A DNA stretch of 64,000 bases from Chitinophagales bacterium (lineage in GTDB: Bacteria; Bacteroidota; Bacteroidia; Chitinophagales; CAIOSU01). The translations under genes were made by a program, and so were the position numbers. The DNA lies in NCBI GenBank assembly GCA_026003335.1, contig BPHB01000002.1, positions 124,001-188,000 of the forward strand, written 5' to 3'. The notes under the pieces are model-generated. The model was not told the DNA's origin. It saw only the letters and a list, made by a program, of their open reading frames with translations, and did not search any database. Shown here in pieces: positions 1 through 64,000 of the stretch (its first letter is position 1; each line of letters begins with the position of its first letter).

Positions 1-189
1 CTATGTATTTACTGGTTCATCCTATTTCGCATACCCGACAGATAAAATACTCCTAAAGGGGAAACCCGTCTTCCGGAAGCCGGAGTCCCTTTGAAAAAGG
101 AATCTGCGGTGCATACGCTGACTCCATTTCTGCCGAATAACCCCAACGACAGAATACAAATCACAGAAGCAATGCCAGGCTTTCAGTGC
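1..189. other. Left-edge intergenic sequence
   Basis: 189 bases before the stop of the secreted-protein gene. I see no gene, tRNA or clear hairpin here. Confidence 0.5.
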
Positions 190-1443
190 TTAAGTCTTTC
201 TGGGCTTCTTTTTGGCAGCCGGGAAAAGGATGTTGTTCAGAATAAGGCGATAGCCGGGTGAATTGGGATGCAGATTTAAATCCGTAGGGGGATCGTAAAC
301 AAAGTGCTGATAATCTTCTGGGTCATGCCCGCCATAGAAAGTCCATGTACCATATCCGAATTCTCCATGAATATAACGGGCTTCCGATGCTGCTTTATTT
401 TCACCCATTACCAAAACATCGGATTTCAAGACTTCATTTCTGAAGGCTGTGGTTTGTCCCATAAACCCTTTTATGGTGCGGGTATGACACTGGGTAAGCA
501 TAGTAGGTATGGGATCCCATTTGGCTGAGAATTCAAATAATGTAAAATAATCCATATTAGGAGGAACAGTACGCGGCACGGGTATATCAATATTAGAAAA
601 CTCGTACTCATAAGGATTCATGCGCAGGATAAAATTTTGAAAGGCAAAGGTTTTTGAGAAGTCCAGCTTTTGCTGAGCCTGCGGATCAGGCGGATCTCCA
701 TCAAACATATAGTCGCATATGTCAGTGTTTTCTGCAGAAAGTGAAATATCATAGGTGTCCGTAGCCGAACACATGGCAAACAGAAACCCGCCCCCCATGA
801 CATAATCTCTGATTTTTTGTGCAACGGCCAGCTTAAGTTTTGACACTTTATTGAATCCATATTTTTTTGCATCTGCTTCGGCGGAACGCACCTGCTCCTG
901 ATACCAAGGCTGATTGCGGTATTGCGCATAGAATTTTCCATATTGCCCGGTAAAATCTTCATGATGCAGATGCAGCCAGTCATATTTGGGAAGCAGGCCG
1001 TTTAACACCTCTCCGTCATATACCACATCATAAGGAATTTCAGCATACGTAAGTACGAGAGTTACCGCATCGTCCCATGGTTGATTTACCGGGGGTGCAT
1101 ATACCGCAACTTTAGGTGCCTTTTCCAGCTTGACAACATCCATATTTACCTCGGGATTGGCAATATCATTAAGGATTTTACCATATTGCCCGTCAGCAAG
1201 AATTTCATAGGAAATACCGCGAATAAGACATTCCTGTTCCAGTTTGTCCACGTATTTGAAGGCAAAGCTGCCACCTCGGTAGTTGAGCAACCAGTCCACA
1301 TCTACTCCGTTTTGCAGCACCCAATAAGCAACTCCATACGACTTCAGATGATTCTTTTGTGTTTCATCCATCGGGATAAGAATGTAAGAAGCCCGTAGAG
1401 AAAGGCATTGAAGCAGAATCGCAAGGAAGAATAATTTTCGCAT
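190..1443 (-). CDS. Secreted protein of unknown function (Bacteroidota family often labelled asparagine synthetase B)
   Basis: 417 residues. An N-terminal signal peptide (about residues 1-19, hydrophobic FFLAILLQCLSL) indicates export. The mature protein begins with a YILIPMDETQKNHLKSYG stretch that I recall from Bacteroidota proteins labelled asparagine synthetase B. That label is not supported by what I can see: there is no Cys at position 2 for a class II glutaminase, no SGGxDS PP-loop, and the protein is exported. A glycine-rich strand-turn with a cysteine (GGGFLFAMCSATDTYD, about 218-233) resembles the nucleophile elbow region of GAT1/ThuA-like folds, but this is only an impression. ATG start. 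A TAACTTTA box at 1491-1484 on the same strand could be its -7 element. It is transcribed alone, downstream of icd on the same strand (69-base gap). Real gene: very likely. Function: unknown. Confidence 0.8.
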   Translation of the reverse strand: MRKLFFLAILLQCLSLRASYILIPMDETQKNHLKSYGVAYWVLQNGVDVDWLLNYRGGSFAFKYVDKLEQECLIRGISYEILADGQYGKILNDIANPEVNMDVVKLEKAPKVAVYAPPVNQPWDDAVTLVLTYAEIPYDVVYDGEVLNGLLPKYDWLHLHHEDFTGQYGKFYAQYRNQPWYQEQVRSAEADAKKYGFNKVSKLKLAVAQKIRDYVMGGGFLFAMCSATDTYDISLSAENTDICDYMFDGDPPDPQAQQKLDFSKTFAFQNFILRMNPYEYEFSNIDIPVPRTVPPNMDYFTLFEFSAKWDPIPTMLTQCHTRTIKGFMGQTTAFRNEVLKSDVLVMGENKAASEARYIHGEFGYGTWTFYGGHDPEDYQHFVYDPPTDLNLHPNSPGYRLILNNILFPAAKKKPRKT

Positions 1444-1512
1444 TGGTGTTTTTACCGGTAATGTAGAAACGACAGTTTAATCATAAAGTTATGCATCCCT
1501 GAGAACAGAAGC

Positions 1513-2793
1513 CTACACCGATACCATATCCATGCTTTTAATGACTTCAGTGGCAAACTCTGAGCATTTCAGCAATTGCGCGCCTTCCATGAGGCGGTGA
1601 AAGTCATAGGTAACGCGTTTTTTCTCAAAAGTGGCCTCTAGTCCTTTAATTATCAGGTCGTTGGCTTCTATCCATCCCATATACTCAAACATCATGGCTC
1701 CCGAAAGGATAACCGAGCTGGGGTTTACCTTATCCTGGCCGGCATATTTGGGTGCCGTGCCATGTGTAGCTTCAAAGATAGCTGCACCATTTTCATAATT
1801 AATGTTTGCCCCGGGCGCAATGCCTATACCGCCCACCCCGGCAGCCAGAGCATCTGAAATGTAATCACCGTTTAGATTGAGCGTAGCAATCACTGAATAT
1901 TCCTGCGGCCGGAGTTGTATCTGCTGTAGAAACGCATCGGCAATTGCATCCTTAATTATTACCTTGCCACTTTGCTCGGCTTCTTTCATTATACGTGTGG
2001 CTTCGGCACTCCCCTTTTCTGCGGCTATTTTATCAAACTGCTCCCAGGTAAACACGCTGTCAGCAAATTCCCGCTCAGCCAGCTCATACCCCCATTTTTT
2101 AAACATGCCCTCGGTAAACTTCATGATGTTGCCTTTGTGTACCAGCGTTACCGAAGGACGCTTGTGCCGGATAGCATACCGAATGGCAGCTCTTACGAGT
2201 CGCTCGGAGCCTTCTTTTGAAACCGGCTTGATGCCGATGGAAGATGTTTTCGGAAACCGGATATTGGTTACGCCCATTTCATCCTGCAAAAAGCGAATTA
2301 CTTTCTGCACCTCCGGAGTACCCATATTCCATTCAATGCCGGCATAGATGTCTTCGGTATTCTCACGAAATACAACCATATCAATCAGCTCCGGATGCTT
2401 CATAGGGGAGGGCACATTTTGAAAATATTTAACAGGCCGCACGCAGGCATACAAATCCAGCTTCTGGCGCAAAGCCACGTTGAGTGAGCGGATACCCCCG
2501 CCAATGGGTGTAGTCAAAGGTCCTTTAATAGCTATCAGATACCGGTCAATAGCTTCCAGCGTTTCTTCAGGCAGCCAGTTGCCGGTAAGTTTGAAAGCTT
2601 TCTCTCCGGCCAATACCTCCAGCCAACTGATTTTTCTTTTCCCGCCATATGCTTTTTCTACAGCAGCATCCAGCACACGCACGGCTGCTGCCCAGATATC
2701 CGGTCCAGTGCCGTCTCCTTCAATAAACGGGATAATCGGATGATCAGGAACCTGTAAAACCCCATTTTCAATTGAAATACGTTCACCTTCCAT
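1513..2793 (-). CDS. icd: NADP-dependent isocitrate dehydrogenase
   Basis: Oxidative decarboxylation of isocitrate to 2-oxoglutarate in the TCA cycle, cytoplasmic. 426 residues, the usual length of the E. coli-type homodimeric enzyme. The substrate-binding segment [16 protein letters not shown] (about 95-110) carries the serine equivalent to the regulatory Ser113 of E. coli. [14 protein letters not shown] (about 142-155) and the cofactor loop [15 protein letters not shown] (about 345-359) are also present. The Lys-Tyr pair in that loop is the NADP-specificity signature of the family. ATG start. It diverges from ruvB across a 114-base gap, which holds a TAACTTAGC box on the minus strand as a likely -7 element. 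Confidence 0.97.
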
Positions 2794-2816
2794 ACGATAT
2801 AACTCTTTAATCTGCG

Positions 2817-2825
2817 GCTAAGTTA
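2817..2825 (-). promoter_or_regulatory. Candidate -7 promoter box for icd
   Basis: On the minus strand the sequence reads TAACTTAGC, one base off the Bacteroidota TANNTTTG -7 consensus and identical to the box in front of the superoxide dismutase gene. It lies 24 bases before the icd ATG. No clear TTG is seen at the -33 position, only TTTA 16 bases upstream. Confidence 0.4.
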
Positions 2826-2907
2826 GGCTTTTACCCACAGGTAAATAGACCACTATTGCACCTACCGGTGTGACAATTTTTAATAGAAGACACCCTTTTC
2901 TTCTTTC

Positions 2908-3957
2908 ATGAAGACGCTAAATTTGAAGCATATGAATCCTCACCTCCATCCGCAGGCCGACCATCTCACTGTTGCTGACCTGGAAGCTGAAGCAGTGCTG
3001 CGGCCGCAAAAACTGAAGGACTTTCACGGGCAGAATAAAATCATTGAAAACCTTTCTGTGTTCATTACCGCAGCAAAAAGACGCAACGAAGCTATGGATC
3101 ATGTATTACTGCATGGTCCTCCCGGGTTGGGCAAAACCACCCTGTCTTATATCATTGCCAACGAGCTGGAAGCCGGCATTAAAACCACCTCAGGACCGGT
3201 ATTGGAAAAGCCCGGTGACCTGGCCGGACTGCTTACAAGCCTGGAGCCCCGTGATGTACTCTTTATTGATGAGATTCACCGGCTCAGTCCGCTGATTGAG
3301 GAGTACCTGTATTCCGCTATGGAGGATTATAAAATAGATATCATGCTGGACAGCGGCCCTAATGCCCGTTCTCTGGAGCTCAAACTCAATCCCTTCACTC
3401 TGATCGGGGCAACTACGCGCTCAGGTCTGCTCACTGCTCCTCTGCGCTCGCGTTTCGGTATCAACTGCCGGGTTGAATACTATGATACTCCTACCCTGCA
3501 GCTTATCGTAAAGCGATCAGCGGCCTTACTCAACACTCAAATTACCGATGATGGTGCTTTGGAAGTTGCACGCAGAAGCCGCGGCACTCCCCGCATAGCC
3601 AATCTGCTGCTCCGCAGACTGCGGGATTTTGCTCAGGTAAAAGGACAGGGAGTCATTGACCACCACATTGCCCGCTTCGGCCTTCAGGCGCTGGATGTAG
3701 ATGAAGAAGGCCTGGATGAAATGGACAACCGGATTCTGCAAACTATCATAGATAAATTCAACGGAGGACCGGTGGGCCTTTCCACCCTCGCTACAGCTGT
3801 GAGCGAAGAGAGTGAAACGATTGAAGAGGTGTATGAGCCTTTTCTGATTAAAGAAGGATATCTGAAGCGCACCCCACGCGGCCGGGAAGCCACCGAACGT
3901 GCTTACCACCACTTGGGGAAAAAACCTCCCACGAAATCCGGCTCTTTGTTCGATTAA
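2908..3957 (+). CDS. ruvB: Holliday junction branch migration helicase RuvB
   Basis: ATPase motor of the RuvAB complex that drives branch migration during recombinational repair. 349 residues. Walker [10 protein letters not shown] (70-78), Walker B with DEIH (about 116-124), the sensor/arginine region [18 protein letters not shown] (about 174-191), and a C-terminal winged-helix domain ending in RTPRGREAT, which is typical of RuvB. The N-terminus has a second Met at residue 9 (position 2932) that could be the true start; the first is kept because neither is favoured by sequence. The stop overlaps the stop of the convergent outer-membrane protein gene by two bases. No ruvA or ruvC is nearby. 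Confidence 0.97.
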
Positions 3958-4607
3958 AAAATATACATCACACGTGCCGACAGCACGTTGTTGCGCTGGC
4001 CGTTATCATACAGGCCGCTTTCTTCAAAATCCACGCGGGCAATATCAAGAAGAGAGAAACTCCAGCGCAAATCCAGCCCAATGTGGTTAATAAATACAAA
4101 GGTCACGCGGGCCATAACTTCCAGACCAAAAGTGTGATAGAGATCTTTACCGGTGGGTGTTTTCAGTGGGTATTTCACTTCATAACGCACCAGACTGTTA
4201 AACACTACGCCCAGGCCTGCAATGAAAACATCTTTCCCTTTCTGCTTGTCTTTATCATGATAATTAAAAAGCAGCGGCACATCTATGTAGTCCAGCTGCA
4301 ATTTATCGGGTGAAGCTGTGCGCGCCTGTTGCTCAGCGGTAGGGCCCTTTTTAGAGCCTTTCTGAGAATACACTATTTCAAAATTGAAGGAAAAATTGCG
4401 CGGCAAACGGATAAACGCCCCCGCTCCGGCATTAACACCAAACTTACGATAGCCTCTCAGATCGTCACCTTCCACCTGTGTGGCATTAAAGCCCGCCACC
4501 AGCAAAGGACGGATAAGCGGAGCGGTTTTTTTATCCAGCACTTTTTCCTCCTGCGCCATTGCCGATGTTGAAAAAACAATTAGCAGTAAGCAGACAGAAT
4601 AACGCAT
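3954..4607 (-). CDS. Small outer-membrane beta-barrel protein (PorT/OmpW-like)
   Basis: 217 residues from the chosen start. The open frame extends upstream to 4646, but the ATG at 4607 gives a clean signal peptide ([19 protein letters not shown]). The longer form would bury it and leave only two bases to the divergent start at 4649. The mature part has alternating hydrophobic strands, for example [23 protein letters not shown] and [12 protein letters not shown]. It ends in an aromatic residue (VMYIF), as outer-membrane barrels do. It looks like the Bacteroidota outer-membrane beta-barrel domain family that includes PorT, but I cannot tell whether it has a role in type IX secretion. Convergent with ruvB. 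Confidence 0.8.
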
Positions 4608-4648
4608 TTTAGCGGGCAAAAAGCATAATTTTAAAAGCATCTTCATCT

Positions 4649-4912
4649 ATGTTCAAATATACGGCAACCACTCTGAAGAAAATTGAAGAGGTTTTTTCCC
4701 AGGCAGGGTATATCATCCGGTATGAAAAAGGAAATTTCAAACCCGGATATTGCATTCTGCAGGATAAAAAAGTTGTGGTAATCAACCGGTATTTCGAAAC
4801 GGAAGCCCGCATAAACACCTTGCTGGAAATTTTACCTCAACTGGAGATTGACGAAAACCTTCTGAGTGAAGAAGCGCGGGCGTTTTTTGAAAAAAACCTG
4901 CAAAAAGCGTGA
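4649..4912 (+). CDS. Small conserved cytoplasmic protein of unknown function
   Basis: 87 residues, ATG start, no signal peptide or membrane segment. The composition is that of a real folded protein, with mixed alpha/beta, KPGYCILQDKKVVVINRYF in the middle and an acidic helix at the end. It is followed after three bases by the MBL-fold hydrolase gene, so the two are surely cotranscribed. I have no family name for it. A CATTTTAGC box at 4605-4613 could be its -7 element, since the same nine bases precede the transporter gene at 6169. Confidence 0.75.
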   Translation: MFKYTATTLKKIEEVFSQAGYIIRYEKGNFKPGYCILQDKKVVVINRYFETEARINTLLEILPQLEIDENLLSEEARAFFEKNLQKA

Positions 4913-4915
4913 CCC

Positions 4916-5677
4916 TTGGAAGTGGTTTTTTTAGGAACGGGTACTTCCGGAGGCGTACCTATGGTCGGGTGTTACACCGGAGTTTGCCTATCCGATAATC
5001 CTAAAGACAAGCGGCTGCGCAGCTCCGTGCTGCTGCATGTGAATGGTAAAACCATTGTCATTGACTGTGGCCCCGATTTTCGGCAACAGATGTTGCGCGA
5101 ACAGGTAAGAAAAATTGATGCCATCGTTTTCACCCACTCTCATAAAGACCATACCGGCGGACTGGATGATATCCGGGGCTTCAACTACGTGCTGAAAAAG
5201 GCTATCCCACTCTACATGGATGCAGAAACCGAAAAAGCCATCAGAAGACAGTACGATTATATATTCGGCAATTCAGACTATCCGGGCGTGCCTAAAGTAG
5301 AAATACATAACTTCGGCAATGAGCCCTTTTGGGTGGAAGGAGTACGCTTCATTCCGATTGAGGCCCTGCATTACCGCATGCGCGTGTATGCTTTCCGTAT
5401 CGGTGATTTCACTTATGTGACAGATGCTAATTTTATTGCCCCGCAGGAGAAGGAAAAAATCAAAGGGTCACGGGTGTTGGTATTGAACGCACTTCGCAAA
5501 GAGCCGCATATTTCTCATTTTACTCTGAGCCAGGCTCTGGAGCTGGTTGACGAGCTGAAACCAGAAAAAGCCTACCTCACCCACATCAGTCATCAGCTTG
5601 GCTACCATGAAGAAGTGAACCGCTCACTTCCGGCAGGCGTAGAGCTGGCTTATGACGGGCTTCGAATTACGCTCTGA
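4916..5677 (+). CDS. MBL-fold metallo-hydrolase (PhnP-like phosphodiesterase family)
   Basis: 253 residues. The metal-binding signature THSHKDHTGG (about 73-82) is the HxHxDH motif of metallo-beta-lactamase-fold hydrolases. DCGPDFRQQM, a late YVTDANF and THISHQLGYHEE near the C-terminus match the PhnP / lipoyltransferase-associated subgroup of phosphodiesterases. The start is TTG, three bases after the upstream stop. It puts FLGTGTSGGVP exactly where relatives have MKITFLGTGTSxGVP, so the rare start is believable; the GTG two codons on is the alternative. Substrate unknown. Confidence 0.88.
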   Translation: MEVVFLGTGTSGGVPMVGCYTGVCLSDNPKDKRLRSSVLLHVNGKTIVIDCGPDFRQQMLREQVRKIDAIVFTHSHKDHTGGLDDIRGFNYVLKKAIPLYMDAETEKAIRRQYDYIFGNSDYPGVPKVEIHNFGNEPFWVEGVRFIPIEALHYRMRVYAFRIGDFTYVTDANFIAPQEKEKIKGSRVLVLNALRKEPHISHFTLSQALELVDELKPEKAYLTHISHQLGYHEEVNRSLPAGVELAYDGLRITL

Positions 5678-6168
5678 AGTAACCTTAATCCATGAAATGA
5701 AAGGAAACCATGAAAGCACAAGAAATCATTGTGCACACTACACCTCTTCTTATACTTTTTCGTTCAAACAGGCTATGCCTCAATTTCCTTACAGACACTC
5801 CTGTTTCGGCTTCCGAACGGTCTCCATTGTAAAGTAATCGTTTCCTTATAGCAAAATAGCCGTTATTAACAGAGCGCACTTCCCCCTCTGAAAAATATCC
5901 TTTAATTCACCGCAAACATAAGTTGTAGAAGTTGGTTGAACGTTATGACACCATCATAATAATATTCCCTTACACATGGCTCTAATTTGCAAAGTGAAGA
6001 TAAAATACCCTTGCTCACCGCATGTATGACAGATGCTTTTACCCGGAAGATCACCGACAGGCGCTTGGTTTTATATCAGCATTAAAACAGGTTGAGTAAT
6101 TCCCCATCTGATTATTGATTATTTGAAAAAAATCTGCATTTTAGCGCACCAACAAGATAACATGCCAC
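5678..6168. other. 491-base intergenic region without a convincing gene
   Basis: No open frame here looks like a protein. It contains a perfect GCACAA/TTGTGC hairpin (5716-5734, 7-base loop). On the minus strand a TATGTTTG box (5920-5913) matches the -7 consensus. On the plus strand a CATTTTAGC box (6137-6145) lies 23 bases before the transporter ATG. The minus-strand box and the hairpin could bracket a short untranslated RNA of about 200 bases. Confidence 0.6.
5716..5734. repeat. Perfect inverted repeat, possible hairpin
   Basis: GCACAA and TTGTGC separated by seven bases. Read on the minus strand it is followed by a T-rich run (TTTCATGGTTTCC), so it could end a minus-strand transcript. Read on the plus strand there is no T tract directly after it. 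Confidence 0.4.
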
Positions 6169-7767
6169 ATGAGTAACAAAGAATCATGGGGCTCCCGCAT
6201 AGGGCTCATACTGGCTATGGCCGGCAATGCTGTCGGCCTGGGAAACTTTCTGCGGTTTCCGGTGCAGGCGGTAAACAACGGAGGCGGAGCATTCATTATT
6301 CCCTATATCATTTGCTTTATACTCATGGGGCTTCCCTTACTGTGGATTGAATGGTCAACCGGCCGGTATGGCGGACGTATGGGCAATCATTCCACCCCTT
6401 TCATATTGGATAGTCTTGGTAAACATGCGCTCTGGAAATACTTTGGCGTATTCGGCATATTCACCAATATCGCAGTGGCTGCCTACTACTGTTACATTGA
6501 ATCGTGGACCATGGCATATGTGATGCACTCCGTCATAGGCACTTTTGATCATCTTTCCCAGTCAGAGGTAGCACAATTCTTTACAAACTACGTCAACATC
6601 AGCTCCACTACCACAGGCATACCCTATGAGGCAGTGATATTTTACGTTGCCTGTCTTTTGCTGAACACCTGGATATTGTCACGAGGCCTGCAGGGAGTGG
6701 AACAGGTAGCAAAAATAGGCATGCCTCTGCTGGTTTTATTTGGCGCTTTCCTGGCACTTAAAGGATTAACCTTAGGCACATCAGGCGCCACGCCCGAACA
6801 CCCTGATGCAAGTGCCATTGCCGGACTGAATTTTTTGTGGACTCCTCAGTTTGACTCTCTGGCCAATCCTACAGTGTGGTTTAATGCTGCCGGACAGGTT
6901 TTCTTCACTCTTTCGCTTGGTATGGGCAGCATTCATTGTTATGCTTCCTATGTAAAATCCAAAGAAGACATTGCCCTCAACTCCTGTACGGCAGGCTTTA
7001 CCAATGAGTTTGTGGAAATTGTGTTAGGAAGCCTGATTGTAATTCCTATAGCTGCCGGCTATCTTGGCCTGGACTGGGTAAAGGAAAATGCAGGCTTCGG
7101 AATGGCTTTTCAAACCATGCCTTACCTCTTTGAAAAATGGGGGCCTGTACTTTCTCTGATTGCAGGAGTAATGTGGTTTGGATTGTTATTTTTTGCCGGC
7201 ATCACCTCCTCTCTGGCTATGGGCACTCCCTGGATGGGATTTATGGAAGATGAGTTTAACTGGAGCCGTGAAAAAGCTGCCTGGTCTTTCGGAGCTATTG
7301 TGTTAATCATGGGGCTTCCCACTGTATTCTTCTTTAACCAAGGCGTCTTTGATGAGTATGATTACTGGGGCGGTACTTTCTCATTGGTGCTTTTTGCCAT
7401 GGGCGAAACGATACTTTATTCCTGGATCATCGGTGTTGACACCGGCTGGAAAGAGCTGAATACCGGTGCAGAAATCAGAATACCCGGCATCTTTAAATAT
7501 ATTATCAAGTATATCACTCCGCTAATGCTTATCATTGTTTTTCTGGGAACTGTATTCACTCCCAAAGGAAATGACTGGCTGGGCGCATTTACAAATCTGC
7601 TTAGTGGCAATGGCTGGCAATTTGACAAATCATCTGTCGTGATGATGCTGCTTAAGGGAACTCCCTATCAGAATTTTGCCCGTATCATGCTGACCGGACT
7701 CTTTGTCGGTATCTGTGTGATTGTATATTTTGCCGGGAAAAGACGTTCAAAATCACAAGCCGCATGA
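6169..7767 (+). CDS. Sodium-coupled amino-acid transporter, neurotransmitter:sodium symporter (SLC6/NSS) family
   Basis: 532-residue inner-membrane protein with about twelve hydrophobic segments. The first segment has WGSRIGLILAMAGNAVGLGN FLRFP (residues 6-30), the family's unwound TM1 that binds sodium and substrate. GGGAFIIPY follows in TM2, and a GAGLVF-like region is replaced by GMGSIHCYASYVK around TM6-7. By family knowledge it should import a neutral or hydrophobic amino acid with Na+; the substrate cannot be read from sequence. Its last codons overlap (ATGA) a 47-codon gene for a single-span membrane protein, like the MetP/MetS pairs of other bacteria. ATG start. Confidence 0.93.
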   Translation: MSNKESWGSRIGLILAMAGNAVGLGNFLRFPVQAVNNGGGAFIIPYIICFILMGLPLLWIEWSTGRYGGRMGNHSTPFILDSLGKHALWKYFGVFGIFTNIAVAAYYCYIESWTMAYVMHSVIGTFDHLSQSEVAQFFTNYVNISSTTTGIPYEAVIFYVACLLLNTWILSRGLQGVEQVAKIGMPLLVLFGAFLALKGLTLGTSGATPEHPDASAIAGLNFLWTPQFDSLANPTVWFNAAGQVFFTLSLGMGSIHCYASYVKSKEDIALNSCTAGFTNEFVEIVLGSLIVIPIAAGYLGLDWVKENAGFGMAFQTMPYLFEKWGPVLSLIAGVMWFGLLFFAGITSSLAMGTPWMGFMEDEFNWSREKAAWSFGAIVLIMGLPTVFFFNQGVFDEYDYWGGTFSLVLFAMGETILYSWIIGVDTGWKELNTGAEIRIPGIFKYIIKYITPLMLIIVFLGTVFTPKGNDWLGAFTNLLSGNGWQFDKSSVVMMLLKGTPYQNFARIMLTGLFVGICVIVYFAGKRRSKSQAA

Positions 7768-7907
7768 ACACTTCTGCCATCATACTGATGATCATAGTAC
7801 AGGGTACCGTATCCCTCATTACTTTCTATCTCTACATGCGGGTGCTGACCTCTCAACAGCGTACAACAGATAAAGACTCTTCGGGCAACGGTGACTCCGG
7901 AAATTAA
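7764..7907 (+). CDS. MetS-like small subunit of the NSS transporter
   Basis: 47 residues, starting inside the transporter stop codon (ATGA overlap). There is one hydrophobic span (about 4-24, AIILMIIVQGTVSLITFYLY) followed by a short polar tail (SQQRTTDKDSSGNG). Small single-span proteins of this kind are encoded directly after SLC6-family transporters in many bacteria. In Corynebacterium MetP/MetS the small subunit is needed for methionine/alanine uptake. Position, overlap and topology all support the same role here; the substrate is unknown. Its last four bases overlap the convergent porin gene. Confidence 0.8.
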   Translation: MNTSAIILMIIVQGTVSLITFYLYMRVLTSQQRTTDKDSSGNGDSGN

Positions 7908-9847
7908 TCCAGAAATATCCACCACACCCCAAACCTGAAATGCCTGTCAGAAGCCGGATAGCGATAGGCACTGAAGTAGCCTTTATCACCAAACATGCCC
8001 TGATTAATATGATACTCAGCGAAGAATATTCTCACCGTTTTTATCTTAAAGCTCAGATAAAGGTCCATCACAGGATAAAAACTCAATGAAGCCTCATCCT
8101 GAAGATATAAAGCTCCGGTCAATGGGAAGTATCCATACCCCCGGTAGTTGGTATTATAGCGGATATCCAGCCCTACCTTCATGAGTAGCTTCTGACGAAA
8201 AACCGGTCTTTCATAAAATAATGTATGTACAGCCTGATAAACGGGATATCGCAGCCATGCATCAGCCGGAGTCCATTGCACACGTAGGAAATTGTCTATC
8301 CCGAAATACCGGATACGAAACAGCTTACGTATCTCAAAGGCCCACATGTGCACCCACGGAGCATATTGCAACGGCAGGCGGTCAGGCCCCCACAACGTGA
8401 GATTGTGCATAGAAAAGAAAGACAACGCCACATGAAAAGTGTGTCGCGGTAAATGATAACTGCCTGACAGCTTCAGGACGTTGTTTTTTTCCAAATCAAG
8501 CTTCCAGGAAATCTGGTTGAATGCAAACCTGTGAAAAATCCATGCAGGTTGGCTTCGGGAAAAGGACACGCTTAACCTGATATTGCCCCAAAGGTTAAAA
8601 TCATGCAGCCAGTAGCCGTTCAATTGCCAATCACCCTTATTGTAGCCAATAAAACTATACCTTCCGTTCATCGCATAGCGATTTCGGGCTGTCGTATCAG
8701 CTGTTTTAAAGAAGCTACCCGTCAGCTCAAGATGATGGAGCAGGGTATCCTTATATCCATGCTGACTCAACCTGTTTATGGAATAAGCTATTGCAGCTTC
8801 CAGAGCCAACCCCCGCTGTTTTTTGTGTGAAACAAAAAATTTACGCATCCCTGCCTGCGTGCCGAAAAATGTTTTACTCAGCACACTGTTATAGGCTTCT
8901 GCAATGGAATTTGTGTGGGAGAAAGGACCATAGAACGCAGAATCAGGAGAAGTATCCTCGTATTGGTATCTTTCCCTGCCGGCATAAAGCTCATGAAATA
9001 CCTGCCAGCGGGGCAAAAGGTGCACCTCATACTGTGTATCAACGGCAGTTGCAAGAGTGCCGGTGGTTGAAACCGTCCGGTTATCTCGCGGTGTATGTTT
9101 GCCCAATGACCAGGATTGCGAAAATTCTCCATACAAATCCTGATAATGGTTTTGAGCCGCGATTAGTTGTACATCAAGGAGAGATTTACTCTGGTAGGAT
9201 GTATCACGTGAGAAAATATTAACCCTTTGCACACCTCCGTTTTCATTGGCCTGAATATTATTAAACAAAAACAACACATGCATTCGGTATCCTTTCGGAG
9301 AGGTGTATGTGCCGGTTAAGGCCAAATCATTATGGCGGTTTACCTGCCGCTGATAAAATCCGTCCGAACCAAAACGCTGGTAGTGGAAGCCAAAGAGAAA
9401 TTTATTTTTAATCAGCTGGCTATGACTTACCTCTATAGCCTGCTCCTTTTTCTGTCCGATGATTAGCTTCAGAACCGTATAGACCTTGGTGTTGAAATAA
9501 AACGGTACGCGGTTTTTGTGAAACTTATACAAATCATACTGGTGTAAACCCATGTCCAGTGGTGTGTTAGGATACTCAGGACAGCAAGTGGTTCTGAAGT
9601 GCGCGCTGCCAAGGTTGCCAAGTCCGCGGTAGATCAGGGGCTCACGGTCCGGCGGTTCATACCAGTGAATGAAGTTTAATGTAGTGTCAATGCGGGTGGG
9701 CAGATTACCATTTTTCAGAGAGGCATACACATCCGGACCTTGCTGATAAGTAATCTGTTGCTCAGAAAGAGGGGGTACTTCCATCCATTGCTGAGCGCAA
9801 ACAGTTCCTCCTGCAGCGAGCAAAATGAATAGTAGCCGGAGCCTCAA
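7904..9847 (-). CDS. Putative outer-membrane porin (Bacteroidota Porin_10-type)
   Basis: 647 residues with a signal peptide (about 1-18, LLFILLAAGGTVCAQ) and then a long barrel with many amphipathic, aromatic-rich strands. Examples are NKFLFGFHYQRFGSDGFY, MHVLFLFNNIQANENG and FGVWWIFLD, the last being the C-terminal strand. The early motif of tryptophan/tyrosine with LGNLGSAHF fits the large putative-porin family found only in Bacteroidota. The start is TTG: the frame is closed by TAA five codons upstream, no ATG lies near, and the signal peptide begins right there. Stop overlaps the MetS-like gene. Substrate unknown. Confidence 0.85.
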   Translation of the reverse strand: MRLRLLFILLAAGGTVCAQQWMEVPPLSEQQITYQQGPDVYASLKNGNLPTRIDTTLNFIHWYEPPDREPLIYRGLGNLGSAHFRTTCCPEYPNTPLDMGLHQYDLYKFHKNRVPFYFNTKVYTVLKLIIGQKKEQAIEVSHSQLIKNKFLFGFHYQRFGSDGFYQRQVNRHNDLALTGTYTSPKGYRMHVLFLFNNIQANENGGVQRVNIFSRDTSYQSKSLLDVQLIAAQNHYQDLYGEFSQSWSLGKHTPRDNRTVSTTGTLATAVDTQYEVHLLPRWQVFHELYAGRERYQYEDTSPDSAFYGPFSHTNSIAEAYNSVLSKTFFGTQAGMRKFFVSHKKQRGLALEAAIAYSINRLSQHGYKDTLLHHLELTGSFFKTADTTARNRYAMNGRYSFIGYNKGDWQLNGYWLHDFNLWGNIRLSVSFSRSQPAWIFHRFAFNQISWKLDLEKNNVLKLSGSYHLPRHTFHVALSFFSMHNLTLWGPDRLPLQYAPWVHMWAFEIRKLFRIRYFGIDNFLRVQWTPADAWLRYPVYQAVHTLFYERPVFRQKLLMKVGLDIRYNTNYRGYGYFPLTGALYLQDEASLSFYPVMDLYLSFKIKTVRIFFAEYHINQGMFGDKGYFSAYRYPASDRHFRFGVWWIFLD

Positions 9848-9937
9848 TTGTTGTAAAACTTAACCATATAATTCTGAAACAATGCTTCACGCCCTACTGC
9901 CTGCTATCGCCATGCATACGCCCTATCGGAAGGACCA

Positions 9938-10762
9938 CTACAGCTCCGCAATCAGTTCCTTTATAATAGTAGTCATTTTAGGCTCTGAGGTCTTGGCTAC
10001 CCGAATCACATCTTCCAGGGAGGTTTCGCGGATATTTTCCAGCGGATATCCCATATCTGTAATTACCGACATGGCAAACACAGGCAAGCTCATATGCCGG
10101 GCAACAATCACCTCCGGAACGGTGGACATGCCCACAGCATCCGCTCCGATAATATGCAGAAATTTATATTCAGCAGGCGTTTCCAGACACGGTCCCTGCA
10201 CAACGGCATACACCCCGGTATGGCACACAATATTATGGCGTTTGGCTATCTGCAGGGCTTTCTCAATAAACGGGCGATGGTAGCTATGCAGCATATCCGG
10301 AAATCTCGGTCCTAATGTATCATAATTCTTCCCCCTCAGCGGATGATCCGGCAGCAGGTTGATATGGTCACACAGAATCATCAGATCACCAGTCTGCATC
10401 TTCTCATTCAGCCCACCAGCTGCATTGGAGATAAACAAAGCTTCTATACCCAGCGCTTTCATCACCCTTACTGGAAAGGTAACTTCCTGCAGGCTATAGC
10501 CCTCATAGTAGTGGAATCGCCCCTGCATTGCCATAATCTTTTTTCCGCCCAGCTTGCCGAAAATGAGCTTGCCGCTGTGACTCTCAACCGTGGAAACCGG
10601 AAAGTGAGGAATATCTTCATACATGAGTTCATACTCCCGGTCAATCTCCGCAGCCAGATTGCCCAAGCCCGTACCGAGAATGATACCATAACGGGGCGTA
10701 AACTGGGTTTCAGAAAGAATATATTGCTTGGTTTCTTCAATTTTTTCTAACAAGTCGTGCAT
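9938..10762 (-). CDS. punA: Purine nucleoside phosphorylase (trimeric PNP family)
   Basis: Phosphorolysis of inosine/guanosine-type nucleosides to free base and ribose-1-phosphate in purine salvage. 274 residues from the ATG at 10762. Family motifs: GIILGTGLGNLA phosphate loop, ESHSGKLIFG, QGRFHYYEGY, ISNAAGGLN, and MSTVPEVIVARH. The open frame continues upstream to a TTG at 10801, but that would run 28 bases into lpxK. The ATG gives an 11-base gap to lpxK and a normal N-terminus. Probably cotranscribed with lpxK. Confidence 0.94.
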   Translation of the reverse strand: MHDLLEKIEETKQYILSETQFTPRYGIILGTGLGNLAAEIDREYELMYEDIPHFPVSTVESHSGKLIFGKLGGKKIMAMQGRFHYYEGYSLQEVTFPVRVMKALGIEALFISNAAGGLNEKMQTGDLMILCDHINLLPDHPLRGKNYDTLGPRFPDMLHSYHRPFIEKALQIAKRHNIVCHTGVYAVVQGPCLETPAEYKFLHIIGADAVGMSTVPEVIVARHMSLPVFAMSVITDMGYPLENIRETSLEDVIRVAKTSEPKMTTIIKELIAEL

Positions 10763-10773
10763 GAAAAGATCCT

Positions 10774-11841
10774 TTATTTGACGATTAATTTCTGCAACCA
10801 ACCGGTTATTTCTGAATCAAAAAGTCTTTTATCCTCCTCAAAAAATTCCACCTGTACGGGCAACACAAAAATGGGGAGTTTTTTCTCAATAATCCATTCG
10901 GAAAAAGGCAACAACCTGACAGCATCTTTTTCTGTGGTAATCATTACCTTGTTTTTGCCTTCTATATTTTGAAAAGTTTCGGTAATTCTTTCCATATCAA
11001 AACGGTCAAAAGAATGGTGGTCAGAAAATTGCATGGTAAACACCTTTTCCACTTTGCTTTTGAGAAAGGCAGTAGGCTCTGATGGTGAAGCAATGCCGGT
11101 TACCAGCAACACCTTATATTGATCAAACTCCAGCTTTACGGTAGGATCTGTAAACAAATAAGGTTTCCCATACACCAGATAGGAAAAAAAAACAAGCTGA
11201 CCGGGGAGCGGATTGATTTCCCTGCGAATACGGTTTTTCTCCTCACTTGATAAATCCGGAGGGCACTTGCTTACTACAATGAATTCAGCTCTCTTATAGG
11301 CACTGCGGAATTCGCGCAACGCACCCACCGGCAAAATGTAATCACGCGTAAATAACCGGCTATAGCTGGTAATGAGCACAGACAAGCCTGCCCGTACCGA
11401 GCGGTGCTGAAAGGCATCATCCAGAATGACAACCTGCAATGCAGGATGATTCATCAGCAGCTGAGGCACTCCCGTAGCCCGCTGCTCACATACAGCCACC
11501 GTTGCAAAGGGGTATTTCCTTTTGAGCAAAGCGGGCTCATCCCCCACCTCTTCGGCCATAGAGCTGGCCTGCGCCTCCACATAGCCGGATGTTTTGCGCT
11601 TATATCCGCGGCTCAGCACGCCCACCCTGAAATGGGGCGCTATCAGCCGGATCAGATATTCCACATGCGGTGTTTTGCCGCTGCCTCCGACAGAAAGATT
11701 GCCTACCCCGATAACCGGAAAATCAAATTCCACGCTGCGGAGTAAATCCGTGTCATAGAGCAGGTTTCGCACCCAAACAACCAGTCCGTAAAAAACCGCA
11801 AAGGGAGCCAGCAAAAAACGCAATAACGATGTTGGGGTCAT
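10774..11841 (-). CDS. lpxK: Tetraacyldisaccharide 4'-kinase LpxK
   Basis: Phosphorylates the 4'-position of the lipid A disaccharide precursor at the inner face of the cytoplasmic membrane. 355 residues, with an N-terminal membrane-associated helix (LLAPFAVFYGLVVWVRNLLY) and a P-loop in VGNLSVGGSGKTP (about 46-58). ILDDAFQHRSV (about 135-145) is the family's DDxFQH catalytic/Walker B-like motif, with Ala where Gly is usual. The start ATG is eight bases from a TACTTTTG -7 box, so its mRNA may be leaderless. Divergent from the Nif3-like gene; purine nucleoside phosphorylase follows. Confidence 0.95.
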   Translation of the reverse strand: MTPTSLLRFLLAPFAVFYGLVVWVRNLLYDTDLLRSVEFDFPVIGVGNLSVGGSGKTPHVEYLIRLIAPHFRVGVLSRGYKRKTSGYVEAQASSMAEEVGDEPALLKRKYPFATVAVCEQRATGVPQLLMNHPALQVVILDDAFQHRSVRAGLSVLITSYSRLFTRDYILPVGALREFRSAYKRAEFIVVSKCPPDLSSEEKNRIRREINPLPGQLVFFSYLVYGKPYLFTDPTVKLEFDQYKVLLVTGIASPSEPTAFLKSKVEKVFTMQFSDHHSFDRFDMERITETFQNIEGKNKVMITTEKDAVRLLPFSEWIIEKKLPIFVLPVQVEFFEEDKRLFDSEITGWLQKLIVK

Positions 11842-11848
11842 CAGCCGA

Positions 11849-11856
11849 CAAAAGTA
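11849..11856 (-). promoter_or_regulatory. -7 promoter box for lpxK
   Basis: On the minus strand TACTTTTG matches TANNTTTG perfectly. Only seven bases separate it from the lpxK ATG, leaving little or no 5' leader. No good -33 TTG is seen at the right distance. Confidence 0.5.
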
Positions 11857-11960
11857 AAGCCTGCCAACTGAAGAAAATAATCGGGTGTGGGAAAGGCCAA
11901 GGCAACCTTTATGCGCGCATTGTTACCGGTATGCCTATTTTAGCTCAAAAAATACAAGGT

Positions 11961-13055
11961 ATGCTGCTAAAGGAAATTATTGCTGCTCTGGAATCTGAAG
12001 CTCCCCGCGACCTGCAGGAAAGTTATGACAATGCGGGCCTTATTACCGGCAATCCGTCAAGAGAAATACGAAAAGCCCTGCTTTGTATTGATTCCACCGA
12101 AGAGGTGGTGAAAGAAGCCATAAGGAAAAAATGCGAGCTGATTATAGCACATCATCCCATAGTGTTCAGTGGACTGAAGCGTTTTACCGGGGTAACTTAT
12201 GTAGAGCGGGCTGTGATATTGGCTATCCGGCATGATATTGCCATCTACTGCATGCACACCAATCTGGACAACGCGTTTACGGGCGTCAACCGTAAAATTT
12301 GTGAAAAACTGGGACTGGCAGACGTACACATTCTTTCACCCAAAAAGCACCTGCTGAAAAAACTCATCACTTTCTGTCCGGTGCAGGATGCCGAGCAGGT
12401 GCGCAATGCATTGTTTGCTGCCGGAGCCGGCTGGATTGGCGACTATAGCGAAACCAGTTTTAACTCCGAAGGTCTGGGCTCTTTCAAAGGCGGTGATTCC
12501 ACAAATCCATATGTAGGGCAAAAGGGTAAACGCCACTATGAGCCTGAGGTGAGAATAGAAACCATCTATCCTTTTTATCTGGAAAACACCATTGTGCAGG
12601 CTCTGCTGAAAGCCCATCCTTACGAAGAAGTAGCCTATGACCTTGTGCCGCTGGACAACGTTCACAACCGCATAGGGGCGGGCATGTACGGCACCTTGCC
12701 CAAACCGCTGGAAGAAGGCATTTTCCTCAAAAGGGTCAAAAAAATTTTCAATGCCCGCTGTATCCGGCACACCCGCCTCACCGGTAAAATGGTGAGCAAA
12801 GTAGCGGTTTGCGGGGGAGCAGGCAGCTTTCTGTTGCCGGATGCCATTCGGGCCGGAGCCGATGTATTCATTTCAGCCGACTTTAAATATCACAATTTCT
12901 TTGATGCAGAAGATCGCATACTGATAGCCGATATAGGTCATTATGAGAGCGAACAGTTCACCACAGAGGTCTTCGCGGACATTTTACGGAAAAAATGTGG
13001 TAACTTCGCCCTGCTTTTTTCAGATATTAACACCAACCCTATAAACTACCTTTAA
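11961..13055 (+). CDS. Nif3-like dinuclear metal centre protein (YqfO/YbgI family)
   Basis: 364 residues from the ATG at 11961, which gives MLLKEIIAALE, the usual family N-terminus. The frame is open back to 11829, but those extra residues overlap lpxK and its promoter. Family motifs: SYDNAGLITG, the metal-binding IAHHPIVFSGLKR, a middle ferredoxin-like/PII-like insertion (about residues 130-230, as in YqfO), and the C-terminal GHYESEQFTTEVF with metal ligands. The family forms hexameric toroids; it is sometimes annotated GTP cyclohydrolase I type 2, which is not well supported. Four bases separate it from the zinc-ribbon gene, so they form an operon. Confidence 0.92.
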   Translation: MLLKEIIAALESEAPRDLQESYDNAGLITGNPSREIRKALLCIDSTEEVVKEAIRKKCELIIAHHPIVFSGLKRFTGVTYVERAVILAIRHDIAIYCMHTNLDNAFTGVNRKICEKLGLADVHILSPKKHLLKKLITFCPVQDAEQVRNALFAAGAGWIGDYSETSFNSEGLGSFKGGDSTNPYVGQKGKRHYEPEVRIETIYPFYLENTIVQALLKAHPYEEVAYDLVPLDNVHNRIGAGMYGTLPKPLEEGIFLKRVKKIFNARCIRHTRLTGKMVSKVAVCGGAGSFLLPDAIRAGADVFISADFKYHNFFDAEDRILIADIGHYESEQFTTEVFADILRKKCGNFALLFSDINTNPINYL

Positions 13056-13058
13056 GCC

Positions 13059-13814
13059 ATGAGTACCACTGTAAAAGACCTCTCCGTAGAAGAAAAGCTC
13101 AAGCTGCTTTTTTCGCTTCAGAGTGTTGATTCCAACCTCGACCGCATCCAGCGTTTAAAAGGTGAACTGCCCATGGAAGTCAGTGACCTGGAAGATGAAA
13201 TAGCCGGTCTGGAAACCCGTGTAAACAAAATTGATGAAGAAACAAAACGGCTGGAAGAAGAACTCTCAAAGAAGAAAAATGCTATCAAGGATGCTGAAGC
13301 CCTGATCAAAAAATATGAGAAACAGCAGAACAACGTCAAAAATAACCGTGAGTTTGATGCCCTGAGCAAGGAGATTGAACTGCAAAAGCTGGAAATTCAG
13401 CTTGCCGAAAGAAAAATACACGAAATCACCGAAGCTCTTAAAGCCCAGAAAGACTTTGCCAAAGACGCCCAGGACAAAATCAAGCAGAAAAAGAAAGAAC
13501 TGGAAAACAAAAAGGTTGAACTGGAGAAGATTATCGCTGAAACAGACAAAGAGGAAGAGAAATACCAAAAGCAGTCTGAAAAACTCCAAAAGCAAGTCAG
13601 GGAAACAGATGAGCGGCTGCTGACAGCATACCTGCGCATAAGGAAGAATTATAAAAACGGCCTGGCCGTGGTGAAAATTGAAAGAAATTCATGCGGGGGG
13701 TGCTTCAATATCATCCCTCCACAGCGGCAGGCTGAAATTGCTCAGCGCAAAAAAATTATCATTTGCGAGCACTGCGGCCGCATTATCGTTGACCCTGAAA
13801 TTGATACCCGCTAA
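13059..13814 (+). CDS. Zinc-ribbon protein with long coiled-coil hairpin
   Basis: 251 residues. Residues about 20-185 are almost pure heptad-rich, Lys/Glu-rich coiled coil, broken near NNVKNNREFDALSKEIE, which is the conserved hairpin turn. The C-terminus has a four-cysteine ribbon: CGGC then CEHCGRIIVDP. This is the C4-type zinc-ribbon family (DR0291/CT398-like), encoded next to nif3-like genes in many bacteria, as here (three-base gap). CT398 has been linked to sigma-54 and secretion components in Chlamydia; the role here is unknown. A TAACTTCGC box at 13001-13009 inside the upstream gene could give extra transcription. Confidence 0.9.
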   Translation: MSTTVKDLSVEEKLKLLFSLQSVDSNLDRIQRLKGELPMEVSDLEDEIAGLETRVNKIDEETKRLEEELSKKKNAIKDAEALIKKYEKQQNNVKNNREFDALSKEIELQKLEIQLAERKIHEITEALKAQKDFAKDAQDKIKQKKKELENKKVELEKIIAETDKEEEKYQKQSEKLQKQVRETDERLLTAYLRIRKNYKNGLAVVKIERNSCGGCFNIIPPQRQAEIAQRKKIIICEHCGRIIVDPEIDTR

Positions 13815-13832
13815 TTTTTTCTGAACGCATAA

Positions 13833-13851
13833 ATACCTGTTTTGCAGGTAT
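13833..13851. repeat. Perfect inverted repeat after the zinc-ribbon gene
   Basis: ATACCTG and CAGGTAT flank a five-base loop (TTTTG). It sits 19 bases after the zinc-ribbon stop and 12 bases before the GTG of the TPR gene. No T run follows, so it is not a classical terminator; it may attenuate or stabilise RNA. Confidence 0.45.
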
Positions 13852-13863
13852 AAGCGCCTGCCC

Positions 13864-15348
13864 GTGAACCTGCGAACACTCCCTCTGACGCTGCTTGTCT
13901 TGCTACCCGCCTTTGCCCAGGCTCAGCAGTTTGTGTTTGACTCTCTATGCCGGCAGGCCTACACTGCCCTCTTCAGCTTACGCCTGGATGTAGGCATCGG
14001 CCTATGCCAGGCTGCACATACCCGCAATCCGGCTAATCTTATTCCCCTGATGCTGGAAAACTACGCAGACTTCTTCCACATTTTTATATGCGAAGATCCC
14101 TCTCAGCTGGAATCCTTTAAAAACCGCAAAAACAAAAGACTCAGCCAGCTCAAAAAAAGCGATTCTCAAAGCCCCTGGATGCGGCATGCCCAGGCTCAGA
14201 TTCAACTGCAATACGCCCTGGCTCTCCTCATCACACGCCAGTATGTCTCCGGATTGCTGGAGCTTAGAAGGGCTTTTTTTCTTTTTGAAGAAAACATTAA
14301 GTCCTTTCCGAATTTCAAACCCAGCTACACGGGCTACTATCTCATTCAATCTCTCACCGGAACAGCCCCTGTCCATTATCAATGGGCACTTAAGCTGATG
14401 GGATTTGACGGCTCCGGAGAAACTGCCATGCACGGATTTAGACAACTGTATGAGGCAGACTGGGGCACAGAGAGTTTTCTCAAAGACGAAGCTTTACATG
14501 TGTGGATCAGCCTGCTTTTTCATCTAAAAGGGAACAAACAGGAAGCATGGTCGCTTATACAACAGATGAACTACCCGCTGCCCGATAATCTGTTTTCCTA
14601 TCTAACTGTAATCCGCATCGCCCTGCACTCTAATCACAACGACCAGGCTCTGTCTCTGCTTGACAACATCCCTGCATCAGAAGAGTATCCCGATGTGCCC
14701 CTTCTTGCCTACTTCCGCGGTCTCAGCCTGCTGCATAAACTTGACCCAGCCTGTATTTCTTACTTTGAACTATTTCTTTCGCAAAACAAAAGCGCCAGTA
14801 TGGTAAAAACTGCCTATCAGAAAATAGCATGGGCATATTTGATTCAAGATAAACCCGCGCAATACCATACTTACATCACACTGGCCAGAGAACGGGGCGA
14901 AGCAATCACTGAAACAGACCGGCAGGCGCAAAATGAGGCTACCGCCAATAGCATACCTCATCCTCAATTGCTCAGAGCACGTTTGCTTTTTGACGGGGGA
15001 TACTATGCGCGCGCACTGACTCTTCTGAACGGTATGAAGTCCGATTCCTTAAATCCCTACCATCAAACGGAACTGGCCTACCGTCTGGCTCGTACCCTGC
15101 ATGAATCCGGAGATACCGCACAGGCTATTCCCTATTACATGACAGCGCTGAACAAAGGTAGAAATCTGCCTTATTATTTTGCTGCCAATGCTGCGCTCAA
15201 CTTGGGGTACATTTATGAAGCACGGGGCAATTATCCGCTGGCTAAAATGTATTTCACCCAGGTTTATGAACTGGATAATCATGCGTATGCCGCAAGCCTG
15301 CAACTGAAAGCCAAAGCGGCACTGGCGAGAATTGCACTTAAGGAATAG
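13864..15348 (+). CDS. Exported TPR-repeat protein
   Basis: 494 residues with a GTG start and a signal peptide (TLPLTLLVLLPAFAQAQ, about 5-21). The rest is alpha-helical repeats. The clearest TPR units are near the C-terminus: ALTLLNGMKSDSLNPYHQ, TAQAIPYYMTALNKGRNL, and AALNLGYIYEARGNYPLAKM followed by YFTQVYELD. It is probably periplasmic or attached to the outer membrane. No catalytic motif is seen; partner unknown. Followed 101 bases later by murB. Confidence 0.85.
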   Translation: MNLRTLPLTLLVLLPAFAQAQQFVFDSLCRQAYTALFSLRLDVGIGLCQAAHTRNPANLIPLMLENYADFFHIFICEDPSQLESFKNRKNKRLSQLKKSDSQSPWMRHAQAQIQLQYALALLITRQYVSGLLELRRAFFLFEENIKSFPNFKPSYTGYYLIQSLTGTAPVHYQWALKLMGFDGSGETAMHGFRQLYEADWGTESFLKDEALHVWISLLFHLKGNKQEAWSLIQQMNYPLPDNLFSYLTVIRIALHSNHNDQALSLLDNIPASEEYPDVPLLAYFRGLSLLHKLDPACISYFELFLSQNKSASMVKTAYQKIAWAYLIQDKPAQYHTYITLARERGEAITETDRQAQNEATANSIPHPQLLRARLLFDGGYYARALTLLNGMKSDSLNPYHQTELAYRLARTLHESGDTAQAIPYYMTALNKGRNLPYYFAANAALNLGYIYEARGNYPLAKMYFTQVYELDNHAYAASLQLKAKAALARIALKE

Positions 15349-15449
15349 GATGCCTACGTTGCCGTCATCAAGCTCAGGTTCACACACCCCTGCCACACTA
15401 ACGAAATGGCTTTTTTCACCTGTAATTTTTTGCCGTATTTCGCAATAGC

Positions 15450-16466
15450 ATGCTCCTGCAAAAGAACTTTTCTCTGAAAAACCACAATACCTTCGGCATT
15501 GAAGCGCATTGCGCCTTGTTTGCCGAAATAAGCACAGTGGATGAACTAAAAGAACTGATTCACACGGCATCACTGAAGGCCACGCCTAAACTTATTCTGG
15601 GCGGAGGAAGCAACGTCTTATTTACACGAGATTTTGAAGGGCTGGTCATTAAAAACTCCATCAAAGGCATTACTGCCATCAAGGAAGACAACGAACATAT
15701 CTGGGTAAAGGCTGCTGCCGGGGAAGTTTGGCATGAGCTGGTGCTTTTTTGCATCCGCAATAATTATGCAGGCATTGAAAATCTGTCCCTGATTCCCGGC
15801 TTGACCGGGGCTGCTCCCATGCAAAACATAGGCGCTTACGGAGTGGAGCTGGAATCGGTATTTGAAAATCTGGAAGCCGTGGATATTCATACAGGAGAGC
15901 TGATAACCTTTTCCAAGCGTGATTGCCGTTTCGGCTACCGGGAGAGCGTATTTAAGAATACTTACAAAGGTCGCTTCGTCATTGTCTCCGTAACCCTTCG
16001 GCTGAACAAAAAGCCACATTTCAATATCTCCTACGGCTCACTCAGGGAAACTCTGGATAAAATGGGTGTTCAGGAGCTTACCATAAAGGCTGTCAGTGAT
16101 GCGGTTATCGCCATCCGTACCTCCAAACTACCTGACCCCAAACATCTTGGCAATGCAGGCAGTTTTTTTAAAAATCCGGAGATTACCCCTGCCCTGTTTG
16201 AAACAATAAAGAAAGATTTTCCGGAAGTGCCGTCTTTTCAGGCCTCCGGCAACAAGGTCAAAATTCCGGCTGCCTGGTTGATTGAGCAATGCGGATGGAA
16301 AGGCAAACGTATCGGCAATACCGGCTCTCATCAGCATCAGGCTCTGGTGTTGGTCAATTATGGTAATGCTACCGGAAAAGAAATTTACGACCTGGCACTC
16401 GCCATACAACAATCTGTCAGGGAAAAATTCGGCATTGAAATCGTACCGGAAGTAAATATAATCTGA
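15450..16466 (+). CDS. murB: UDP-N-acetylenolpyruvoylglucosamine reductase MurB
   Basis: NADPH/FAD-dependent second step of UDP-MurNAc synthesis in the cytoplasm. 338 residues, type I (E. coli-like) layout. It starts with NTFGI (13-17), the FAD-binding LGGGSNVLF (50-58), and SLIPGLTGAAPMQNIGAYG (about 118-136). RFGYRESVFK follows, then NAGSFFKNP (about 232-240) with the serine that protonates the enolpyruvyl carbanion, and a final glutamate in EIVPEVN. ATG start. This supplies a mur gene that is missing from the dcw cluster 11 kb away. Confidence 0.97.
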   Translation: MLLQKNFSLKNHNTFGIEAHCALFAEISTVDELKELIHTASLKATPKLILGGGSNVLFTRDFEGLVIKNSIKGITAIKEDNEHIWVKAAAGEVWHELVLFCIRNNYAGIENLSLIPGLTGAAPMQNIGAYGVELESVFENLEAVDIHTGELITFSKRDCRFGYRESVFKNTYKGRFVIVSVTLRLNKKPHFNISYGSLRETLDKMGVQELTIKAVSDAVIAIRTSKLPDPKHLGNAGSFFKNPEITPALFETIKKDFPEVPSFQASGNKVKIPAAWLIEQCGWKGKRIGNTGSHQHQALVLVNYGNATGKEIYDLALAIQQSVREKFGIEIVPEVNII

Positions 16467-16563
16467 AGGTATGCAATACCGACCTTGGCATCACAACTAT
16501 TTCCACTCTGTAGGAAGCATGCTGAAATCTTTTTATATTGTGACCGAAAAAAATAAATACCTC

Positions 16564-17100
16564 ATGCCACTTTCAACCCGAACCCCCGTAATTCTGCTGA
16601 TATTGGCTTCATCGCTGCTGCTGAGCAACTGCAGTAGAAAGAAAAAAAGTGAATTCACTTTTTCTCTGAATGAAGTTTCTTTATGCCTCCCAGCAGGTGA
16701 TAAAGATGCATGGAGCTGGATAACCGTCAATCGCAGCGACCTGGAAGCTTTCTTCTCCCAAAACGGATTCTCCTTCAATCCGGATGACATAGATGTGGTG
16801 AAGTTTTACAGCGGAACAATTGAAATTGTTTCCCCTCCGGGCGCCAACTTCAATGAAGTAATCGTGCTGGAAGTGTTTTTCCGCGAAGCGGGCAGCAGCA
16901 GCACCGGCACCAAAGTTGCCTATCTGACCAACATTGCCGACAATGCCGTTTCGGTTAATCTGGAAAATCAGTACTCCGAACTGCAGTCCTTCTTTCAGCT
17001 TGACTCGTTTGAGGCCGGATTGCATCTGAATCGCAACCCGGCCTCCGATAACTTATGCGTAAAGGGTAAGATTGAACTCCGGGTTGTAATCAACGAATAA
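16564..17100 (+). CDS. Predicted lipoprotein of unknown function
   Basis: 178 residues from the ATG at 16564. This start gives a short basic N-terminus, a hydrophobic stretch (VILLILASSLLL) and a lipobox LLSNC followed by basic SRKKKS, as expected for a lipoprotein. The frame is open back to 16471, but that start would put 31 extra residues before the signal. The mature part is beta-rich and acidic with no motif I recognise. Six bases after murB ends the long frame begins, so readthrough from murB is likely. Confidence 0.7.
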   Translation: MPLSTRTPVILLILASSLLLSNCSRKKKSEFTFSLNEVSLCLPAGDKDAWSWITVNRSDLEAFFSQNGFSFNPDDIDVVKFYSGTIEIVSPPGANFNEVIVLEVFFREAGSSSTGTKVAYLTNIADNAVSVNLENQYSELQSFFQLDSFEAGLHLNRNPASDNLCVKGKIELRVVINE

Positions 17101-17116
17101 TCCGGCAGGTTCCCCT

Positions 17117-17998
17117 ATGCACCCTGACCCGCTGCTTACATGGCTGCAAGGTGGTTTTTTCTTTCCTTACAAAAATTACAAAGTTTTTTACCGGCAGCAA
17201 GGCGAAGGTCCAAGTGTGGTGCTGCTACATGGATTTCCGGCTGCCTCCTGGTACTGGCACAAAATATGGAATGAGCTCACCCGGCATGCCCGTCTTCTTG
17301 CTCCTGACCTGCTCGGATTCGGATTTTCAGACAAGCCCCCTGACTACGCTTACTCTATAGCCGATCAAGCTGATGTGATTGAATATCTGGTTTCAGAAGT
17401 TGGCAAAGTGGATTTTCACCTTCTTGCGCATGACTATGGAGCAGCGGTAGCGCTGGAGTTGGTTGCCCGCCTGCAGGAGAAGAAGGCACAGAAGAAATCT
17501 TATTTCCGCATACAATCGGTTTGCCTGCTTAATGCCTGCCTGTTCAATGAAGACTGCCAGTTACCGCGTATGCATTCTCTGATGGCAAGCACATTCGGCT
17601 CACTGGCGCCTCGGCAGCTCGCCCGGGCGCTGATGAATCAGCAATGCCGTCTGTATGCGCCCCCTCACCAACCTACCCCCCAGGAACGCTCCTGCTTTCT
17701 GCAGCTTTTGCAACACAATAATGGTTTTCAGGTAATGCCGCTTCTGAGCCGTTATGTGTACGAGCAGAATACACTTGCCGGGAAATGGAAAAGTGCCCTT
17801 AAAGAATTGGATATCCCTCTTCAGCTGATATGGGGGACCGATGACCCTATGGTCGGTACAAAAGCCGCTGCCACCCTCAAACAGCTAAACCCCCGCTTGA
17901 AAATCATCCTGCTTGACAATACCGGTCATTTCCCGCATCTGGAAACGCCCGAAAAGGTGATTGAGCATTACACCAGATTCTTATCACGCAAATTCTGA
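17117..17998 (+). CDS. Alpha/beta hydrolase with aspartate nucleophile (epoxide hydrolase / haloalkane dehalogenase type)
   Basis: 293 residues. Oxyanion-hole motif LLHGFPAASWYW (37-48), DLLGFGFSDKP (64-74), and the nucleophile elbow AHDYGAA (104-110). Asp106 takes the place of the usual Ser, as in haloalkane dehalogenases and epoxide hydrolases. The catalytic acid region is LIWGTDDPMVG and the histidine lies in NTGHFPHLETPE near the C-terminus. Cytoplasmic, no signal peptide. Substrate unknown. ATG start. Its 3' end overlaps the convergent Kef-type gene by 31 bases. Confidence 0.9.
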   Translation: MHPDPLLTWLQGGFFFPYKNYKVFYRQQGEGPSVVLLHGFPAASWYWHKIWNELTRHARLLAPDLLGFGFSDKPPDYAYSIADQADVIEYLVSEVGKVDFHLLAHDYGAAVALELVARLQEKKAQKKSYFRIQSVCLLNACLFNEDCQLPRMHSLMASTFGSLAPRQLARALMNQQCRLYAPPHQPTPQERSCFLQLLQHNNGFQVMPLLSRYVYEQNTLAGKWKSALKELDIPLQLIWGTDDPMVGTKAAATLKQLNPRLKIILLDNTGHFPHLETPEKVIEHYTRFLSRKF

Positions 17999-18552
17999 AT
18001 AAATGGTCCTATCTTTTTAATATCTTCCGGAAGACCTATCACTACCAGCACATCTTCGGCCTTTACCACATCGTTGGCGTCAGGATGATGAATATACCTG
18101 CCCCCTCGCTTGATTGCAAGAATGGTAATGCCGTAAATATTCCGCAGTTTCAGTTCTCCTATTGTGCGACCCACCCATGGCGAATCCGCAGGCACACGCA
18201 GGGTAACTACTTCCATCACAGATAAAAAAGGCATGACATGATCAAAGCGGCCGGTAGCTCTCCTGCGTAGCATTTCATAGTTTTCATTTCTTATCTGATT
18301 TACAAATGCGTCTATTTCCTCTTCCGGCACAAGATAGTAGCGAAGCACACGAGTAAAAATTTCTATAGATGTTTCAAATTCCTCAGGTATCACCTCATTG
18401 GCTCCGAGTTTGCGTAGCTCATCTATTTCATGCATGAAGCGTGTTCTGACGATAATGCGGACAACCGGACTGAGCTTGCGAACCGCTGAAACAATCATCT
18501 CGGTTGCTATGGGATCATGTGTCGCCACAACCACAATGCGGGCATCCGGCAC
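17968..18552 (-). CDS. C-terminal (RCK/TrkA) fragment of a frameshifted Kef-type antiporter
   Basis: This is the continuation, in a different frame, of the gene at 18515-19951. The fragment begins at an internal GTG, but homologous sequence in this frame extends upstream to about 18606 (ENFIYGDATNPDTLLRANVP). It completes the Rossmann-fold RCK-N domain (VVVATHDPIATEMIVSA) and then carries an RCK-C/TrkA-C domain (RVPADSPWVGRTIGELKLR, GITILAIKRGG, VLVVIGLPEDIKKI). RCK domains gate K+ efflux in response to nucleotides. If the frameshift is a sequencing error this is simply the C-terminus of a 660-residue protein. If real, the fragment is unlikely to be made on its own. Confidence 0.75.
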   Translation of the reverse strand: MPDARIVVVATHDPIATEMIVSAVRKLSPVVRIIVRTRFMHEIDELRKLGANEVIPEEFETSIEIFTRVLRYYLVPEEEIDAFVNQIRNENYEMLRRRATGRFDHVMPFLSVMEVVTLRVPADSPWVGRTIGELKLRNIYGITILAIKRGGRYIHHPDANDVVKAEDVLVVIGLPEDIKKIGPFIQNLRDKNLV

Positions 18553-19951
18553 ATTGGCCCGGAGCAGCGTATCGGGATTGGTAGCATCTCCATATATAAA
18601 GTTTTCGCGTCTGAGCTTTCTCTTTTCTGTAGGTTTCGGGATTAAAATCCACTATCACGTGAGGAATATTGGCCTCCCTTGCAGCCCGCGCCACATTTCT
18701 CCCATTCATTCCATAGCCAATGATGACCACGTGATCTTTCATATTTACAGCATGACGGGAATCACTGTTTTCAGAAAAACCTTGCATACTATCGGAAAAC
18801 GAATTGCGTACCAATCGGGCAGCAATCTTCGGTGCATACTGAATGATAAATGGGGATAATCCCATAGAAATAACCGACACTGATAGAAACAGCTGTGAAA
18901 GCTGATCATCCAGCAAGCTAAAATTGGCACCCTGCTGTGACAGGATGAAAGCAAACTCCCCTACCTGACACAAAGCAAGAGCCGTAATCCATACCGAGCG
19001 GTAAGGAAGCCTGAGAATCAAGCCTACCAGCAGCACAATGGCTACTTTGACAACCATAACTGCCAAGGCATACACCAAAACCTTCACAGGATGATCAACC
19101 AATACATTTAAATCCAGCAGCATCCCCACAGAAATGAAGAATATACTGGTAAAGATTTTTTTAAGTGGCAAAACGCTGCTGAGGGCTTCATAGCTGAATT
19201 CCGATTCGGAAATCATCAATCCAGCCAGAAAAGCACCCAGCGCCAGAGACAAACCTGTTTGATAGGTAAGCAGTGCCGTGATGAAACACACTACAATGAT
19301 GAACAAAAGAAACAAATCTCTGTTTCGCGTATGCACCACCTGACTGATGAGCTTCGGCATTACCTTGCGCGAACCAATTAAAACCACCGTAACAATAACC
19401 AACCCGCCAAGGAGCTTGAGCAAATCATAGATGACAAATTCTTTCCCGGCTATCCATGGAAGTATCAAAATAAGCGGCACAATAGCGATATCCTGAAATA
19501 TCAATACCGATAGCGCTACCTTCCCATACAAAGATTCTATTTGATTGCTTTCCTGAAAAAGCTGCAGCACAATAGCCGTACTGCTCAGGGAAAAAAGAAA
19601 ACCAATAAACAAAGACTGATTCCACGGAATACCCATAGCCATGCCAATACCCAAAAAGGCCACAATCGTGAGTAACATCTGCAATGTACCTCCTACTATG
19701 ACATAGCGCCTTGAGCTGATGAGCTTTTCCAACGAAAACTCTATGCCGATAGTAAATAACAACAGCAACACCCCGACTTCGGCCAGCACTTCTACCTGAT
19801 GCATATCCGTAACCAACCTGAACCCGGATGGACCAGCCAGCATGCCAGCCAGCAAAAAAGCTACAATGGCCGGAATCTTTAGCTTGATGCAGATGTAGAG
19901 CACCACTGCGGCCATTGTCAGAACCACCGTGATATCTGTCATGAAATCCAT
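18515..19951 (-). CDS. Kef-type K+/H+ (cation:proton) antiporter, membrane part, frameshifted
   Basis: 478 codons in the open frame. Residues 1-400 form the CPA2-family membrane domain with about 12-13 spans: LLLLFTIGIEFSLEKL, the GFLFSLSSTAIVLQL region, and FAFILSQQGANFSLL. The RCK-N domain follows (VVIIGYGMNGRNVARAAREA, HVIVDFNPETYRKEKAQ). From codon 449 the frame gives a Cys-rich nonsense tail. Removing one base at about 18607 joins the frame perfectly to the downstream fragment, giving a normal 660-residue protein. So this is a one-base insertion, either a sequencing/assembly error or a recent mutation. ATG start. Confidence 0.8.
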   Translation of the reverse strand: MDFMTDITVVLTMAAVVLYICIKLKIPAIVAFLLAGMLAGPSGFRLVTDMHQVEVLAEVGVLLLLFTIGIEFSLEKLISSRRYVIVGGTLQMLLTIVAFLGIGMAMGIPWNQSLFIGFLFSLSSTAIVLQLFQESNQIESLYGKVALSVLIFQDIAIVPLILILPWIAGKEFVIYDLLKLLGGLVIVTVVLIGSRKVMPKLISQVVHTRNRDLFLLFIIVVCFITALLTYQTGLSLALGAFLAGLMISESEFSYEALSSVLPLKKIFTSIFFISVGMLLDLNVLVDHPVKVLVYALAVMVVKVAIVLLVGLILRLPYRSVWITALALCQVGEFAFILSQQGANFSLLDDQLSQLFLSVSVISMGLSPFIIQYAPKIAARLVRNSFSDSMQGFSENSDSRHAVNMKDHVVIIGYGMNGRNVARAAREANIPHVIVDFNPETYRKEKAQTRKLYIWRCYQSRYAAPGQCAGCPHCGCGDT

Positions 19952-20013
19952 CTCTCTGTATATGGCTATAAAGATAACAGCGCTTCCCGCATGGCGGACA
20001 GAAAAAAATAAAA

Positions 20014-20043
20014 TTTGCCACCGCTTAATTCATCCTAACTTTG
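20014..20043 (+). promoter_or_regulatory. Bacteroidota-type promoter of the efflux operon
   Basis: TTTG at 20014-20017, an 18-base spacer, then TAACTTTG at 20036-20043. This matches the -33 TTTG / -7 TANNTTTG consensus of the Bacteroidota primary sigma factor. It lies 28 bases before the GTG start of the TolC gene and is the best promoter in the window. Confidence 0.75.
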
Positions 20044-20071
20044 CGGGGCATTATGTAGCATAGCTAATTCC

Positions 20072-21418
20072 GTGTTTGAAAAAAAACAATCCATCGTGTG
20101 GCTGATGTGGATTTTGCTCATTCTGTGCACCTCTGTGCATGCGCAGGAGCGTTGGAGCCTGAAACAATGCATTACATACGCCCTTGAGCATCATTTAAGT
20201 AATGCTATTTATAAAGGTAATGAAGAAAAGGCACGCCTGATGATCCTGGAGAACATTGGCCTCTACCTGCCTCAAATAAGTAGCAACGTTACTTTTGATA
20301 ACAATTTCAAACAACAAACGGTAGTACTCCCGGAAAATCTGGCCGGCTTACCCATAAATGATCGCGAAGTCAGGTTCGGAACCCAGTTTGTTACCACAGC
20401 ATCGGTAACGCTGGAGCAGGCTCTCTTTGATCGCGTGCTGCTGGCCAGCTTCAGAGCAAAAAAACCCAGCCTGGAAGTAGCCAGCCTGTATTATCAGCAA
20501 AATCAGGAAAACCTGATTTACAACACCACGCAGGCTTATCTGCAAGTGTACATTGCAGATGCCCATATCAAGCTGTTGCAGCAAAACCAGGAAAAGTATC
20601 GCAAACTCCTGGAAATTGTAAAATTGCAGGCCGATCAGGGCCTGGTAAAGAAAACCGATGTCAGCAAGCTGACCGTTGCACTCAACAACATACAGGCACA
20701 ACTCCGCATGGCCGAAAGCAGCCGCGCTCTGGCCATGAATAGCCTCAAAAATGCCATGGGTATGGAATCCGACCAGGAATTATTGCTTGAAGACTCCATA
20801 TTATTTCATCCCGAACCTCTGGAGCAATTAACCAGCGACTTTGATGCAGGCAGCAAAACAGAAGCGCTGATTCAGAAAAAGAACCTCTTGCTGCTGGATG
20901 TACAACGAAAAAGAATTCTGGGGGGGTATTATCCGCGATTGTCCTTTTATGCCCAATATGGGGCTCAGGCATTTGCAGAAGATTTTTCCCGATTGTTCCA
21001 CAACTGGTATGACTATTCAGCGCTTGGACTCAAACTGCAAATACCCCTTTTTGACAGTTTTCAGAAAGCTGCGCAGGCCCGGCAGGCAGCTATTAACCTT
21101 CGCAATGCCGTCCTTAGCCTGCAACTTAGTGAAGCCGGATATCGTCTGCAATTTGACAACGCTGTGCTCCAGGCTCAGAAAGCCCGTATTAACCTGGATG
21201 ACACACGTGCAAATACCGAACTTGCCCGTAGCATATTTGACCAAGCCTCACTCCAATATCAGCAGGGCATTGCACCCTTGTCTGAACTGCTGGGCGCTGA
21301 AACCGCTCTCAAAGAAGCTCAGTCAAACTATTTACTGGCACTGCTGGCCTACTATTCCGCCATTCTTGACCTGCAGAAATCAAAAGGCACCCTCCTTTCC
21401 TTTTATCAAAATCTGTAA
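20072..21418 (+). CDS. TolC-family outer-membrane efflux protein
   Basis: 448 residues with a GTG start and a signal peptide (about 10-25, LMWILLILCTSVHAQ). ERWSLKQCITYALEHH is the usual first helix after the signal. Two copies of the alpha-helical hairpin/beta repeat follow. The second contains YDYSALGLKLQIPLFDSFQKAAQ, where the LKLQIPLFD strand entry is typical of the family. It forms the exit duct of the tripartite pump whose adaptor and RND subunits follow five and nine bases apart. Operon of three genes from the promoter at 20014-20043. Confidence 0.93.
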   Translation: MFEKKQSIVWLMWILLILCTSVHAQERWSLKQCITYALEHHLSNAIYKGNEEKARLMILENIGLYLPQISSNVTFDNNFKQQTVVLPENLAGLPINDREVRFGTQFVTTASVTLEQALFDRVLLASFRAKKPSLEVASLYYQQNQENLIYNTTQAYLQVYIADAHIKLLQQNQEKYRKLLEIVKLQADQGLVKKTDVSKLTVALNNIQAQLRMAESSRALAMNSLKNAMGMESDQELLLEDSILFHPEPLEQLTSDFDAGSKTEALIQKKNLLLLDVQRKRILGGYYPRLSFYAQYGAQAFAEDFSRLFHNWYDYSALGLKLQIPLFDSFQKAAQARQAAINLRNAVLSLQLSEAGYRLQFDNAVLQAQKARINLDDTRANTELARSIFDQASLQYQQGIAPLSELLGAETALKEAQSNYLLALLAYYSAILDLQKSKGTLLSFYQNL

Positions 21419-21423
21419 CCGGA

Positions 21424-22485
21424 ATGAATAAGCACATTGTCGCAATACTCCTTCTGGCTGCGGTTGCCATCGGCATTGCCATGAAGCTTTACTCTAACAA
21501 GAAAATTCTGAACGAAAAGAAAAACCCGCCCTCTTCCACTCTTCTTATAAACGTAACTGCCGAACCGGTTTTAAAAAAACCTGCCTCCGGGCAATTAAAA
21601 AAAAGCGGTGTGCTGAAGGCCTTTAAAGAAGTGGATATCTCCTCTACCGCTGCCGGAAAAATAGAAGCCATAGACTTTGAGCCTGGCATGCGCGTAAAGG
21701 AAGGACAAATCATAGCACATATTGATTGTCGCATGCAGGAGTTGCAGCTGCAGCAGGCTGAGCTCGCTCTATCCAAGCTGGAAAAAGACTATCAACGTTT
21801 CCAAACCCTTCTTGAAGGAGATGCAACCACGCCCATGACCGTTGAAGAGCTGCAGCTGAATTATGAAAAAACCCGCACACAGGCTGAGCAACTACGCAAG
21901 CAAATCCATGATTGCAAAATAAAGGCACCTGTCAGCGGCATTGTTATCAGACGCAATTTTGACGAAGGGGAATATGTAAACTATGGCACTCCGTTGGGCA
22001 CCATCGTGGATATTGAAAAACTTAAAATGCAGGTGATGGTAACCGAAAATGAAGTGTATCGTCTTACGGTTAATCAGGAAGCTACCATCACACCAGATAT
22101 ATTCCCTGACCAGCACCTGCGTGGAAAAATATCGTTCATAAGCGCATCAGCCGACCCCACGCAAAGTTTTCTGGTGGAAATTGTGCTGCATAACAACCCG
22201 GATAAACCTCTGCGGGGAGGCACATTTGCATATGTAACTTTTTCAGACCAGGACACGGCCTGGGTTTTACAGATTCCGCGTAAAGCCCTCGCTGAAAGTA
22301 TTAAAAATCCTTATGTCTATGTAGTGGAAAACAATCGTGCCCTGAAAAGAACGGTAAAAGTCGGAAGAGAATTTGGTAATTATCTGGAAGTGCTGGATGG
22401 TTTGCAGGAAAACGAATGGGTTGTTACCAGCGGACAAATCAACCTGAACGACCAAACCCCGGTTAACATCGTTGCTGAAAATTAG
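21424..22485 (+). CDS. RND efflux periplasmic adaptor (HlyD/MexA family)
   Basis: 353 residues. N-terminal membrane anchor (IVAILLLAAVAIGIAMKLY, about 4-22). A split lipoyl half with AAGKIEAIDFEPGMRVKEGQ precedes a coiled-coil hairpin (about 100-155), and the second half has CKIKAPVSGIVIRRNFDEGE. A beta-barrel and membrane-proximal domain complete it (LEVLDGLQENEWVVTSGQ). It bridges the RND pump and TolC in the periplasm. Nine-base gap to the RND gene. ATG start. Confidence 0.93.
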   Translation: MNKHIVAILLLAAVAIGIAMKLYSNKKILNEKKNPPSSTLLINVTAEPVLKKPASGQLKKSGVLKAFKEVDISSTAAGKIEAIDFEPGMRVKEGQIIAHIDCRMQELQLQQAELALSKLEKDYQRFQTLLEGDATTPMTVEELQLNYEKTRTQAEQLRKQIHDCKIKAPVSGIVIRRNFDEGEYVNYGTPLGTIVDIEKLKMQVMVTENEVYRLTVNQEATITPDIFPDQHLRGKISFISASADPTQSFLVEIVLHNNPDKPLRGGTFAYVTFSDQDTAWVLQIPRKALAESIKNPYVYVVENNRALKRTVKVGREFGNYLEVLDGLQENEWVVTSGQINLNDQTPVNIVAEN

Positions 22486-22494
22486 CGCGTCTGC

Positions 22495-25400
22495 ATGTCT
22501 ATCACTGAAGTTGCCATTAAGCGCCCCCTGCTGATTTCAGTAGTTTTCGGCTCCTTGATTTTATTCGGCATACTAAGCTTCAGCAAGTTAAACTATAACC
22601 TGCTGCCAAAATTTGAGGTCAACATCATCACAGTATTTACCGTTTACCCCGGAGCTTCAGCCAGTGAAGTAGAAAATGCGGTAACCAAAAAAATTGAAGA
22701 TGCTCTGGCTTCTCTGGAAGGATTGGACAAAATCTTTTCTTCATCCCAGGAGGCAGTATCTATTGTGCAGCTTCAACTGGATGCCAAAACCCCTGTTGAC
22801 CGTGCCCAGCAAAATGCACAAAGAAAAATAGACGCGCTCCTGTCTCAACTTCCGGAGGGAATCAACACCCCTGTAATCAGTAAATTTTCATCCGATGAGG
22901 TGCCGGTATTGCGCATCGGGGCCTATGCTAATATAGAGGCTGCTGAACTATATGACCTGATAAATGACAAAATAAAGCCACAACTTGCCAATGTTGCCGG
23001 AGTAGGAGAAATCAATCTCATAGGAGGGCTGAAAAGGGAAATCAAAATTTATCTTGACCGCGACAAGCTTCGGCTTTACCGCATACCCATTGCCTGGGTG
23101 CCCCAGGCAATTGATTATGCCAATAAATCTTTTCCTGCCGGAAAAATTGAAAATAACCAAAGCCAATATCCTCTACGCTTTGATGCCAACATTCAAACGC
23201 TTGAGCAACTGCAAAACCTGGCGCTCAGGACCAACCCCGATGGCAGCAAGGTGCTACTCAAAGATGTAGCCGAGCTGGTTGATGACACACAGGATCCGGC
23301 TACCCTCAACCGGGTGAATGGTAAGCCCTCTATCGGTCTGGAAATTTTTAAGCAAACGGATGCCAATGCGGTGGAAGTAAGTCATCTGGTGCAGGAACGT
23401 CTGAATGAACTGGAAAAATTATTTGCCCCTTACGATCTGAAATTCCGTGTGGCGGTGAATCAGTCCGATTATACCTTGGCCTCTGCACGGGCTGTGGGTG
23501 TAGATCTTGTGTTGGCTATATTCATCGTTTCCCTCGTAATGCTGGCTTTCCTGCACAGCATCCGGAGCTCCACATTCGTTCTGGTGGCCCTGCCAACTTC
23601 CATGATTCCCACATTCATCGGTATGTATCTGTTCGGGTTTTCACTAAACCTGATGACACTTATGGCCCTTTCACTGGTGGTGGGTATTCTGGTAGATGAC
23701 AGTATCGTGGTACTGGAAAATATTTATCGCCACATGGAAATGGGTAAAGACCGCAGGCGTGCTGCTATTGAAGGCAGGTTGGAAATCGGATTCACGGCTT
23801 TGGCCATCACCCTGGTGGATGTCGTGGTATTCTTTCCCATGGCGCTGGCCTCCGGGCTGATTGGTAATATCCTGCGGGAGTTTTCTATGGTAGTAGTTTT
23901 TTCCACGCTTCTCAGCCTGCTGGTCTCTTTCACCGTTACTCCTATGCTGGCAGCCCGTTTCGGACGGCTTGAGCATCTTTCTTCCGCCAACTGGTGGAGC
24001 CGCCTGCATATGCAGATAGAGCATTTCCTTTTCTTTTTGAAAGTGGAATACGGAAAAATCCTGCTATGGGCACTTGCACACAAAAAATGGGTTTTCGGAG
24101 TTATTGCGCTGCTGCTTGCAGGTTCGTTTACGCTGCCTTTTACCGGTTTTATAGGCCAGGCATTTATAGCCACTGGTGACCGTGGTGAGCTCAGTATAAA
24201 ACTGGAAACTTCACCTCAGACCCCGCTCAGCGAAACCAATCGGATTGCCTTGCAGGTAGAACAACTCCTGTTGAGCCGCCCTGAAGTTAAAAATGTCTTC
24301 AGCAGCATTGGTTATTCCAGCACCTCTGCAGGCAATCTGGTGGCCAATAATAATATTGCTGAGCTTACTGTAAAGCTTGTGGATAAAAATCAGCGCGCAC
24401 TCAGTGCAGAAGCTTTTGGTGAGGAGATGAAAAGAGAAATTGCTAAGATCCCTGGCGTAAGGGCCAGTATTCATCAGTTTCATATCACAGGTCAGATAGC
24501 CGATGCAGCCATTCAGGTTGGCATTAAAGGAACCGATATGGATAGCATCCGAAAGGCAGCAAACATTGTAAAATCCGTAGTGATGAGCGTTCCGGGCACA
24601 CAGGATGTAGAATTTTCAGTCAAAGACCCTAAACCGCAAATTGATATTCGCATCCATAGAGAAAAAATGGCTCAGTACGGTATTAGTGCGGCTGAGGTCG
24701 GCAATACCGTAAGGATTGCATTCTTAGGAAACGATCAGGTGAAATTCCGCCAGGGCGGAAATGAATACACCATCCGCATCATACTGGATAAGTTTGACAA
24801 GCATAATCCCGATGATGTCAGGCGGCTACCGTTTGTCAACATGCAGGGGCAAACATTTGAGTTGGGACAGTTTGCATCTGTAAATGAAAATATAGGAGAG
24901 AGCACACTGGAGCGTATTGACCGATTGAACGCCATCAAAGTAAATGCAGCAGTAGTAGGCAGGCCAACAGGAACAGTAGGTGCGGATATTCGTGAGTTGT
25001 TGGCTGACAAAAAGCTGCCCGATGGCGTAAGTATTGAATATCTGGGCGACCTGCAACGACAAGATGAGGCTTTCAGAAGTTTAGGTATTGCTCTTGCTTT
25101 GGGTTTTATTTTGGTTTACCTCATCATGGTCGCATTATATGAAAGTGTTTTATATCCTTTTGTCGTTTTGTTTTCTATTCCGGTAGCGTTTATAGGTGCG
25201 CTGCTTGCCCTTGCGCTGACCATGGAAGATTTTACTATTTTTTCCCTGGTAGGTACTATTATGTTGCTGGGACTGGTTTCCAAAAATGCCATTCTGATTG
25301 TGGACTTTGCCAATCACATAAAGCAACATACAAACACCATCACTGAAGCACTGGTAGAAGCCGGAAAGGAACGCCTGCGCCCCATTCTTATGACCACTGT

Positions 25401-25587
25401 AGCCATGATTTTAGGCATGCTGCCTATCGCTCTGGCAAAAGGCTCCGGGGCTGAAATAAAAAACGGAATGGCCTGGGTGCTGATAGGCGGATTAACCAGC
25501 TCCATGATTTTTACCCTCTTTATAGTGCCCTGTGTTTATTTGGTTATGGAAAATCTGAAAAACAGATTTTCTTCGGGTAAAAAGTAA
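22495..25587 (+). CDS. RND efflux pump inner-membrane subunit (AcrB/HAE1 family)
   Basis: 1030 residues, the standard length. N-terminal TM1 (RPLLISVVFGSLILFGILSF), porter domains, and TM4 with VGILVDDSIVVLENIYRH. Its paired aspartates are the proton-relay residues of the family. FPMALASGLIGNILREFS and the C-terminal copy GLVSKNAILIVDFANHIKQ follow, then MAWVLIGGLTSSMIFTLFIV as the last TM. Uses proton influx to expel hydrophobic compounds or lipids; substrate not predictable. Last gene of the operon. Confidence 0.96.
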   Translation: MSITEVAIKRPLLISVVFGSLILFGILSFSKLNYNLLPKFEVNIITVFTVYPGASASEVENAVTKKIEDALASLEGLDKIFSSSQEAVSIVQLQLDAKTPVDRAQQNAQRKIDALLSQLPEGINTPVISKFSSDEVPVLRIGAYANIEAAELYDLINDKIKPQLANVAGVGEINLIGGLKREIKIYLDRDKLRLYRIPIAWVPQAIDYANKSFPAGKIENNQSQYPLRFDANIQTLEQLQNLALRTNPDGSKVLLKDVAELVDDTQDPATLNRVNGKPSIGLEIFKQTDANAVEVSHLVQERLNELEKLFAPYDLKFRVAVNQSDYTLASARAVGVDLVLAIFIVSLVMLAFLHSIRSSTFVLVALPTSMIPTFIGMYLFGFSLNLMTLMALSLVVGILVDDSIVVLENIYRHMEMGKDRRRAAIEGRLEIGFTALAITLVDVVVFFPMALASGLIGNILREFSMVVVFSTLLSLLVSFTVTPMLAARFGRLEHLSSANWWSRLHMQIEHFLFFLKVEYGKILLWALAHKKWVFGVIALLLAGSFTLPFTGFIGQAFIATGDRGELSIKLETSPQTPLSETNRIALQVEQLLLSRPEVKNVFSSIGYSSTSAGNLVANNNIAELTVKLVDKNQRALSAEAFGEEMKREIAKIPGVRASIHQFHITGQIADAAIQVGIKGTDMDSIRKAANIVKSVVMSVPGTQDVEFSVKDPKPQIDIRIHREKMAQYGISAAEVGNTVRIAFLGNDQVKFRQGGNEYTIRIILDKFDKHNPDDVRRLPFVNMQGQTFELGQFASVNENIGESTLERIDRLNAIKVNAAVVGRPTGTVGADIRELLADKKLPDGVSIEYLGDLQRQDEAFRSLGIALALGFILVYLIMVALYESVLYPFVVLFSIPVAFIGALLALALTMEDFTIFSLVGTIMLLGLVSKNAILIVDFANHIKQHTNTITEALVEAGKERLRPILMTTVAMILGMLPIALAKGSGAEIKNGMAWVLIGGLTSSMIFTLFIVPCVYLVMENLKNRFSSGKK

Positions 25588-25599
25588 ACTGACTATCGC

Positions 25600-25681
25600 C
25601 TTGGTTGATTACTTGTTTCCTTGCACACAGCACAATACGTTCTGCACTGCAACAGCGTATTGCTCAGGCATGACCAAGTAA
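25600..25681. repeat. Nested inverted repeats between the RND and PH-domain genes
   Basis: An inner stem pairs CAATACG (25633-25639) with CGTATTG (25656-25662), continued inward by CTG/CAG. An outer stem pairs TTACTTG (25609-25615) with CAAGTAA (25675-25681). An alternative pairing is CTTGGT (25600-25605) with ACCAAG (25673-25678). No T run follows, so it is not an ordinary terminator. Confidence 0.5.
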
Positions 25682-25739
25682 CTCCACATAAACCACTATA
25701 TTTATTCAAGGTTTTCCCCGGCTTAAACAAGGCCATCTC

Positions 25740-26258
25740 ATGACATTTAAAGCATCCCTGGATTCTACAGCAAAAATGATTACCGCAGGAGTAATTATTC
25801 TTTTTCTGGTGCTTGTATGGATCAGCATCACATCCCTTATTCAGGCAAAGGGTGAACCCCTGGCCTTACTAATCCATGGAGGTACCATTGCAGGAGTTAT
25901 TGCCATCCTTGTTGGCAGTTGGCTCTTTGCCCCACAGTCGTATGTTCTTGCCGAAAACGAGCTGGTCATTAACCGGCCTGTCAGGAAAGTGCATATCCCC
26001 CTTAGCAATATCATTCAAATAAGAAAATTACACGACCGGGAAGGAAAGTGGCCAATCCGCACATTCGGAGTAGGCGGACTTTTCGGCTACTTTGGTAAAT
26101 ACTATCTGCCGTCCATCGGCCACGCTACCTTTTATGCCACACAGAGAAAGAATAAAATTTTAATAATCACTAATCAGAACAAGAAAATTATCATTACCCC
26201 GGACGACTCTTCTCTGGAAGAAAAAATTTCCGCAAAACTGCATACGTCCTCAGCTTGA
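25740..26258 (+). CDS. Membrane protein with bacterial PH-like domain
   Basis: 172 residues. Two membrane spans (about 14-35 ITAGVIILFLVLVWIS and 45-65 LIHGGTIAGVIAILVGSWLF) are followed by a soluble beta-rich domain (about 70-170). In that domain, YVLAENELVINRPVRKVHIP and the later NKIIITPDD look like the bacterial PH (bPH) domain family. ATG start. It stands alone between the RND operon and convergent ftsZ (42-base gap). Function unknown. Confidence 0.78.
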   Translation: MTFKASLDSTAKMITAGVIILFLVLVWISITSLIQAKGEPLALLIHGGTIAGVIAILVGSWLFAPQSYVLAENELVINRPVRKVHIPLSNIIQIRKLHDREGKWPIRTFGVGGLFGYFGKYYLPSIGHATFYATQRKNKILIITNQNKKIIITPDDSSLEEKISAKLHTSSA

Positions 26259-26300
26259 GTCATTCAGCTTTGGGAGCTTAGTAAAATCATCCGGGTGTTA

Positions 26301-27842
26301 TCAATCTACATTATCATGCAGGAAAGAATTTCCCCGGTAAATCCGGCCGCCTCCCTGAGGTTCGTGATCGCCAACGGCAAGGCGCGACATTTCCGATTCA
26401 GAAGAATGGGGAGCTCCGGAAAGACGAATGTTCCTGCGTTTGTAAGCCGGCTCGTTTTCCATATCCTTATAGTTATGTGATCTGTTCATCAATATCTCCC
26501 CCCGTTTGCGTACATACTCTTTCTCCTCAGGGTCGGGAGGAGGCGTGGAAGATGCGCCCTGATTTTCTTTCGGCACAATGACAAACGGCAACTCCCATTC
26601 GGGCTCGTCTTTGAGCTTAGCATCAGGAGGGTTGTTACTTTCTTCGGTAAGTGATTTTTCACAATCAGCAGATTCCGTCATGGAATTCTTTAGTGTTACC
26701 TGATGCTCGGTGCTTTGCTGTTCAGATATTATATTTTGCTCTATGGCAGGGGGCTTCGGTTTAAAGATCAGCGGGTTTTCATCTTTGCTTTTTGAGGTTA
26801 GCTTCTGGTGATCGGTATCAGCGCAAACGCCTTTTTCTTCAAAGCCGGTGGCTATAATGGTTACGGTGAGTTTATCATCCAGTGACTCATCATCGCAGGT
26901 GCCGAAGATTACATCGGTTTCTGGTCCGGCCATTTCCAGAACATATTCATGAATTTCGGTAATCTCGTCAATAGTGACCTGTTGTTTGCCGGAAGTGATG
27001 TTAAGCAAAATCTTTTTAGCCCCTCGGATATCATTATCGTTTAGCAACGGTGATGCCAGGGCGTCCTGAACAGCGCGGATTGCACGATCTTTGCCCTCGG
27101 CAGTGGCAGAGCCCATAATAGCCAGCCCGCTGTTGCTCATTACGTAGCGCACGTCTGCAAAGTCAACGTTTATTTGTCCGGGCACGGTGATGATTTCGGA
27201 TATGCTGCGTGCCGCAATTGCAAGGATGTTGTCGGCTTTAGCAAATGCCTCTGACTTGGTGAGGTTGCCGTATATCTCGCGTATTTTATCATTGGAGATG
27301 ACAATAATGCTATCTACATGCTGCCGCATTTCTTCGATACCTTCGCGGGCCTGATTCATCTTCCGTTTGCCCTCAAAGAAAAACGGAGTAGTAACTATAC
27401 CCACCGTGAGAATACCCATCTCCTTGGCCAGACGGGCAATAACAGGTGCGCCCCCGGTGCCGGTGCCGCCTCCCATACCCGCTGTAACGAAGACCATCTT
27501 GGTATTTTTTTCCAGAATAGCTCGTATTTCTTCCAGTGACTCTTCCGTGGCCTTCCTGCCCACATCGGGGTTAGAACCTGCTCCCAGGCCTGAAGTAAGT
27601 TCTGGCCCCAACTGGATTTTATTGGGTACATTGCTCAGCTCCATAGCTTGCGCATCGGTGTTGCAGATTACGAAATTTACCCCGCGAATACCTTGCTTGA
27701 ACATGTGATTGACGGCATTACTACCTCCGCCCCCCACACCGATTACTTTTATGATTGAAGCCTGCTCCTTGGGCAGGTCAAACACAATAGCCGGTGATTT
27801 TATAAGAATATTTTTCGGCTGATTTTGCTGTTGGTTACTCAT
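26301..27842 (-). CDS. ftsZ: Cell division GTPase FtsZ
   Basis: Tubulin-like GTPase that forms the division ring. 513 residues from the ATG at 27842, giving a short N-terminus before IIKVIGVGGGGSNAVNHM. The frame is open to 27944, but those 34 residues overlap the upstream gene and have no counterpart. Signature GGGTGTGGAPVIA; synergy-loop region RSISEIITVPGQINVDFADV. The core ends about residue 330. An unusually long, acidic, disordered linker (about 170 residues) follows, then the conserved tail NSFLHDNVD. The start overlaps the end of the second ftsA-like gene by eight bases, so the two are translationally linked. Last gene of the dcw cluster. Confidence 0.96.
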   Translation of the reverse strand: MSNQQQNQPKNILIKSPAIVFDLPKEQASIIKVIGVGGGGSNAVNHMFKQGIRGVNFVICNTDAQAMELSNVPNKIQLGPELTSGLGAGSNPDVGRKATEESLEEIRAILEKNTKMVFVTAGMGGGTGTGGAPVIARLAKEMGILTVGIVTTPFFFEGKRKMNQAREGIEEMRQHVDSIIVISNDKIREIYGNLTKSEAFAKADNILAIAARSISEIITVPGQINVDFADVRYVMSNSGLAIMGSATAEGKDRAIRAVQDALASPLLNDNDIRGAKKILLNITSGKQQVTIDEITEIHEYVLEMAGPETDVIFGTCDDESLDDKLTVTIIATGFEEKGVCADTDHQKLTSKSKDENPLIFKPKPPAIEQNIISEQQSTEHQVTLKNSMTESADCEKSLTEESNNPPDAKLKDEPEWELPFVIVPKENQGASSTPPPDPEEKEYVRKRGEILMNRSHNYKDMENEPAYKRRNIRLSGAPHSSESEMSRLAVGDHEPQGGGRIYRGNSFLHDNVD

Positions 27843-29139
27843 GACGAACAATTTTTCTTCCGGCCATGATGCCGGAAGGTTTGTTAAAAAATCTAACATT
27901 GGCTGTACCCCGAGCAGCGATAACCATTCCGATACAAGTTGCATATTCAGGGCTGCGCAACTGCCGGGAGGTGCCGGAAGACAGGCGCTGTACCGGATAA
28001 CCTATCCGGACTTCCATACCGGTATAGGCCTTTACAAGTTGGACAATATTTTTCTGCAGTGCGCCTCCACCACAAAGTATAAAGCCCGAAGCCACCCGGT
28101 GGTCATAACCGGAATTCTTTATTTCCAGCATAACCATGTCCAGTATTTCCTCAATTCTAGCCTGAATAATAAGAGACAAGGTTTTGAGATGAATTTCACA
28201 GGCATCTGCCTTACTTGACAGAGTAGCAATTTCATTACTCTTAACAGGCGGTGAATAGGCCGAGCCGACTTTAATTTTGACGACCTCGGCTTCTTGCGTT
28301 GATATTTGAAAACCCGCCTTAATATCTTCTGTGATATGGCTGCCTCCAAATGGCACTGTAGCAGTATAAACCACCCTGCCCTCCCTGCATACAATCACCC
28401 GTGTGGAGGAGTGCCCCCAGTCAAGAACAACTGCCCCCTGACGATACTCTTCCTCGCTAAGAACAGAAGCAGCAACCGCTGTAAAGGATGGAATAAATCC
28501 GGCTATTTGGAGCCCCGCTTTGTCCAGGCAGCCCGAAATGTTTTCCATGTCAGAGATCCGGCAGGATACAGCTTGAAATTCTCCATTCAGCCTGTTTCCG
28601 TTGGATGCACCTTCGCTGGACCCCTTATCTTCCGCGTTGAGGGAAATGTTATAGAGTGATGATAAAATCACCTGTTCTCCTGGCGGGAGTTCAATACCGG
28701 GTGAGGTATTCCATAAGGCCTGAATATCTTCTTTGGAAACAGGGGATGTTGTGTGTTGTCGCAGACAGGAAGTACGGTAGTTAAAGCAATTAGCTGTGAC
28801 TGCGGATGTCACCCATACTTCTTTTGTCGAGAGGCCGGAAAGCAACACCAAATCGTTGATTACCGTTTTCAGCGCATCTTGCGTTTTGCGGTGATTCACA
28901 ACCACTCCTTTTTGTATTCCGACAGAATCTGTTTCAGCAAAACCCAGTATTTCTACCTTTCCTTGCTCGTTGATAAAGCCGGCCAGGGCACGTATTTTGC
29001 ATTCTCCCAGATCCAGACATACAGCATGGGCTGATAATTCCCCATTAGCGCTTTGGTGATGCGGTGAGGAAAAATATTCATTGAGCCTATTTATATGTTT
29101 CTTTTCCGGCATGTTGTTTTTAGATGTTTCAGAAGTCAT
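27835..29139 (-). CDS. Divergent second FtsA-like protein
   Basis: 434 residues, an actin-fold FtsA homologue in tandem with the canonical ftsA (11-base overlap) and directly before ftsZ (8-base overlap). Collinear similarity with the upstream FtsA is clear (ITEDIKAGFQI versus ITEDIREGCLI; IIQARIEEILDMV versus IIQARMEEIIEMV). But the phosphate loops are degraded: LDLGECKIRALAG (42-54) replaces LDIGTTKVCAIVG, and LDWGHSSTRV (240-249) replaces VDIGGGTTDI. The adenosine motif CGGGALQ (357-363) is kept. The first 40 residues are an extra polar extension, and the C-terminal Trp-rich membrane helix of FtsA is missing. Probably a non-ATPase partner of FtsA/FtsZ; function unproven. Confidence 0.88.
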   Translation of the reverse strand: MTSETSKNNMPEKKHINRLNEYFSSPHHQSANGELSAHAVCLDLGECKIRALAGFINEQGKVEILGFAETDSVGIQKGVVVNHRKTQDALKTVINDLVLLSGLSTKEVWVTSAVTANCFNYRTSCLRQHTTSPVSKEDIQALWNTSPGIELPPGEQVILSSLYNISLNAEDKGSSEGASNGNRLNGEFQAVSCRISDMENISGCLDKAGLQIAGFIPSFTAVAASVLSEEEYRQGAVVLDWGHSSTRVIVCREGRVVYTATVPFGGSHITEDIKAGFQISTQEAEVVKIKVGSAYSPPVKSNEIATLSSKADACEIHLKTLSLIIQARIEEILDMVMLEIKNSGYDHRVASGFILCGGGALQKNIVQLVKAYTGMEVRIGYPVQRLSSGTSRQLRSPEYATCIGMVIAARGTANVRFFNKPSGIMAGRKIVRHE

Positions 29140-30415
29140 TATCTATCTCGGTAGTCAGAATCCTTTTTCCTTTATCCAACCAATCCTTCCACCATATTTT
29201 ACGGGTAGATGCATCTTCTTCTTTATCAACCGGCACAACCTTAGACTTATTCTGACGTTCCTTATGCCCCAGAATGATCAATCCTATGCCTGTTGAGTAC
29301 ATAGGGTTTTTAATCTCTTCGTCATTTCCGTTGGCAATGTGTTCGTTTGGATATCCAATACGGGCGTTCTTTCCTGTGACATATTCCACCAATTGAACCA
29401 GATGTCGTAGCTGAGCACCTCCACCCGTGAGCACAATACCTCCAATAAGACGATTCTCATACCCGGATACCCGTATTTCACTATATACCATTTCAATAAT
29501 CTCTTCCATGCGGGCCTGAATAATTTTGGCCAGGTTGCGCATGGAAATTTCTTTGGCCGGTCGTCCTCTGAGTCCTGGTACGGAAATGACAGCATTTTCC
29601 TGTGCAATGCCGGCATAGGCCGAACCATGCTGAATTTTCAGCATTTCAGCCTGTTCGCGCATTATGAGACACCCTTCCCGTATGTCTTCTGTGATAACAT
29701 TTCCGGCAAAAGGGATCACTGCGGTGTGGCGTATAATTCCATCCTGGAATATGGCAATGTCTGTCGTTCCGCCACCGATATCCACCAGTGCTACTCCGGC
29801 TTCTTTTTCTTCTTCGGAAAGTACGGCTGCGGCAGAAGCCAGAGGCTCAAGAATCAGATCGGCTACTTCAAAACCAGCACGCTCAACACAGCGGATTATA
29901 TTTTGGGCTGCAGTGATCTGACCGGTGATGATATGAAAATTGGCTTCCAGTCTGCGGCCAACCATTCCGACAGGATCTTTGATTCCCTGTTCATTGTCCA
30001 CGATAAATTCCTGCGGAAGCACGTGAATGATACGATCACCGGGGGGCATCGCCAGCTTATACATATCCTGAGTGAGCTTATCCACATCTTCATTGCTGAT
30101 TTCCTGTTCAGAATCTTCACGCATTAAAATGCCGCGGTGCTGCATACTCCTGATATGCTGCCCCGCAATGCCCACATAAACCCGCCTATCCGATACCTTA
30201 GTTTTTTCCAGTACTTCGCGGGTCACTTTTTCAATTGCCTCAACCGTATGACGGATATTGGCCACCATGCCCCGCATTACCCCCCTGGAATCGGTTTTAG
30301 AAACTCCAAGCACCTCTACTTTTTCATGCTCGGTTATACGACCTACGATAGCACAAACTTTAGTAGTGCCAATATCCAGACCTAAAACAATTTCATCATG
30401 ACCTGTATTAGACAT
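29129..30415 (-). CDS. ftsA: Cell division protein FtsA
   Basis: Actin-like ATPase that tethers FtsZ to the membrane. 428 residues. Phosphate 1 LGLDIGTTKVCAIVG (11-25), the 1C (SHS2) domain about 85-165, phosphate 2 LVDIGGGTTDIAIF (210-223), and the adenosine motif VLTGGGAQLRHL. The C-terminal amphipathic helix WWKDWLDKGKRI (about 407-418) is the membrane anchor. ATG start, overlapping ftsQ by eight bases and followed by the second ftsA-like gene with an 11-base overlap. Confidence 0.97.
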   Translation of the reverse strand: MSNTGHDEIVLGLDIGTTKVCAIVGRITEHEKVEVLGVSKTDSRGVMRGMVANIRHTVEAIEKVTREVLEKTKVSDRRVYVGIAGQHIRSMQHRGILMREDSEQEISNEDVDKLTQDMYKLAMPPGDRIIHVLPQEFIVDNEQGIKDPVGMVGRRLEANFHIITGQITAAQNIIRCVERAGFEVADLILEPLASAAAVLSEEEKEAGVALVDIGGGTTDIAIFQDGIIRHTAVIPFAGNVITEDIREGCLIMREQAEMLKIQHGSAYAGIAQENAVISVPGLRGRPAKEISMRNLAKIIQARMEEIIEMVYSEIRVSGYENRLIGGIVLTGGGAQLRHLVQLVEYVTGKNARIGYPNEHIANGNDEEIKNPMYSTGIGLIILGHKERQNKSKVVPVDKEEDASTRKIWWKDWLDKGKRILTTEIDNDF

Positions 30416-31193
30416 TGCCGTTGTTTTTTTTGGTACAAACGATCTGATCTTTAAATTCCAGATTAACTATCCTGAAGTCTTTAGAGTCCACATTTTTAAG
30501 AACTTCTTTATAAAAAATTTCCATCTTCCAGAATTTTTCCTCCAACATTTCCGGCTTGCCCAGCCGAATCAGATAGTTGCCCAGTTTGGGAACCAAGTCA
30601 TAATCACCCGAACCGGTAATGTTGATCTGCTCAAACTGAGATTGCCAGAATTTATCTTCTGATATGAAGCGGCATAAGTCAAGAAGCCTTTTCATTTGCT
30701 CCTTATCATCCTCTTGCAGATTACCGGTAGCAACTACTACTCTTGCAGTAAATTTAGGGGAGAGGGGTATCTTTTTTCCTTTTACATCCAGATAGTAACT
30801 AACACCCTTTGTGTTAACAATCCGAACCAGTGGTTTCGCCTGTTCAACAAATACATGCAGGGCTCCTTTGTTATCTGTATATACCTCAGCATTTTCCACG
30901 TATGGGTTTGCTTCCAGTTTCTGCTCCAGCTCTTTGAGAGGAATGTGCCTTACCGGGGTTTCTGTTAAGCTGGTCTGATAAAAAGCAGATATCATTTCGG
31001 CAACATCATTTTCATCTAAAAAAAACAATCCGCTTTCATGATTAATAGAAATCCGCACTGCTGTGCAGGGCCTGGTTGAGTTATCTAATACAGCGGCTCC
31101 AAGAATTACAAAAAATATTATGGAAGCAGAAATCCAGTAGGCTGCCCGAATCAACTTTTGATATTTCAGATTGGGTTGGGGTTTCTTTTCCAT
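30408..31193 (-). CDS. ftsQ: Cell division protein FtsQ/DivIB
   Basis: 261 residues, bitopic: a short cytoplasmic part, one span (about 20-38, YWISASIIFFVILGAAVL), then a periplasmic POTRA-like domain (about 45-115, with NPYVENAEVYTDNKGALHV) and a beta domain (YYLDVKGKKIPLS, GDYDLVPKLGNYLIRLG). It recruits late divisome proteins. Sequence is weakly conserved as usual, so position between murC and ftsA carries much of the weight. Overlaps ftsA by eight bases; ten bases after murC. Confidence 0.9.
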   Translation of the reverse strand: MEKKPQPNLKYQKLIRAAYWISASIIFFVILGAAVLDNSTRPCTAVRISINHESGLFFLDENDVAEMISAFYQTSLTETPVRHIPLKELEQKLEANPYVENAEVYTDNKGALHVFVEQAKPLVRIVNTKGVSYYLDVKGKKIPLSPKFTARVVVATGNLQEDDKEQMKRLLDLCRFISEDKFWQSQFEQINITGSGDYDLVPKLGNYLIRLGKPEMLEEKFWKMEIFYKEVLKNVDSKDFRIVNLEFKDQIVCTKKNNGNV

Positions 31194-31203
31194 AAAGAAG
31201 AGT

Positions 31204-32565
31204 TTAGGTTGAAGACCTCAGAAGAATTCCTTTCAGATCCCCGGCAAGTACATCAATATCACCCGCCCCTATAGTCAGCAAAACTTCAATCTTTTTTTCT
31301 TTAATACCGGATAAAAGAAATTCTTTATCCACTACCTTGTGGGGAATGTTCAATTTTCTGGCAATTATTTCTGAGCTTACGCCAGGTATCGGTTTTTCTC
31401 TGGCGGCATAAACAGGAAGTAAGAAAACCTCATCGGCCAGATTCAGTGCTTCCGCAAAACCCTCAGACAAATCACGGGTACGGGTGTATAAATGAGGTTG
31501 AAAAACGGCAGTAATTTTTTTATAGGGGAACATTGCCCGGACTGCATGCAGGAGGGCTGAAATTTCACGGGGATGATGGGCATAGTCATCAATAAACACA
31601 AGTTTTTCCGTACGAATGAGGTATTCAAATCTTCTCTTCACTCCTTTGAAATCCTTTAGCGCATCTTTGATTTGTTCTTTATCCACCCCCAGCCTGCGTG
31701 CAACCGCATAGGCCGCAAGGGCATTCTCCACGTTGTGAACACCGCCCATCGTAAGTATAATTCCTGATATGCCATCATTTCCGGTAATATTGAAATGCAA
31801 CACTCCCTGCTCGTAGCGTATTGCAGCGGCAGAATAGTCAACCTGTTGTTCCGAAACGCCATAGAGTCTGATATCGGGCAGGGTTATTTTATCCAGAACC
31901 GGTATTTTGCTTTGGGCAACAAGACACCCATCGGGTTTGATTTTGCCGGCAAATTCCAGAAATGCCTGCTGAATATTTTCATAGGTTTTATAAATATCCA
32001 GGTGATCGGTGTCAATAGCTGTAATGACGGCAATATCCGGGGTTAATCGCAAAAAGGAGCGGTCAAATTCATCTGCCTCTACCACGACTATCCCGCTTGC
32101 CCCATGCAGATAATTAGTGTGATAGTTTAGGGATATGCCACCGAGAAAAGCCATAGGGTCTTTGCCAGCATACCGAAGTACGTGGGCAATCATGGCAGTG
32201 ACCGTAGTCTTACCATGAGAACCCGCCACAGCAACGGTAAATTTATCTTGGGTAATTATTTCTAAAATCTCTGATCTCTTAAATAAGGGCACCTGCCTTT
32301 GACGGAAATGCTGAAATAGTGCATGCTCATCCGGGATGGCTGGCGTATAAATGGCCAGGTCAATATCTTCGGGTATGTTTATTGGATTATCGTCAAATGT
32401 GATTTCCATGCCTTCCTTTATCAGTTGCGTAATAAGGGCAGAGGAGGTTTTGTCATAACCATAAATTTTTCTGCCATGTTGATGAAAATATCTGGCCAAT
32501 GCACTCATCCCGATACCACCGATACCCAGGAAGTAGATATTTTTTACATGATTCAGGGTAATCAT
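31204..32565 (-). CDS. murC: UDP-N-acetylmuramate--L-alanine ligase MurC
   Basis: Adds L-Ala to UDP-MurNAc, cytoplasmic ATP-dependent ligase. 453 residues. N-terminal UDP-binding IYFLGIGGIGMSALARYF (9-26), ATP loop VAGSHGKTTVTAMI (about 111-124), VVVEADEFDRSFL, VITAIDTDHLDIY, and FIDDYAHHPREI (about 325-336), all MurC hallmarks. ATG overlaps the murG TGA by four bases. Confidence 0.97.
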   Translation of the reverse strand: MITLNHVKNIYFLGIGGIGMSALARYFHQHGRKIYGYDKTSSALITQLIKEGMEITFDDNPINIPEDIDLAIYTPAIPDEHALFQHFRQRQVPLFKRSEILEIITQDKFTVAVAGSHGKTTVTAMIAHVLRYAGKDPMAFLGGISLNYHTNYLHGASGIVVVEADEFDRSFLRLTPDIAVITAIDTDHLDIYKTYENIQQAFLEFAGKIKPDGCLVAQSKIPVLDKITLPDIRLYGVSEQQVDYSAAAIRYEQGVLHFNITGNDGISGIILTMGGVHNVENALAAYAVARRLGVDKEQIKDALKDFKGVKRRFEYLIRTEKLVFIDDYAHHPREISALLHAVRAMFPYKKITAVFQPHLYTRTRDLSEGFAEALNLADEVFLLPVYAAREKPIPGVSSEIIARKLNIPHKVVDKEFLLSGIKEKKIEVLLTIGAGDIDVLAGDLKGILLRSST

Positions 32566-33665
32566 TGCGCCAGTGTAAGTATTTCTTCAGCTATACGGGT
32601 GGCCGCATTCGGCATAGCCAGTTTGGCAATATTTGTGCTCAGCTCTTTCTGTTCTTCTTCATTGGCTAGTAGTTCCAATGTTTTTTTCACAAGCATCTCT
32701 TCTGCATTGATATCTCTCACTATCCAGGCAGCTCTCTTTTCTACAAGTGCGAGTGCGTTTTTCGTCTGATGATCTTCGGCAACATTCGGACTGGGAACCA
32801 GGATAACCGGTTTACCCACACAGCACAGTTCCGAAATGGCAATTGCCCCTGCTCTAGAGATAATTACATCTGCCGCATCATAGGCATAATTCATTTCCTT
32901 AATAAAATCATAGATTTTAATATCAGGATGAGACGTTACAGCAGATTTAACTGACTCATAATATGTCTTACCAGTCTGCCATATAAGCTGATATCCTTTA
33001 TCAATAATTTTTCTTGTGCCCTTTATAAAACACTCGTTAATGGTTTTTGACCCAAGACTTCCGCCAATTACCAGAATCGTTTTTTTCTGAGGAGAAAGAT
33101 CAAAATACTTACGGCTTTTTTCCGGATGTCGCACCAGACGCACAATGTCCTCTCTCACGGGATTACCTGTTTTCACGATTTTCTCTGCAGGAAAAAATTT
33201 TTCCATACCATCATAAGCCACGCAAAAACGCATAGCCCTTTTAGCCATCATTTTATTTGTGACACCGGCGAATGAGTTTTGCTCCTGAATCAATACAGGA
33301 ACGGATAATACAGCTGAGACGAAAAGCGGAGGACCGCTTGCATAACCACCCACCCCTACTACCACATCTGGTTTGAAGCGGGTGATAAGGATATACGACT
33401 TAAAAAGACTTGTCATTATCTGCACAGGAAGGAGAATATTTTTAAATATGTTCCCACGCTGAAAGCCGCTTATCCATAGCCCCTCAATGGGATAGCCCGC
33501 ATCAGGCACTTTTGTCATTTCAAGTCGGCCTGTTGCTCCTACAAACCGGATCTGCACGGAAGGATTTAATTTTTTTAAAGCATTTGCTATTGCAATAGCG
33601 GGAAATACATGCCCACCAGTACCACCACCAGCAATCAAAACTTTAACCGACTTATTTTTTTGCAA
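32562..33665 (-). CDS. murG: Lipid II synthase MurG (GlcNAc transferase)
   Basis: Transfers GlcNAc to lipid I at the inner face of the membrane. 367 residues. VLIAGGGTGGHVFPAIA (9-25) is the first G-loop; VVGVGGYASGPPLFVS (about 100-115), LVIGGSLGSKTIN and ADVIISRAGAIAISEL complete the GT-B signatures. The start codon is TTG: no ATG lies in frame upstream near it, and it gives the standard N-terminus. It overlaps ftsW by 14 bases, so translational coupling is likely. Confidence 0.96.
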   Translation of the reverse strand: MQKNKSVKVLIAGGGTGGHVFPAIAIANALKKLNPSVQIRFVGATGRLEMTKVPDAGYPIEGLWISGFQRGNIFKNILLPVQIMTSLFKSYILITRFKPDVVVGVGGYASGPPLFVSAVLSVPVLIQEQNSFAGVTNKMMAKRAMRFCVAYDGMEKFFPAEKIVKTGNPVREDIVRLVRHPEKSRKYFDLSPQKKTILVIGGSLGSKTINECFIKGTRKIIDKGYQLIWQTGKTYYESVKSAVTSHPDIKIYDFIKEMNYAYDAADVIISRAGAIAISELCCVGKPVILVPSPNVAEDHQTKNALALVEKRAAWIVRDINAEEMLVKKTLELLANEEEQKELSTNIAKLAMPNAATRIAEEILTLAQ

Positions 33666-34818
33666 GCAAATTAGGTTTTACTTTGTCACCTACCTTTTTA
33701 CATTCTTCATTATAACGGCTTACGCTGAGAATAATACCCACCCCGATGCTGGTAAAAAATAAAGAAGTTCCTCCCATGCTCACAAGCGGTAGCGTTTGGC
33801 CGGTTACCGGAACAAGGTTAACTGCCACAGCCATATTAATTATTGCCTGAATGGTAAGGCTGATCCCTAAACCCACTGCAAGCAGACTGCCGAAAGCATT
33901 CGGGCTTTTAACCATGATTTTAATTGTCCGAAAAAATAACAGCAGATATAAAAACAAAACAAAAGCACCGCCAAGAAGACCATATTCTTCTATGATAATG
34001 GCATAAATAAAATCTGAATAGGGATGGGGCAAGAAGTTGCGCTGATGGCTGTTTCCAGGGCCCTTTCCCAACAACCCTCCTTTGGCAATGGCTATTTTAG
34101 ATTGAGTCACCTGATAGGGCTCTTGGTTGTCATTCATATATCCTTCTATCCGACTTTTCCAGGTTCCCACTCTTCCCTTATCAGGCGTCATCATTATCAG
34201 CAAAAGCATAAGTGACAAAGCCGTTATCATTATACCTATAGTAGCCGCAATATGCATGAGGCGAACTCTCCCAATAAACATAATCAGAATGCTGGTAGCA
34301 AAAAGCATAAGTGAAGTAGATAGGTTGGCCGGTGCAATAAGCACACAAATAATCAACACGGGTAGAATAACAGGGAGAAAAGCATTTTTAAAATCATAGA
34401 TAATCTGCTGCTTTTTGGAAAGCACCCGTGCCAGAAACATAATGAGCGCAAGTTTAGCCAGGTCAGATGTCTGAAAGCTCAGATTAATTACCGGAAGAGT
34501 AATCCATCTGCGCGCCTCATTAAGTTCCGTACCCGTAAAGTAGGTGATTATAAGCAGGGGAACGGAAGCATACAAAAGTAGCTGCGAAATCCGGGAATAA
34601 TAGCGATAGTCAATAAGATGAGCCCCATACATCAGTAACAGTCCCAATATAAGAATGGAGAGGTGTTTTAACAGGTAATACTCGGTGTTGCCCTGCTGAT
34701 ATTTATATGCAAGCGTACCCGTTGAGCTATAAACCGCAAGCAGGGAAAAAACGGAAAGAAAGAAAACAACCAGCCATATTACCCGGTCACCCCGTAACTG
34801 TTGTATGAGCACTTTCAT
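33652..34818 (-). CDS. ftsW: Septal peptidoglycan glycosyltransferase FtsW
   Basis: 388-residue SEDS-family inner-membrane protein with about ten spans that polymerises lipid II with FtsI. Early FSLLAVYSSTGTLAYKY, QTSDLAKLALIMFLARVL (about 115-132), the periplasmic loop KGPGNSHQRNFLPHPYSDFI (about 250-269) and PLVSMGGTSLFFTSIGVGI near the end are family signatures. ATG start, 13 bases after murD, overlapping murG by 14 bases. Confidence 0.96.
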   Translation of the reverse strand: MKVLIQQLRGDRVIWLVVFFLSVFSLLAVYSSTGTLAYKYQQGNTEYYLLKHLSILILGLLLMYGAHLIDYRYYSRISQLLLYASVPLLIITYFTGTELNEARRWITLPVINLSFQTSDLAKLALIMFLARVLSKKQQIIYDFKNAFLPVILPVLIICVLIAPANLSTSLMLFATSILIMFIGRVRLMHIAATIGIMITALSLMLLLIMMTPDKGRVGTWKSRIEGYMNDNQEPYQVTQSKIAIAKGGLLGKGPGNSHQRNFLPHPYSDFIYAIIIEEYGLLGGAFVLFLYLLLFFRTIKIMVKSPNAFGSLLAVGLGISLTIQAIINMAVAVNLVPVTGQTLPLVSMGGTSLFFTSIGVGIILSVSRYNEECKKVGDKVKPNLLAKK

Positions 34819-34831
34819 GAGATACTAGGTT

Positions 34832-36178
34832 TTACAGGTTACGGACTGCTTCCTTAAATTGTCTGCCACGATCTTCATAATTATTAAACAAATCAAAACT
34901 TGCGCATGCCGGTGAAAGCAGCACTACATCTCCCTTATCTGCCAAAAAGTGAGCTACCTTAACTGCCTCTTTTGCACTCATGGTATTTACAATTAAATCT
35001 ACATGCCGACCGAAAGCTTCATGAATCTTCAGATTATTTATCCCAAGGCAAACAATAGCCTTTACCTTTTTTCGCACTACATCCTCTAGAACACTGTAGT
35101 CATTGCCTTTATCCACGCCTCCGGCAATCCATATAACCGGTTTAGTCATAGACTCTAAAGCATACCAGGTTGAATTTACATTGGTTGCCTTTGAATCGTT
35201 GATATATTCCACGCCCCCAATTTTGGTAACAAACTCCAGGCGATGTTCCATGCCTTTAAAGTCTTTCAAACTTTCCCGGATAACCTCATTCCGGATATCA
35301 AACGTTTTAGCGGCCAGGCATGCTGCTAATGAATTGTAGATATTATGGGTTCCTCTGATGGACAAATCACTGATTGACATATTAAATTGATTTTTATGGT
35401 TAACAAATATTTTTCCATTTTCTGTATAGGCCATACTGCCAGGTTTTTTTTTTAAAGTAAACGGCAGCTGGAAGGCTCTGACCTTGTGGTTTTTCAGATG
35501 TATAGTAATGACTTCATCATCCGCACAATAAATGAAGTAGTCTTCGGCAAGCTGATTTTCGGTTATCCTGAATTTTGCACGGACGTAATTTTCAAAACTG
35601 TTCGCATAGCGATCAAGATGATCGGGAGTAATATTGAGCAATACGCTTACCTTGGGTTTGAACTTGGCAATATCGTCCAGCTGAAAACTACTTACTTCCA
35701 ATACATACACCTCATAATCATGCTCAGCTACCTGCCAGGCAAAACTTCTGCCAATATTTCCGGCTAATCCCACATGTAAACCGGATTTTTTGAATATGTG
35801 ATATGTAAGACTGGTGGTAGTGGATTTGCCATTACTGCCGGTTATAGCTACTATGGGGGCGTTGGTGTAACGGTAAGCAAATTCTATTTCCGATATTACC
35901 GGTATGCCGGCATTGCGGATTTTCTTCATTACAGGTGCTTCCGCAGCAATACCCGGACTCTTTATTATTTCATCGGCCTGCAGAATTTCCGAAACCGAGT
36001 GCCCTCCCTCTTCCCAGCGAATAGCATACTGACTGAGTGTGTCTTTATATTTTTGTTGAATACTGCCACTATCGGATACAAAGACGTTGTAACCCTGCTT
36101 GACAGCGAGGATGGCAGCTCCGGTGCCGCTTTCACCGGCACCTAGAACAACAATCTTTTTTTTATCCATCCTTCGCAT
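34832..36178 (-). CDS. murD: UDP-N-acetylmuramoylalanine--D-glutamate ligase MurD
   Basis: Adds D-Glu to UDP-MurNAc-L-Ala. 448 residues. N-terminal Rossmann part IVVLGAGESGTGAAILA (9-25), ATP loop AITGSNGKSTTTSLTYHIF (about 111-129), LEVSSFQLDDI, NITPDHLDRY, YINDSKATNVNSTWYAL, and LLSPACASFDLFNNYEDRG (about 415-433). The first ATG shares one base with the mraY stop (TAATG); a second Met at residue 4 is possible. Confidence 0.97.
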   Translation of the reverse strand: MRRMDKKKIVVLGAGESGTGAAILAVKQGYNVFVSDSGSIQQKYKDTLSQYAIRWEEGGHSVSEILQADEIIKSPGIAAEAPVMKKIRNAGIPVISEIEFAYRYTNAPIVAITGSNGKSTTTSLTYHIFKKSGLHVGLAGNIGRSFAWQVAEHDYEVYVLEVSSFQLDDIAKFKPKVSVLLNITPDHLDRYANSFENYVRAKFRITENQLAEDYFIYCADDEVITIHLKNHKVRAFQLPFTLKKKPGSMAYTENGKIFVNHKNQFNMSISDLSIRGTHNIYNSLAACLAAKTFDIRNEVIRESLKDFKGMEHRLEFVTKIGGVEYINDSKATNVNSTWYALESMTKPVIWIAGGVDKGNDYSVLEDVVRKKVKAIVCLGINNLKIHEAFGRHVDLIVNTMSAKEAVKVAHFLADKGDVVLLSPACASFDLFNNYEDRGRQFKEAVRNL

Positions 36179-37425
36179 TACCGAATTTTTAGTGTCACTA
36201 CCGACAGCACAGCGAGCATGATACCAACTATCCAGAAACGGGTAGCTATTTTAGACTCATGCATACCCAGCTTTTGATAATGATGATGAAGGGGAGCCAT
36301 TTTAAACAGCCGTCTCCCTTCACCATATTTTTTCTTTGTATACCTGAAGTATGACACCTGCAGCATGACTGACAGGTTTTCTATCAGAAATATGCCACAG
36401 AGTATCGGTATCAGCAGTTCCTTCCTTAATATGATTGCCAGGGATGCTATGATACCTCCTATAGCCAAACTGCCAGTATCGCCCATAAAAACCTGAGCCG
36501 GGTAAGAGTTATACCATAAAAAACCCACACATGCCCCGATAAATGCGGCTGAGTAGATAACCAGCTCTCCGCTGTTAGGGATATACATGATGTTGAGATA
36601 GTCGGCAAAAATGATATTACCTGATACATAGGCAAACACGCCCAGTGTGGAGCCTATGATAGCTGAAGTGCCGGTAGCAAGACCATCAATGCCGTCTGTC
36701 AGATTTGCTCCGTTTGAAACGGCAGTTACAATAAAAATGACCACCGGCACAAATACCAGCCATCCATAACGGACAGCATTTTCGCCAAATACGGATAATA
36801 TCCTGGAGTAATCTATTTCATGATCTTTCAAAAAAGGGATTGTGGTCAGCTGCTCTTTGGTGTCCACATAAAACTGATCTCGCACCTTACGAATTTGCTC
36901 CTGATCAAAAGCATTCGCCTGCAAGACAATTTCATCAGAAATTTTTTTACTCACCACCACATCTTTACTGAAATAGAGCGTAAACCCGACAATCATTCCC
37001 AGTGACACTTGTCCGATGATTTTAAACTTGCCGGCCAGCCCCTTTTTGTCTTTTTTAAACACTTTAATATAATCATCAATAAATCCGATAAGGCCCATCC
37101 AAACAGTAGTCAGCAGCATAAGTAAAATGTATATATTGTCAAGCCGGGCAAAAAGAATGGTGGGTATCAATATGGCGCCCAGAATGATCAACCCGCCCAT
37201 GGTCGGGGTTCCTTCTTTTTCCCTTTGCCCGCTCAGTCCAAGATCCCTGATGGTTTCTCCCACCTGCAACTTTTTAAGCCGAGCCACTATGAACTTTCCC
37301 AATATCATGGAGATGATCAGAGAAAGGATAATGGCCATAGCCGAACGGAAAGAGATATAATGAAACAGCCCCGCACCTGGTACGTCATAATATTTTTGAA
37401 TATATTCAAACAGATGGTACAGCAT
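36178..37425 (-). CDS. mraY: Phospho-MurNAc-pentapeptide transferase MraY
   Basis: Makes lipid I by joining the UDP-linked precursor to undecaprenyl phosphate. 415 residues, about ten spans. It is longer than the E. coli enzyme (360) because of a charged insertion after the fifth span (about 165-225, includes [19 protein letters not shown]), as in other Bacteroidota. Signatures: [49 protein letters not shown] (about 309-326), and [17 protein letters not shown]. Shares one base with the murE stop and one with the murD start. Confidence 0.97.
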
Positions 37426-38891
37426 TATTCGTCCAAGGCTTGTAAGGTGGTTTGCAGAATTTCTTTATCGTCAAAAGGGAATTTTTTTCCCTTGATTTCC
37501 TGATACTTTTCATGGCCCTTGCCAGCCAACAGGATGATGTCTCCAGCCTGTGCCATAGCGCAAGCAGCCCGTATGGCTTCCTTGCGATCTACAATAGTTA
37601 TCACCTTCCGTCTACTGCCGGCATCCACACCTTTTAGCATTTGGGAGATGATAGATTCGGGGTCTTCATCTCTTGGATTATCCGAAGTGAGCACTACTCT
37701 ATTGCTAAGTTGGCTGGCGATGTTTGCCATAACCGGACGTTTATCTTTATCGCGGTTGCCTCCGCATCCTACCACTGTGATAAGCTGTTCATTTCCTGAG
37801 CGTATAGAATTAATTGTGGATAAAACATTTTTTAGTGCATCAGGAGTATGTGCATAATCCACAATGCCCACAACTTTTCTTTTTGGTGATATGAAATACT
37901 GAAACCGCCCATCGGCTGCCTGCAACTGACTCATAATTTTTAGTATTTGCATACGCTCGGCCCCAAGCAGCATGGCCGTAGCATAAACAGCCAACAAATT
38001 ATAGGCATTGAATTCCCCAACCAACCGGGTGTACACTTCGTGATCATCCACCTTCAACACCAGCCCACTCAAAGTATTTTCCAGAATCTTTAGCCTGAAG
38101 TCAGCCGGTCTTTTAAGGCTGTACGTATAAACTTTTGCCCGGGTATTCTGCACCATCACCCTTGCATTGCGGTCATCGGCATTTATTAATGCAAATGCCG
38201 ATGATGGGAGATTATCAAAGAGTTTCTTCTTGGCGAGGATGTAATTTTTAAATGTTTTATGATAATCCAGATGATCATGGGAAATATTGGTAAAAACAGC
38301 CCCGGTAAAATGCAAGCCACTGACCCGATGCTGATCAATGGCAATTGAGGAAGCCTCCATAAAGCAGTGCGTGCACTTCGCTCTGACCATCTTTGCAAGA
38401 AGCTCGTTAATCTGAACGGCATCAGGGGTTGTGTGCGTAGCGGGAATTACCTTACCATTAATTTCATTTTGTACGGTTGAAAGCATGCCTGTTTTGTGTC
38501 CCAGCTGTCTGAACAGATGGTATAGCAGGGTTACCGTTGTGGTTTTTCCATTGGTGCCGGTAACAGCAATCAGCTTGAGCCTGGATGACGGATTATCATA
38601 AAAGTTGCTGGACATAATTCCTAGTGCTTCGCCACTGTTTTTCACTTTCACATAGGTAACTTTATCAGCCAATAAGGAAGGCATCTGCTCAACGATAATG
38701 GCTATAGCCCCCTTCTGCACAGCCTGCTCAATAAAATGATGACCATCTGCCTGAGTGCCTTTCACAGCAACAAACACACTGCCTTTTTTTACCTGGCGGG
38801 AATCAAAGGTGAGGTGGCCAACGAGGATATCGGTTGGTCCCGCAATCTCTTCCAGGCGAACTTTATATAATATGTCTTTGAGTAGTTTCAT
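37425..38891 (-). CDS. murE: UDP-MurNAc-tripeptide synthetase MurE (meso-diaminopimelate adding)
   Basis: 488 residues. [17 protein letters not shown] (about 30-46), ATP loop [18 protein letters not shown] (about 110-127), [12 protein letters not shown], and [15 protein letters not shown]. The specificity motif [10 protein letters not shown] (about 408-417) has the DNPR sequence that in this family selects meso-diaminopimelate, so the cell wall is of the m-DAP type. ATG overlaps the ftsI TGA by four bases. Confidence 0.97.
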
Positions 38892-40984
38892 CCTAATTCC
38901 AGCATGATCTGCATTCCGGGATTGACCCTCGTGCCGTGGCGGATAGATTGTGATTTCACCTTGCCTACACCGGTGAAGTGCACTTTCATGCCCAGATTTT
39001 CCAATAAGTAAAGAGCATCCCTCAGGCCCATACCCCGCACATCAGGCACATAGCCCTCCTTAAGTTCATAAGGCCTCAAGTCTAACGAGTTATCTTTCTG
39101 TCGTACATAAACCCATTCATCATCGTGGCGGTAATTACAGGAAACACCAATAGCTTCGTACAGATTGCTGATATCAGCCCTGTATCCGGACTTGGCATGT
39201 GGAAGTTCATCAGCAATAAAGTAATTCCGCTGGTTCACCGGCTCATGCATCTCCAGGCATGTAGAAAACACCTTATCCGCAATTTCCCGGAATACAGGTC
39301 CCGCGACATGTCCACCGTAATACATGCCGTTTTTCGGCTCATTAATGACTACGATACAGGAGTAAATTGGATTTTGAGCGGGAAAGTATCCTACAAAAGA
39401 GGCTTGGTAAATCTCTGCATATCCCCGGTTTTTATCGGCAATTTTTGCTGTGCCGGTTTTTCCGGCAAAGGTGTAGTACCTGGATTGCAGGTGACTGGCT
39501 GTTCCATTGCTGACTACTCCCTCCAGCAATAGCTTCACTTTCCGGAGTGTTCGGTCAGAGCAGATTTTATCTTCAATCACCTCGGGTTCAAACTCTTTAA
39601 TGACTTTACCGCGCTGTGTAACTGCTGAAACCAGATAGGGTTTCATCATACGTCCATCATTGGCTATGGCATTATAAAGAGTGAGTATGCGCAGAGGAGT
39701 AATCATCATCTCATACCCTACAGACATCCAGGGCAAACTAACCCCGCTCCAGTCTTTATTAGTCGGATCTTTTATGAAAGAGTTGGGTTCACCTTCAATT
39801 TCTATTCCTACTTTTTCATGCAGATGAAGTTTGCGCAGATACTCAATGTATTTCTGAGGATGTTTGCCGTAGTATTTGTAAACAAGTTTGGATATACCCA
39901 CGTTGGATGATATTTCAAAGGCCCGTTTGACAGAAACATAGCGATAGTCGTGCTGTTCAGAATCATACATTTTTTTATCATGAAAACCGGTTACCCCTCT
40001 TTCCAGGTCCACAGAATCATCCAGGTCAATAAAACCGTCTTCCAGAAGAGCGATGAGGGCAGCCAGCTTTATTGTAGAACCCGGTTCGGTAGCTTCACCG
40101 ATGGCGTAATTATAATTCTCCCAGTATGAGCCATCCTGAATTTTGCCCAGATTGGCAATTGCCCTGATTTTTCCTGTGGCCACCTCCATAACTACAACCG
40201 AACCATGATCCGCATTATGTTTCTGAAGAGCTTTATACAGTGCATTTTCGGCCACATCCTGGAGGTTAATGTCAATTGTTGTGACAATATCTTTTCCGTT
40301 TTCAGGCATAATCTCATTTTCATCATTAACCGGTATCCATGTTCCACCGGCTATGCGTTGCATAAGGCGCTTCCCGCTCACACCGGCCAGATACTCATTA
40401 AATCTGCCCTCCAGCCCTACAGGCTTTATTCCTTCCCTCACATAGCCGATCGTACGATGTGCCAGAATTTGATAGGGTCTTGTACGCTTACTTTCCTGAA
40501 TGACAATCAAGCCACCTTTATAACGTCCCATGCGGAATAAAGGCCATTGTTTGATTTGCTGCAGTTCCGGATAGGTTATGTTTTTTTCAATGAGCAGATA
40601 GCGGTTGCCCATCTTGCGAGCATTTACCAGCATTTGCTTGTAATAGGTTGCCGGTTTGTCTTTTTTAAATTGAGCAATATGCCAGGCCAGAGAATCCACA
40701 TTGCTGTAAAATATATTATCAGTAAGCGCCTCTGCATTTAGGTCAGCACGTATTTCGAAAAAAGGCAATGAGGTTGCCAGCAACTGTCCGTCTTCAGTCA
40801 ATACATTGCCACGTTCGGCTTCAATGGGCAGATAGTCGGTGGTCAGGCTATCCGCAAGACTGATGAGGTATTTCCCTTCCACTTGTTGAATGTGTATGAC
40901 CTTAAAAAGAATAGCCGCTCCCATCAGGCAGAGGAAGAAAAAGGTGATGTAAATGCGCGCCAGTATGCTGCGTTTAATGCTCAT
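38888..40984 (-). CDS. ftsI: Septal transpeptidase FtsI (PBP3-type, with C-terminal PASTA domain)
   Basis: 698 residues. One N-terminal span (about 8-28, ARIYITFFFLCLMGAAILF), a dimerisation domain, then the transpeptidase domain. Catalytic EPGSTIKLAAL (SxxK, about 306), SSNVGISKL (SxN, about 362), and TFAGKTGTAKI (KTG, about 502). A PASTA domain occupies the last 65 residues (YVPDVRGMGLRDALYLLENL). The PASTA tail makes it resemble SpoVD/PBP2x more than E. coli FtsI, as is normal in Bacteroidota. It crosslinks septal peptidoglycan with FtsW. Overlaps the ftsL-like gene by 11 bases. Confidence 0.96.
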   Translation of the reverse strand: MSIKRSILARIYITFFFLCLMGAAILFKVIHIQQVEGKYLISLADSLTTDYLPIEAERGNVLTEDGQLLATSLPFFEIRADLNAEALTDNIFYSNVDSLAWHIAQFKKDKPATYYKQMLVNARKMGNRYLLIEKNITYPELQQIKQWPLFRMGRYKGGLIVIQESKRTRPYQILAHRTIGYVREGIKPVGLEGRFNEYLAGVSGKRLMQRIAGGTWIPVNDENEIMPENGKDIVTTIDINLQDVAENALYKALQKHNADHGSVVVMEVATGKIRAIANLGKIQDGSYWENYNYAIGEATEPGSTIKLAALIALLEDGFIDLDDSVDLERGVTGFHDKKMYDSEQHDYRYVSVKRAFEISSNVGISKLVYKYYGKHPQKYIEYLRKLHLHEKVGIEIEGEPNSFIKDPTNKDWSGVSLPWMSVGYEMMITPLRILTLYNAIANDGRMMKPYLVSAVTQRGKVIKEFEPEVIEDKICSDRTLRKVKLLLEGVVSNGTASHLQSRYYTFAGKTGTAKIADKNRGYAEIYQASFVGYFPAQNPIYSCIVVINEPKNGMYYGGHVAGPVFREIADKVFSTCLEMHEPVNQRNYFIADELPHAKSGYRADISNLYEAIGVSCNYRHDDEWVYVRQKDNSLDLRPYELKEGYVPDVRGMGLRDALYLLENLGMKVHFTGVGKVKSQSIRHGTRVNPGMQIMLELG

Positions 40985-41318
40985 CGTCTACGACAATTTT
41001 TTTTGGCGGATTTACCAGCTCCTTTAGTCCCAGAGGTTCCACAGCCCGGGCTACCTCTGTCTGCTTGCTTTTAAACATCAGTTCAGCTTTAGCCGAAATG
41101 TAGTTCCATCGTATCTCCTTCACCTCGGCTTTCATGCGGTCAATATTACGAATGGTGTTTTCCACAGAATGAGTATTGCTGATGTAGAGCATGGCAAGGA
41201 AAACCAGAAACAGGAAATAAGGCAGATTGGAAGCAATATTTTCCAATGAAAGCATGGCATTAAAATCCAGCCTTAAAAATTTTTTGCGCAGGACGTTAAG
41301 TTTTTCCCGAATGTGCAT
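40974..41318 (-). CDS. ftsL: FtsL-like cell division protein
   Basis: 114 residues: a basic cytoplasmic start (REKLNVLRKKFLRLDF), one span (about 34-50, PYFLFLVFLAMLYISNT), then a short periplasmic coiled coil (NTIRNIDRMKAEVKEIRWNY). Sequence similarity to FtsL is generally undetectable; size, topology and position between rsmH and ftsI identify it. Overlaps ftsI by 11 bases; 12 bases after rsmH. Confidence 0.88.
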   Translation of the reverse strand: MHIREKLNVLRKKFLRLDFNAMLSLENIASNLPYFLFLVFLAMLYISNTHSVENTIRNIDRMKAEVKEIRWNYISAKAELMFKSKQTEVARAVEPLGLKELVNPPKKIVVDDEH

Positions 41319-41330
41319 AACCTGTCTTTC

Positions 41331-42284
41331 TTAGCCTTCTAATTTTTCTATACCTGCCGGTATTTGCGCAGAGGTGTCCTGAACTGCCGCAATCTTTTCA
41401 GCCACTCTCAGTTTTGCACTTCGGGCGCGTTTGTTGGCTGCTATTTCCTGCCGTGAAGGTGTAATAGGTTTTCTTGTGAGCATGCGCAAAGGCACCTGTG
41501 TGTTGCCGTATGCGTCTTTATATACTTCTCCCTGTATATTGCCGGTTTTCATAAAGTTTTTCACCATGCGATCTTCCAGAGAGTGGTAGGTGATTATGGC
41601 CAGTCTGCCTTTTTCTCTGAGCACTTCAACGGATTGGTGCAGCAGCTCATGCAGGGCACCCAGTTCATCGTTCACCGCGATGCGCAATGCCTGAAAGAGT
41701 TTTGATAGGTATTTGCTTTCTTTTCCTCTGATAGCCGGGCGAATGATTTCTCTCAGCTGACCGCTGGTTTCAATTCTGCAACCAGCGCGTGCAGCCACAA
41801 TGAGGCGGGCAAGCGTACGCGCGTTTTTAATCTCTCCATATTGCGAAAACAATGTGACTAATTCCTTCTCATGATAGGTATTAAGCAAGTCAGCTGCAGT
41901 GTATTTGAGCGAACGATCCATACGCATATCTAAGGGAGCATCGGTACGATAGGTAAATCCGCGTTCAGGCGTATCCAGGTGGTGGGAAGAAACGCCCAGA
42001 TCGGCCAGAATACCGTCAACAGGCAGCAGATTATACAGCCGCAGATAGCGCTTAAGATGCCTGAAGTTCTGATTTATGAATATCATGTTTGTGTCCTTTT
42101 GCTTTACCTCTGCCGCAACATCCGGGTCTGCGTCAAAGGCTACCAGTTTTCCTGTTTTTATTCTTTTCAATATCTCCCGGCTATGACCTCCGCCTCCATA
42201 AGTTGCATCGACATAAATGCCGTCTTCTTTAATGTTGAGCATCTCCACACTTTCTGAAAGCAGCACGGGGTCATGACGGATCAT
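41331..42284 (-). CDS. rsmH: 16S rRNA m4C1402 methyltransferase RsmH (MraW)
   Basis: 317 residues. SAM-binding VDATYGGGGHSREIL (about 26-40; Gly-rich loop), DGILADLGVSSHHLD (about 89-103), RGFTYRTDAPLDMRMD, and AIITYHSLEDRMVKNFM (about 232-248) are diagnostic. It methylates N4 of C1402 in 16S rRNA. ATG start, overlapping mraZ by 14 bases. Confidence 0.97.
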   Translation of the reverse strand: MIRHDPVLLSESVEMLNIKEDGIYVDATYGGGGHSREILKRIKTGKLVAFDADPDVAAEVKQKDTNMIFINQNFRHLKRYLRLYNLLPVDGILADLGVSSHHLDTPERGFTYRTDAPLDMRMDRSLKYTAADLLNTYHEKELVTLFSQYGEIKNARTLARLIVAARAGCRIETSGQLREIIRPAIRGKESKYLSKLFQALRIAVNDELGALHELLHQSVEVLREKGRLAIITYHSLEDRMVKNFMKTGNIQGEVYKDAYGNTQVPLRMLTRKPITPSRQEIAANKRARSAKLRVAEKIAAVQDTSAQIPAGIEKLEG

Positions 42285-42738
42285 CGTTTAAATTTTTATC
42301 CCCCATAACTCGTTCGGCCAGGTCTTCAAATTGCTCGGAGTCCATAGACATTAGCTTTTCATAGTTCTGCGGATTCCATATCTCAATTACGTTTATGCGT
42401 GCCGCGAGGAGGAGTTCATTCTGAATGTTGCCATATTCCAACAGATGTTTAGGCAACAGAATGCGGTCTGCACTGTCCAACACCAGTTCGGTTGCACCTC
42501 GGTAGAAATAGCGGACGAACTCGCGGTTCTGTTTGTTGAAGGTGTTCAGTTGGTTGACCCGAGCTGTGATTTTTTCCCATTCATCATAAGGGTATAACAC
42601 CAGGCACTTCTCAAAGCCGCGGTTAACTACGAACCGACCATTGATAGCAGGATCAAGCTGCTTCTTCAGCGCAGCAGGAAGTTTAACCCTCCCTTTGTTG
42701 TCTATACTACATGGATATTCTCCCAGAAATCCTGCCAT
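42271..42738 (-). CDS. mraZ: Transcriptional regulator MraZ
   Basis: 155 residues, two AbrB-like swapped-hairpin repeats. The first is GEYPCSIDNKGRVKLPAALK (about 5-24). The second has ATELVLDSADRILLPKHLLE (about 81-100), with the conserved D-x-x-x-R-[IV] signature in each. It binds direct repeats upstream of its own gene and represses the dcw operon in bacteria where it was studied. First gene of the cluster; ATG start, 35 bases after the nearest operator repeat. Confidence 0.95.
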   Translation of the reverse strand: MAGFLGEYPCSIDNKGRVKLPAALKKQLDPAINGRFVVNRGFEKCLVLYPYDEWEKITARVNQLNTFNKQNREFVRYFYRGATELVLDSADRILLPKHLLEYGNIQNELLLAARINVIEIWNPQNYEKLMSMDSEQFEDLAERVMGDKNLNDDPS

Positions 42739-42756
42739 ATTAGGTGAAAAGTGTGG

Positions 42757-42765
42757 GCTAATTTA
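42757..42765 (-). promoter_or_regulatory. Candidate -7 box of the dcw (mraZ) promoter
   Basis: On the minus strand TAAATTAGC matches the TANNTTnGC pattern seen before several genes in this window. It lies 18 bases before the mraZ ATG, with the three operator repeats directly upstream, where a bound repressor would cover the -33 region. Confidence 0.5.
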
Positions 42766-42772
42766 AAAATAC

Positions 42773-42799
42773 TTACCACAATTTACCACTTTTTACCAC
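42773..42799 (-). promoter_or_regulatory. MraZ operator: three GTGGTAA direct repeats
   Basis: Plus-strand TTACCAC occurs at 42773-42779, 42783-42789 and 42793-42799, exactly 10 bases apart. Read in the direction of mraZ this is GTGGTAA three times, separated by three A/T-rich bases. MraZ boxes in other bacteria are three or four short G-rich direct repeats with one-helical-turn spacing in front of mraZ (E. coli TGGGN repeats; GTGG-containing repeats in Mollicutes). Location and period fit autoregulation of the whole cluster. Confidence 0.78.
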
Positions 42800-42986
42800 A
42801 AATTGTTTCTGATTTTTTTTTGCACAGTTTTTCTACACCTTTTTTGAGGTTTACAGGTCAGCAGTGCCGGGGGACCTTTGTGGCGATGGTGTTTAAAGGC
42901 CTGAAAGTTATGCCTGCCTAAAAGAAAGATTGCATGAGCAGCCCATTGCACTGGTTTATAAAAATGAGGAGGGAAAAAACTTCCGC

Positions 42987-44294
42987 TCAGGCCACAGAAT
43001 GGAAGGGGAAAGCCACAAGACGGGTCAGTGCCTGAGCTTTCAACAGGCACTCATGGTATTCCTGCTCCGGATCGGAATCAGCAGTGATGGCGCTTCCGGT
43101 ATGGTAAGAAAGATACCTGTTGGCACTATTATAGAGTAAGGTGCGGATAACTACATTGAAGTCAAAGTCACCTTCAGGAGTTATGTAGCCGAGTGACCCG
43201 GAATAGAGGCCTCGCCTGGTCCATTCATAGCGTTCAATCAATTCCATGGCTTTTACCTTGGGCGCACCGGTCATGGAGCCCATAGGAAAAGCATTACGAA
43301 TAGCTTCGGTAAAGTGCACCTTCGGATTCAGCTTCCCGCTAATAGTGGAGACCATCTGATGTAGACCAGGAAATGTTTTGATGCCGCAGAGCTCTTCCAC
43401 CTGTACGGAACCAGGCTGACAGCTTTTTGACAGGTCATTGCGTACCAAATCTACAATCATAACATTTTCCGAACGCTCTTTGGCGCTGGTTTTCAGCGAA
43501 ACGGCTCTTTGCACATCTTCGTCTTCACAGAACCCGCGCGGAGCAGTACCTTTCATGGGCATGGACACCAGCCGATCAGCCGTTTTTTTCAGAAATCTCT
43601 CAGGACTTGCACTGATTACGTATTTGTCTCCGCATTTCACATAGGCAGAAAAGGGCGCCCTGCATTCTGCATTTAGCAATCTGAAAATGGTAATCGGGTT
43701 AATGTTTACGTCTTCAGCATAAAACTCCTGACAGAAATTGATTTCATAAATGTCTCCGCGCCTGATGTGGGAAAGAATGGCTTCGGCAATTTGGAGATAA
43801 TGTTCTCGTGTTATGCGCGGAATAAGTTGTGGCATAAATCCGATGGGGTGTATTTCCGGGACTGGCATGGCAATAAATTCAGCAAACTGCCTTGCTGACT
43901 CTGCATCCGGTGCGTGTATGATAAGCTGCTGTTCCTTTAATTCAATGATCCACTCAGGTTGAAAGAAGAACAGGTCAGGGAAACCCAATACATCTGTGTG
44001 GGAAGAGGACAAGTGTTCAATTTCATTTTTCAGGTCGTAAGCCAGGAAGCCTATAAGCCAGTCGTTGTGTTCCGCATAAAATGATTGCAGCCTGGCAAAT
44101 GCATTGCCCGCCTGCAGGCACAGGCTGTTGCGGCTGCCACAGGCTATCAGGGCTTCGTATGTGTGATAAGCATAATCAGAATAGTGATTATTATCAAAAT
44201 AGGCTGCCGTATGGAAGTGGGTATCTGCCCAGTTTAAAATTTGAGCTTTCAGCTGGCCCGTAACCGGAACAGAAAGGTGAATGATATGCCTCAT
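42987..44294 (-). CDS. pabB: Aminodeoxychorismate synthase component I PabB
   Basis: Converts chorismate and ammonia to 4-amino-4-deoxychorismate for folate synthesis. 435 residues. Chorismate-binding domain motifs: GDIYEINFCQEF, PMKGTAPRG (about 257-265; the PabB PIKGT lysine), MIVDLVRNDLSKSC, FPMGSMTGAPKVKAMELIE (about 349-367), and GLYSGSLGYITPEGDFDFN. The PMKGT and VRNDLS motifs favour PabB over TrpE. No glutaminase (PabA) or lyase (PabC) gene is adjacent. ATG overlaps the purA TGA by four bases. Confidence 0.92.
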   Translation of the reverse strand: MRHIIHLSVPVTGQLKAQILNWADTHFHTAAYFDNNHYSDYAYHTYEALIACGSRNSLCLQAGNAFARLQSFYAEHNDWLIGFLAYDLKNEIEHLSSSHTDVLGFPDLFFFQPEWIIELKEQQLIIHAPDAESARQFAEFIAMPVPEIHPIGFMPQLIPRITREHYLQIAEAILSHIRRGDIYEINFCQEFYAEDVNINPITIFRLLNAECRAPFSAYVKCGDKYVISASPERFLKKTADRLVSMPMKGTAPRGFCEDEDVQRAVSLKTSAKERSENVMIVDLVRNDLSKSCQPGSVQVEELCGIKTFPGLHQMVSTISGKLNPKVHFTEAIRNAFPMGSMTGAPKVKAMELIERYEWTRRGLYSGSLGYITPEGDFDFNVVIRTLLYNSANRYLSYHTGSAITADSDPEQEYHECLLKAQALTRLVAFPFHSVA

Positions 44295-45571
44295 ACGGCA
44301 GCAGGCTGCTTGCGGAGGATAAGCTGGTGGCGATGCGGACCGTGGGAAACAATCGTTACCGGCACCATAAGATAGCTTTCCAGCAGCTCAATAAAGTCAT
44401 TAAGAGTGTCGGGTAGTTCCCCGGAGAAATCAGGGCCTGATGCTAATTTCCATCCGGGTAATGACCGGTAAACAGGTTTAACCGGAATGCGGCATAAGTC
44501 AAAGGGCAACTCATCCGTAATTGTATCCCCTATCTGATAATGTGTGCACACCTTTATTTCCTCAAAGTCGTTGAGTACGTCAGCCTTCGTCAGCACAAGC
44601 TGGGTAAGGCCATTGAGCATGGCTGAATATTTTAGTGCCGGCAGGTCCAGCCAGCCACAGCGTCTGGGACGACCCGTAGTAGCTCCAAATTCCCCGCCTA
44701 TCTGCCGGATACGTTCACCGGTGGCATCCTGCAATTCCGTGGGGAAAGGTCCTCCGCCTACTCGTGTGCAGTAGGCTTTAGATACACCTATGACCTCCCG
44801 CACGTAGGAAGGAGCAATGCCCAAGCCCTTGCAGGCTGAGGCCGAAATAGTGTTAGAGGAAGTCACATAAGGATATGTACCAAAATCCAGATCCAGCATG
44901 GTACCCTGGGCCCCTTCGGCAAGAAGCCGCCTTCCTTTTTTCAGCTCATCATTTAAAAAGTATTCTGTATTAATACGCCTGATAGATCTGAGTGCTTCAA
45001 TTCCCTCAAACCATTCTTCCTCCATGTCTTGCACATCTGCTGAGTAGTCGTAAGTTTCCATCAGGCGATAGTGCTTCTCTTTTAGAAAATGGTAGCGCTC
45101 GCGAAAGTTTTCCAGTTCAATATCCCCTACACGCAAGCCGTTTCTTCCCGTTTTATCCATATAAGCCGGCCCGATACCGCGAAGGGTGGAGCCGATTTTT
45201 TCTTCTCCCTTTTTTGCTTCTGAAGCTGCGTCCAGCAGTTTATGTGTAGGAAGAATCAGCTGAGCACGGTTAGAAATGAACAGGTTTTCAGAAATATCTG
45301 CTCCAGATTTTTTTATCTTTTCCAGTTCTTTCTTAAGGGTAATTGGGTCAATCACCACTCCGTTACCGATCACATTTTTTACACGAGGGTGCAGAATACC
45401 CGAAGGAATGGTGTGCAGGACAAAGTTTTCGCCATTTACTTTCAGCGTATGACCGGCGTTAGGACCACCCTGAAAGCGGGCCACAATATCATAGTGCGCG
45501 GCAAGATAATCCACAATCTTTCCTTTGCCTTCATCGCCCCACTGAAGTCCAAGTAATATATCTGCAGGCAT
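44291..45571 (-). CDS. purA: Adenylosuccinate synthetase PurA
   Basis: GTP-dependent joining of IMP and aspartate in AMP synthesis. 426 residues. LGLQWGDEGKGKIVDYLA (7-24) with the catalytic Asp and GTP loop, FQGGPNAGHTLKVNG, IGSTLRGIGPAYMDK, AEGAQGTMLDLDFGTYPYVT (about 218-237), and GATTGRPRRCGWLDL. ATG start. Downstream pabB overlaps it; upstream STAS gene is 33 bases away. Confidence 0.97.
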   Translation of the reverse strand: MPADILLGLQWGDEGKGKIVDYLAAHYDIVARFQGGPNAGHTLKVNGENFVLHTIPSGILHPRVKNVIGNGVVIDPITLKKELEKIKKSGADISENLFISNRAQLILPTHKLLDAASEAKKGEEKIGSTLRGIGPAYMDKTGRNGLRVGDIELENFRERYHFLKEKHYRLMETYDYSADVQDMEEEWFEGIEALRSIRRINTEYFLNDELKKGRRLLAEGAQGTMLDLDFGTYPYVTSSNTISASACKGLGIAPSYVREVIGVSKAYCTRVGGGPFPTELQDATGERIRQIGGEFGATTGRPRRCGWLDLPALKYSAMLNGLTQLVLTKADVLNDFEEIKVCTHYQIGDTITDELPFDLCRIPVKPVYRSLPGWKLASGPDFSGELPDTLNDFIELLESYLMVPVTIVSHGPHRHQLILRKQPAAV

Positions 45572-45604
45572 AATTTTCGTGTGGTTTCTGATTGTTTCAG
45601 TCAG

Positions 45605-45946
45605 TCAGGATTTCAGCATGGTTCGGGCTTCTTCCGCGGTCTCGGCTATTTTAAATACGGGAGCCAGCTTTGTAATGTGCAACAAATTGCTCACTTGCTC
45701 CGGAACCTGAATCAGCACCATTTCGCCTCCGTTTTTACGCGCCTTGAGCAGACACGTAAGCAGCATACCCAATCCGGAGCTATTGATAAATTTTAGCTGA
45801 GACAGGTCAATGATAAAATGCACCTTCCCCTCTTGAATGAGTGCACTTATTTTATCCAGCACCTCTTTAGCCTGTATATCGGCCAGCAAACTACCCTTAA
45901 GGCCAATCACGGTAGCTTCTCCTTCCGATTTTATTATACATTCCAT
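45605..45946 (-). CDS. STAS-domain protein (anti-sigma factor antagonist type)
   Basis: 113 residues forming a single STAS domain: VIGLKGSLLADIQAKEVLDK, then FIIDLSQLKFINSSGLGMLL (about 44-63). Its Ser-Ser-Gly turn holds the serine phosphorylated in SpoIIAA/RsbV relatives. The partner kinase or phosphatase is not in this window. ATG start. Lies between the Fur-family gene and purA on the same strand. Target unknown. Confidence 0.9.
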   Translation of the reverse strand: MECIIKSEGEATVIGLKGSLLADIQAKEVLDKISALIQEGKVHFIIDLSQLKFINSSGLGMLLTCLLKARKNGGEMVLIQVPEQVSNLLHITKLAPVFKIAETAEEARTMLKS

Positions 45947-45975
45947 AGCTTTAGACCTTTAACAACCCCTTTGGG

Positions 45976-46461
45976 CTAATTGCTGCCACCTTGCTGTCCG
46001 GAAGCATTCGGACAATTTTCCCGCTCACAGTGACCGTGTAAAATTAACGAATGCCCTGTAATTTTAAATCCAAGCAATTCTCCTATTTTGGTTTGAATCT
46101 GCTCCAGACGCGGATCGCAAAATTCCAGCACTGCCTGACAATTGTTGCAGATTAAGTGATCATGTTGTTTGTAATGATAAGCTTTTTCATACTGGGTTTG
46201 CAGATTTCCAAACTGGTGTTTTTTAATCAAATCACAGGCTACCAGCAATTCCAAGGTGTTATATACAGTAGCCCGGCTTATGTTGTGGCCTTTTCTTTTC
46301 AGATCGTTGAATAGGGTTTCGGCATCAAAATGATCACTGCGGCTGTATATTTCTTCCAAAATGATAAAACGCTCCTGCGTTTTCCGCTGTCGGTGTTGCT
46401 CCAGATAGTCGGAAAAAAGCTGCTTGACCTCTTCAAATGTGTCTGTATGATGGGCTTGCAT
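45976..46461 (-). CDS. Fur-family metalloregulator
   Basis: 161 residues from the ATG at 46461; the frame extends to a TTG at 46476, which is less likely. Winged helix with RFIILEEIYSRSDHFDAETL and ISRATVYNTLELLVACDLI (DNA-recognition helix). Regulatory metal site residues lie in YHYKQHDHLICNNCQAVLEF (about 108-127). A second cysteine pair (CERENCP) near the C-terminus completes a structural zinc site with the CNNC pair. Could be Fur, PerR or Zur; the sequence alone does not decide. An inverted repeat CAAAC-N7-GTTTG lies just upstream. Confidence 0.92.
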   Translation of the reverse strand: MQAHHTDTFEEVKQLFSDYLEQHRQRKTQERFIILEEIYSRSDHFDAETLFNDLKRKGHNISRATVYNTLELLVACDLIKKHQFGNLQTQYEKAYHYKQHDHLICNNCQAVLEFCDPRLEQIQTKIGELLGFKITGHSLILHGHCERENCPNASGQQGGSN

Positions 46462-46473
46462 TGTAAACTCCCC

Positions 46474-46490
46474 CAAACAAATGTCGTTTG
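46474..46490. promoter_or_regulatory. Inverted repeat before the Fur-family gene
   Basis: CAAAC and GTTTG separated by seven bases, 13 bases upstream of the chosen ATG. Short arms and no match to the classical Fur or PerR box; a possible autoregulatory site only. Confidence 0.25.
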
Positions 46491-46529
46491 AATATAAAAA
46501 AAATTTATCGGGCTTTTTTGTTCATTTTC

Positions 46530-47240
46530 TCATCCATTCTGTTCTATTGCTTGCATTACCTGCCTTAGTACAATTTCTGCTTCCTCGTTATAATCTATGT
46601 CCAGAGGTTTTTTAAATCGTATTTTCAGTCGAACATTTATTTTGCGGGGAATCAGTCCGGTCTTGTCAAAAGCTTCCCGGAAGCCATCAATCACCATGGG
46701 GACCACAATAGGCCGAAAGTCTTTAATCACACGGGCAGTGCCTATTCTTCCCGGAGCATGCGGGCGCGTTGTGCCCTGGGGAAAAGTGACTACCCAGCCG
46801 CTCGTTAGCGCTAACCCTATCTTCTGTATGTCGGCCGGATCAAGCGGTCGCTGAATAAGCCTATTGCCCTCTTTCCATGTGCGTTTCACGGTTACAGCTC
46901 CGCTGTATGCAAGTATGCGAGGAATAAATCCTGATTCCATTGTTTCGCGGGCAGCTACGAAGTAGAAATTTCCCCAGGGGTTTATAAGATACGCGGGAAA
47001 CCAAACATGTTTTTTACTCCTGGCTTTCATCACCTCGTGATACAAAGCAATCACATCCATGAAATAGGTATGATGGTTGGATACAAAAAGAACATTTTTA
47101 TCGGGCAGAAGCCTCAGGTGCTCGGCACCTTTCGTTTCCAGCCGGTTTATTATATGTAAAAGCGGGTAAGTTATCACTCCCGCTGTGGAAATGAGCACTT
47201 TTTTTAACCAAACCGGCTGCCCAGAGGCGTTTTTTGTCAT
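46530..47240 (-). CDS. plsC: 1-acyl-sn-glycerol-3-phosphate acyltransferase family protein
   Basis: 236 residues from the ATG at 47240. An in-frame GTG at 47276 is the alternative, but a TAACTTTCGC promoter-like box (47262-47253) falls between them and favours the ATG. Motif I FVSNHHTYFMDVIA has the HX4D acyltransferase signature; motif III is FPQGTTRP, where most relatives have FPEGTR. Membrane-associated, acylates lysophosphatidate or a related acceptor in phospholipid synthesis. The Glu-to-Gln change in motif III is worth noting, so the exact substrate is uncertain. Confidence 0.88.
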   Translation of the reverse strand: MTKNASGQPVWLKKVLISTAGVITYPLLHIINRLETKGAEHLRLLPDKNVLFVSNHHTYFMDVIALYHEVMKARSKKHVWFPAYLINPWGNFYFVAARETMESGFIPRILAYSGAVTVKRTWKEGNRLIQRPLDPADIQKIGLALTSGWVVTFPQGTTRPHAPGRIGTARVIKDFRPIVVPMVIDGFREAFDKTGLIPRKINVRLKIRFKKPLDIDYNEEAEIVLRQVMQAIEQNG

Positions 47241-47732
47241 ACACTTCCCTGTGCGAAAGTTAAGGATTATAACCACTTATATACACTATGCCATCTCCTC
47301 CACATCTTTAGTATTAAGTATTAATATGCTTTTTTCAACCTTCCCAACATGCTTTTAAAAAAGGCTTGATAGATTAAGGCGCTATACATATGTTTTTCAA
47401 AAACCACAGGTTAAGGATTGTGGAATAAAATGGCCTGCCTGTAACCCTCGCATTTTTTTCAGAATGCATGGGCATTATCCACCAAATTCGCATTAGTTCT
47501 CCATATATATCAAAAGCAAGAGAATTCAATTCTTTTCGCCTGGCGGTTTAAATGGATGTTTTCTGCAGGAATAAAGTATACCTATCAGATTAATCCTCAT
47601 AGAATTCTTCCTTCCTCACTGCGGAAAGATAACTGGCTATCTTATCAAACCAAACGCAGGCCATTCCTTTCTTCCTGTTTATGAGCAACCATAACCGTGA
47701 TAAAAATATATCCATGCGTAACTTTGCTGCAC
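47241..47732. other. 492-base intergenic region between plsC and dus
   Basis: Divergent promoters are expected here. The left side has the plsC box TAACTTTCGC (minus strand, 47262-47253), the right end TAACTTTGC (47719-47727) for dus. In between the DNA is AT-rich with a short palindrome AGAATTCAATTCT (47520-47532) and no open frame that looks coding. Confidence 0.6.
47719..47726 (+). promoter_or_regulatory. -7 promoter box for dus
   Basis: TAACTTTG, a perfect TANNTTTG match, followed by C. Only six bases separate it from the dus ATG at 47733, so transcription would begin at or next to the start codon. No clear TTTG is seen at -33. Confidence 0.55.
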
Positions 47733-48788
47733 ATGGTTAAAATAGGAAACATACAACTGGGAGAATTTCCCTTGCTACTTGCTCCGATGGAGGATGTGAG
47801 TGATCCTCCTTTCCGCGGGCTCTGTAAAAAGCACGGAGCCGACCTGATGTTTACTGAATTCATCTCTTCCGAGGGCCTGATCCGCTATGCGGATAAAAGT
47901 GTGAAAAAGCTTGACATCTTTGACTACGAGCGCCCTATTGGCATCCAGATTTTTGGCGGAGAAATAGAATCCATGCGCAGGGCTGCCGAAATCGTAGAGC
48001 AAGCCCAACCCGACATATTGGATATCAACTACGGCTGCCCTGTAAAAAAAGTAGTTTGCAAGGATGCCGGGGCTGGCATTCTGCGCGACATACCTAAAAT
48101 GGTACGACTCACTGCCGAGATTGTCAAATCCACTTCACTACCCGTTACCGTAAAAACCCGGCTGGGATGGGATGAGCAGACCAAGTACATCGTAGAGGTA
48201 GCGGAGCGCCTGCAGGATGTAGGCATTCAGGCCATTTCTATCCACGGCCGCACCCGTCAACAGATGTACAAAGGCGAAGCCGACTGGACGCTCATCGCTG
48301 AAGTAAAAAAGAATCCTCGTATGCACATACCCGTTTTCGGGAACGGTGACATAGATAGCCCGCAAAAAGCAAAACTTTACAAGGAGCGTTATGGCGTGGA
48401 TGGCATTATGATTGGGCGGGCATCGGTCGGTTATCCCTGGATTTTCAGAGAAATAAAACACTACCTGAATACCGGGGAGCTGTTGCCGCCACCGACTTTG
48501 CGCGAGCGCGTGGCTGCCTGCCTGGAGCATTTGCAGCGCTCAGTGGAGTGGAAAGGCGAAAAGCTTGGCATCCTGGAAATGCGCAGGCATTATGCAAACT
48601 ATTTCAGAGGTTACCGCCATGCCAAACTAATACGCAGCAAGCTGGTTACTGCCGAATCATTGCAGGAGGCAGAAGCAATTCTGCTGTCTGCAGAAGAAGT
48701 TTTACGTGAAGATGAAGGAATCCCCTCCTTTCCTTCTTATTCTCAACATGACACTTTTGCAGACAACAGAATCAGGCACGCAGTTTGA
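47733..48788 (+). CDS. dus: tRNA-dihydrouridine synthase (DusB-like)
   Basis: 351 residues from the ATG at 47733, which gives MVKIGNIQLGEFPLLLAPMEDVSD as normal for DusB; the frame is open to a GTG at 47697 upstream of the promoter box. FMN-dependent TIM barrel: LLLAPMEDVS, DINYGCPVKKVVCKDAGAG (about 101-119; catalytic Cys), SIHGRTRQQMYKGEADW, PVFGNGDID, and GIMIGRASVGYPWIF. Reduces uridines in the tRNA D-loop. Confidence 0.95.
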   Translation: MVKIGNIQLGEFPLLLAPMEDVSDPPFRGLCKKHGADLMFTEFISSEGLIRYADKSVKKLDIFDYERPIGIQIFGGEIESMRRAAEIVEQAQPDILDINYGCPVKKVVCKDAGAGILRDIPKMVRLTAEIVKSTSLPVTVKTRLGWDEQTKYIVEVAERLQDVGIQAISIHGRTRQQMYKGEADWTLIAEVKKNPRMHIPVFGNGDIDSPQKAKLYKERYGVDGIMIGRASVGYPWIFREIKHYLNTGELLPPPTLRERVAACLEHLQRSVEWKGEKLGILEMRRHYANYFRGYRHAKLIRSKLVTAESLQEAEAILLSAEEVLREDEGIPSFPSYSQHDTFADNRIRHAV

Positions 48789-48824
48789 CCCTTCAGGCTG
48801 ATTAAAAAAACAACAGTAAGCAAG

Positions 48825-49499
48825 ATGGAATACATGCTTTTAATCCTTTTGATAATGGGTGCCAGCTGGGCAGCAGGCGCCATGTTAAGAAGCAAATTCG
48901 ACAAATATTCCCGTGTATTGACCTCCACGGGCCTGAGCGGCAAAGAGATTGCGGAAAAAATGCTGCGCGACAACAACATTTATGACGTGCAGGTGATTTC
49001 CGTTCCCGGAAAATTAACAGACCACTACAATCCGCTGGAAAAAACCGTCAATCTCAGCCCGGAGGTATATCATGGTCGCAGTGTTGCGGCAGCGGCAGTA
49101 GCCGCCCATGAATGCGGACATGCCGTGCAGCATGCAAGGGCATATCTGTGGCTGCAGATGCGATCGGCTCTTGTACCGGTAATCAGTGTTTCGTCCCGCT
49201 GGATGCAATGGATACTGCTTGCCGGCATTGTGTTATTGCAATTCTCGGTGATTCCTTTAACTATAGGAGTGGCTATGTTCGCCCTTACCACGCTGTTTTC
49301 CTTCATCACCCTGCCGGTAGAATTTGATGCCTCCAGACGGGCACTGGTATGGCTGGAAAGCGCACGTATCACCACTGCCCAGGAAAAAGCTATGGCCAAA
49401 GATGCTCTTAAATGGGCTGCCATGACCTACGTGGTAGCTGCCCTGTCATCTTTGGCCACATTACTGTATTATTTATCTCTTCTCAACCGAAGAAGATAA
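48825..49499 (+). CDS. Membrane zinc metallopeptidase (YugP family)
   Basis: 224 residues. N-terminal span (MLLILLIMGASWAAGAML), a soluble part with LSGKEIAEKMLRDNNIYDV, zinc motif VAAHECGHAVQHA (about 87-99; HExxH), and further spans (about 120-165 and 195-218). FDASRRALVWLES follows the second pair. This is the neutral zinc metallopeptidase family typified by Bacillus YugP; substrate unknown. ATG start, 36 bases after dus, same strand. Confidence 0.92.
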   Translation: MEYMLLILLIMGASWAAGAMLRSKFDKYSRVLTSTGLSGKEIAEKMLRDNNIYDVQVISVPGKLTDHYNPLEKTVNLSPEVYHGRSVAAAAVAAHECGHAVQHARAYLWLQMRSALVPVISVSSRWMQWILLAGIVLLQFSVIPLTIGVAMFALTTLFSFITLPVEFDASRRALVWLESARITTAQEKAMAKDALKWAAMTYVVAALSSLATLLYYLSLLNRRR

Positions 49500-49569
49500 T
49501 AGCAGTGCAAAATTTTAACTGGTAATCAGCAATTTATAAAATAATTTCCGGGAAAAGAGGGCTGGCTTC

Positions 49570-49600
49570 TTGCCAGGATGAATTTAAACCTATATCTTTG
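49570..49600 (+). promoter_or_regulatory. Promoter of the rplM-rpsI operon
   Basis: TTG at 49570-49572, a 20-base spacer, and TATCTTTG at 49593-49600, matching TANNTTTG exactly and followed by C. The GTG start of rplM is 30 bases downstream. Confidence 0.7.
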
Positions 49601-49630
49601 CCCACCCTTTAAAAGCACAACTTCATACAC

Positions 49631-50074
49631 GTGAATACACTAAGCTACAAAACGTTATCCGCCAATGAGCAAAGCGTTCAGCGCGCCTGGTATATTGTAG
49701 ATGCGGAAAACAAAACCCTGGGGCGACTTACCTCTAAAATAGCGTCCATCCTCCGCGGGAAAAACAAACCTTACTTTACCCCTCATGTGGATTGTGGCGA
49801 TTATGTCATAGTGGTGAATGCCGATAAAGTGCGGCTGACCGGTAAAAAATGGACCGACAAACAATACGTAAGACACACAGGCTACCCGGGAGGTCAGCGC
49901 TTTGAAACGCCCAAAACACTTGCCGCCAAACGCCCGGAAGCTATTATAGAATATGCAGTGTATGGAATGCTTCCTAAAAACAGCCTTGGACGCAAAATGA
50001 TGAAAAAATTGTTTGTCTATGCCGGCACTGACCATCCCCACCATGCACAAAACCCAAAACCCTTAACACTATAA
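49631..50074 (+). CDS. rplM: 50S ribosomal protein L13
   Basis: 147 residues. [20 protein letters not shown] (18-37), [19 protein letters not shown], and the signature [20 protein letters not shown] (about 108-127) are unmistakable. GTG start at 49631. Two bases separate it from rpsI, the universal rplM-rpsI operon. Confidence 0.98.
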
Positions 50075-50075
50075 A

Positions 50076-50459
50076 ATGAGTATTGAAAAAACCGTAGGTC
50101 GTAGAAAAGCCGCAGTGGCCCGTGTATTCCTCAAAAAAGGCAAAGGGCAGATTATCGTTAACGGCAGAGATTATAAAGAATATTTTTCTCAGCTTCATTT
50201 CAGAGAAAAGGTAGAACAACCCCTGACAGTCATTGAAACAAAGGATTATGATTTCTACGTGAATGTACAGGGAGGAGGACTCAAAGGACAGGCCGATGCC
50301 ATAAAGCTGGCTATTGCCCGCGCTCTGGCCAAAGCCAATCCTGATGAACGGCCTAAACTGAAGGCAGCTAAGTTGCTCACCCGCGACCCTCGCGTGGTAG
50401 AACGCAAAAAAGCTGGTCTCAGAAAGGCCCGGAAAAGAACACAATTCAGCAAGCGTTAA
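50076..50459 (+). CDS. rpsI: 30S ribosomal protein S9
   Basis: 127 residues. [20 protein letters not shown] (8-27), [19 protein letters not shown] (about 66-84), and the basic C-terminal tail [17 protein letters not shown], whose last Lys-Arg contacts P-site tRNA. ATG start, one base after rplM. Confidence 0.98.
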
Positions 50460-50481
50460 GTATTCAATTCGCATTCATAAC

Positions 50482-51402
50482 ATGGAGCAAATAACCCATC
50501 AGGCCCTACTGGAAGCAGGTGTTCACTTCGGACACCTGAAAAAAAAGTGGAACCCCAAAATGCTACCCTACATTTTCATGGAAAAAAAGGGTATCCACAT
50601 CATTGACCTCTACAAAACAAAAGAAAAGCTGGAAGAAGCCGCCAGTGCCCTGAAGTCCATCGCCCGATCAGGGAAAAAAATTCTCTTTGTAGCAACTAAA
50701 AAGCAGGCGAAAAACATTGTGGAAGAATGCGCAAAACGCGCGGGTATGCCCTACGTTACCGAACGCTGGCTGGGCGGCATGCTAACCAATTTTGCCACTA
50801 TCCGCAAGTCCATTAAGAAGATGCAAAGCATTGAAAAAATGCTTAATGATCCAGCTGCAAGCGAAGGAATAACCAAAAAAGAAAGGCTCGTACTCACCCG
50901 CGAAAAAGAAAAGCTGGAAAAGGTACTGGGTGGTATTGCTCAGCTCAACAGGCTGCCTGCAGCCATCTATCTGGTGGATATAAGCCATGAGCATATTGCT
51001 CTGTCAGAAGCAAACAAACTGAATATCGTTTCCGTGGGTATTGTAGATACCAACTCCGATCCGAACCTGGTAGATTTTCCCATACCTGCCAATGATGATG
51101 CATCAAAGTCTATTGCAATCATCACCAACTACATCACAGAAGCCATTCTTGAAGGATTGCAGGAAAGAAAGAAAGATAAAGAAGACCTGGAGGGCAAACT
51201 CTCCGATGCTTCAGCGGAAGCTGCCGAAGAAATAGCCGAAGAAGAAACCGAAACCGTAAAACCTGATATTGACCAAAAATTTGAAACGGAAGTGGATGAG
51301 GTCTATGAGTCCACCGATGAAGAAACCCAAAAAGAAATCAAACAGGCCAAGCTTGCGGCCAGAAAAAAGGAAGCCGAACGCAAACCGGAAAGAAAACGGT
51401 AA
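50482..51402 (+). CDS. rpsB: 30S ribosomal protein S2 with C-terminal extension
   Basis: 306 residues, about 60 longer than E. coli S2. Core motifs: LEAGVHFGHLKKKWNPKM (10-27), WLGGMLTNFATIRKSI, PAAIYLVDISHEHIAL, and PIPANDDASKSIAII. The tail (about 240-306) is first acidic (AAEEIAEEETETV), then strongly basic (ARKKEAERKPERKR). Such extensions occur in Bacteroidota S2. ATG start, 22 bases after rpsI. Confidence 0.98.
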   Translation: MEQITHQALLEAGVHFGHLKKKWNPKMLPYIFMEKKGIHIIDLYKTKEKLEEAASALKSIARSGKKILFVATKKQAKNIVEECAKRAGMPYVTERWLGGMLTNFATIRKSIKKMQSIEKMLNDPAASEGITKKERLVLTREKEKLEKVLGGIAQLNRLPAAIYLVDISHEHIALSEANKLNIVSVGIVDTNSDPNLVDFPIPANDDASKSIAIITNYITEAILEGLQERKKDKEDLEGKLSDASAEAAEEIAEEETETVKPDIDQKFETEVDEVYESTDEETQKEIKQAKLAARKKEAERKPERKR

Positions 51403-51413
51403 CAGCATACACA

Positions 51414-51450
51414 CTGCAGGCTTTCCTGCAGTCCACCTCATAAGGGTGTT
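51414..51450 (+). terminator. Tandem hairpins with T-rich tail after rpsB
   Basis: First hairpin CTGCAGG / CCTGCAG with a CTTT loop (51414-51431). Second a 5-bp stem CACCT/GGGTG (51434-51448, one T-G pair), followed by TTTTGATTTTTT. Position 12 bases after the rpsB stop and the T-rich tail fit an intrinsic terminator, possibly leaky into tsf. Confidence 0.55.
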
Positions 51451-51507
51451 TTGATTTTTTAATAAAGCCTGGAGGATCAAATTCCTCTTAAAAACAAAAA
51501 AGACAAT

Positions 51508-52350
51508 ATGACTACTACTACCATTACCGCACAGGCCGTAAACGAACTTCGGCAGAAAACCGGAGCTGGCCTAATGGACTGTAAAAAAGCACTCATTGAA
51601 GCCAAAGGCGACATGGAGGCTGCCATAGATTATCTAAGAAAAAAAGGAGCCAAGGTTTCTGAGCTCCGGGCCGGAAAAGCTGCCAATGAAGGTGTAGCTA
51701 TAGCCCAAACCTCTCCGGATGCAAAAAAGGGCGTAATTATCAATCTGAGCAGCGAAACCGATTTTGTAGCTAAAAACGAGGAATTCCTTTCCTTTGCCCA
51801 ACAAATAGCTAAGGTCGCCCTCGATCATATGCCTTCTACACTGGATGAATTGCTGAAACTGCAAGTGGACAATCTTCCGATAAAGGAAAAGCTTAACGAA
51901 CTGGTAGGAAAAATTAATGAGAACATTAAGCTATCCAAATATGAGCACCTGCAGGGCGAAGCTATTGTCGCCTACAACCATGGTCATTACAAAATAGGCG
52001 TGCTCGTACAGTTTAATCAGCCGCTTAATCCAAACACAGAAAGCATAGCCAGAGATATTGCCATGCAGATAGCCGCCATGAATCCGGTAGCTGTGGACAA
52101 AGACGATGTGCCCCAGGCAATCATTGACCGCGAAATGGAAATTGGCAGGGAACAGGCCCGGGCTGAAGGCAAACCCGAAAATATGCTGGAAAAAATTGCC
52201 ACTGGCAAACTCCAGAAATTTTTCAAGGAAAACACCCTGCTCCATCAACAGTTTGTAAAAGACCCTTCCAAAACCATTGCACAGGTTTTAAGCGAAGCGG
52301 ATAAAAACCTGAAAGTCGTTGCCTTCAGGCGTGTAACCCTGGGCTCATGA
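51508..52350 (+). CDS. tsf: Translation elongation factor Ts
   Basis: 280 residues. N-terminal UBA-like domain with VNELRQKTGAGLMDCKKALI (11-30) and AIDYLRKKGA; core dimerisation motif NLSSETDFVAKNEEF (about 84-98) with the TDFVA nucleotide-exchange residues. Releases GDP from EF-Tu. ATG start. Followed by a strong terminator and then pyrH, the common rpsB-tsf-pyrH-frr order. Confidence 0.98.
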   Translation: MTTTTITAQAVNELRQKTGAGLMDCKKALIEAKGDMEAAIDYLRKKGAKVSELRAGKAANEGVAIAQTSPDAKKGVIINLSSETDFVAKNEEFLSFAQQIAKVALDHMPSTLDELLKLQVDNLPIKEKLNELVGKINENIKLSKYEHLQGEAIVAYNHGHYKIGVLVQFNQPLNPNTESIARDIAMQIAAMNPVAVDKDDVPQAIIDREMEIGREQARAEGKPENMLEKIATGKLQKFFKENTLLHQQFVKDPSKTIAQVLSEADKNLKVVAFRRVTLGS

Positions 52351-52356
52351 ATACAC

Positions 52357-52392
52357 AAAAAGAGAGAACATGTTCTCTCTTTTTTTATTTTT
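52357..52392 (+). terminator. Intrinsic terminator after tsf
   Basis: A perfect palindrome AGAGAGAACA/TGTTCTCTCT (52361-52380), flanked by AAAA before and TTTTTT after, 7 bases after the tsf stop. Stem, position and T run are those of a Rho-independent terminator; the A run on the left means it could also work in reverse. Confidence 0.85.
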
Positions 52393-52393
52393 G
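52386..52393 (+). promoter_or_regulatory. Possible -7 box for pyrH inside the terminator tail
   Basis: TATTTTTG matches TANNTTTG and overlaps the T tract of the tsf terminator, 37 bases before the pyrH ATG. No good -33 element is seen, so this may be chance in a T-rich run. Confidence 0.35.
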
Positions 52394-52430
52394 GACAAAC
52401 CTATGAATCACCCCGCAAACGGTCCCCTGC

Positions 52431-53138
52431 ATGAAGTATAAGAGGATATTGCTGAAACTTAGTGGCGAAGCGCTGATGGGTGACAAACAATTTGGTATTG
52501 ATCCCGAACGGATTACTCAATATGCCAAAGAAATCAAAGAAGCTCTTGCCGGACATAAAACCCAGGTGGCTATCGTCATTGGCGGAGGCAATATTTTCCG
52601 GGGTCTGAAAGCCTCCGAAAACGGTATTGACCGTGTACAGGGAGACTACATGGGGATGCTCGCCACCGTTATCAACGGCATGGCCTTGCAAAGCGTGCTG
52701 GAGAAAGTGGGTCTCTCTACGCGCCTGCTGTCGGCAATCAAAATGGAGCAGATCTGTGAACCCTACATCCGCAGACGCGCCATTCGCCATCTCGAAAAAG
52801 GACGTATCGTCATTTTTGCTGCCGGCACCGGTAATCCTTATTTCACCACGGACACAGCCGCAGTGTTACGCGCCATTGAAATTGAAGCAGATCTCATCCT
52901 GAAAGGTACCCGTGTGGACGGCATTTATTCCGCTGACCCTCTCAAAGACTCCTCTGCCAAGAGATTCAGCCGCCTTTCTTTTGACGATGCCATACAGAAA
53001 AACCTACAGATTATGGATCAAACCGCCTTTACCCTTTGTAAGGAAAACAAACTGCCCATTGTTGTTTTTGACATAAACAAAAAAAGCAACCTGAAAAAGA
53101 TACTGGATGGAGAAAAGGTTGGTACATTAGTATATTAG
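52431..53138 (+). CDS. pyrH: UMP kinase PyrH
   Basis: Phosphorylates UMP to UDP. 235 residues of the amino-acid kinase fold. [14 protein letters not shown] (5-18), [14 protein letters not shown] (about 45-58), [16 protein letters not shown] (about 72-87), [16 protein letters not shown] (about 131-146), and [14 protein letters not shown] near the end. ATG start. Separated from tsf by a terminator; frr follows 89 bases later. Confidence 0.98.
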
Positions 53139-53227
53139 ATATTCATCCTGCTCTTGCACATACATGGAAAGAGCAAAAACAAAACATCTGATAAAGAGTG
53201 CTTTTTGATTAAAATTGTTTCCTGAAT

Positions 53228-53791
53228 ATGACTGACGAAGTAAAACTGCTGCTTGAAGAGGAAAAAGAGAAAATGGAAAAAGCCCTCCTGCACCTGGAAG
53301 ACGAATTATCAAAAATCAGGGCAGGCAGGGCAAATCCTTCTATGCTGAGCGACATTCGCGTAGACTATTACGGCACCATGACCCCGTTACAGCAGATATC
53401 CAATGTTTCGGTTGCAGATGCCCGTACGCTGGTGATTAAGCCGTGGGACAAGTCTATGCTGGCCCCGATAGAAAAAGCTATCCTTGCTTCCAATATCGGG
53501 CTTACTCCGGCCAATGACGGTGAAGTAATTCGCTTAAATATTCCACCCCTTACTGAAGAAAGAAGAAAAGCCCTCGTAAAACAGGTTCACCACCTGGCTG
53601 AGCAGTCCAAAGTCAGCATGCGTAACGCCAGGCGCAGTGCTAATGAAGCTATAAAAAACATGCAGAAAAACGGACTTGCGGAAGACCAGGTTAAAAAAGC
53701 CGAGCAGGAAATTCAGCATATCACAGACGCCTACATTGCCAAAGTGGACAAACACGTGGAAGCTAAAGAGAAGGAAATTATGACCGTTTAA
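53228..53791 (+). CDS. frr: Ribosome recycling factor
   Basis: 187 residues. HLEDELSKIRAGRANPSML (about 21-39), YYGTMTPLQQISNVSVADAR (about 46-65), PWDKSMLAPIEKAI, and RLNIPPLTEERRKALVKQVH (about 103-122) are diagnostic. Splits post-termination ribosomes with EF-G. ATG start. Convergent with the efflux adaptor gene (24-base gap). Confidence 0.98.
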   Translation: MTDEVKLLLEEEKEKMEKALLHLEDELSKIRAGRANPSMLSDIRVDYYGTMTPLQQISNVSVADARTLVIKPWDKSMLAPIEKAILASNIGLTPANDGEVIRLNIPPLTEERRKALVKQVHHLAEQSKVSMRNARRSANEAIKNMQKNGLAEDQVKKAEQEIQHITDAYIAKVDKHVEAKEKEIMTV

Positions 53792-53815
53792 AAGCGCGGC
53801 AGCATGTTACTTCCT

Positions 53816-55123
53816 TCAGGAGTGTAGCTTGTTTTCTTTCAGTTGCTTTACCTTTTCCACATAACTGCCATCTTCAAGTAATCGCGATATAGCCCGATAC
53901 GGCCCACTAACAACCTCCTGCCCTTCTTCCAGACCTTCGGTAATCTCAATATATCTGTCATCCTGAATGCCGGTTTTTACCTCTATCATTTTCACCCGGT
54001 TGCCATCAATGACAAACACTACTTGTTTTTTTACAGTTGCCCGCTCACCTTCCGCCTTTTCTTCCTCACGAATAGTGACCGATTGAATCGGTACGGCCAG
54101 TGCATTTTCTCTGACATCTGTTTTTATTTCAGCCGTAGCAGACATACCGGGTCGGAAGGGGAACGGATTATCGGGTCGCACCAGACTGGCATAAGAAGAA
54201 GCCAGAATGCTGATTTTAACGGTGAAATTGGTCACCTGCTCAGAGGTCAGCACATTGCCCGCACTGGCCGAATGTGCTATATGCCTGACAATGCCCTTGA
54301 ACTTTTTATCCAGAAAGGCATCCACTTCAATATCTGCCGTATCACCAACGCTCACTCTGGAAATATCATTCTCACTCACTTCCACATGCACCTCCATGCG
54401 GTTCAAGTCAGCTATGGTAAGCATCTCTGTGCCGGTGAATTGTGCGGTGCCCACTACCCTTTCGCCCTCTTTTACATTCAGCTTGGAAATTATACCGCTT
54501 ACCGGAGCATACACCTTTGTTTTTGCCAGGTTGTCTTTAGCCTCTTTCAAAGCCGCCTCGGCACTGCGCACCGTAAATTCAGCTGCCCTCACGCTTTGTT
54601 CTGCAGCCTGCTTTTCCCCCTGGGCTACTTTAAATGCAGCTACTGCATTATCGTAATCCATCTGGGATATTACCTTCTGCCGGTAAAGCTGTTCGTTTCT
54701 GTTAAAAGCATTTTGAGCATTTTCAAACTGTGCTTCTACCTGGGCCAACCGTGCTTTAGCGGTGGCTAATGAGGCACGTGCCTGATTCAATGCAGCTTCG
54801 GCCTGCTCCACAACAGACTGATAGATGTCCGGACGAATTTCCAGCAGTAAATTCCCTTTACTCACAGAATCCCCCTCTTGGTAATAGATAACGGTAATTT
54901 CCCCGGAAACATCCGGGCTTATCTTGACTTCGGTCTCCGGAAATATCTTGCCGCTCGCAGATACGGTCTCCACAATGGTATGCCGGGCAACTTTTTCAGC
55001 AACAACTTCTATTTTACCTCCTTTCCCTATCCACCCTTTACGCACACCGACTATGGTCAAAACGATTAAAACAACTACTGCCAAAACAAGAACAGTAAGG
55101 GTTTTCCAACTAAGTATTTTCAT
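53816..55123 (-). CDS. Periplasmic adaptor of an efflux system (MacA/HlyD-like)
   Basis: 435 residues from the ATG at 55123, which overlaps the upstream TolC stop (TGATG); the TTG one codon earlier is less likely. N-terminal span (TLTVLVLAVVVLIVLTIVGV), lipoyl half VSASGKIFPETEVKISPDVS, a long Ala/Gln-rich coiled-coil hairpin (about 100-195), and KVYAPVSGIISKLNVKEGE as the second half. Beta-barrel and membrane-proximal parts follow (ITEGLEEGQEVVSGPY). Works with the adjacent TolC protein. No pump gene follows, so the inner-membrane partner must be elsewhere, most likely a MacB-type ABC transporter or an RND pump. Confidence 0.92.
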   Translation of the reverse strand: MKILSWKTLTVLVLAVVVLIVLTIVGVRKGWIGKGGKIEVVAEKVARHTIVETVSASGKIFPETEVKISPDVSGEITVIYYQEGDSVSKGNLLLEIRPDIYQSVVEQAEAALNQARASLATAKARLAQVEAQFENAQNAFNRNEQLYRQKVISQMDYDNAVAAFKVAQGEKQAAEQSVRAAEFTVRSAEAALKEAKDNLAKTKVYAPVSGIISKLNVKEGERVVGTAQFTGTEMLTIADLNRMEVHVEVSENDISRVSVGDTADIEVDAFLDKKFKGIVRHIAHSASAGNVLTSEQVTNFTVKISILASSYASLVRPDNPFPFRPGMSATAEIKTDVRENALAVPIQSVTIREEEKAEGERATVKKQVVFVIDGNRVKMIEVKTGIQDDRYIEITEGLEEGQEVVSGPYRAISRLLEDGSYVEKVKQLKENKLHS

Positions 55124-56550
55124 CAATTCAGCGTTATGGGATTGCCGGCATAATAATCCAGCACTTTCAGTTTGAAAATATATTCATACTTTGCTTTCAG
55201 CATTTCGCTCTGTGCTGCCGAGAGAGCCGCCCCTGCTGTGGAATATTCCAGCATGGTGGCCGCACCGGTGTTAAATTTCCGCGTCACATATTCAAATGAC
55301 TTTTCCAGAGCTCGCGCACTGTTCTCGGCAGCAAGGTATTTCTGATAGGCGGCCTTTGCATCGGTATAGGCCACATGTACCTCGTTACGCAGCTGATTTT
55401 GCAGGTTCTTCAGATTGTATTTAGCCCGGATAAAATTCAACTTGGCATTTCTCACATTGGTGCGCACTTGCAGGCCGTTGAAGAGAGGTATATTCAGGCT
55501 CAGCCCCAGAGATTGACTGAAGTTGTCATGATACTGCTGCCAGAAGGTAGCATCTTCCATTACAGGAAGAGAAATCCCTAGGTCCAGAGGTAGGCTGAAA
55601 GGCACACCATTCAGTGTCCCGGTCAGGGTATCTGTAACGGTTGTATATCCTACTGTCCTCTTGCCGATACTGGAGTAAGTGGTGCGCAAGGTATAAAAAA
55701 AGGAAAGCGAAGGGTAATACAGTCCACGTGCCGCTGCCCACCGGTATTGTGAGCCCTGAAGGGCATACCGGGCGCTCTGTAAAGCAGGTTGATTCTGCTC
55801 AGCAATGAGGTATATGCCCTCTGCATCTTTTTCAGCCAGCACCTGCGGAGGCACAATATCTATTTCGGGAGTTTCCACCTCAAACAAATCCGGGTTTTCT
55901 ACTTCCAGCAGCAAAGCCAGATTCAGTTTACTCAGCTCCAGTGCATTGCGCGCTATTACCAAGCCCAGACTATCAGCAGCAAGCTGCGCTTTTACATCCA
56001 GCACGTTTCCTTCCGTAATTGTACCGGCATCAAACAATTTCCGCGTCTGATCCAGTTGCTGCACTGCAATGGCAAGGCGCTCTGTGGCCTTTTTCAGCTC
56101 TTCATGGCTCAGCAGAATCTGCAGGTAGAGGCGTGTTACGTTTAGAGCCACATTATCAGCTACATCCTTAGACGCATATTCGCTGGACAACAGGTCGTAT
56201 TTGCTGCTGCGCAGGATGTTTATTTTCCGCAAACCATTAAAGAGGGTTACCCCGCTGTTTAATGAAACCGAATGGGTTTGAATCGTTTGATTGACAAAAT
56301 CATAAGTAGTCGGGTCAATGGAGCGGCCCATGTGCACTCCATAGCCTGCGTCTGCATTTACGGAAGGCAAAAAGTCCGCAACAGCCTGCGTATGCATGTA
56401 GCGGGAAGCCTGCTCTGAAATCCGGGCCTGTTGAATCTGGATATTATTTTCAAGGGCAAACTGAATACAACGCTCCAGGCTCCATTTATCCTGAGCCGCA
56501 AGGCCTGCAGCCAGCAGCAGGCCCAGCGCACTTAGAGTGAGTACCCTCAT
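55123..56550 (-). CDS. TolC-family outer-membrane efflux protein (second copy)
   Basis: 475 residues from the ATG at 56550, which opens a signal peptide (MRVLTLSALGLLLAAGLAAQ); the TTG at 56568 would add six residues. DKWSLERCIQFALENNIQIQ is the usual first helix. DYSQSLGLSL-type strands appear (NFSQSLGLSLNIPLFNGLQV), and helical repeats make up the rest. Not a close copy of the TolC at 20072. One-base overlap with the adaptor gene, so a two-gene operon. Divergent from tadA across 98 bases. Confidence 0.92.
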   Translation of the reverse strand: MRVLTLSALGLLLAAGLAAQDKWSLERCIQFALENNIQIQQARISEQASRYMHTQAVADFLPSVNADAGYGVHMGRSIDPTTYDFVNQTIQTHSVSLNSGVTLFNGLRKINILRSSKYDLLSSEYASKDVADNVALNVTRLYLQILLSHEELKKATERLAIAVQQLDQTRKLFDAGTITEGNVLDVKAQLAADSLGLVIARNALELSKLNLALLLEVENPDLFEVETPEIDIVPPQVLAEKDAEGIYLIAEQNQPALQSARYALQGSQYRWAAARGLYYPSLSFFYTLRTTYSSIGKRTVGYTTVTDTLTGTLNGVPFSLPLDLGISLPVMEDATFWQQYHDNFSQSLGLSLNIPLFNGLQVRTNVRNAKLNFIRAKYNLKNLQNQLRNEVHVAYTDAKAAYQKYLAAENSARALEKSFEYVTRKFNTGAATMLEYSTAGAALSAAQSEMLKAKYEYIFKLKVLDYYAGNPITLN

Positions 56551-56564
56551 TTTGAATTGGCTCA

Positions 56565-56573
56565 GCAAAAGTA
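56565..56573 (-). promoter_or_regulatory. -7 promoter box for the TolC/adaptor pair
   Basis: On the minus strand TACTTTTGC matches TANNTTTG plus the following C. It lies 15 bases before the ATG at 56550. Confidence 0.5.
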
Positions 56574-56638
56574 CATGATTTTCATTAGCACGAGTTTAAC
56601 CACCCATGCAGACGATATATTTAAAACATGTACCTTAG

Positions 56639-56647
56639 CAACTTTGC
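56639..56647 (+). promoter_or_regulatory. Candidate -7 box for tadA
   Basis: CAACTTTGC, one base off the consensus, directly before the ATG at 56649. If used, translation would have to begin at the transcription start or at a later Met (56685). Confidence 0.35.
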
Positions 56648-56648
56648 A

Positions 56649-57122
56649 ATGCACACGGTTGACGATTCCCAGCACGAGCGCTTTATGCGGGAGGCGCTCA
56701 AAGAGGCACATCTTGCACTGCAGGAGCAGGAAATTCCCGTAGGTGCGGTGATTACGCTAAACAACCGCATTATCGCACGCGCCCATAATCAAGTTGAGCG
56801 CCTGCGCGATGTAACTGCACATGCTGAAATGATTGCCATTACGGCAGCGGCAAATTATCTGGGAGCAAAATACCTGGAAGAATGCACACTCTTTGTGACC
56901 ATTGAGCCCTGCCTGATGTGTGCCACTGCGTTATACTGGAGTCACATACCGACAATCTACTACGGAGCTTCCGACAATCGCTTCGGATATACCAGGTACA
57001 CAAAAACGTTGTTCGGCAAAAAAGTAAAAATCTATTCCGGGTTGCTGGCAGAGGAATGCGCCAACCTGATGCTGCATTTCTTCAGGCAAAAAAGAAAACT
57101 CCATGACGGAAAGTCATCTTAG
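56649..57122 (+). CDS. tadA: tRNA adenosine(34) deaminase TadA-type
   Basis: 157 residues from the ATG at 56649; an earlier in-frame ATG at 56628 lies upstream of a promoter-like box, and a later one at 56685 is possible. Zinc site: TAHAEMIAI (HAE, about 56-64) and VTIEPCLMCATAL (PCxxC, about 86-98). FMREALKEAHLALQEQEIPV at the N-terminus and GLLAEECANLMLHFFRQKR at the C-terminus are as in TadA. It converts A34 to inosine in tRNA-Arg. A related nucleoside deaminase is the less likely alternative. Confidence 0.9.
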   Translation: MHTVDDSQHERFMREALKEAHLALQEQEIPVGAVITLNNRIIARAHNQVERLRDVTAHAEMIAITAAANYLGAKYLEECTLFVTIEPCLMCATALYWSHIPTIYYGASDNRFGYTRYTKTLFGKKVKIYSGLLAEECANLMLHFFRQKRKLHDGKSS

Positions 57123-57167
57123 CATAAATTAACTCCTGAAAGTGGTTATCTCTTCTTGCATTTTTTT

Positions 57168-57176
57168 TAACTTAGC
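57168..57176 (+). promoter_or_regulatory. Candidate -7 box for the superoxide dismutase gene
   Basis: TAACTTAGC, the same nine bases as before icd, 43 bases before the ATG. -33 region not convincing. Confidence 0.4.
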
Positions 57177-57219
57177 ATTCAGCTAAACAATTGTGGTTAA
57201 ACTCTAAAATTTAAAAACT

Positions 57220-57831
57220 ATGGCTTTTGAATTACCGAAATTAAAGTATGCTTATGATGCGCTGGAACCCCACATTGATGCACGCACAATGGAAATTCAC
57301 TATACCAAACACCATCAGGGCTATACAGATAAGCTGAATGCTGCCCTGGAGGGAACTGCTTTTGCCGGCAAGTCAATAGAAGATATTCTCGCGCAGATTT
57401 CCCAGGCTCCTGTAGCCATCCGCAACAACGGGGGCGGATACTGGAACCATAGTCTTTTCTGGGAAATCATGTCTCCAAAAGGGGGCGGAGTTCCTTCCGG
57501 TGACCTGGCAGATGCCATTAACCGGACGTTTGGCGCCTTTGACAGCTTCAAGGGAGAGTTCTCTACCGCAGCCGCAAGCGTGTTTGGCTCCGGATGGGCC
57601 TGGCTGGGCGTTAAAAGCGATGGCAGCTTGGTGATTACTACCACGCCTAATCAAGACAATCCCCTTATGGACATTGCGACAGTAAAATGTACCCCTATTC
57701 TGGGACTGGATGTGTGGGAACATGCCTACTACCTGAAGTATCAGAACAGGCGCCCTGATTATATATCTGCCTTCTGGAATGTAATTAACTGGGAAGAAGT
57801 GGCAAGAAGATTTAAAGCCGTTGCTAAGTAA
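57220..57831 (+). CDS. sodA: Superoxide dismutase (Mn/Fe family)
   Basis: 203 residues. Metal ligands: His in [20 protein letters not shown] (first His about 27), His in [11 protein letters not shown] (about 81), and Asp/His in [20 protein letters not shown] (about 164 and 168). The outer-sphere Gln in TTPNQDNPL and the Gly-rich GGGYWNH are the Mn-type arrangement, though cambialistic enzymes in Bacteroidota look the same. No signal peptide, so cytoplasmic. ATG start. Confidence 0.96.
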
Positions 57832-57904
57832 TTACAGCCATCTTTTTTAGGAGGAGATATAAGGACAGGCGCCAGGAACTACCTTCCGAAAAACTGAAAA
57901 GAAG

Positions 57905-58756
57905 ATGCGGAAAGCTCTGTTTGATAGGAATATCCGATTCTTCCTCATTTGCTGCATCACAACAGGAGCCACGATGTCTGCCTTTAGCCAGGCTCCTTCC
58001 TGTCATCCCGCTGAAAGTTTCGCCATGCTGAGTAATGATAAAGCTTTCCGGGAAGGCCATGCTGAACCCGAAGATTTTACCTACACAGGACCGGGTGAGT
58101 GGGTCACATTTCCGGCTGCTGATGGGAATCCGGCAAAGGGCTTTCTTTTGAAATCAGAGAAACCCTCTCAAAACTATCTGCTGGTTTTTCATGAATGGTG
58201 GGGACTAAATGACCAGATACGTGCTGAATGTGCAACCCTGGCCAAGGACTTGCAAAATGTTAATATACTTGCCGTTGACCTGTATGATGGCAAAGTAACC
58301 AACCAGCGCAGCGAAGCGGCAAGGCTGATGCAATCGGTTAATCGCCAGAGAGCCGAGGCTATTGTGAAAGGCGTTATCCAATATGTCGGGCCGGAGGCTA
58401 AAATAGCGACCATTGGCTGGTGTTTCGGAGGGGGATGGTCTCTACAGGCATCACTGCTTGCCGGTACCCGGGCTGCTGCCTGCGTGCTATATTATGGCAT
58501 GCCGGTAACGGATACTGTAAAACTGAAAACCCTCCATGCTGATGTGCTGGGCATTTTCGCCTCTCAGGATGAATGGATTACGCAGGATATCGTCAAGCAA
58601 TTTGATGCAGCCATGAAAGCTGCTGGCAAAAGATTGGATATAGTTACCTTTGATGCTCAGCATGCTTTTGCCAACCCGAGCAATCCGCAGTATGATAAAG
58701 AAAAAACGGAAAAGGCCTACGAGTACACTCTAAAGTTTCTGAAAGAGCATTTATAA
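57905..58756 (+). CDS. Exported dienelactone hydrolase family protein
   Basis: 283 residues. An N-terminal hydrophobic segment (RFFLICCITTGATMSAFSQ) suggests export. Triad: nucleophile Cys in ATIGWCFGGGWSLQ (about 179-192), Asp in GIFASQDEWI (about 218-227), His in FDAQHAFANPS (about 250-260). EWWGLNDQIRAECATLAKDL and VDLYDGK match the dienelactone hydrolase family. True substrate unknown. ATG start; msrA follows 66 bases later, same strand. Confidence 0.9.
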   Translation: MRKALFDRNIRFFLICCITTGATMSAFSQAPSCHPAESFAMLSNDKAFREGHAEPEDFTYTGPGEWVTFPAADGNPAKGFLLKSEKPSQNYLLVFHEWWGLNDQIRAECATLAKDLQNVNILAVDLYDGKVTNQRSEAARLMQSVNRQRAEAIVKGVIQYVGPEAKIATIGWCFGGGWSLQASLLAGTRAAACVLYYGMPVTDTVKLKTLHADVLGIFASQDEWITQDIVKQFDAAMKAAGKRLDIVTFDAQHAFANPSNPQYDKEKTEKAYEYTLKFLKEHL

Positions 58757-58822
58757 TCTCAGGTCATCGCATATTTGCGGGGAAGCTCAACAACAGGCAC
58801 AGCTCAGACGCAAACAAGTTTT

Positions 58823-59473
58823 ATGCAAAAAGCATTTTTCTTTGCAGCAGGGTTTAACGTTTTAATTTTCTTGCAAGCCTCTTGTAAGAGACCAAATAAA
58901 TCTGATTATATGGTTGAAGCCACCCCTCTTGTTACCGGTAATTTTGATACTGCTACCTTCGGAGCCGGATGTTTCTGGTGCGTTGAGGCTGTTTTTCAGG
59001 AACTCAATGGCGTTATCTCAGTCACTCCGGGTTATTCAGGAGGTCATAAAGAAAATCCTTCCTATGAAGAGGTGTGCCGCGATATCACCGGTCATGCTGA
59101 GGTAGCACAAATCGTGTACGACCCGGCTATTATTTCCTATGAAGAACTCCTGGAGGTGTTCTGGGAAATTCATGACCCCACCACCCTCAACAGGCAAGGG
59201 AATGATGTAGGCTCCCAGTATCGCTCCGTTATATTTTATCACAACGAAGCCCAACGACAGGCTGCAGAAAAATCTATCATACAGTTAGAAGAGTCAGGCC
59301 GTTTTGAAGACCCCATCGTTACTACTATTGAGCCTATGCGACAATTTTACAAAGCTGAAAATTATCACCAGGATTATTTCCGGAATAACCCCAATGCCCC
59401 TTACTGTCAGTACGTCATCGGCCCCAAAGTGGAAAAATTCAGAAAACAATTTAAAGACAAACTAAAAAAATAG
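58823..59473 (+). CDS. msrA: Peptide methionine sulfoxide reductase MsrA, exported or lipoprotein form
   Basis: 216 residues from the ATG at 58823; a TTG at 58775 only extends the frame. N-terminal hydrophobic stretch (FFFAAGFNVLIFLQASC) ends in a possible lipobox Cys, so the enzyme is probably periplasmic or lipid-anchored. Catalytic FGAGCFWCVEAVFQEL (about 47-62), GYSGGHKENPSYEEVC, GHAEVAQIVYDP, FWEIHDPTTLNRQGNDVGSQ (about 113-132) and YHQDYF. It repairs oxidised methionine in envelope proteins. Nearby superoxide dismutase suggests a shared oxidative-stress theme, though not one operon. Confidence 0.94.
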   Translation: MQKAFFFAAGFNVLIFLQASCKRPNKSDYMVEATPLVTGNFDTATFGAGCFWCVEAVFQELNGVISVTPGYSGGHKENPSYEEVCRDITGHAEVAQIVYDPAIISYEELLEVFWEIHDPTTLNRQGNDVGSQYRSVIFYHNEAQRQAAEKSIIQLEESGRFEDPIVTTIEPMRQFYKAENYHQDYFRNNPNAPYCQYVIGPKVEKFRKQFKDKLKK

Positions 59474-59507
59474 CGCCCTGCATCTCACAGTATATGAATC
59501 TGGGATG

Positions 59508-59519
59508 CTTTCCGGAAAG
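59508..59519. repeat. Perfect 12-base palindrome
   Basis: CTTTCCGGAAAG, between msrA and the tRNA gene, directly before the tRNA promoter box. Could be part of an msrA terminator (no T run) or an operator. Confidence 0.35.
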
Positions 59520-59535
59520 AACACCTATAAATCTT

Positions 59536-59543
59536 TAAATTTG
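59536..59543 (+). promoter_or_regulatory. -7 promoter box for tRNA-Ser
   Basis: TAAATTTG matches TANNTTTG perfectly and lies 37 bases before the mature tRNA 5' end. Confidence 0.55.
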
Positions 59544-59580
59544 AAGCGTGCCCGGCCTTCATTTTAAAAAACTTCGCACC

Positions 59581-59669
59581 GGAGAGATGGCAGAGTGGTC
59601 TAATGCGGCAGACTCGAAATCTGTTGTCCTGCGTTTGCGGGACCGAGGGTTCGAATCCCTCTCTCTCCG
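59581..59669 (+). tRNA. tRNA-Ser (anticodon CGA)
   Basis: Acceptor stem GGAGAGA (59581-59587) pairs with TCTCTCC (59662-59668), discriminator G. Anticodon stem CAGA/TCTG encloses the loop CTCGAAA, anticodon CGA, reading UCG. A long variable arm (GTCC...GGAC) marks a class II tRNA. The T-arm has GGTTCGAATCC. CCA is not encoded. Confidence 0.96.
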
Positions 59670-59792
59670 CAAAGCACCAAGCATGCTGGTTTGCTATTGC
59701 AGCAGATACCTCCTACGCTTTCACCCTGTGTTGCGTAGTATTTTTTACCATATATCTCAACACCGGCGGGCACTTCATACAGGTCGCCACAC

Positions 59793-60860
59793 ATGATTGC
59801 AACACTGCACATACCAGTTACGCGGGTTCAGCAATCCCGTATCAGTCATGTGGACTTTCACAATCTGGAGTTTGGTAAGTATATATCTGACCACATGTTT
59901 TCGGCTGATTACATTGGTGGGGAGTGGAAAAATACGCAGATTATACCTTATGGCGACCTCTCCGTCAGCCCTTCTTCGTTAGCCCTCCATTATGGACAGA
60001 TTGTATTTGAAGGGATGAAAGCCTTTCGGATGCGAGACGGTCGGATTTCTGTTTTCAGGATAAAGAAACATCTGGAGCGGCTCAACCGCTCGCTGGAACG
60101 GATGTGTATGCCACAGGTTTCCGAAGAGCTTTTTGTTTCCGCTATCCACAAACTCATTGAAACGGATCGGCAATGGGTGCCTGAACAGGAGCAGGCTGCT
60201 TTGTATTTGCGCCCTCTGATATTTGCCAGTGAGCCGAAGCTGGGCGTAAAAATTTCCGAACAATACAAATTTCTCATCCTTGCCTCACCGGCAGGAGCTT
60301 TTTATCCCAAGCCTCTGCGAGTAAAGGTGGAAACCCGCTACGTGCGGGCTGCCGAGGGAGGTACCGGCTTCGTGAAATGTGCCGGCAACTATGGAGGAGC
60401 TTTCTACCCGACTTACCTTGCCAAACAAGAAGGCTATGACCAGGTGCTGTGGACAGATGCCCACGAACACAGGTTTCTGGATGAATCCGGCACGATGAAC
60501 CTCATGTTTGTCGTGGACGGGCAGCTGCTTACTCCTCCTCTTTCTTCCACCATACTGGATGGGGTAACGCGCGACTCTATTTTACAACTGGCCCGCGACA
60601 TGCAGTTCCCCTGTAGTGAACAAAAAATCAGCATACAGGAAATTGAGCAGGCTCTTCATGAAGGACGCGTTACGGAAGCTTTTGGCACCGGTACGGCTGC
60701 CGTAGTAGCCCCCATCAAAGTAATTGGCATTGCAGGAAAAGATTATACCCTACCCGACTGGTCGGAGAAGAGCTTTATGATCAGGGTAAAAAAAATACTC
60801 CAAGATATTCGCACAGGCAACTTACCCGACCGCCATCAATGGAACTATATTATCCCTTAA
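59793..60860 (+). CDS. ilvE: Branched-chain amino acid aminotransferase IlvE
   Basis: 355 residues, the longer (BCAT eukaryote-like) type. Fold type IV PLP enzyme: LHYGQIVFEGMKAFRMRDG (about 66-84), YLRPLIFAS, and the PLP lysine in TGFVKCAGNYGGAF (about 188-201). WTDAHEHRFLDESGTMNLMF (about 216-235) and EAFGTGTAAVVAPI (about 290-303) complete the signature. Final transamination in Leu/Ile/Val synthesis and first in breakdown. ATG start. Confidence 0.95.
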   Translation: MIATLHIPVTRVQQSRISHVDFHNLEFGKYISDHMFSADYIGGEWKNTQIIPYGDLSVSPSSLALHYGQIVFEGMKAFRMRDGRISVFRIKKHLERLNRSLERMCMPQVSEELFVSAIHKLIETDRQWVPEQEQAALYLRPLIFASEPKLGVKISEQYKFLILASPAGAFYPKPLRVKVETRYVRAAEGGTGFVKCAGNYGGAFYPTYLAKQEGYDQVLWTDAHEHRFLDESGTMNLMFVVDGQLLTPPLSSTILDGVTRDSILQLARDMQFPCSEQKISIQEIEQALHEGRVTEAFGTGTAAVVAPIKVIGIAGKDYTLPDWSEKSFMIRVKKILQDIRTGNLPDRHQWNYIIP

Positions 60861-60872
60861 ATAGATATCTCA

Positions 60873-61094
60873 ATGAGTAAATTTTTTTTCGGCTTGTTTA
60901 TGCTCAGCTTGGGTTTGGCAACCGGTTTTCTGCTGGGTCCCTGGCTGAGCGATGCCCTTCGGGAAAAAATAAATCCACTCTTTCTGGGAGCCCTAACGGT
61001 AGGAATAGTGCTAATCACGTTTTTTATCTGGCGCCTGTCGGAAAAAGTGGGTAGCAACAAAACAAAGCATACCGATCACATCAATCCCATATAG
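60873..61094 (+). CDS. Small membrane protein of unknown function
   Basis: 73 residues with two hydrophobic spans (about 4-22, FFFGLFMLSLGLATGFLLG, and 37-53, LFLGALTVGIVLITFFI) joined by a short charged loop, and a polar C-terminus rich in Lys/His. 12 bases after ilvE, so probably cotranscribed. I recognise no family. Confidence 0.65.
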   Translation: MSKFFFGLFMLSLGLATGFLLGPWLSDALREKINPLFLGALTVGIVLITFFIWRLSEKVGSNKTKHTDHINPI

Positions 61095-61099
61095 GATTT

Positions 61100-61342
61100 T
61101 TAATCGGCTATCTTGGTTACCTTGATTGAAAGAGTGGGGCATTCTTCGGCTGCTTTGCGTGCCTTTTCATAACGAGTGTCATCAATAATTACCTCATCCA
61201 TGCCCGTGGATTTATTCCGGGTGGCGTTTTTCAGAATCGTATAACCGTTTTCATCTTCTCCAAAGAGTTCTTCGGCCTCTTGCAGGCAAAACAGTGAACC
61301 CACACAGGTGTCAGGATTGAACTCTATTTTATACTTTGCCAT
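61100..61342 (-). CDS. Three-cysteine ferredoxin
   Basis: 80 residues. Cluster ligands: CVGSLFC (CX5C, residues 13-19) and the single Cys-Pro in AAEECPTLSIKV (about 68). CX5C with one later CP is the pattern of monocluster [3Fe-4S] ferredoxins; a fourth ligand for a standard [4Fe-4S] cluster is absent. Same strand as and 54 bases after sdhB, so it may be cotranscribed with the succinate dehydrogenase genes. Redox partner unknown. ATG start. Confidence 0.88.
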   Translation of the reverse strand: MAKYKIEFNPDTCVGSLFCLQEAEELFGEDENGYTILKNATRNKSTGMDEVIIDDTRYEKARKAAEECPTLSIKVTKIAD

Positions 61343-61396
61343 GTGCAGCTTTTAAAATTGAAGATAGAAAACTTTCTGCAGACAATACTCCCCTGT

Positions 61397-62137
61397 TTAG
61401 AGTTGCGCTTTAAGAAACTCTCTGTTCATGCGGGCAATATGCTCCAGGGAAATCCCTTTGGGACACTCTATTTCACAGGCTCCGGTGTTGGTGCAGTTCC
61501 CGAAACCTTCTTCATCCATCTGTTTGACCATATTGAGCACCCTTTCGCGGGCCTCTACTTTGCCCTGAGGCAGCAAAGCGAGTTGTGATACTTTGGCCGC
61601 CACAAAAAGCATGGCCGATGCATTTTTACAGGTTGCCACACAGGCTCCGCACCCTATACAGGTGGCTGCATCAAATGCTTTATCGGCATCTTTTTTAGGA
61701 ACAGGAATGGCATTGGCATCTACCGGACGACCCGAAGTGTTCACCGAGACAAAGCCGCCCGCAGCCATGATGCGGTCAAAGGCACTGCGATCCACCACAA
61801 GGTCTTTGATGACCGGAAAAGGTTTTGCGCGCCACGGCTCCACATAAATGGTGTCTCCATCTTTAAAGGAGCGCATATGCAGCTGGCAGGTAGTGATGCC
61901 GCGCCCCGGACCATGAGCCTCTCCATTGATAAACATGCTGCATGAACCACATATACCTTCGCGGCAATCATGGTCAAAAGCTATCGGATCTTCTCCTTTC
62001 TGAATCAATTGTTCATTGAGTACGTCCATCATCTCCAGAAAGGACTGGTCAGGTGAAACATTTTTTACCTCGTAAGTAACTAGTCTTCCGGTGTCGTTTC
62101 GGTTCTTTTGCCTCCAGACTTTCAGTGTGATGTTCAT
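61397..62137 (-). CDS. sdhB: Succinate dehydrogenase/fumarate reductase iron-sulfur subunit
   Basis: 246 residues. N-terminal [2Fe-2S] domain with [12 protein letters not shown] and a later Cys in ITTCQLHM (about 58-90). C-terminal [4Fe-4S] [11 protein letters not shown] (about 160-170) and the [3Fe-4S]/[4Fe-4S] motif [15 protein letters not shown] (about 217-231). Passes electrons between SdhA and the membrane quinone subunit. 12 bases after sdhA; ATG start. Confidence 0.97.
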
Positions 62138-62149
62138 GCGTGTGGGTGT

Positions 62150-64000
62150 TTATTTGTATGAACGCTGCGTCACTTTTACATTCTCAAATATCAACGGCTC
62201 TTTGTGCAGCACAGCCTTGCCAGGATCCTCCTGATATTGCCAGGCGGCAACATAGGAGAAATGCTCATCATCGCGGAGCGCTTCTCCGTCTTCGGTCTGA
62301 TATTCTTCACGGAAATGCCCTCCGCAGGATTCGTTGCGGTGGAGGGCATCCACACACATCAACTCACCGAGTTCAAGAAAATCAGCTACCCGTCCGGCTT
62401 TTTCCAGCTCCGGATTCAGGTTATTCAATTCGCCCGGCACGCGTATTTCTTTCCAAAACTCTTCTCTGAGTGCCCTGATTTCCTGAATGGCTTCTTTCAA
62501 ACCCTTTTCGTTGCGTGACATGCCGCATTTATCCCACATGATTTTACCCAGTTGCTTATGGAAATAGTCTGCACTGTAGTACCCTTTGTTTTGTATGAGT
62601 CGTTCCAGGCGATCTTTGACTTCTTTTTCTGCTTTTTCAAATTCAGGGCTGTTAGTTGTTATTTTTCCGGTGCGAATGTCATCGGCCAGGTAATCACCAA
62701 TGGTGTAGGGGATAATAAAATACCCATCGGCAAGACCTTGCATGAGGGCGGATGCTCCAAGGCGGTTGGCGCCATGATCGCTGAAATTGGCCTCTCCCAG
62801 TGCATAACATCCCGGAATGGTGGTCATCAGATTATAATCAACCCACAAACCACCCATGGTATAATGCACCGCAGGATAAATTTTCATGGGTGTTTCATAG
62901 GGATTTTCATCGGTGATATGATGATACATCTCAAAGAGGTTGCCGTATTTGGCAGCGATCACTTCGCGTCCCAGCTTTATTATTTCTTCTTCGGAGGCGT
63001 TATGCAGCCCCAGCATATTGGCCTGTTCTGTGCCGTATCTTTTTATTGCGGAGGCAAAATCCAGAAATACGGCCTGCCCTGTTTTGTTGACGCCATACCC
63101 TGCATCACAACGTTCTTTTGCTGCGCGGGAGGCTACATCACGAGGTACGAGGTTACCGTAAGATGGATACCTTCTTTCCAGATAATAATCGCGGTCTTCT
63201 TCCGGAATATCTTTAGCTTTCTTTCTTCCTTCTCTTATGGCCTGGGCATCTTCCAGTTTTTTCGGCACCCATATCCTTCCGTCATTGCGCAACGATTCCG
63301 ACATCAGGGTGAGTTTGGATTGATAATCGCCTGAAACCGGGATACAGGTAGGGTGAATCTGCGTGTAGCAGGGATTGGCAAAGAACGCCCCTCGCTTATG
63401 GGCTTTCCAGGAAGCGGTTACATTGGAGCCCATTGCATTGGTGGACAGAAAGAAGACGTTGCCATATCCACCCGTACAGAGGAGCACCGCATGGGCGGCA
63501 TGCCGCTCCAGTTCGCCTGTGATGAGATTGCGCGCAATGATGCCGCGCGCTTTCCCGTCTATAATTACCAAATCCAGCATTTCGTGGCGGCTGAACATAT
63601 TTATTCTGCCCTTGCCGATCTGGCGGCTCATGGCAGAATAAGCTCCCAGCAGCAGCTGCTGTCCGGTTTGTCCTTTTGCATAAAAAGTGCGCGATACCTG
63701 CACCCCACCAAAGGAGCGGTTGTCAAGCAGGCCCCCATATTCCCGCGCAAATGGCACACCCTGCATCACGCACTGGTCAATAATATTTGCCGAAACTTCT
63801 GCCAGGCGGTACACGTTGGCTTCGCGGGCACGATAGTCGCCTCCTTTAATGGTGTCATAAAACAGCCGGTAAACGCTGTCATTATCATTCTGATAATTTT
63901 TGGCTGCATTAATTCCACCCTGTGCAGCAATAGAATGCGCTCTGCGCGGGCTGTCCTGAAAGCAAAAAGCTTTTACATTGTATCCCAACTCTGCAAGGGA
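62150..64000 (-). CDS. sdhA: Succinate dehydrogenase/fumarate reductase flavoprotein subunit (5' end cut by window)
   Basis: 616 codons visible; the frame remains open to the right edge ([12 protein letters not shown]), so the true start lies outside. The TTG at 63988 is an internal Leu codon, not a start. FAD-linked [15 protein letters not shown] with the FAD-anchoring region, [29 protein letters not shown] (substrate site), [14 protein letters not shown] (catalytic His/Arg region), and [20 protein letters not shown]. The layout is the Bacteroidota-type SdhA/FrdA. With sdhB it forms the soluble part; the cytochrome b subunit should be upstream, beyond 64000. Confidence 0.97.

Follow-up and report, generated by a model that had tools for sequence, protein, structure and literature searches.

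The mraZ gene of this Chitinophagales bacterium is preceded by three copies of GTGGTAA, which very probably form the MraZ operator of the dcw promoter. The assignment, already proposed in the initial annotation of the 64,000-nucleotide stretch of DNA that was analysed (the window), is strongly supported by four properties of the array: its conservation, its 10-base period, its strand and its absence where mraZ is missing. Its placement sets the class of the window apart within the Bacteroidota, in that the array lies over the predicted -33 position of the promoter and not behind a -10 box.

A single triple of probable MraZ boxes at the head of the dcw cluster

Read on the minus strand, which encodes mraZ, the DNA 5' of the gene is TTT-GTGGTAA-AAA-GTGGTAA-ATT-GTGGTAA-GTATTTT-TAAATTAGC. 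The initial annotation had described the same repeats on the plus strand as three TTACCAC heptamers at exact 10-base steps located 35 to 61 bases before mraZ, and both statements agree with the coordinates (Table 1), the ATG lying 35 bases beyond the end of the last repeat. The distance from that repeat to the -7-like box, given there as 8 bases, measured 7.

Table 1 Features of the mraZ promoter region and of the genes downstream of it (positions in the window)
Feature	Position	Strand	Basis or remark
MraZ box unit 1, GTGGTAA	42793..42799	-	sequence; kept in relatives
MraZ box unit 2, GTGGTAA	42783..42789	-	sequence; GTGG at -36 to -33 of inferred start
MraZ box unit 3, GTGGTAA	42773..42779	-	sequence
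-7 box TAAATTAG (within TAAATTAGC at 42765-42757)	42758..42765	-	5/6 fixed letters of TAnnTTTG
Inferred transcription start, 15-nt leader	42753	-	T of -7 box set at -12
Weak DnaA-box-like 9-mer TTTTGCACA	42818..42826	+	sequence; not counted as present
mraZ, 155 aa	42271..42738	-	TIGR00242, PF02381
rsmH (mraW)	41331..42284	-	profile matches; 14-nt overlap with mraZ
FtsL-like gene (FtsL_2)	40974..41318	-	domain match
ftsI-like transpeptidase with PASTA domain	38888..40984	-	profile matches

The single heptamer is common enough, whereas the triple is rare. Ten heptamers are present in the window, three of which make up the array, compared with 5.57 expected, and 5 of 100 shuffles contained at least ten. 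Across the 3.9 Mb genome the pattern GTGGTAA-N3-GTGGTAA-N3-GTGGTAA was matched once and the reversed control pattern not at all. A unit matrix was derived from 72 genomes, none of them belonging to the family of the window. With this matrix the array scored 41.2; the best other site within the window scored 7.8 and 20 mononucleotide shuffles of the window gave scores of no more than 11.9. Only the fuller unit is discriminating, because the loosened triple GTGK-N6-GTGK-N6-GTGK was no commoner in the genome than its reversed control (five sites each). By the full triple genome-wide, and by the matrix within the window, the genome has one clear MraZ site, and it is at mraZ itself.

The gene behind the array encodes a protein that matched the MraZ model TIGR00242 with 120 bits (E 7.4e-35), above the curated cut-off of 98.35. 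In an alignment of 15 MraZ sequences, the window protein included, residues D13, K15, G16 and R17 and residues D88 and R92 were invariant; the loops that hold them are presumably the DNA-binding loops of MraZ. Solved MraZ chains (structures known here by entry name alone) were matched with an E value of 1.6e-20, the DNKGR and DSADR sequences of the window protein aligning with DNKNR and DSANR. The gene order mraZ, rsmH, FtsL_2 and ftsI-like identifies this locus as the head of the dcw cluster, and the array sits at the promoter of this mraZ-led cluster. The 14-nt overlap of mraZ and rsmH (42271-42284) suggests coupled translation, and the PASTA domain of the ftsI-like protein is C-terminal.

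Conservation of the array and its dependence on mraZ

The initial annotation had proposed alignment of the regions upstream of mraZ in related genomes as a check of its reading. Of 60 relatives, 57 had a match to mraZ, as did 147 of 158 genomes drawn from the phylum (the genome of the window being counted in both sets). We read 157 upstream regions, 50 from the 57 mraZ-bearing relatives and the rest from the 147 phylum genomes, of which 110 were taken (3 already included), 3 more were already included and 34 were left out. The few regions that had no ATG, GTG or TTG near the expected start were retained in the counts. When an array was defined as three GTGG units at spacing 10 that retain 11 or all of the 12 letters, the 10-base-period repeats proved to be conserved upstream of mraZ in 102 of the 157 genomes: 40 of 54 in the order, 26 of 27 in the class and 36 of 76 in other classes. 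Hence 14, 1 and 40 genomes, respectively, were negative at this threshold, some of them because their units read GTGT or ATGG. Alignments gave a consensus unit of about WWW-GTGG-[GT]-A-A in which TG was near-invariant, GTGT and ATGG being variants of some genomes.

Both the spacing and the strand are specific. At spacings of 6-9 and 11-16 the GTGG triple was found in at most one genome each among the 157, and on the reverse strand it was found in none of them. A second collection of 80 named loci, some of which are genomes of the 157 set, gave 76 loci that reached 11 of 12 letters and none at six other spacings. Three of these named loci, L183, L188 and L227, are titled Verrucomicrobia or Alphaproteobacteria and yet carry mraZ and an array of the type found in the class of the window, so these records are probably mistitled.

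All 14 genomes of the two sets that had no mraZ match were searched for rsmH, which was found in 10 of them. In none of the 10 was an array of 11 of 12 letters present within 300 nt upstream of rsmH, the best scores being 6-10 of 12. As 8 of the 10 belong to one family, these genomes represent about three independent losses of mraZ, and given so few losses and the scores of only 9 or 10 of some mraZ-bearing genomes, the test lends support but does not discriminate sharply. The family in question (f42; genomes G084, G114, G140, G155, G159, G167, G190 and G198) lacked a match to the mraZ model in 8 of 8 genomes sampled and has retained rsmH, apparently a family-wide loss of MraZ.

Two other accounts of the array can be weighed against these data. 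An A/T-rich region in which a single heptamer is nothing unusual would be expected if the repeats were functionless products of chance or low complexity, but we consider this explanation practically eliminated: strand, period and position are conserved in 25 of the 28 sampled families of the class and order (at least one genome with at least 11 of 12 letters), and dinucleotide shuffles produced a GTGG triple at spacing 10 in no more than one genome. Alternatively, the array could bind another regulator that is merely linked with mraZ, as it is from the sequence that we infer binding by MraZ. Such a regulator seems very improbable, since rsmH of the 10 mraZ-less genomes is without an upstream array after some three independent losses, and since the core and period of the array match the known E. 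coli and Mollicute sites.

Placement of the array on the promoter

A sequence that agrees with five of the six fixed letters of the sigma-A -7 consensus TAnnTTTG lies downstream of the array, 14 nt after the first G of the last GTGG. The T of the Bacteroidota -7 box is placed at -12 in PMC6847099 and PMC9723704, and from the start predicted in this way (Table 1) the array would span about -46 to -20. The -33 element described as TTTG (PMC2483708, PMC6847099) is absent from this promoter, where the GTGG of unit 2 takes its place.

The same arrangement is found in much of the class. In regions having an array score above 12 (78 of 81 in the class and order, 69 of 76 in other classes) we looked for TAnnTTTG with at least five of six letters. 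With offsets counted from the first base of the last GTGG, it was present at 14-16 nt in 48 of the 78 class and order regions, the window included, and missing in 30, whereas 500 shuffles gave a mean of 4.0 and a maximum of 10. When the interval was widened to 8-29 nt downstream, 51 of 78 class and order regions were positive (22.5 when shuffled) compared with 5 of 69 in other classes (7.2 when shuffled). The reverse was true of TTGAC within 60 nt upstream of the array, which occurred in 8 of 78 class and order regions (shuffled 4.0) and in 49 of 69 regions from other classes (shuffled 3.8). In many alignments of the other classes the array also follows immediately on a sequence like TACATT or TATTTT, as would be expected of a -10 box and as described for E. 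coli and B. cenocepacia in PMC7761207.

Given that TAnnTTTG lies at a fixed distance after the array in these 48 of 78 regions, the array covers the predicted -33 position there. In the window itself the array is upstream of the -7-like box and the E. coli geometry, an array downstream of the -10 box, is not seen. One operator has thus been kept while its place on the promoter differs inside one phylum, and this difference makes the dependence of the sign of MraZ regulation on placement testable.

A DnaA-box-like element beside the array in relatives

A second sequence, the 13-mer AAGTTWTYMACAA, accompanies the array in many relatives. The regions used were 78 genome regions plus 78 of the 80 named loci, and removal of near-copies left 115 of these 156, drawn from the class, the order and the named loci and with the window among them. 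In 89 of the 115 regions the 13-mer scored at least 8 in the 60 nt upstream of the array, compared with 2.1 upon shuffling, although part of this excess arises by construction because the regions scored had also served to fit the matrix. By genome the count was 57 of 78, and by family 21 of 27, in the class and order. The 89 matches are divided between two orientations, 50 and 39. The upstream GTGGAAAAC element was also considered as a fourth MraZ unit and this was disfavoured, as 50 of the 89 are in the orientation that lacks GTGG.

The 9-mer TTWTNMACA, which was not fitted, was found within 60 nt in 52 of 78 class and order regions (shuffled 2.2) and in 6 of 69 regions of other classes (shuffled 1.8); in a control interval further upstream of the array, at 120-180 nt, it was already found in 14 of 78. 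In the reverse orientation the element is phased with the array: 13 of 15 families had no gap to the first GTGG outside 2-4, 13-15 or 24-26 nt, the exceptions being family f9 at 31 and family f25 at 10. The binomial probability of such phasing is about 3e-5 with the choice of phase allowed for; the calculation treats the families as independent, an assumption that does not hold in full. Forward-orientation elements were unphased, the best phase window taking in 5 of 10 families.

The consensus of the DnaA box is TTATNCACA. The 13-mer resembles it, although the TTATYAACA of the element departs from that consensus. Upstream of dnaA in 35 genomes we found 19 matches to the 13-mer in 27.5 kb (14 of the 35 genomes) compared with 7.2 upon shuffling; the dnaA coding sequences held 14 matches in 48.6 kb. 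In genome G061 the 300 nt before dnaA hold four matches; the genome of the window has none upstream of its dnaA. This modest enrichment is supportive of the DnaA-box reading, not decisive.

The window has no good 13-mer within 60 nt upstream of its array, whereas all five other genomes read from its family do. Its best matrix score was only 2.1-2.2, and for this reason the 9-mer TTTTGCACA was not counted as the element; it may be what is left of the relatives' second element. Elsewhere in the same genome, seven TTWTNCACA sites fall within about 2.1 kb (C1:1025480-1027616), two of them being TTATCCACA sequences 96 bases apart. This cluster, half a megabase from dnaA (C1:1558195), was picked by eye among the first 100 of 164 TTWTCCACA matches and is a candidate replication origin.

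Discussion

The MraZ protein is described as an octameric toroid (PMC7761207), and units one helical turn apart would present the same face of the DNA to neighbouring subunits of such a ring-shaped oligomer. MraZ bound to the array would keep sigma region 4 off the promoter and thereby block RNA polymerase, so that MraZ would repress its own cluster, mraZ-rsmH-ftsL-ftsI. Exclusion of sigma region 4 is the most likely route, given an array that extends from about -46 to -20 and places unit 2 on -33. The occlusion argument is weakened by the F. johnsoniae data, since in that bacterium a -33 motif stands out far less clearly than the -7 box (PMC6847099). We think that MraZ probably acts as a repressor at this array, a sign taken by analogy from other phyla: MraZ represses Pmra in E. 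coli (PMC7761207) and deletion of mraZ in M. genitalium increased expression of the other dcw genes (PMC8475190).

Two further readings bear on how the promoter is controlled. MraZ could instead be an activator, the array at -33 replacing contacts of sigma region 4 at a promoter that lacks a good -33 box. In much of the class the array is indeed upstream of the -7 box and not downstream of a -10 box, with unit 2 of the window at the -33 position, and the report that filamentation upon MraZ overexpression in M. gallisepticum was accompanied by raised FtsZ (PMC8475190) would fit activation. Against this stand the E. coli and M. genitalium results given above, and we regard activation as the less likely sign, though still a live alternative. 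The remaining reading is compatible with the MraZ operator, to which it would add a second input: composite control in the class by the MraZ array and a DnaA-bound AAGTTWTYMACAA, tying dcw expression to replication initiation, the site of the window having decayed. This is a tentative possibility. The frequency of the 13-mer beside the array, the excess of the unfitted 9-mer in the class and order over other classes, the phasing of the reverse orientation and the four matches upstream of dnaA in G061 speak for it. The low score in the window, the unphased forward orientation, the fitting of the matrix on the regions scored, the 9-mers of the control stretch, the modest dnaA-upstream excess with none in the organism's own genome and the departure from the DnaA consensus speak against it, and another factor or an UP element could account for the 13-mer. 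Slightly more doubtful still is the fuller proposal of a class-wide two-input dcw switch, in which the array would have moved from behind the -10 box to -33, adjoining a DnaA-bound AAGTTWTYMACAA that in one orientation keeps a fixed helical face, the window representing a lineage with a decaying DnaA input. If that were true, one promoter would read both the level of MraZ and the state of replication initiation, and replication would be wired directly to division in the Bacteroidota. The DnaA-box-like companion found in relatives is a more novel lead than the operator itself and, if bound by DnaA, it would provide a testable link between the control of replication and that of division.

The operator, which we continue to read as a probable site of MraZ repression, is of a known kind. 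Of the MraZ-box reading in the initial annotation the operator has stood, whereas the claim that its unit is distinct from the E. coli box and defines a Bacteroidota MraZ box has not; the -33 placement and the second element had gone unremarked there. A Bacteroidota-specific box is rejected because the E. coli K-12 site, which reads GTGGGAAATT GTGGGGCAAA GTGGGAATAA, scores 12 of 12 by the same GTGG-triple measure. Like the window, E. coli Pmra has a GTGG triple of 10-base period upstream of mraZ on the same strand. The units of the two differ mainly at the fifth base, G in E. coli and T in the window, and in E. coli TTGACA is seen upstream of the array. The two also differ in placement: the E. 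coli MraZ site is downstream of the -10 box according to PMC7761207, whereas the array of the window lies over the -33 position. Among the published papers listed in literature searches, none dealt with the site of the window and none gave MraZ binding or expression data for its class. Comparative data now allow the unit, period and placement of the operator to be stated for the Bacteroidota.

Other described MraZ sites share the same plan. The Mollicute box is given as (AAAGTGKN3)3 (PMC5282649) and, like the array of the window, consists of three period-10 units with a GTGK core. Unit 2 of the window, AAAGTGG, agrees with this consensus, whereas TTT stands before unit 1 and ATT before unit 3 in place of AAA, and the three bases after GTGK, which are free in the Mollicute consensus, are TAA in the window. 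PmraBc of B. cenocepacia has four 7-nt repeats with 3-nt spacers in the MraZ-bound fragment (PMC7761207). These are 7 + 3 periodic repeats as in the window but, as described there, they number four and lie downstream of the -10 box, over the transcription start. The GTG core common to B. subtilis, E. coli and mycoplasmas has already been published (PMC7761207), and the array of the window has this core at the same 10-base period as the E. coli and Mollicute sites.
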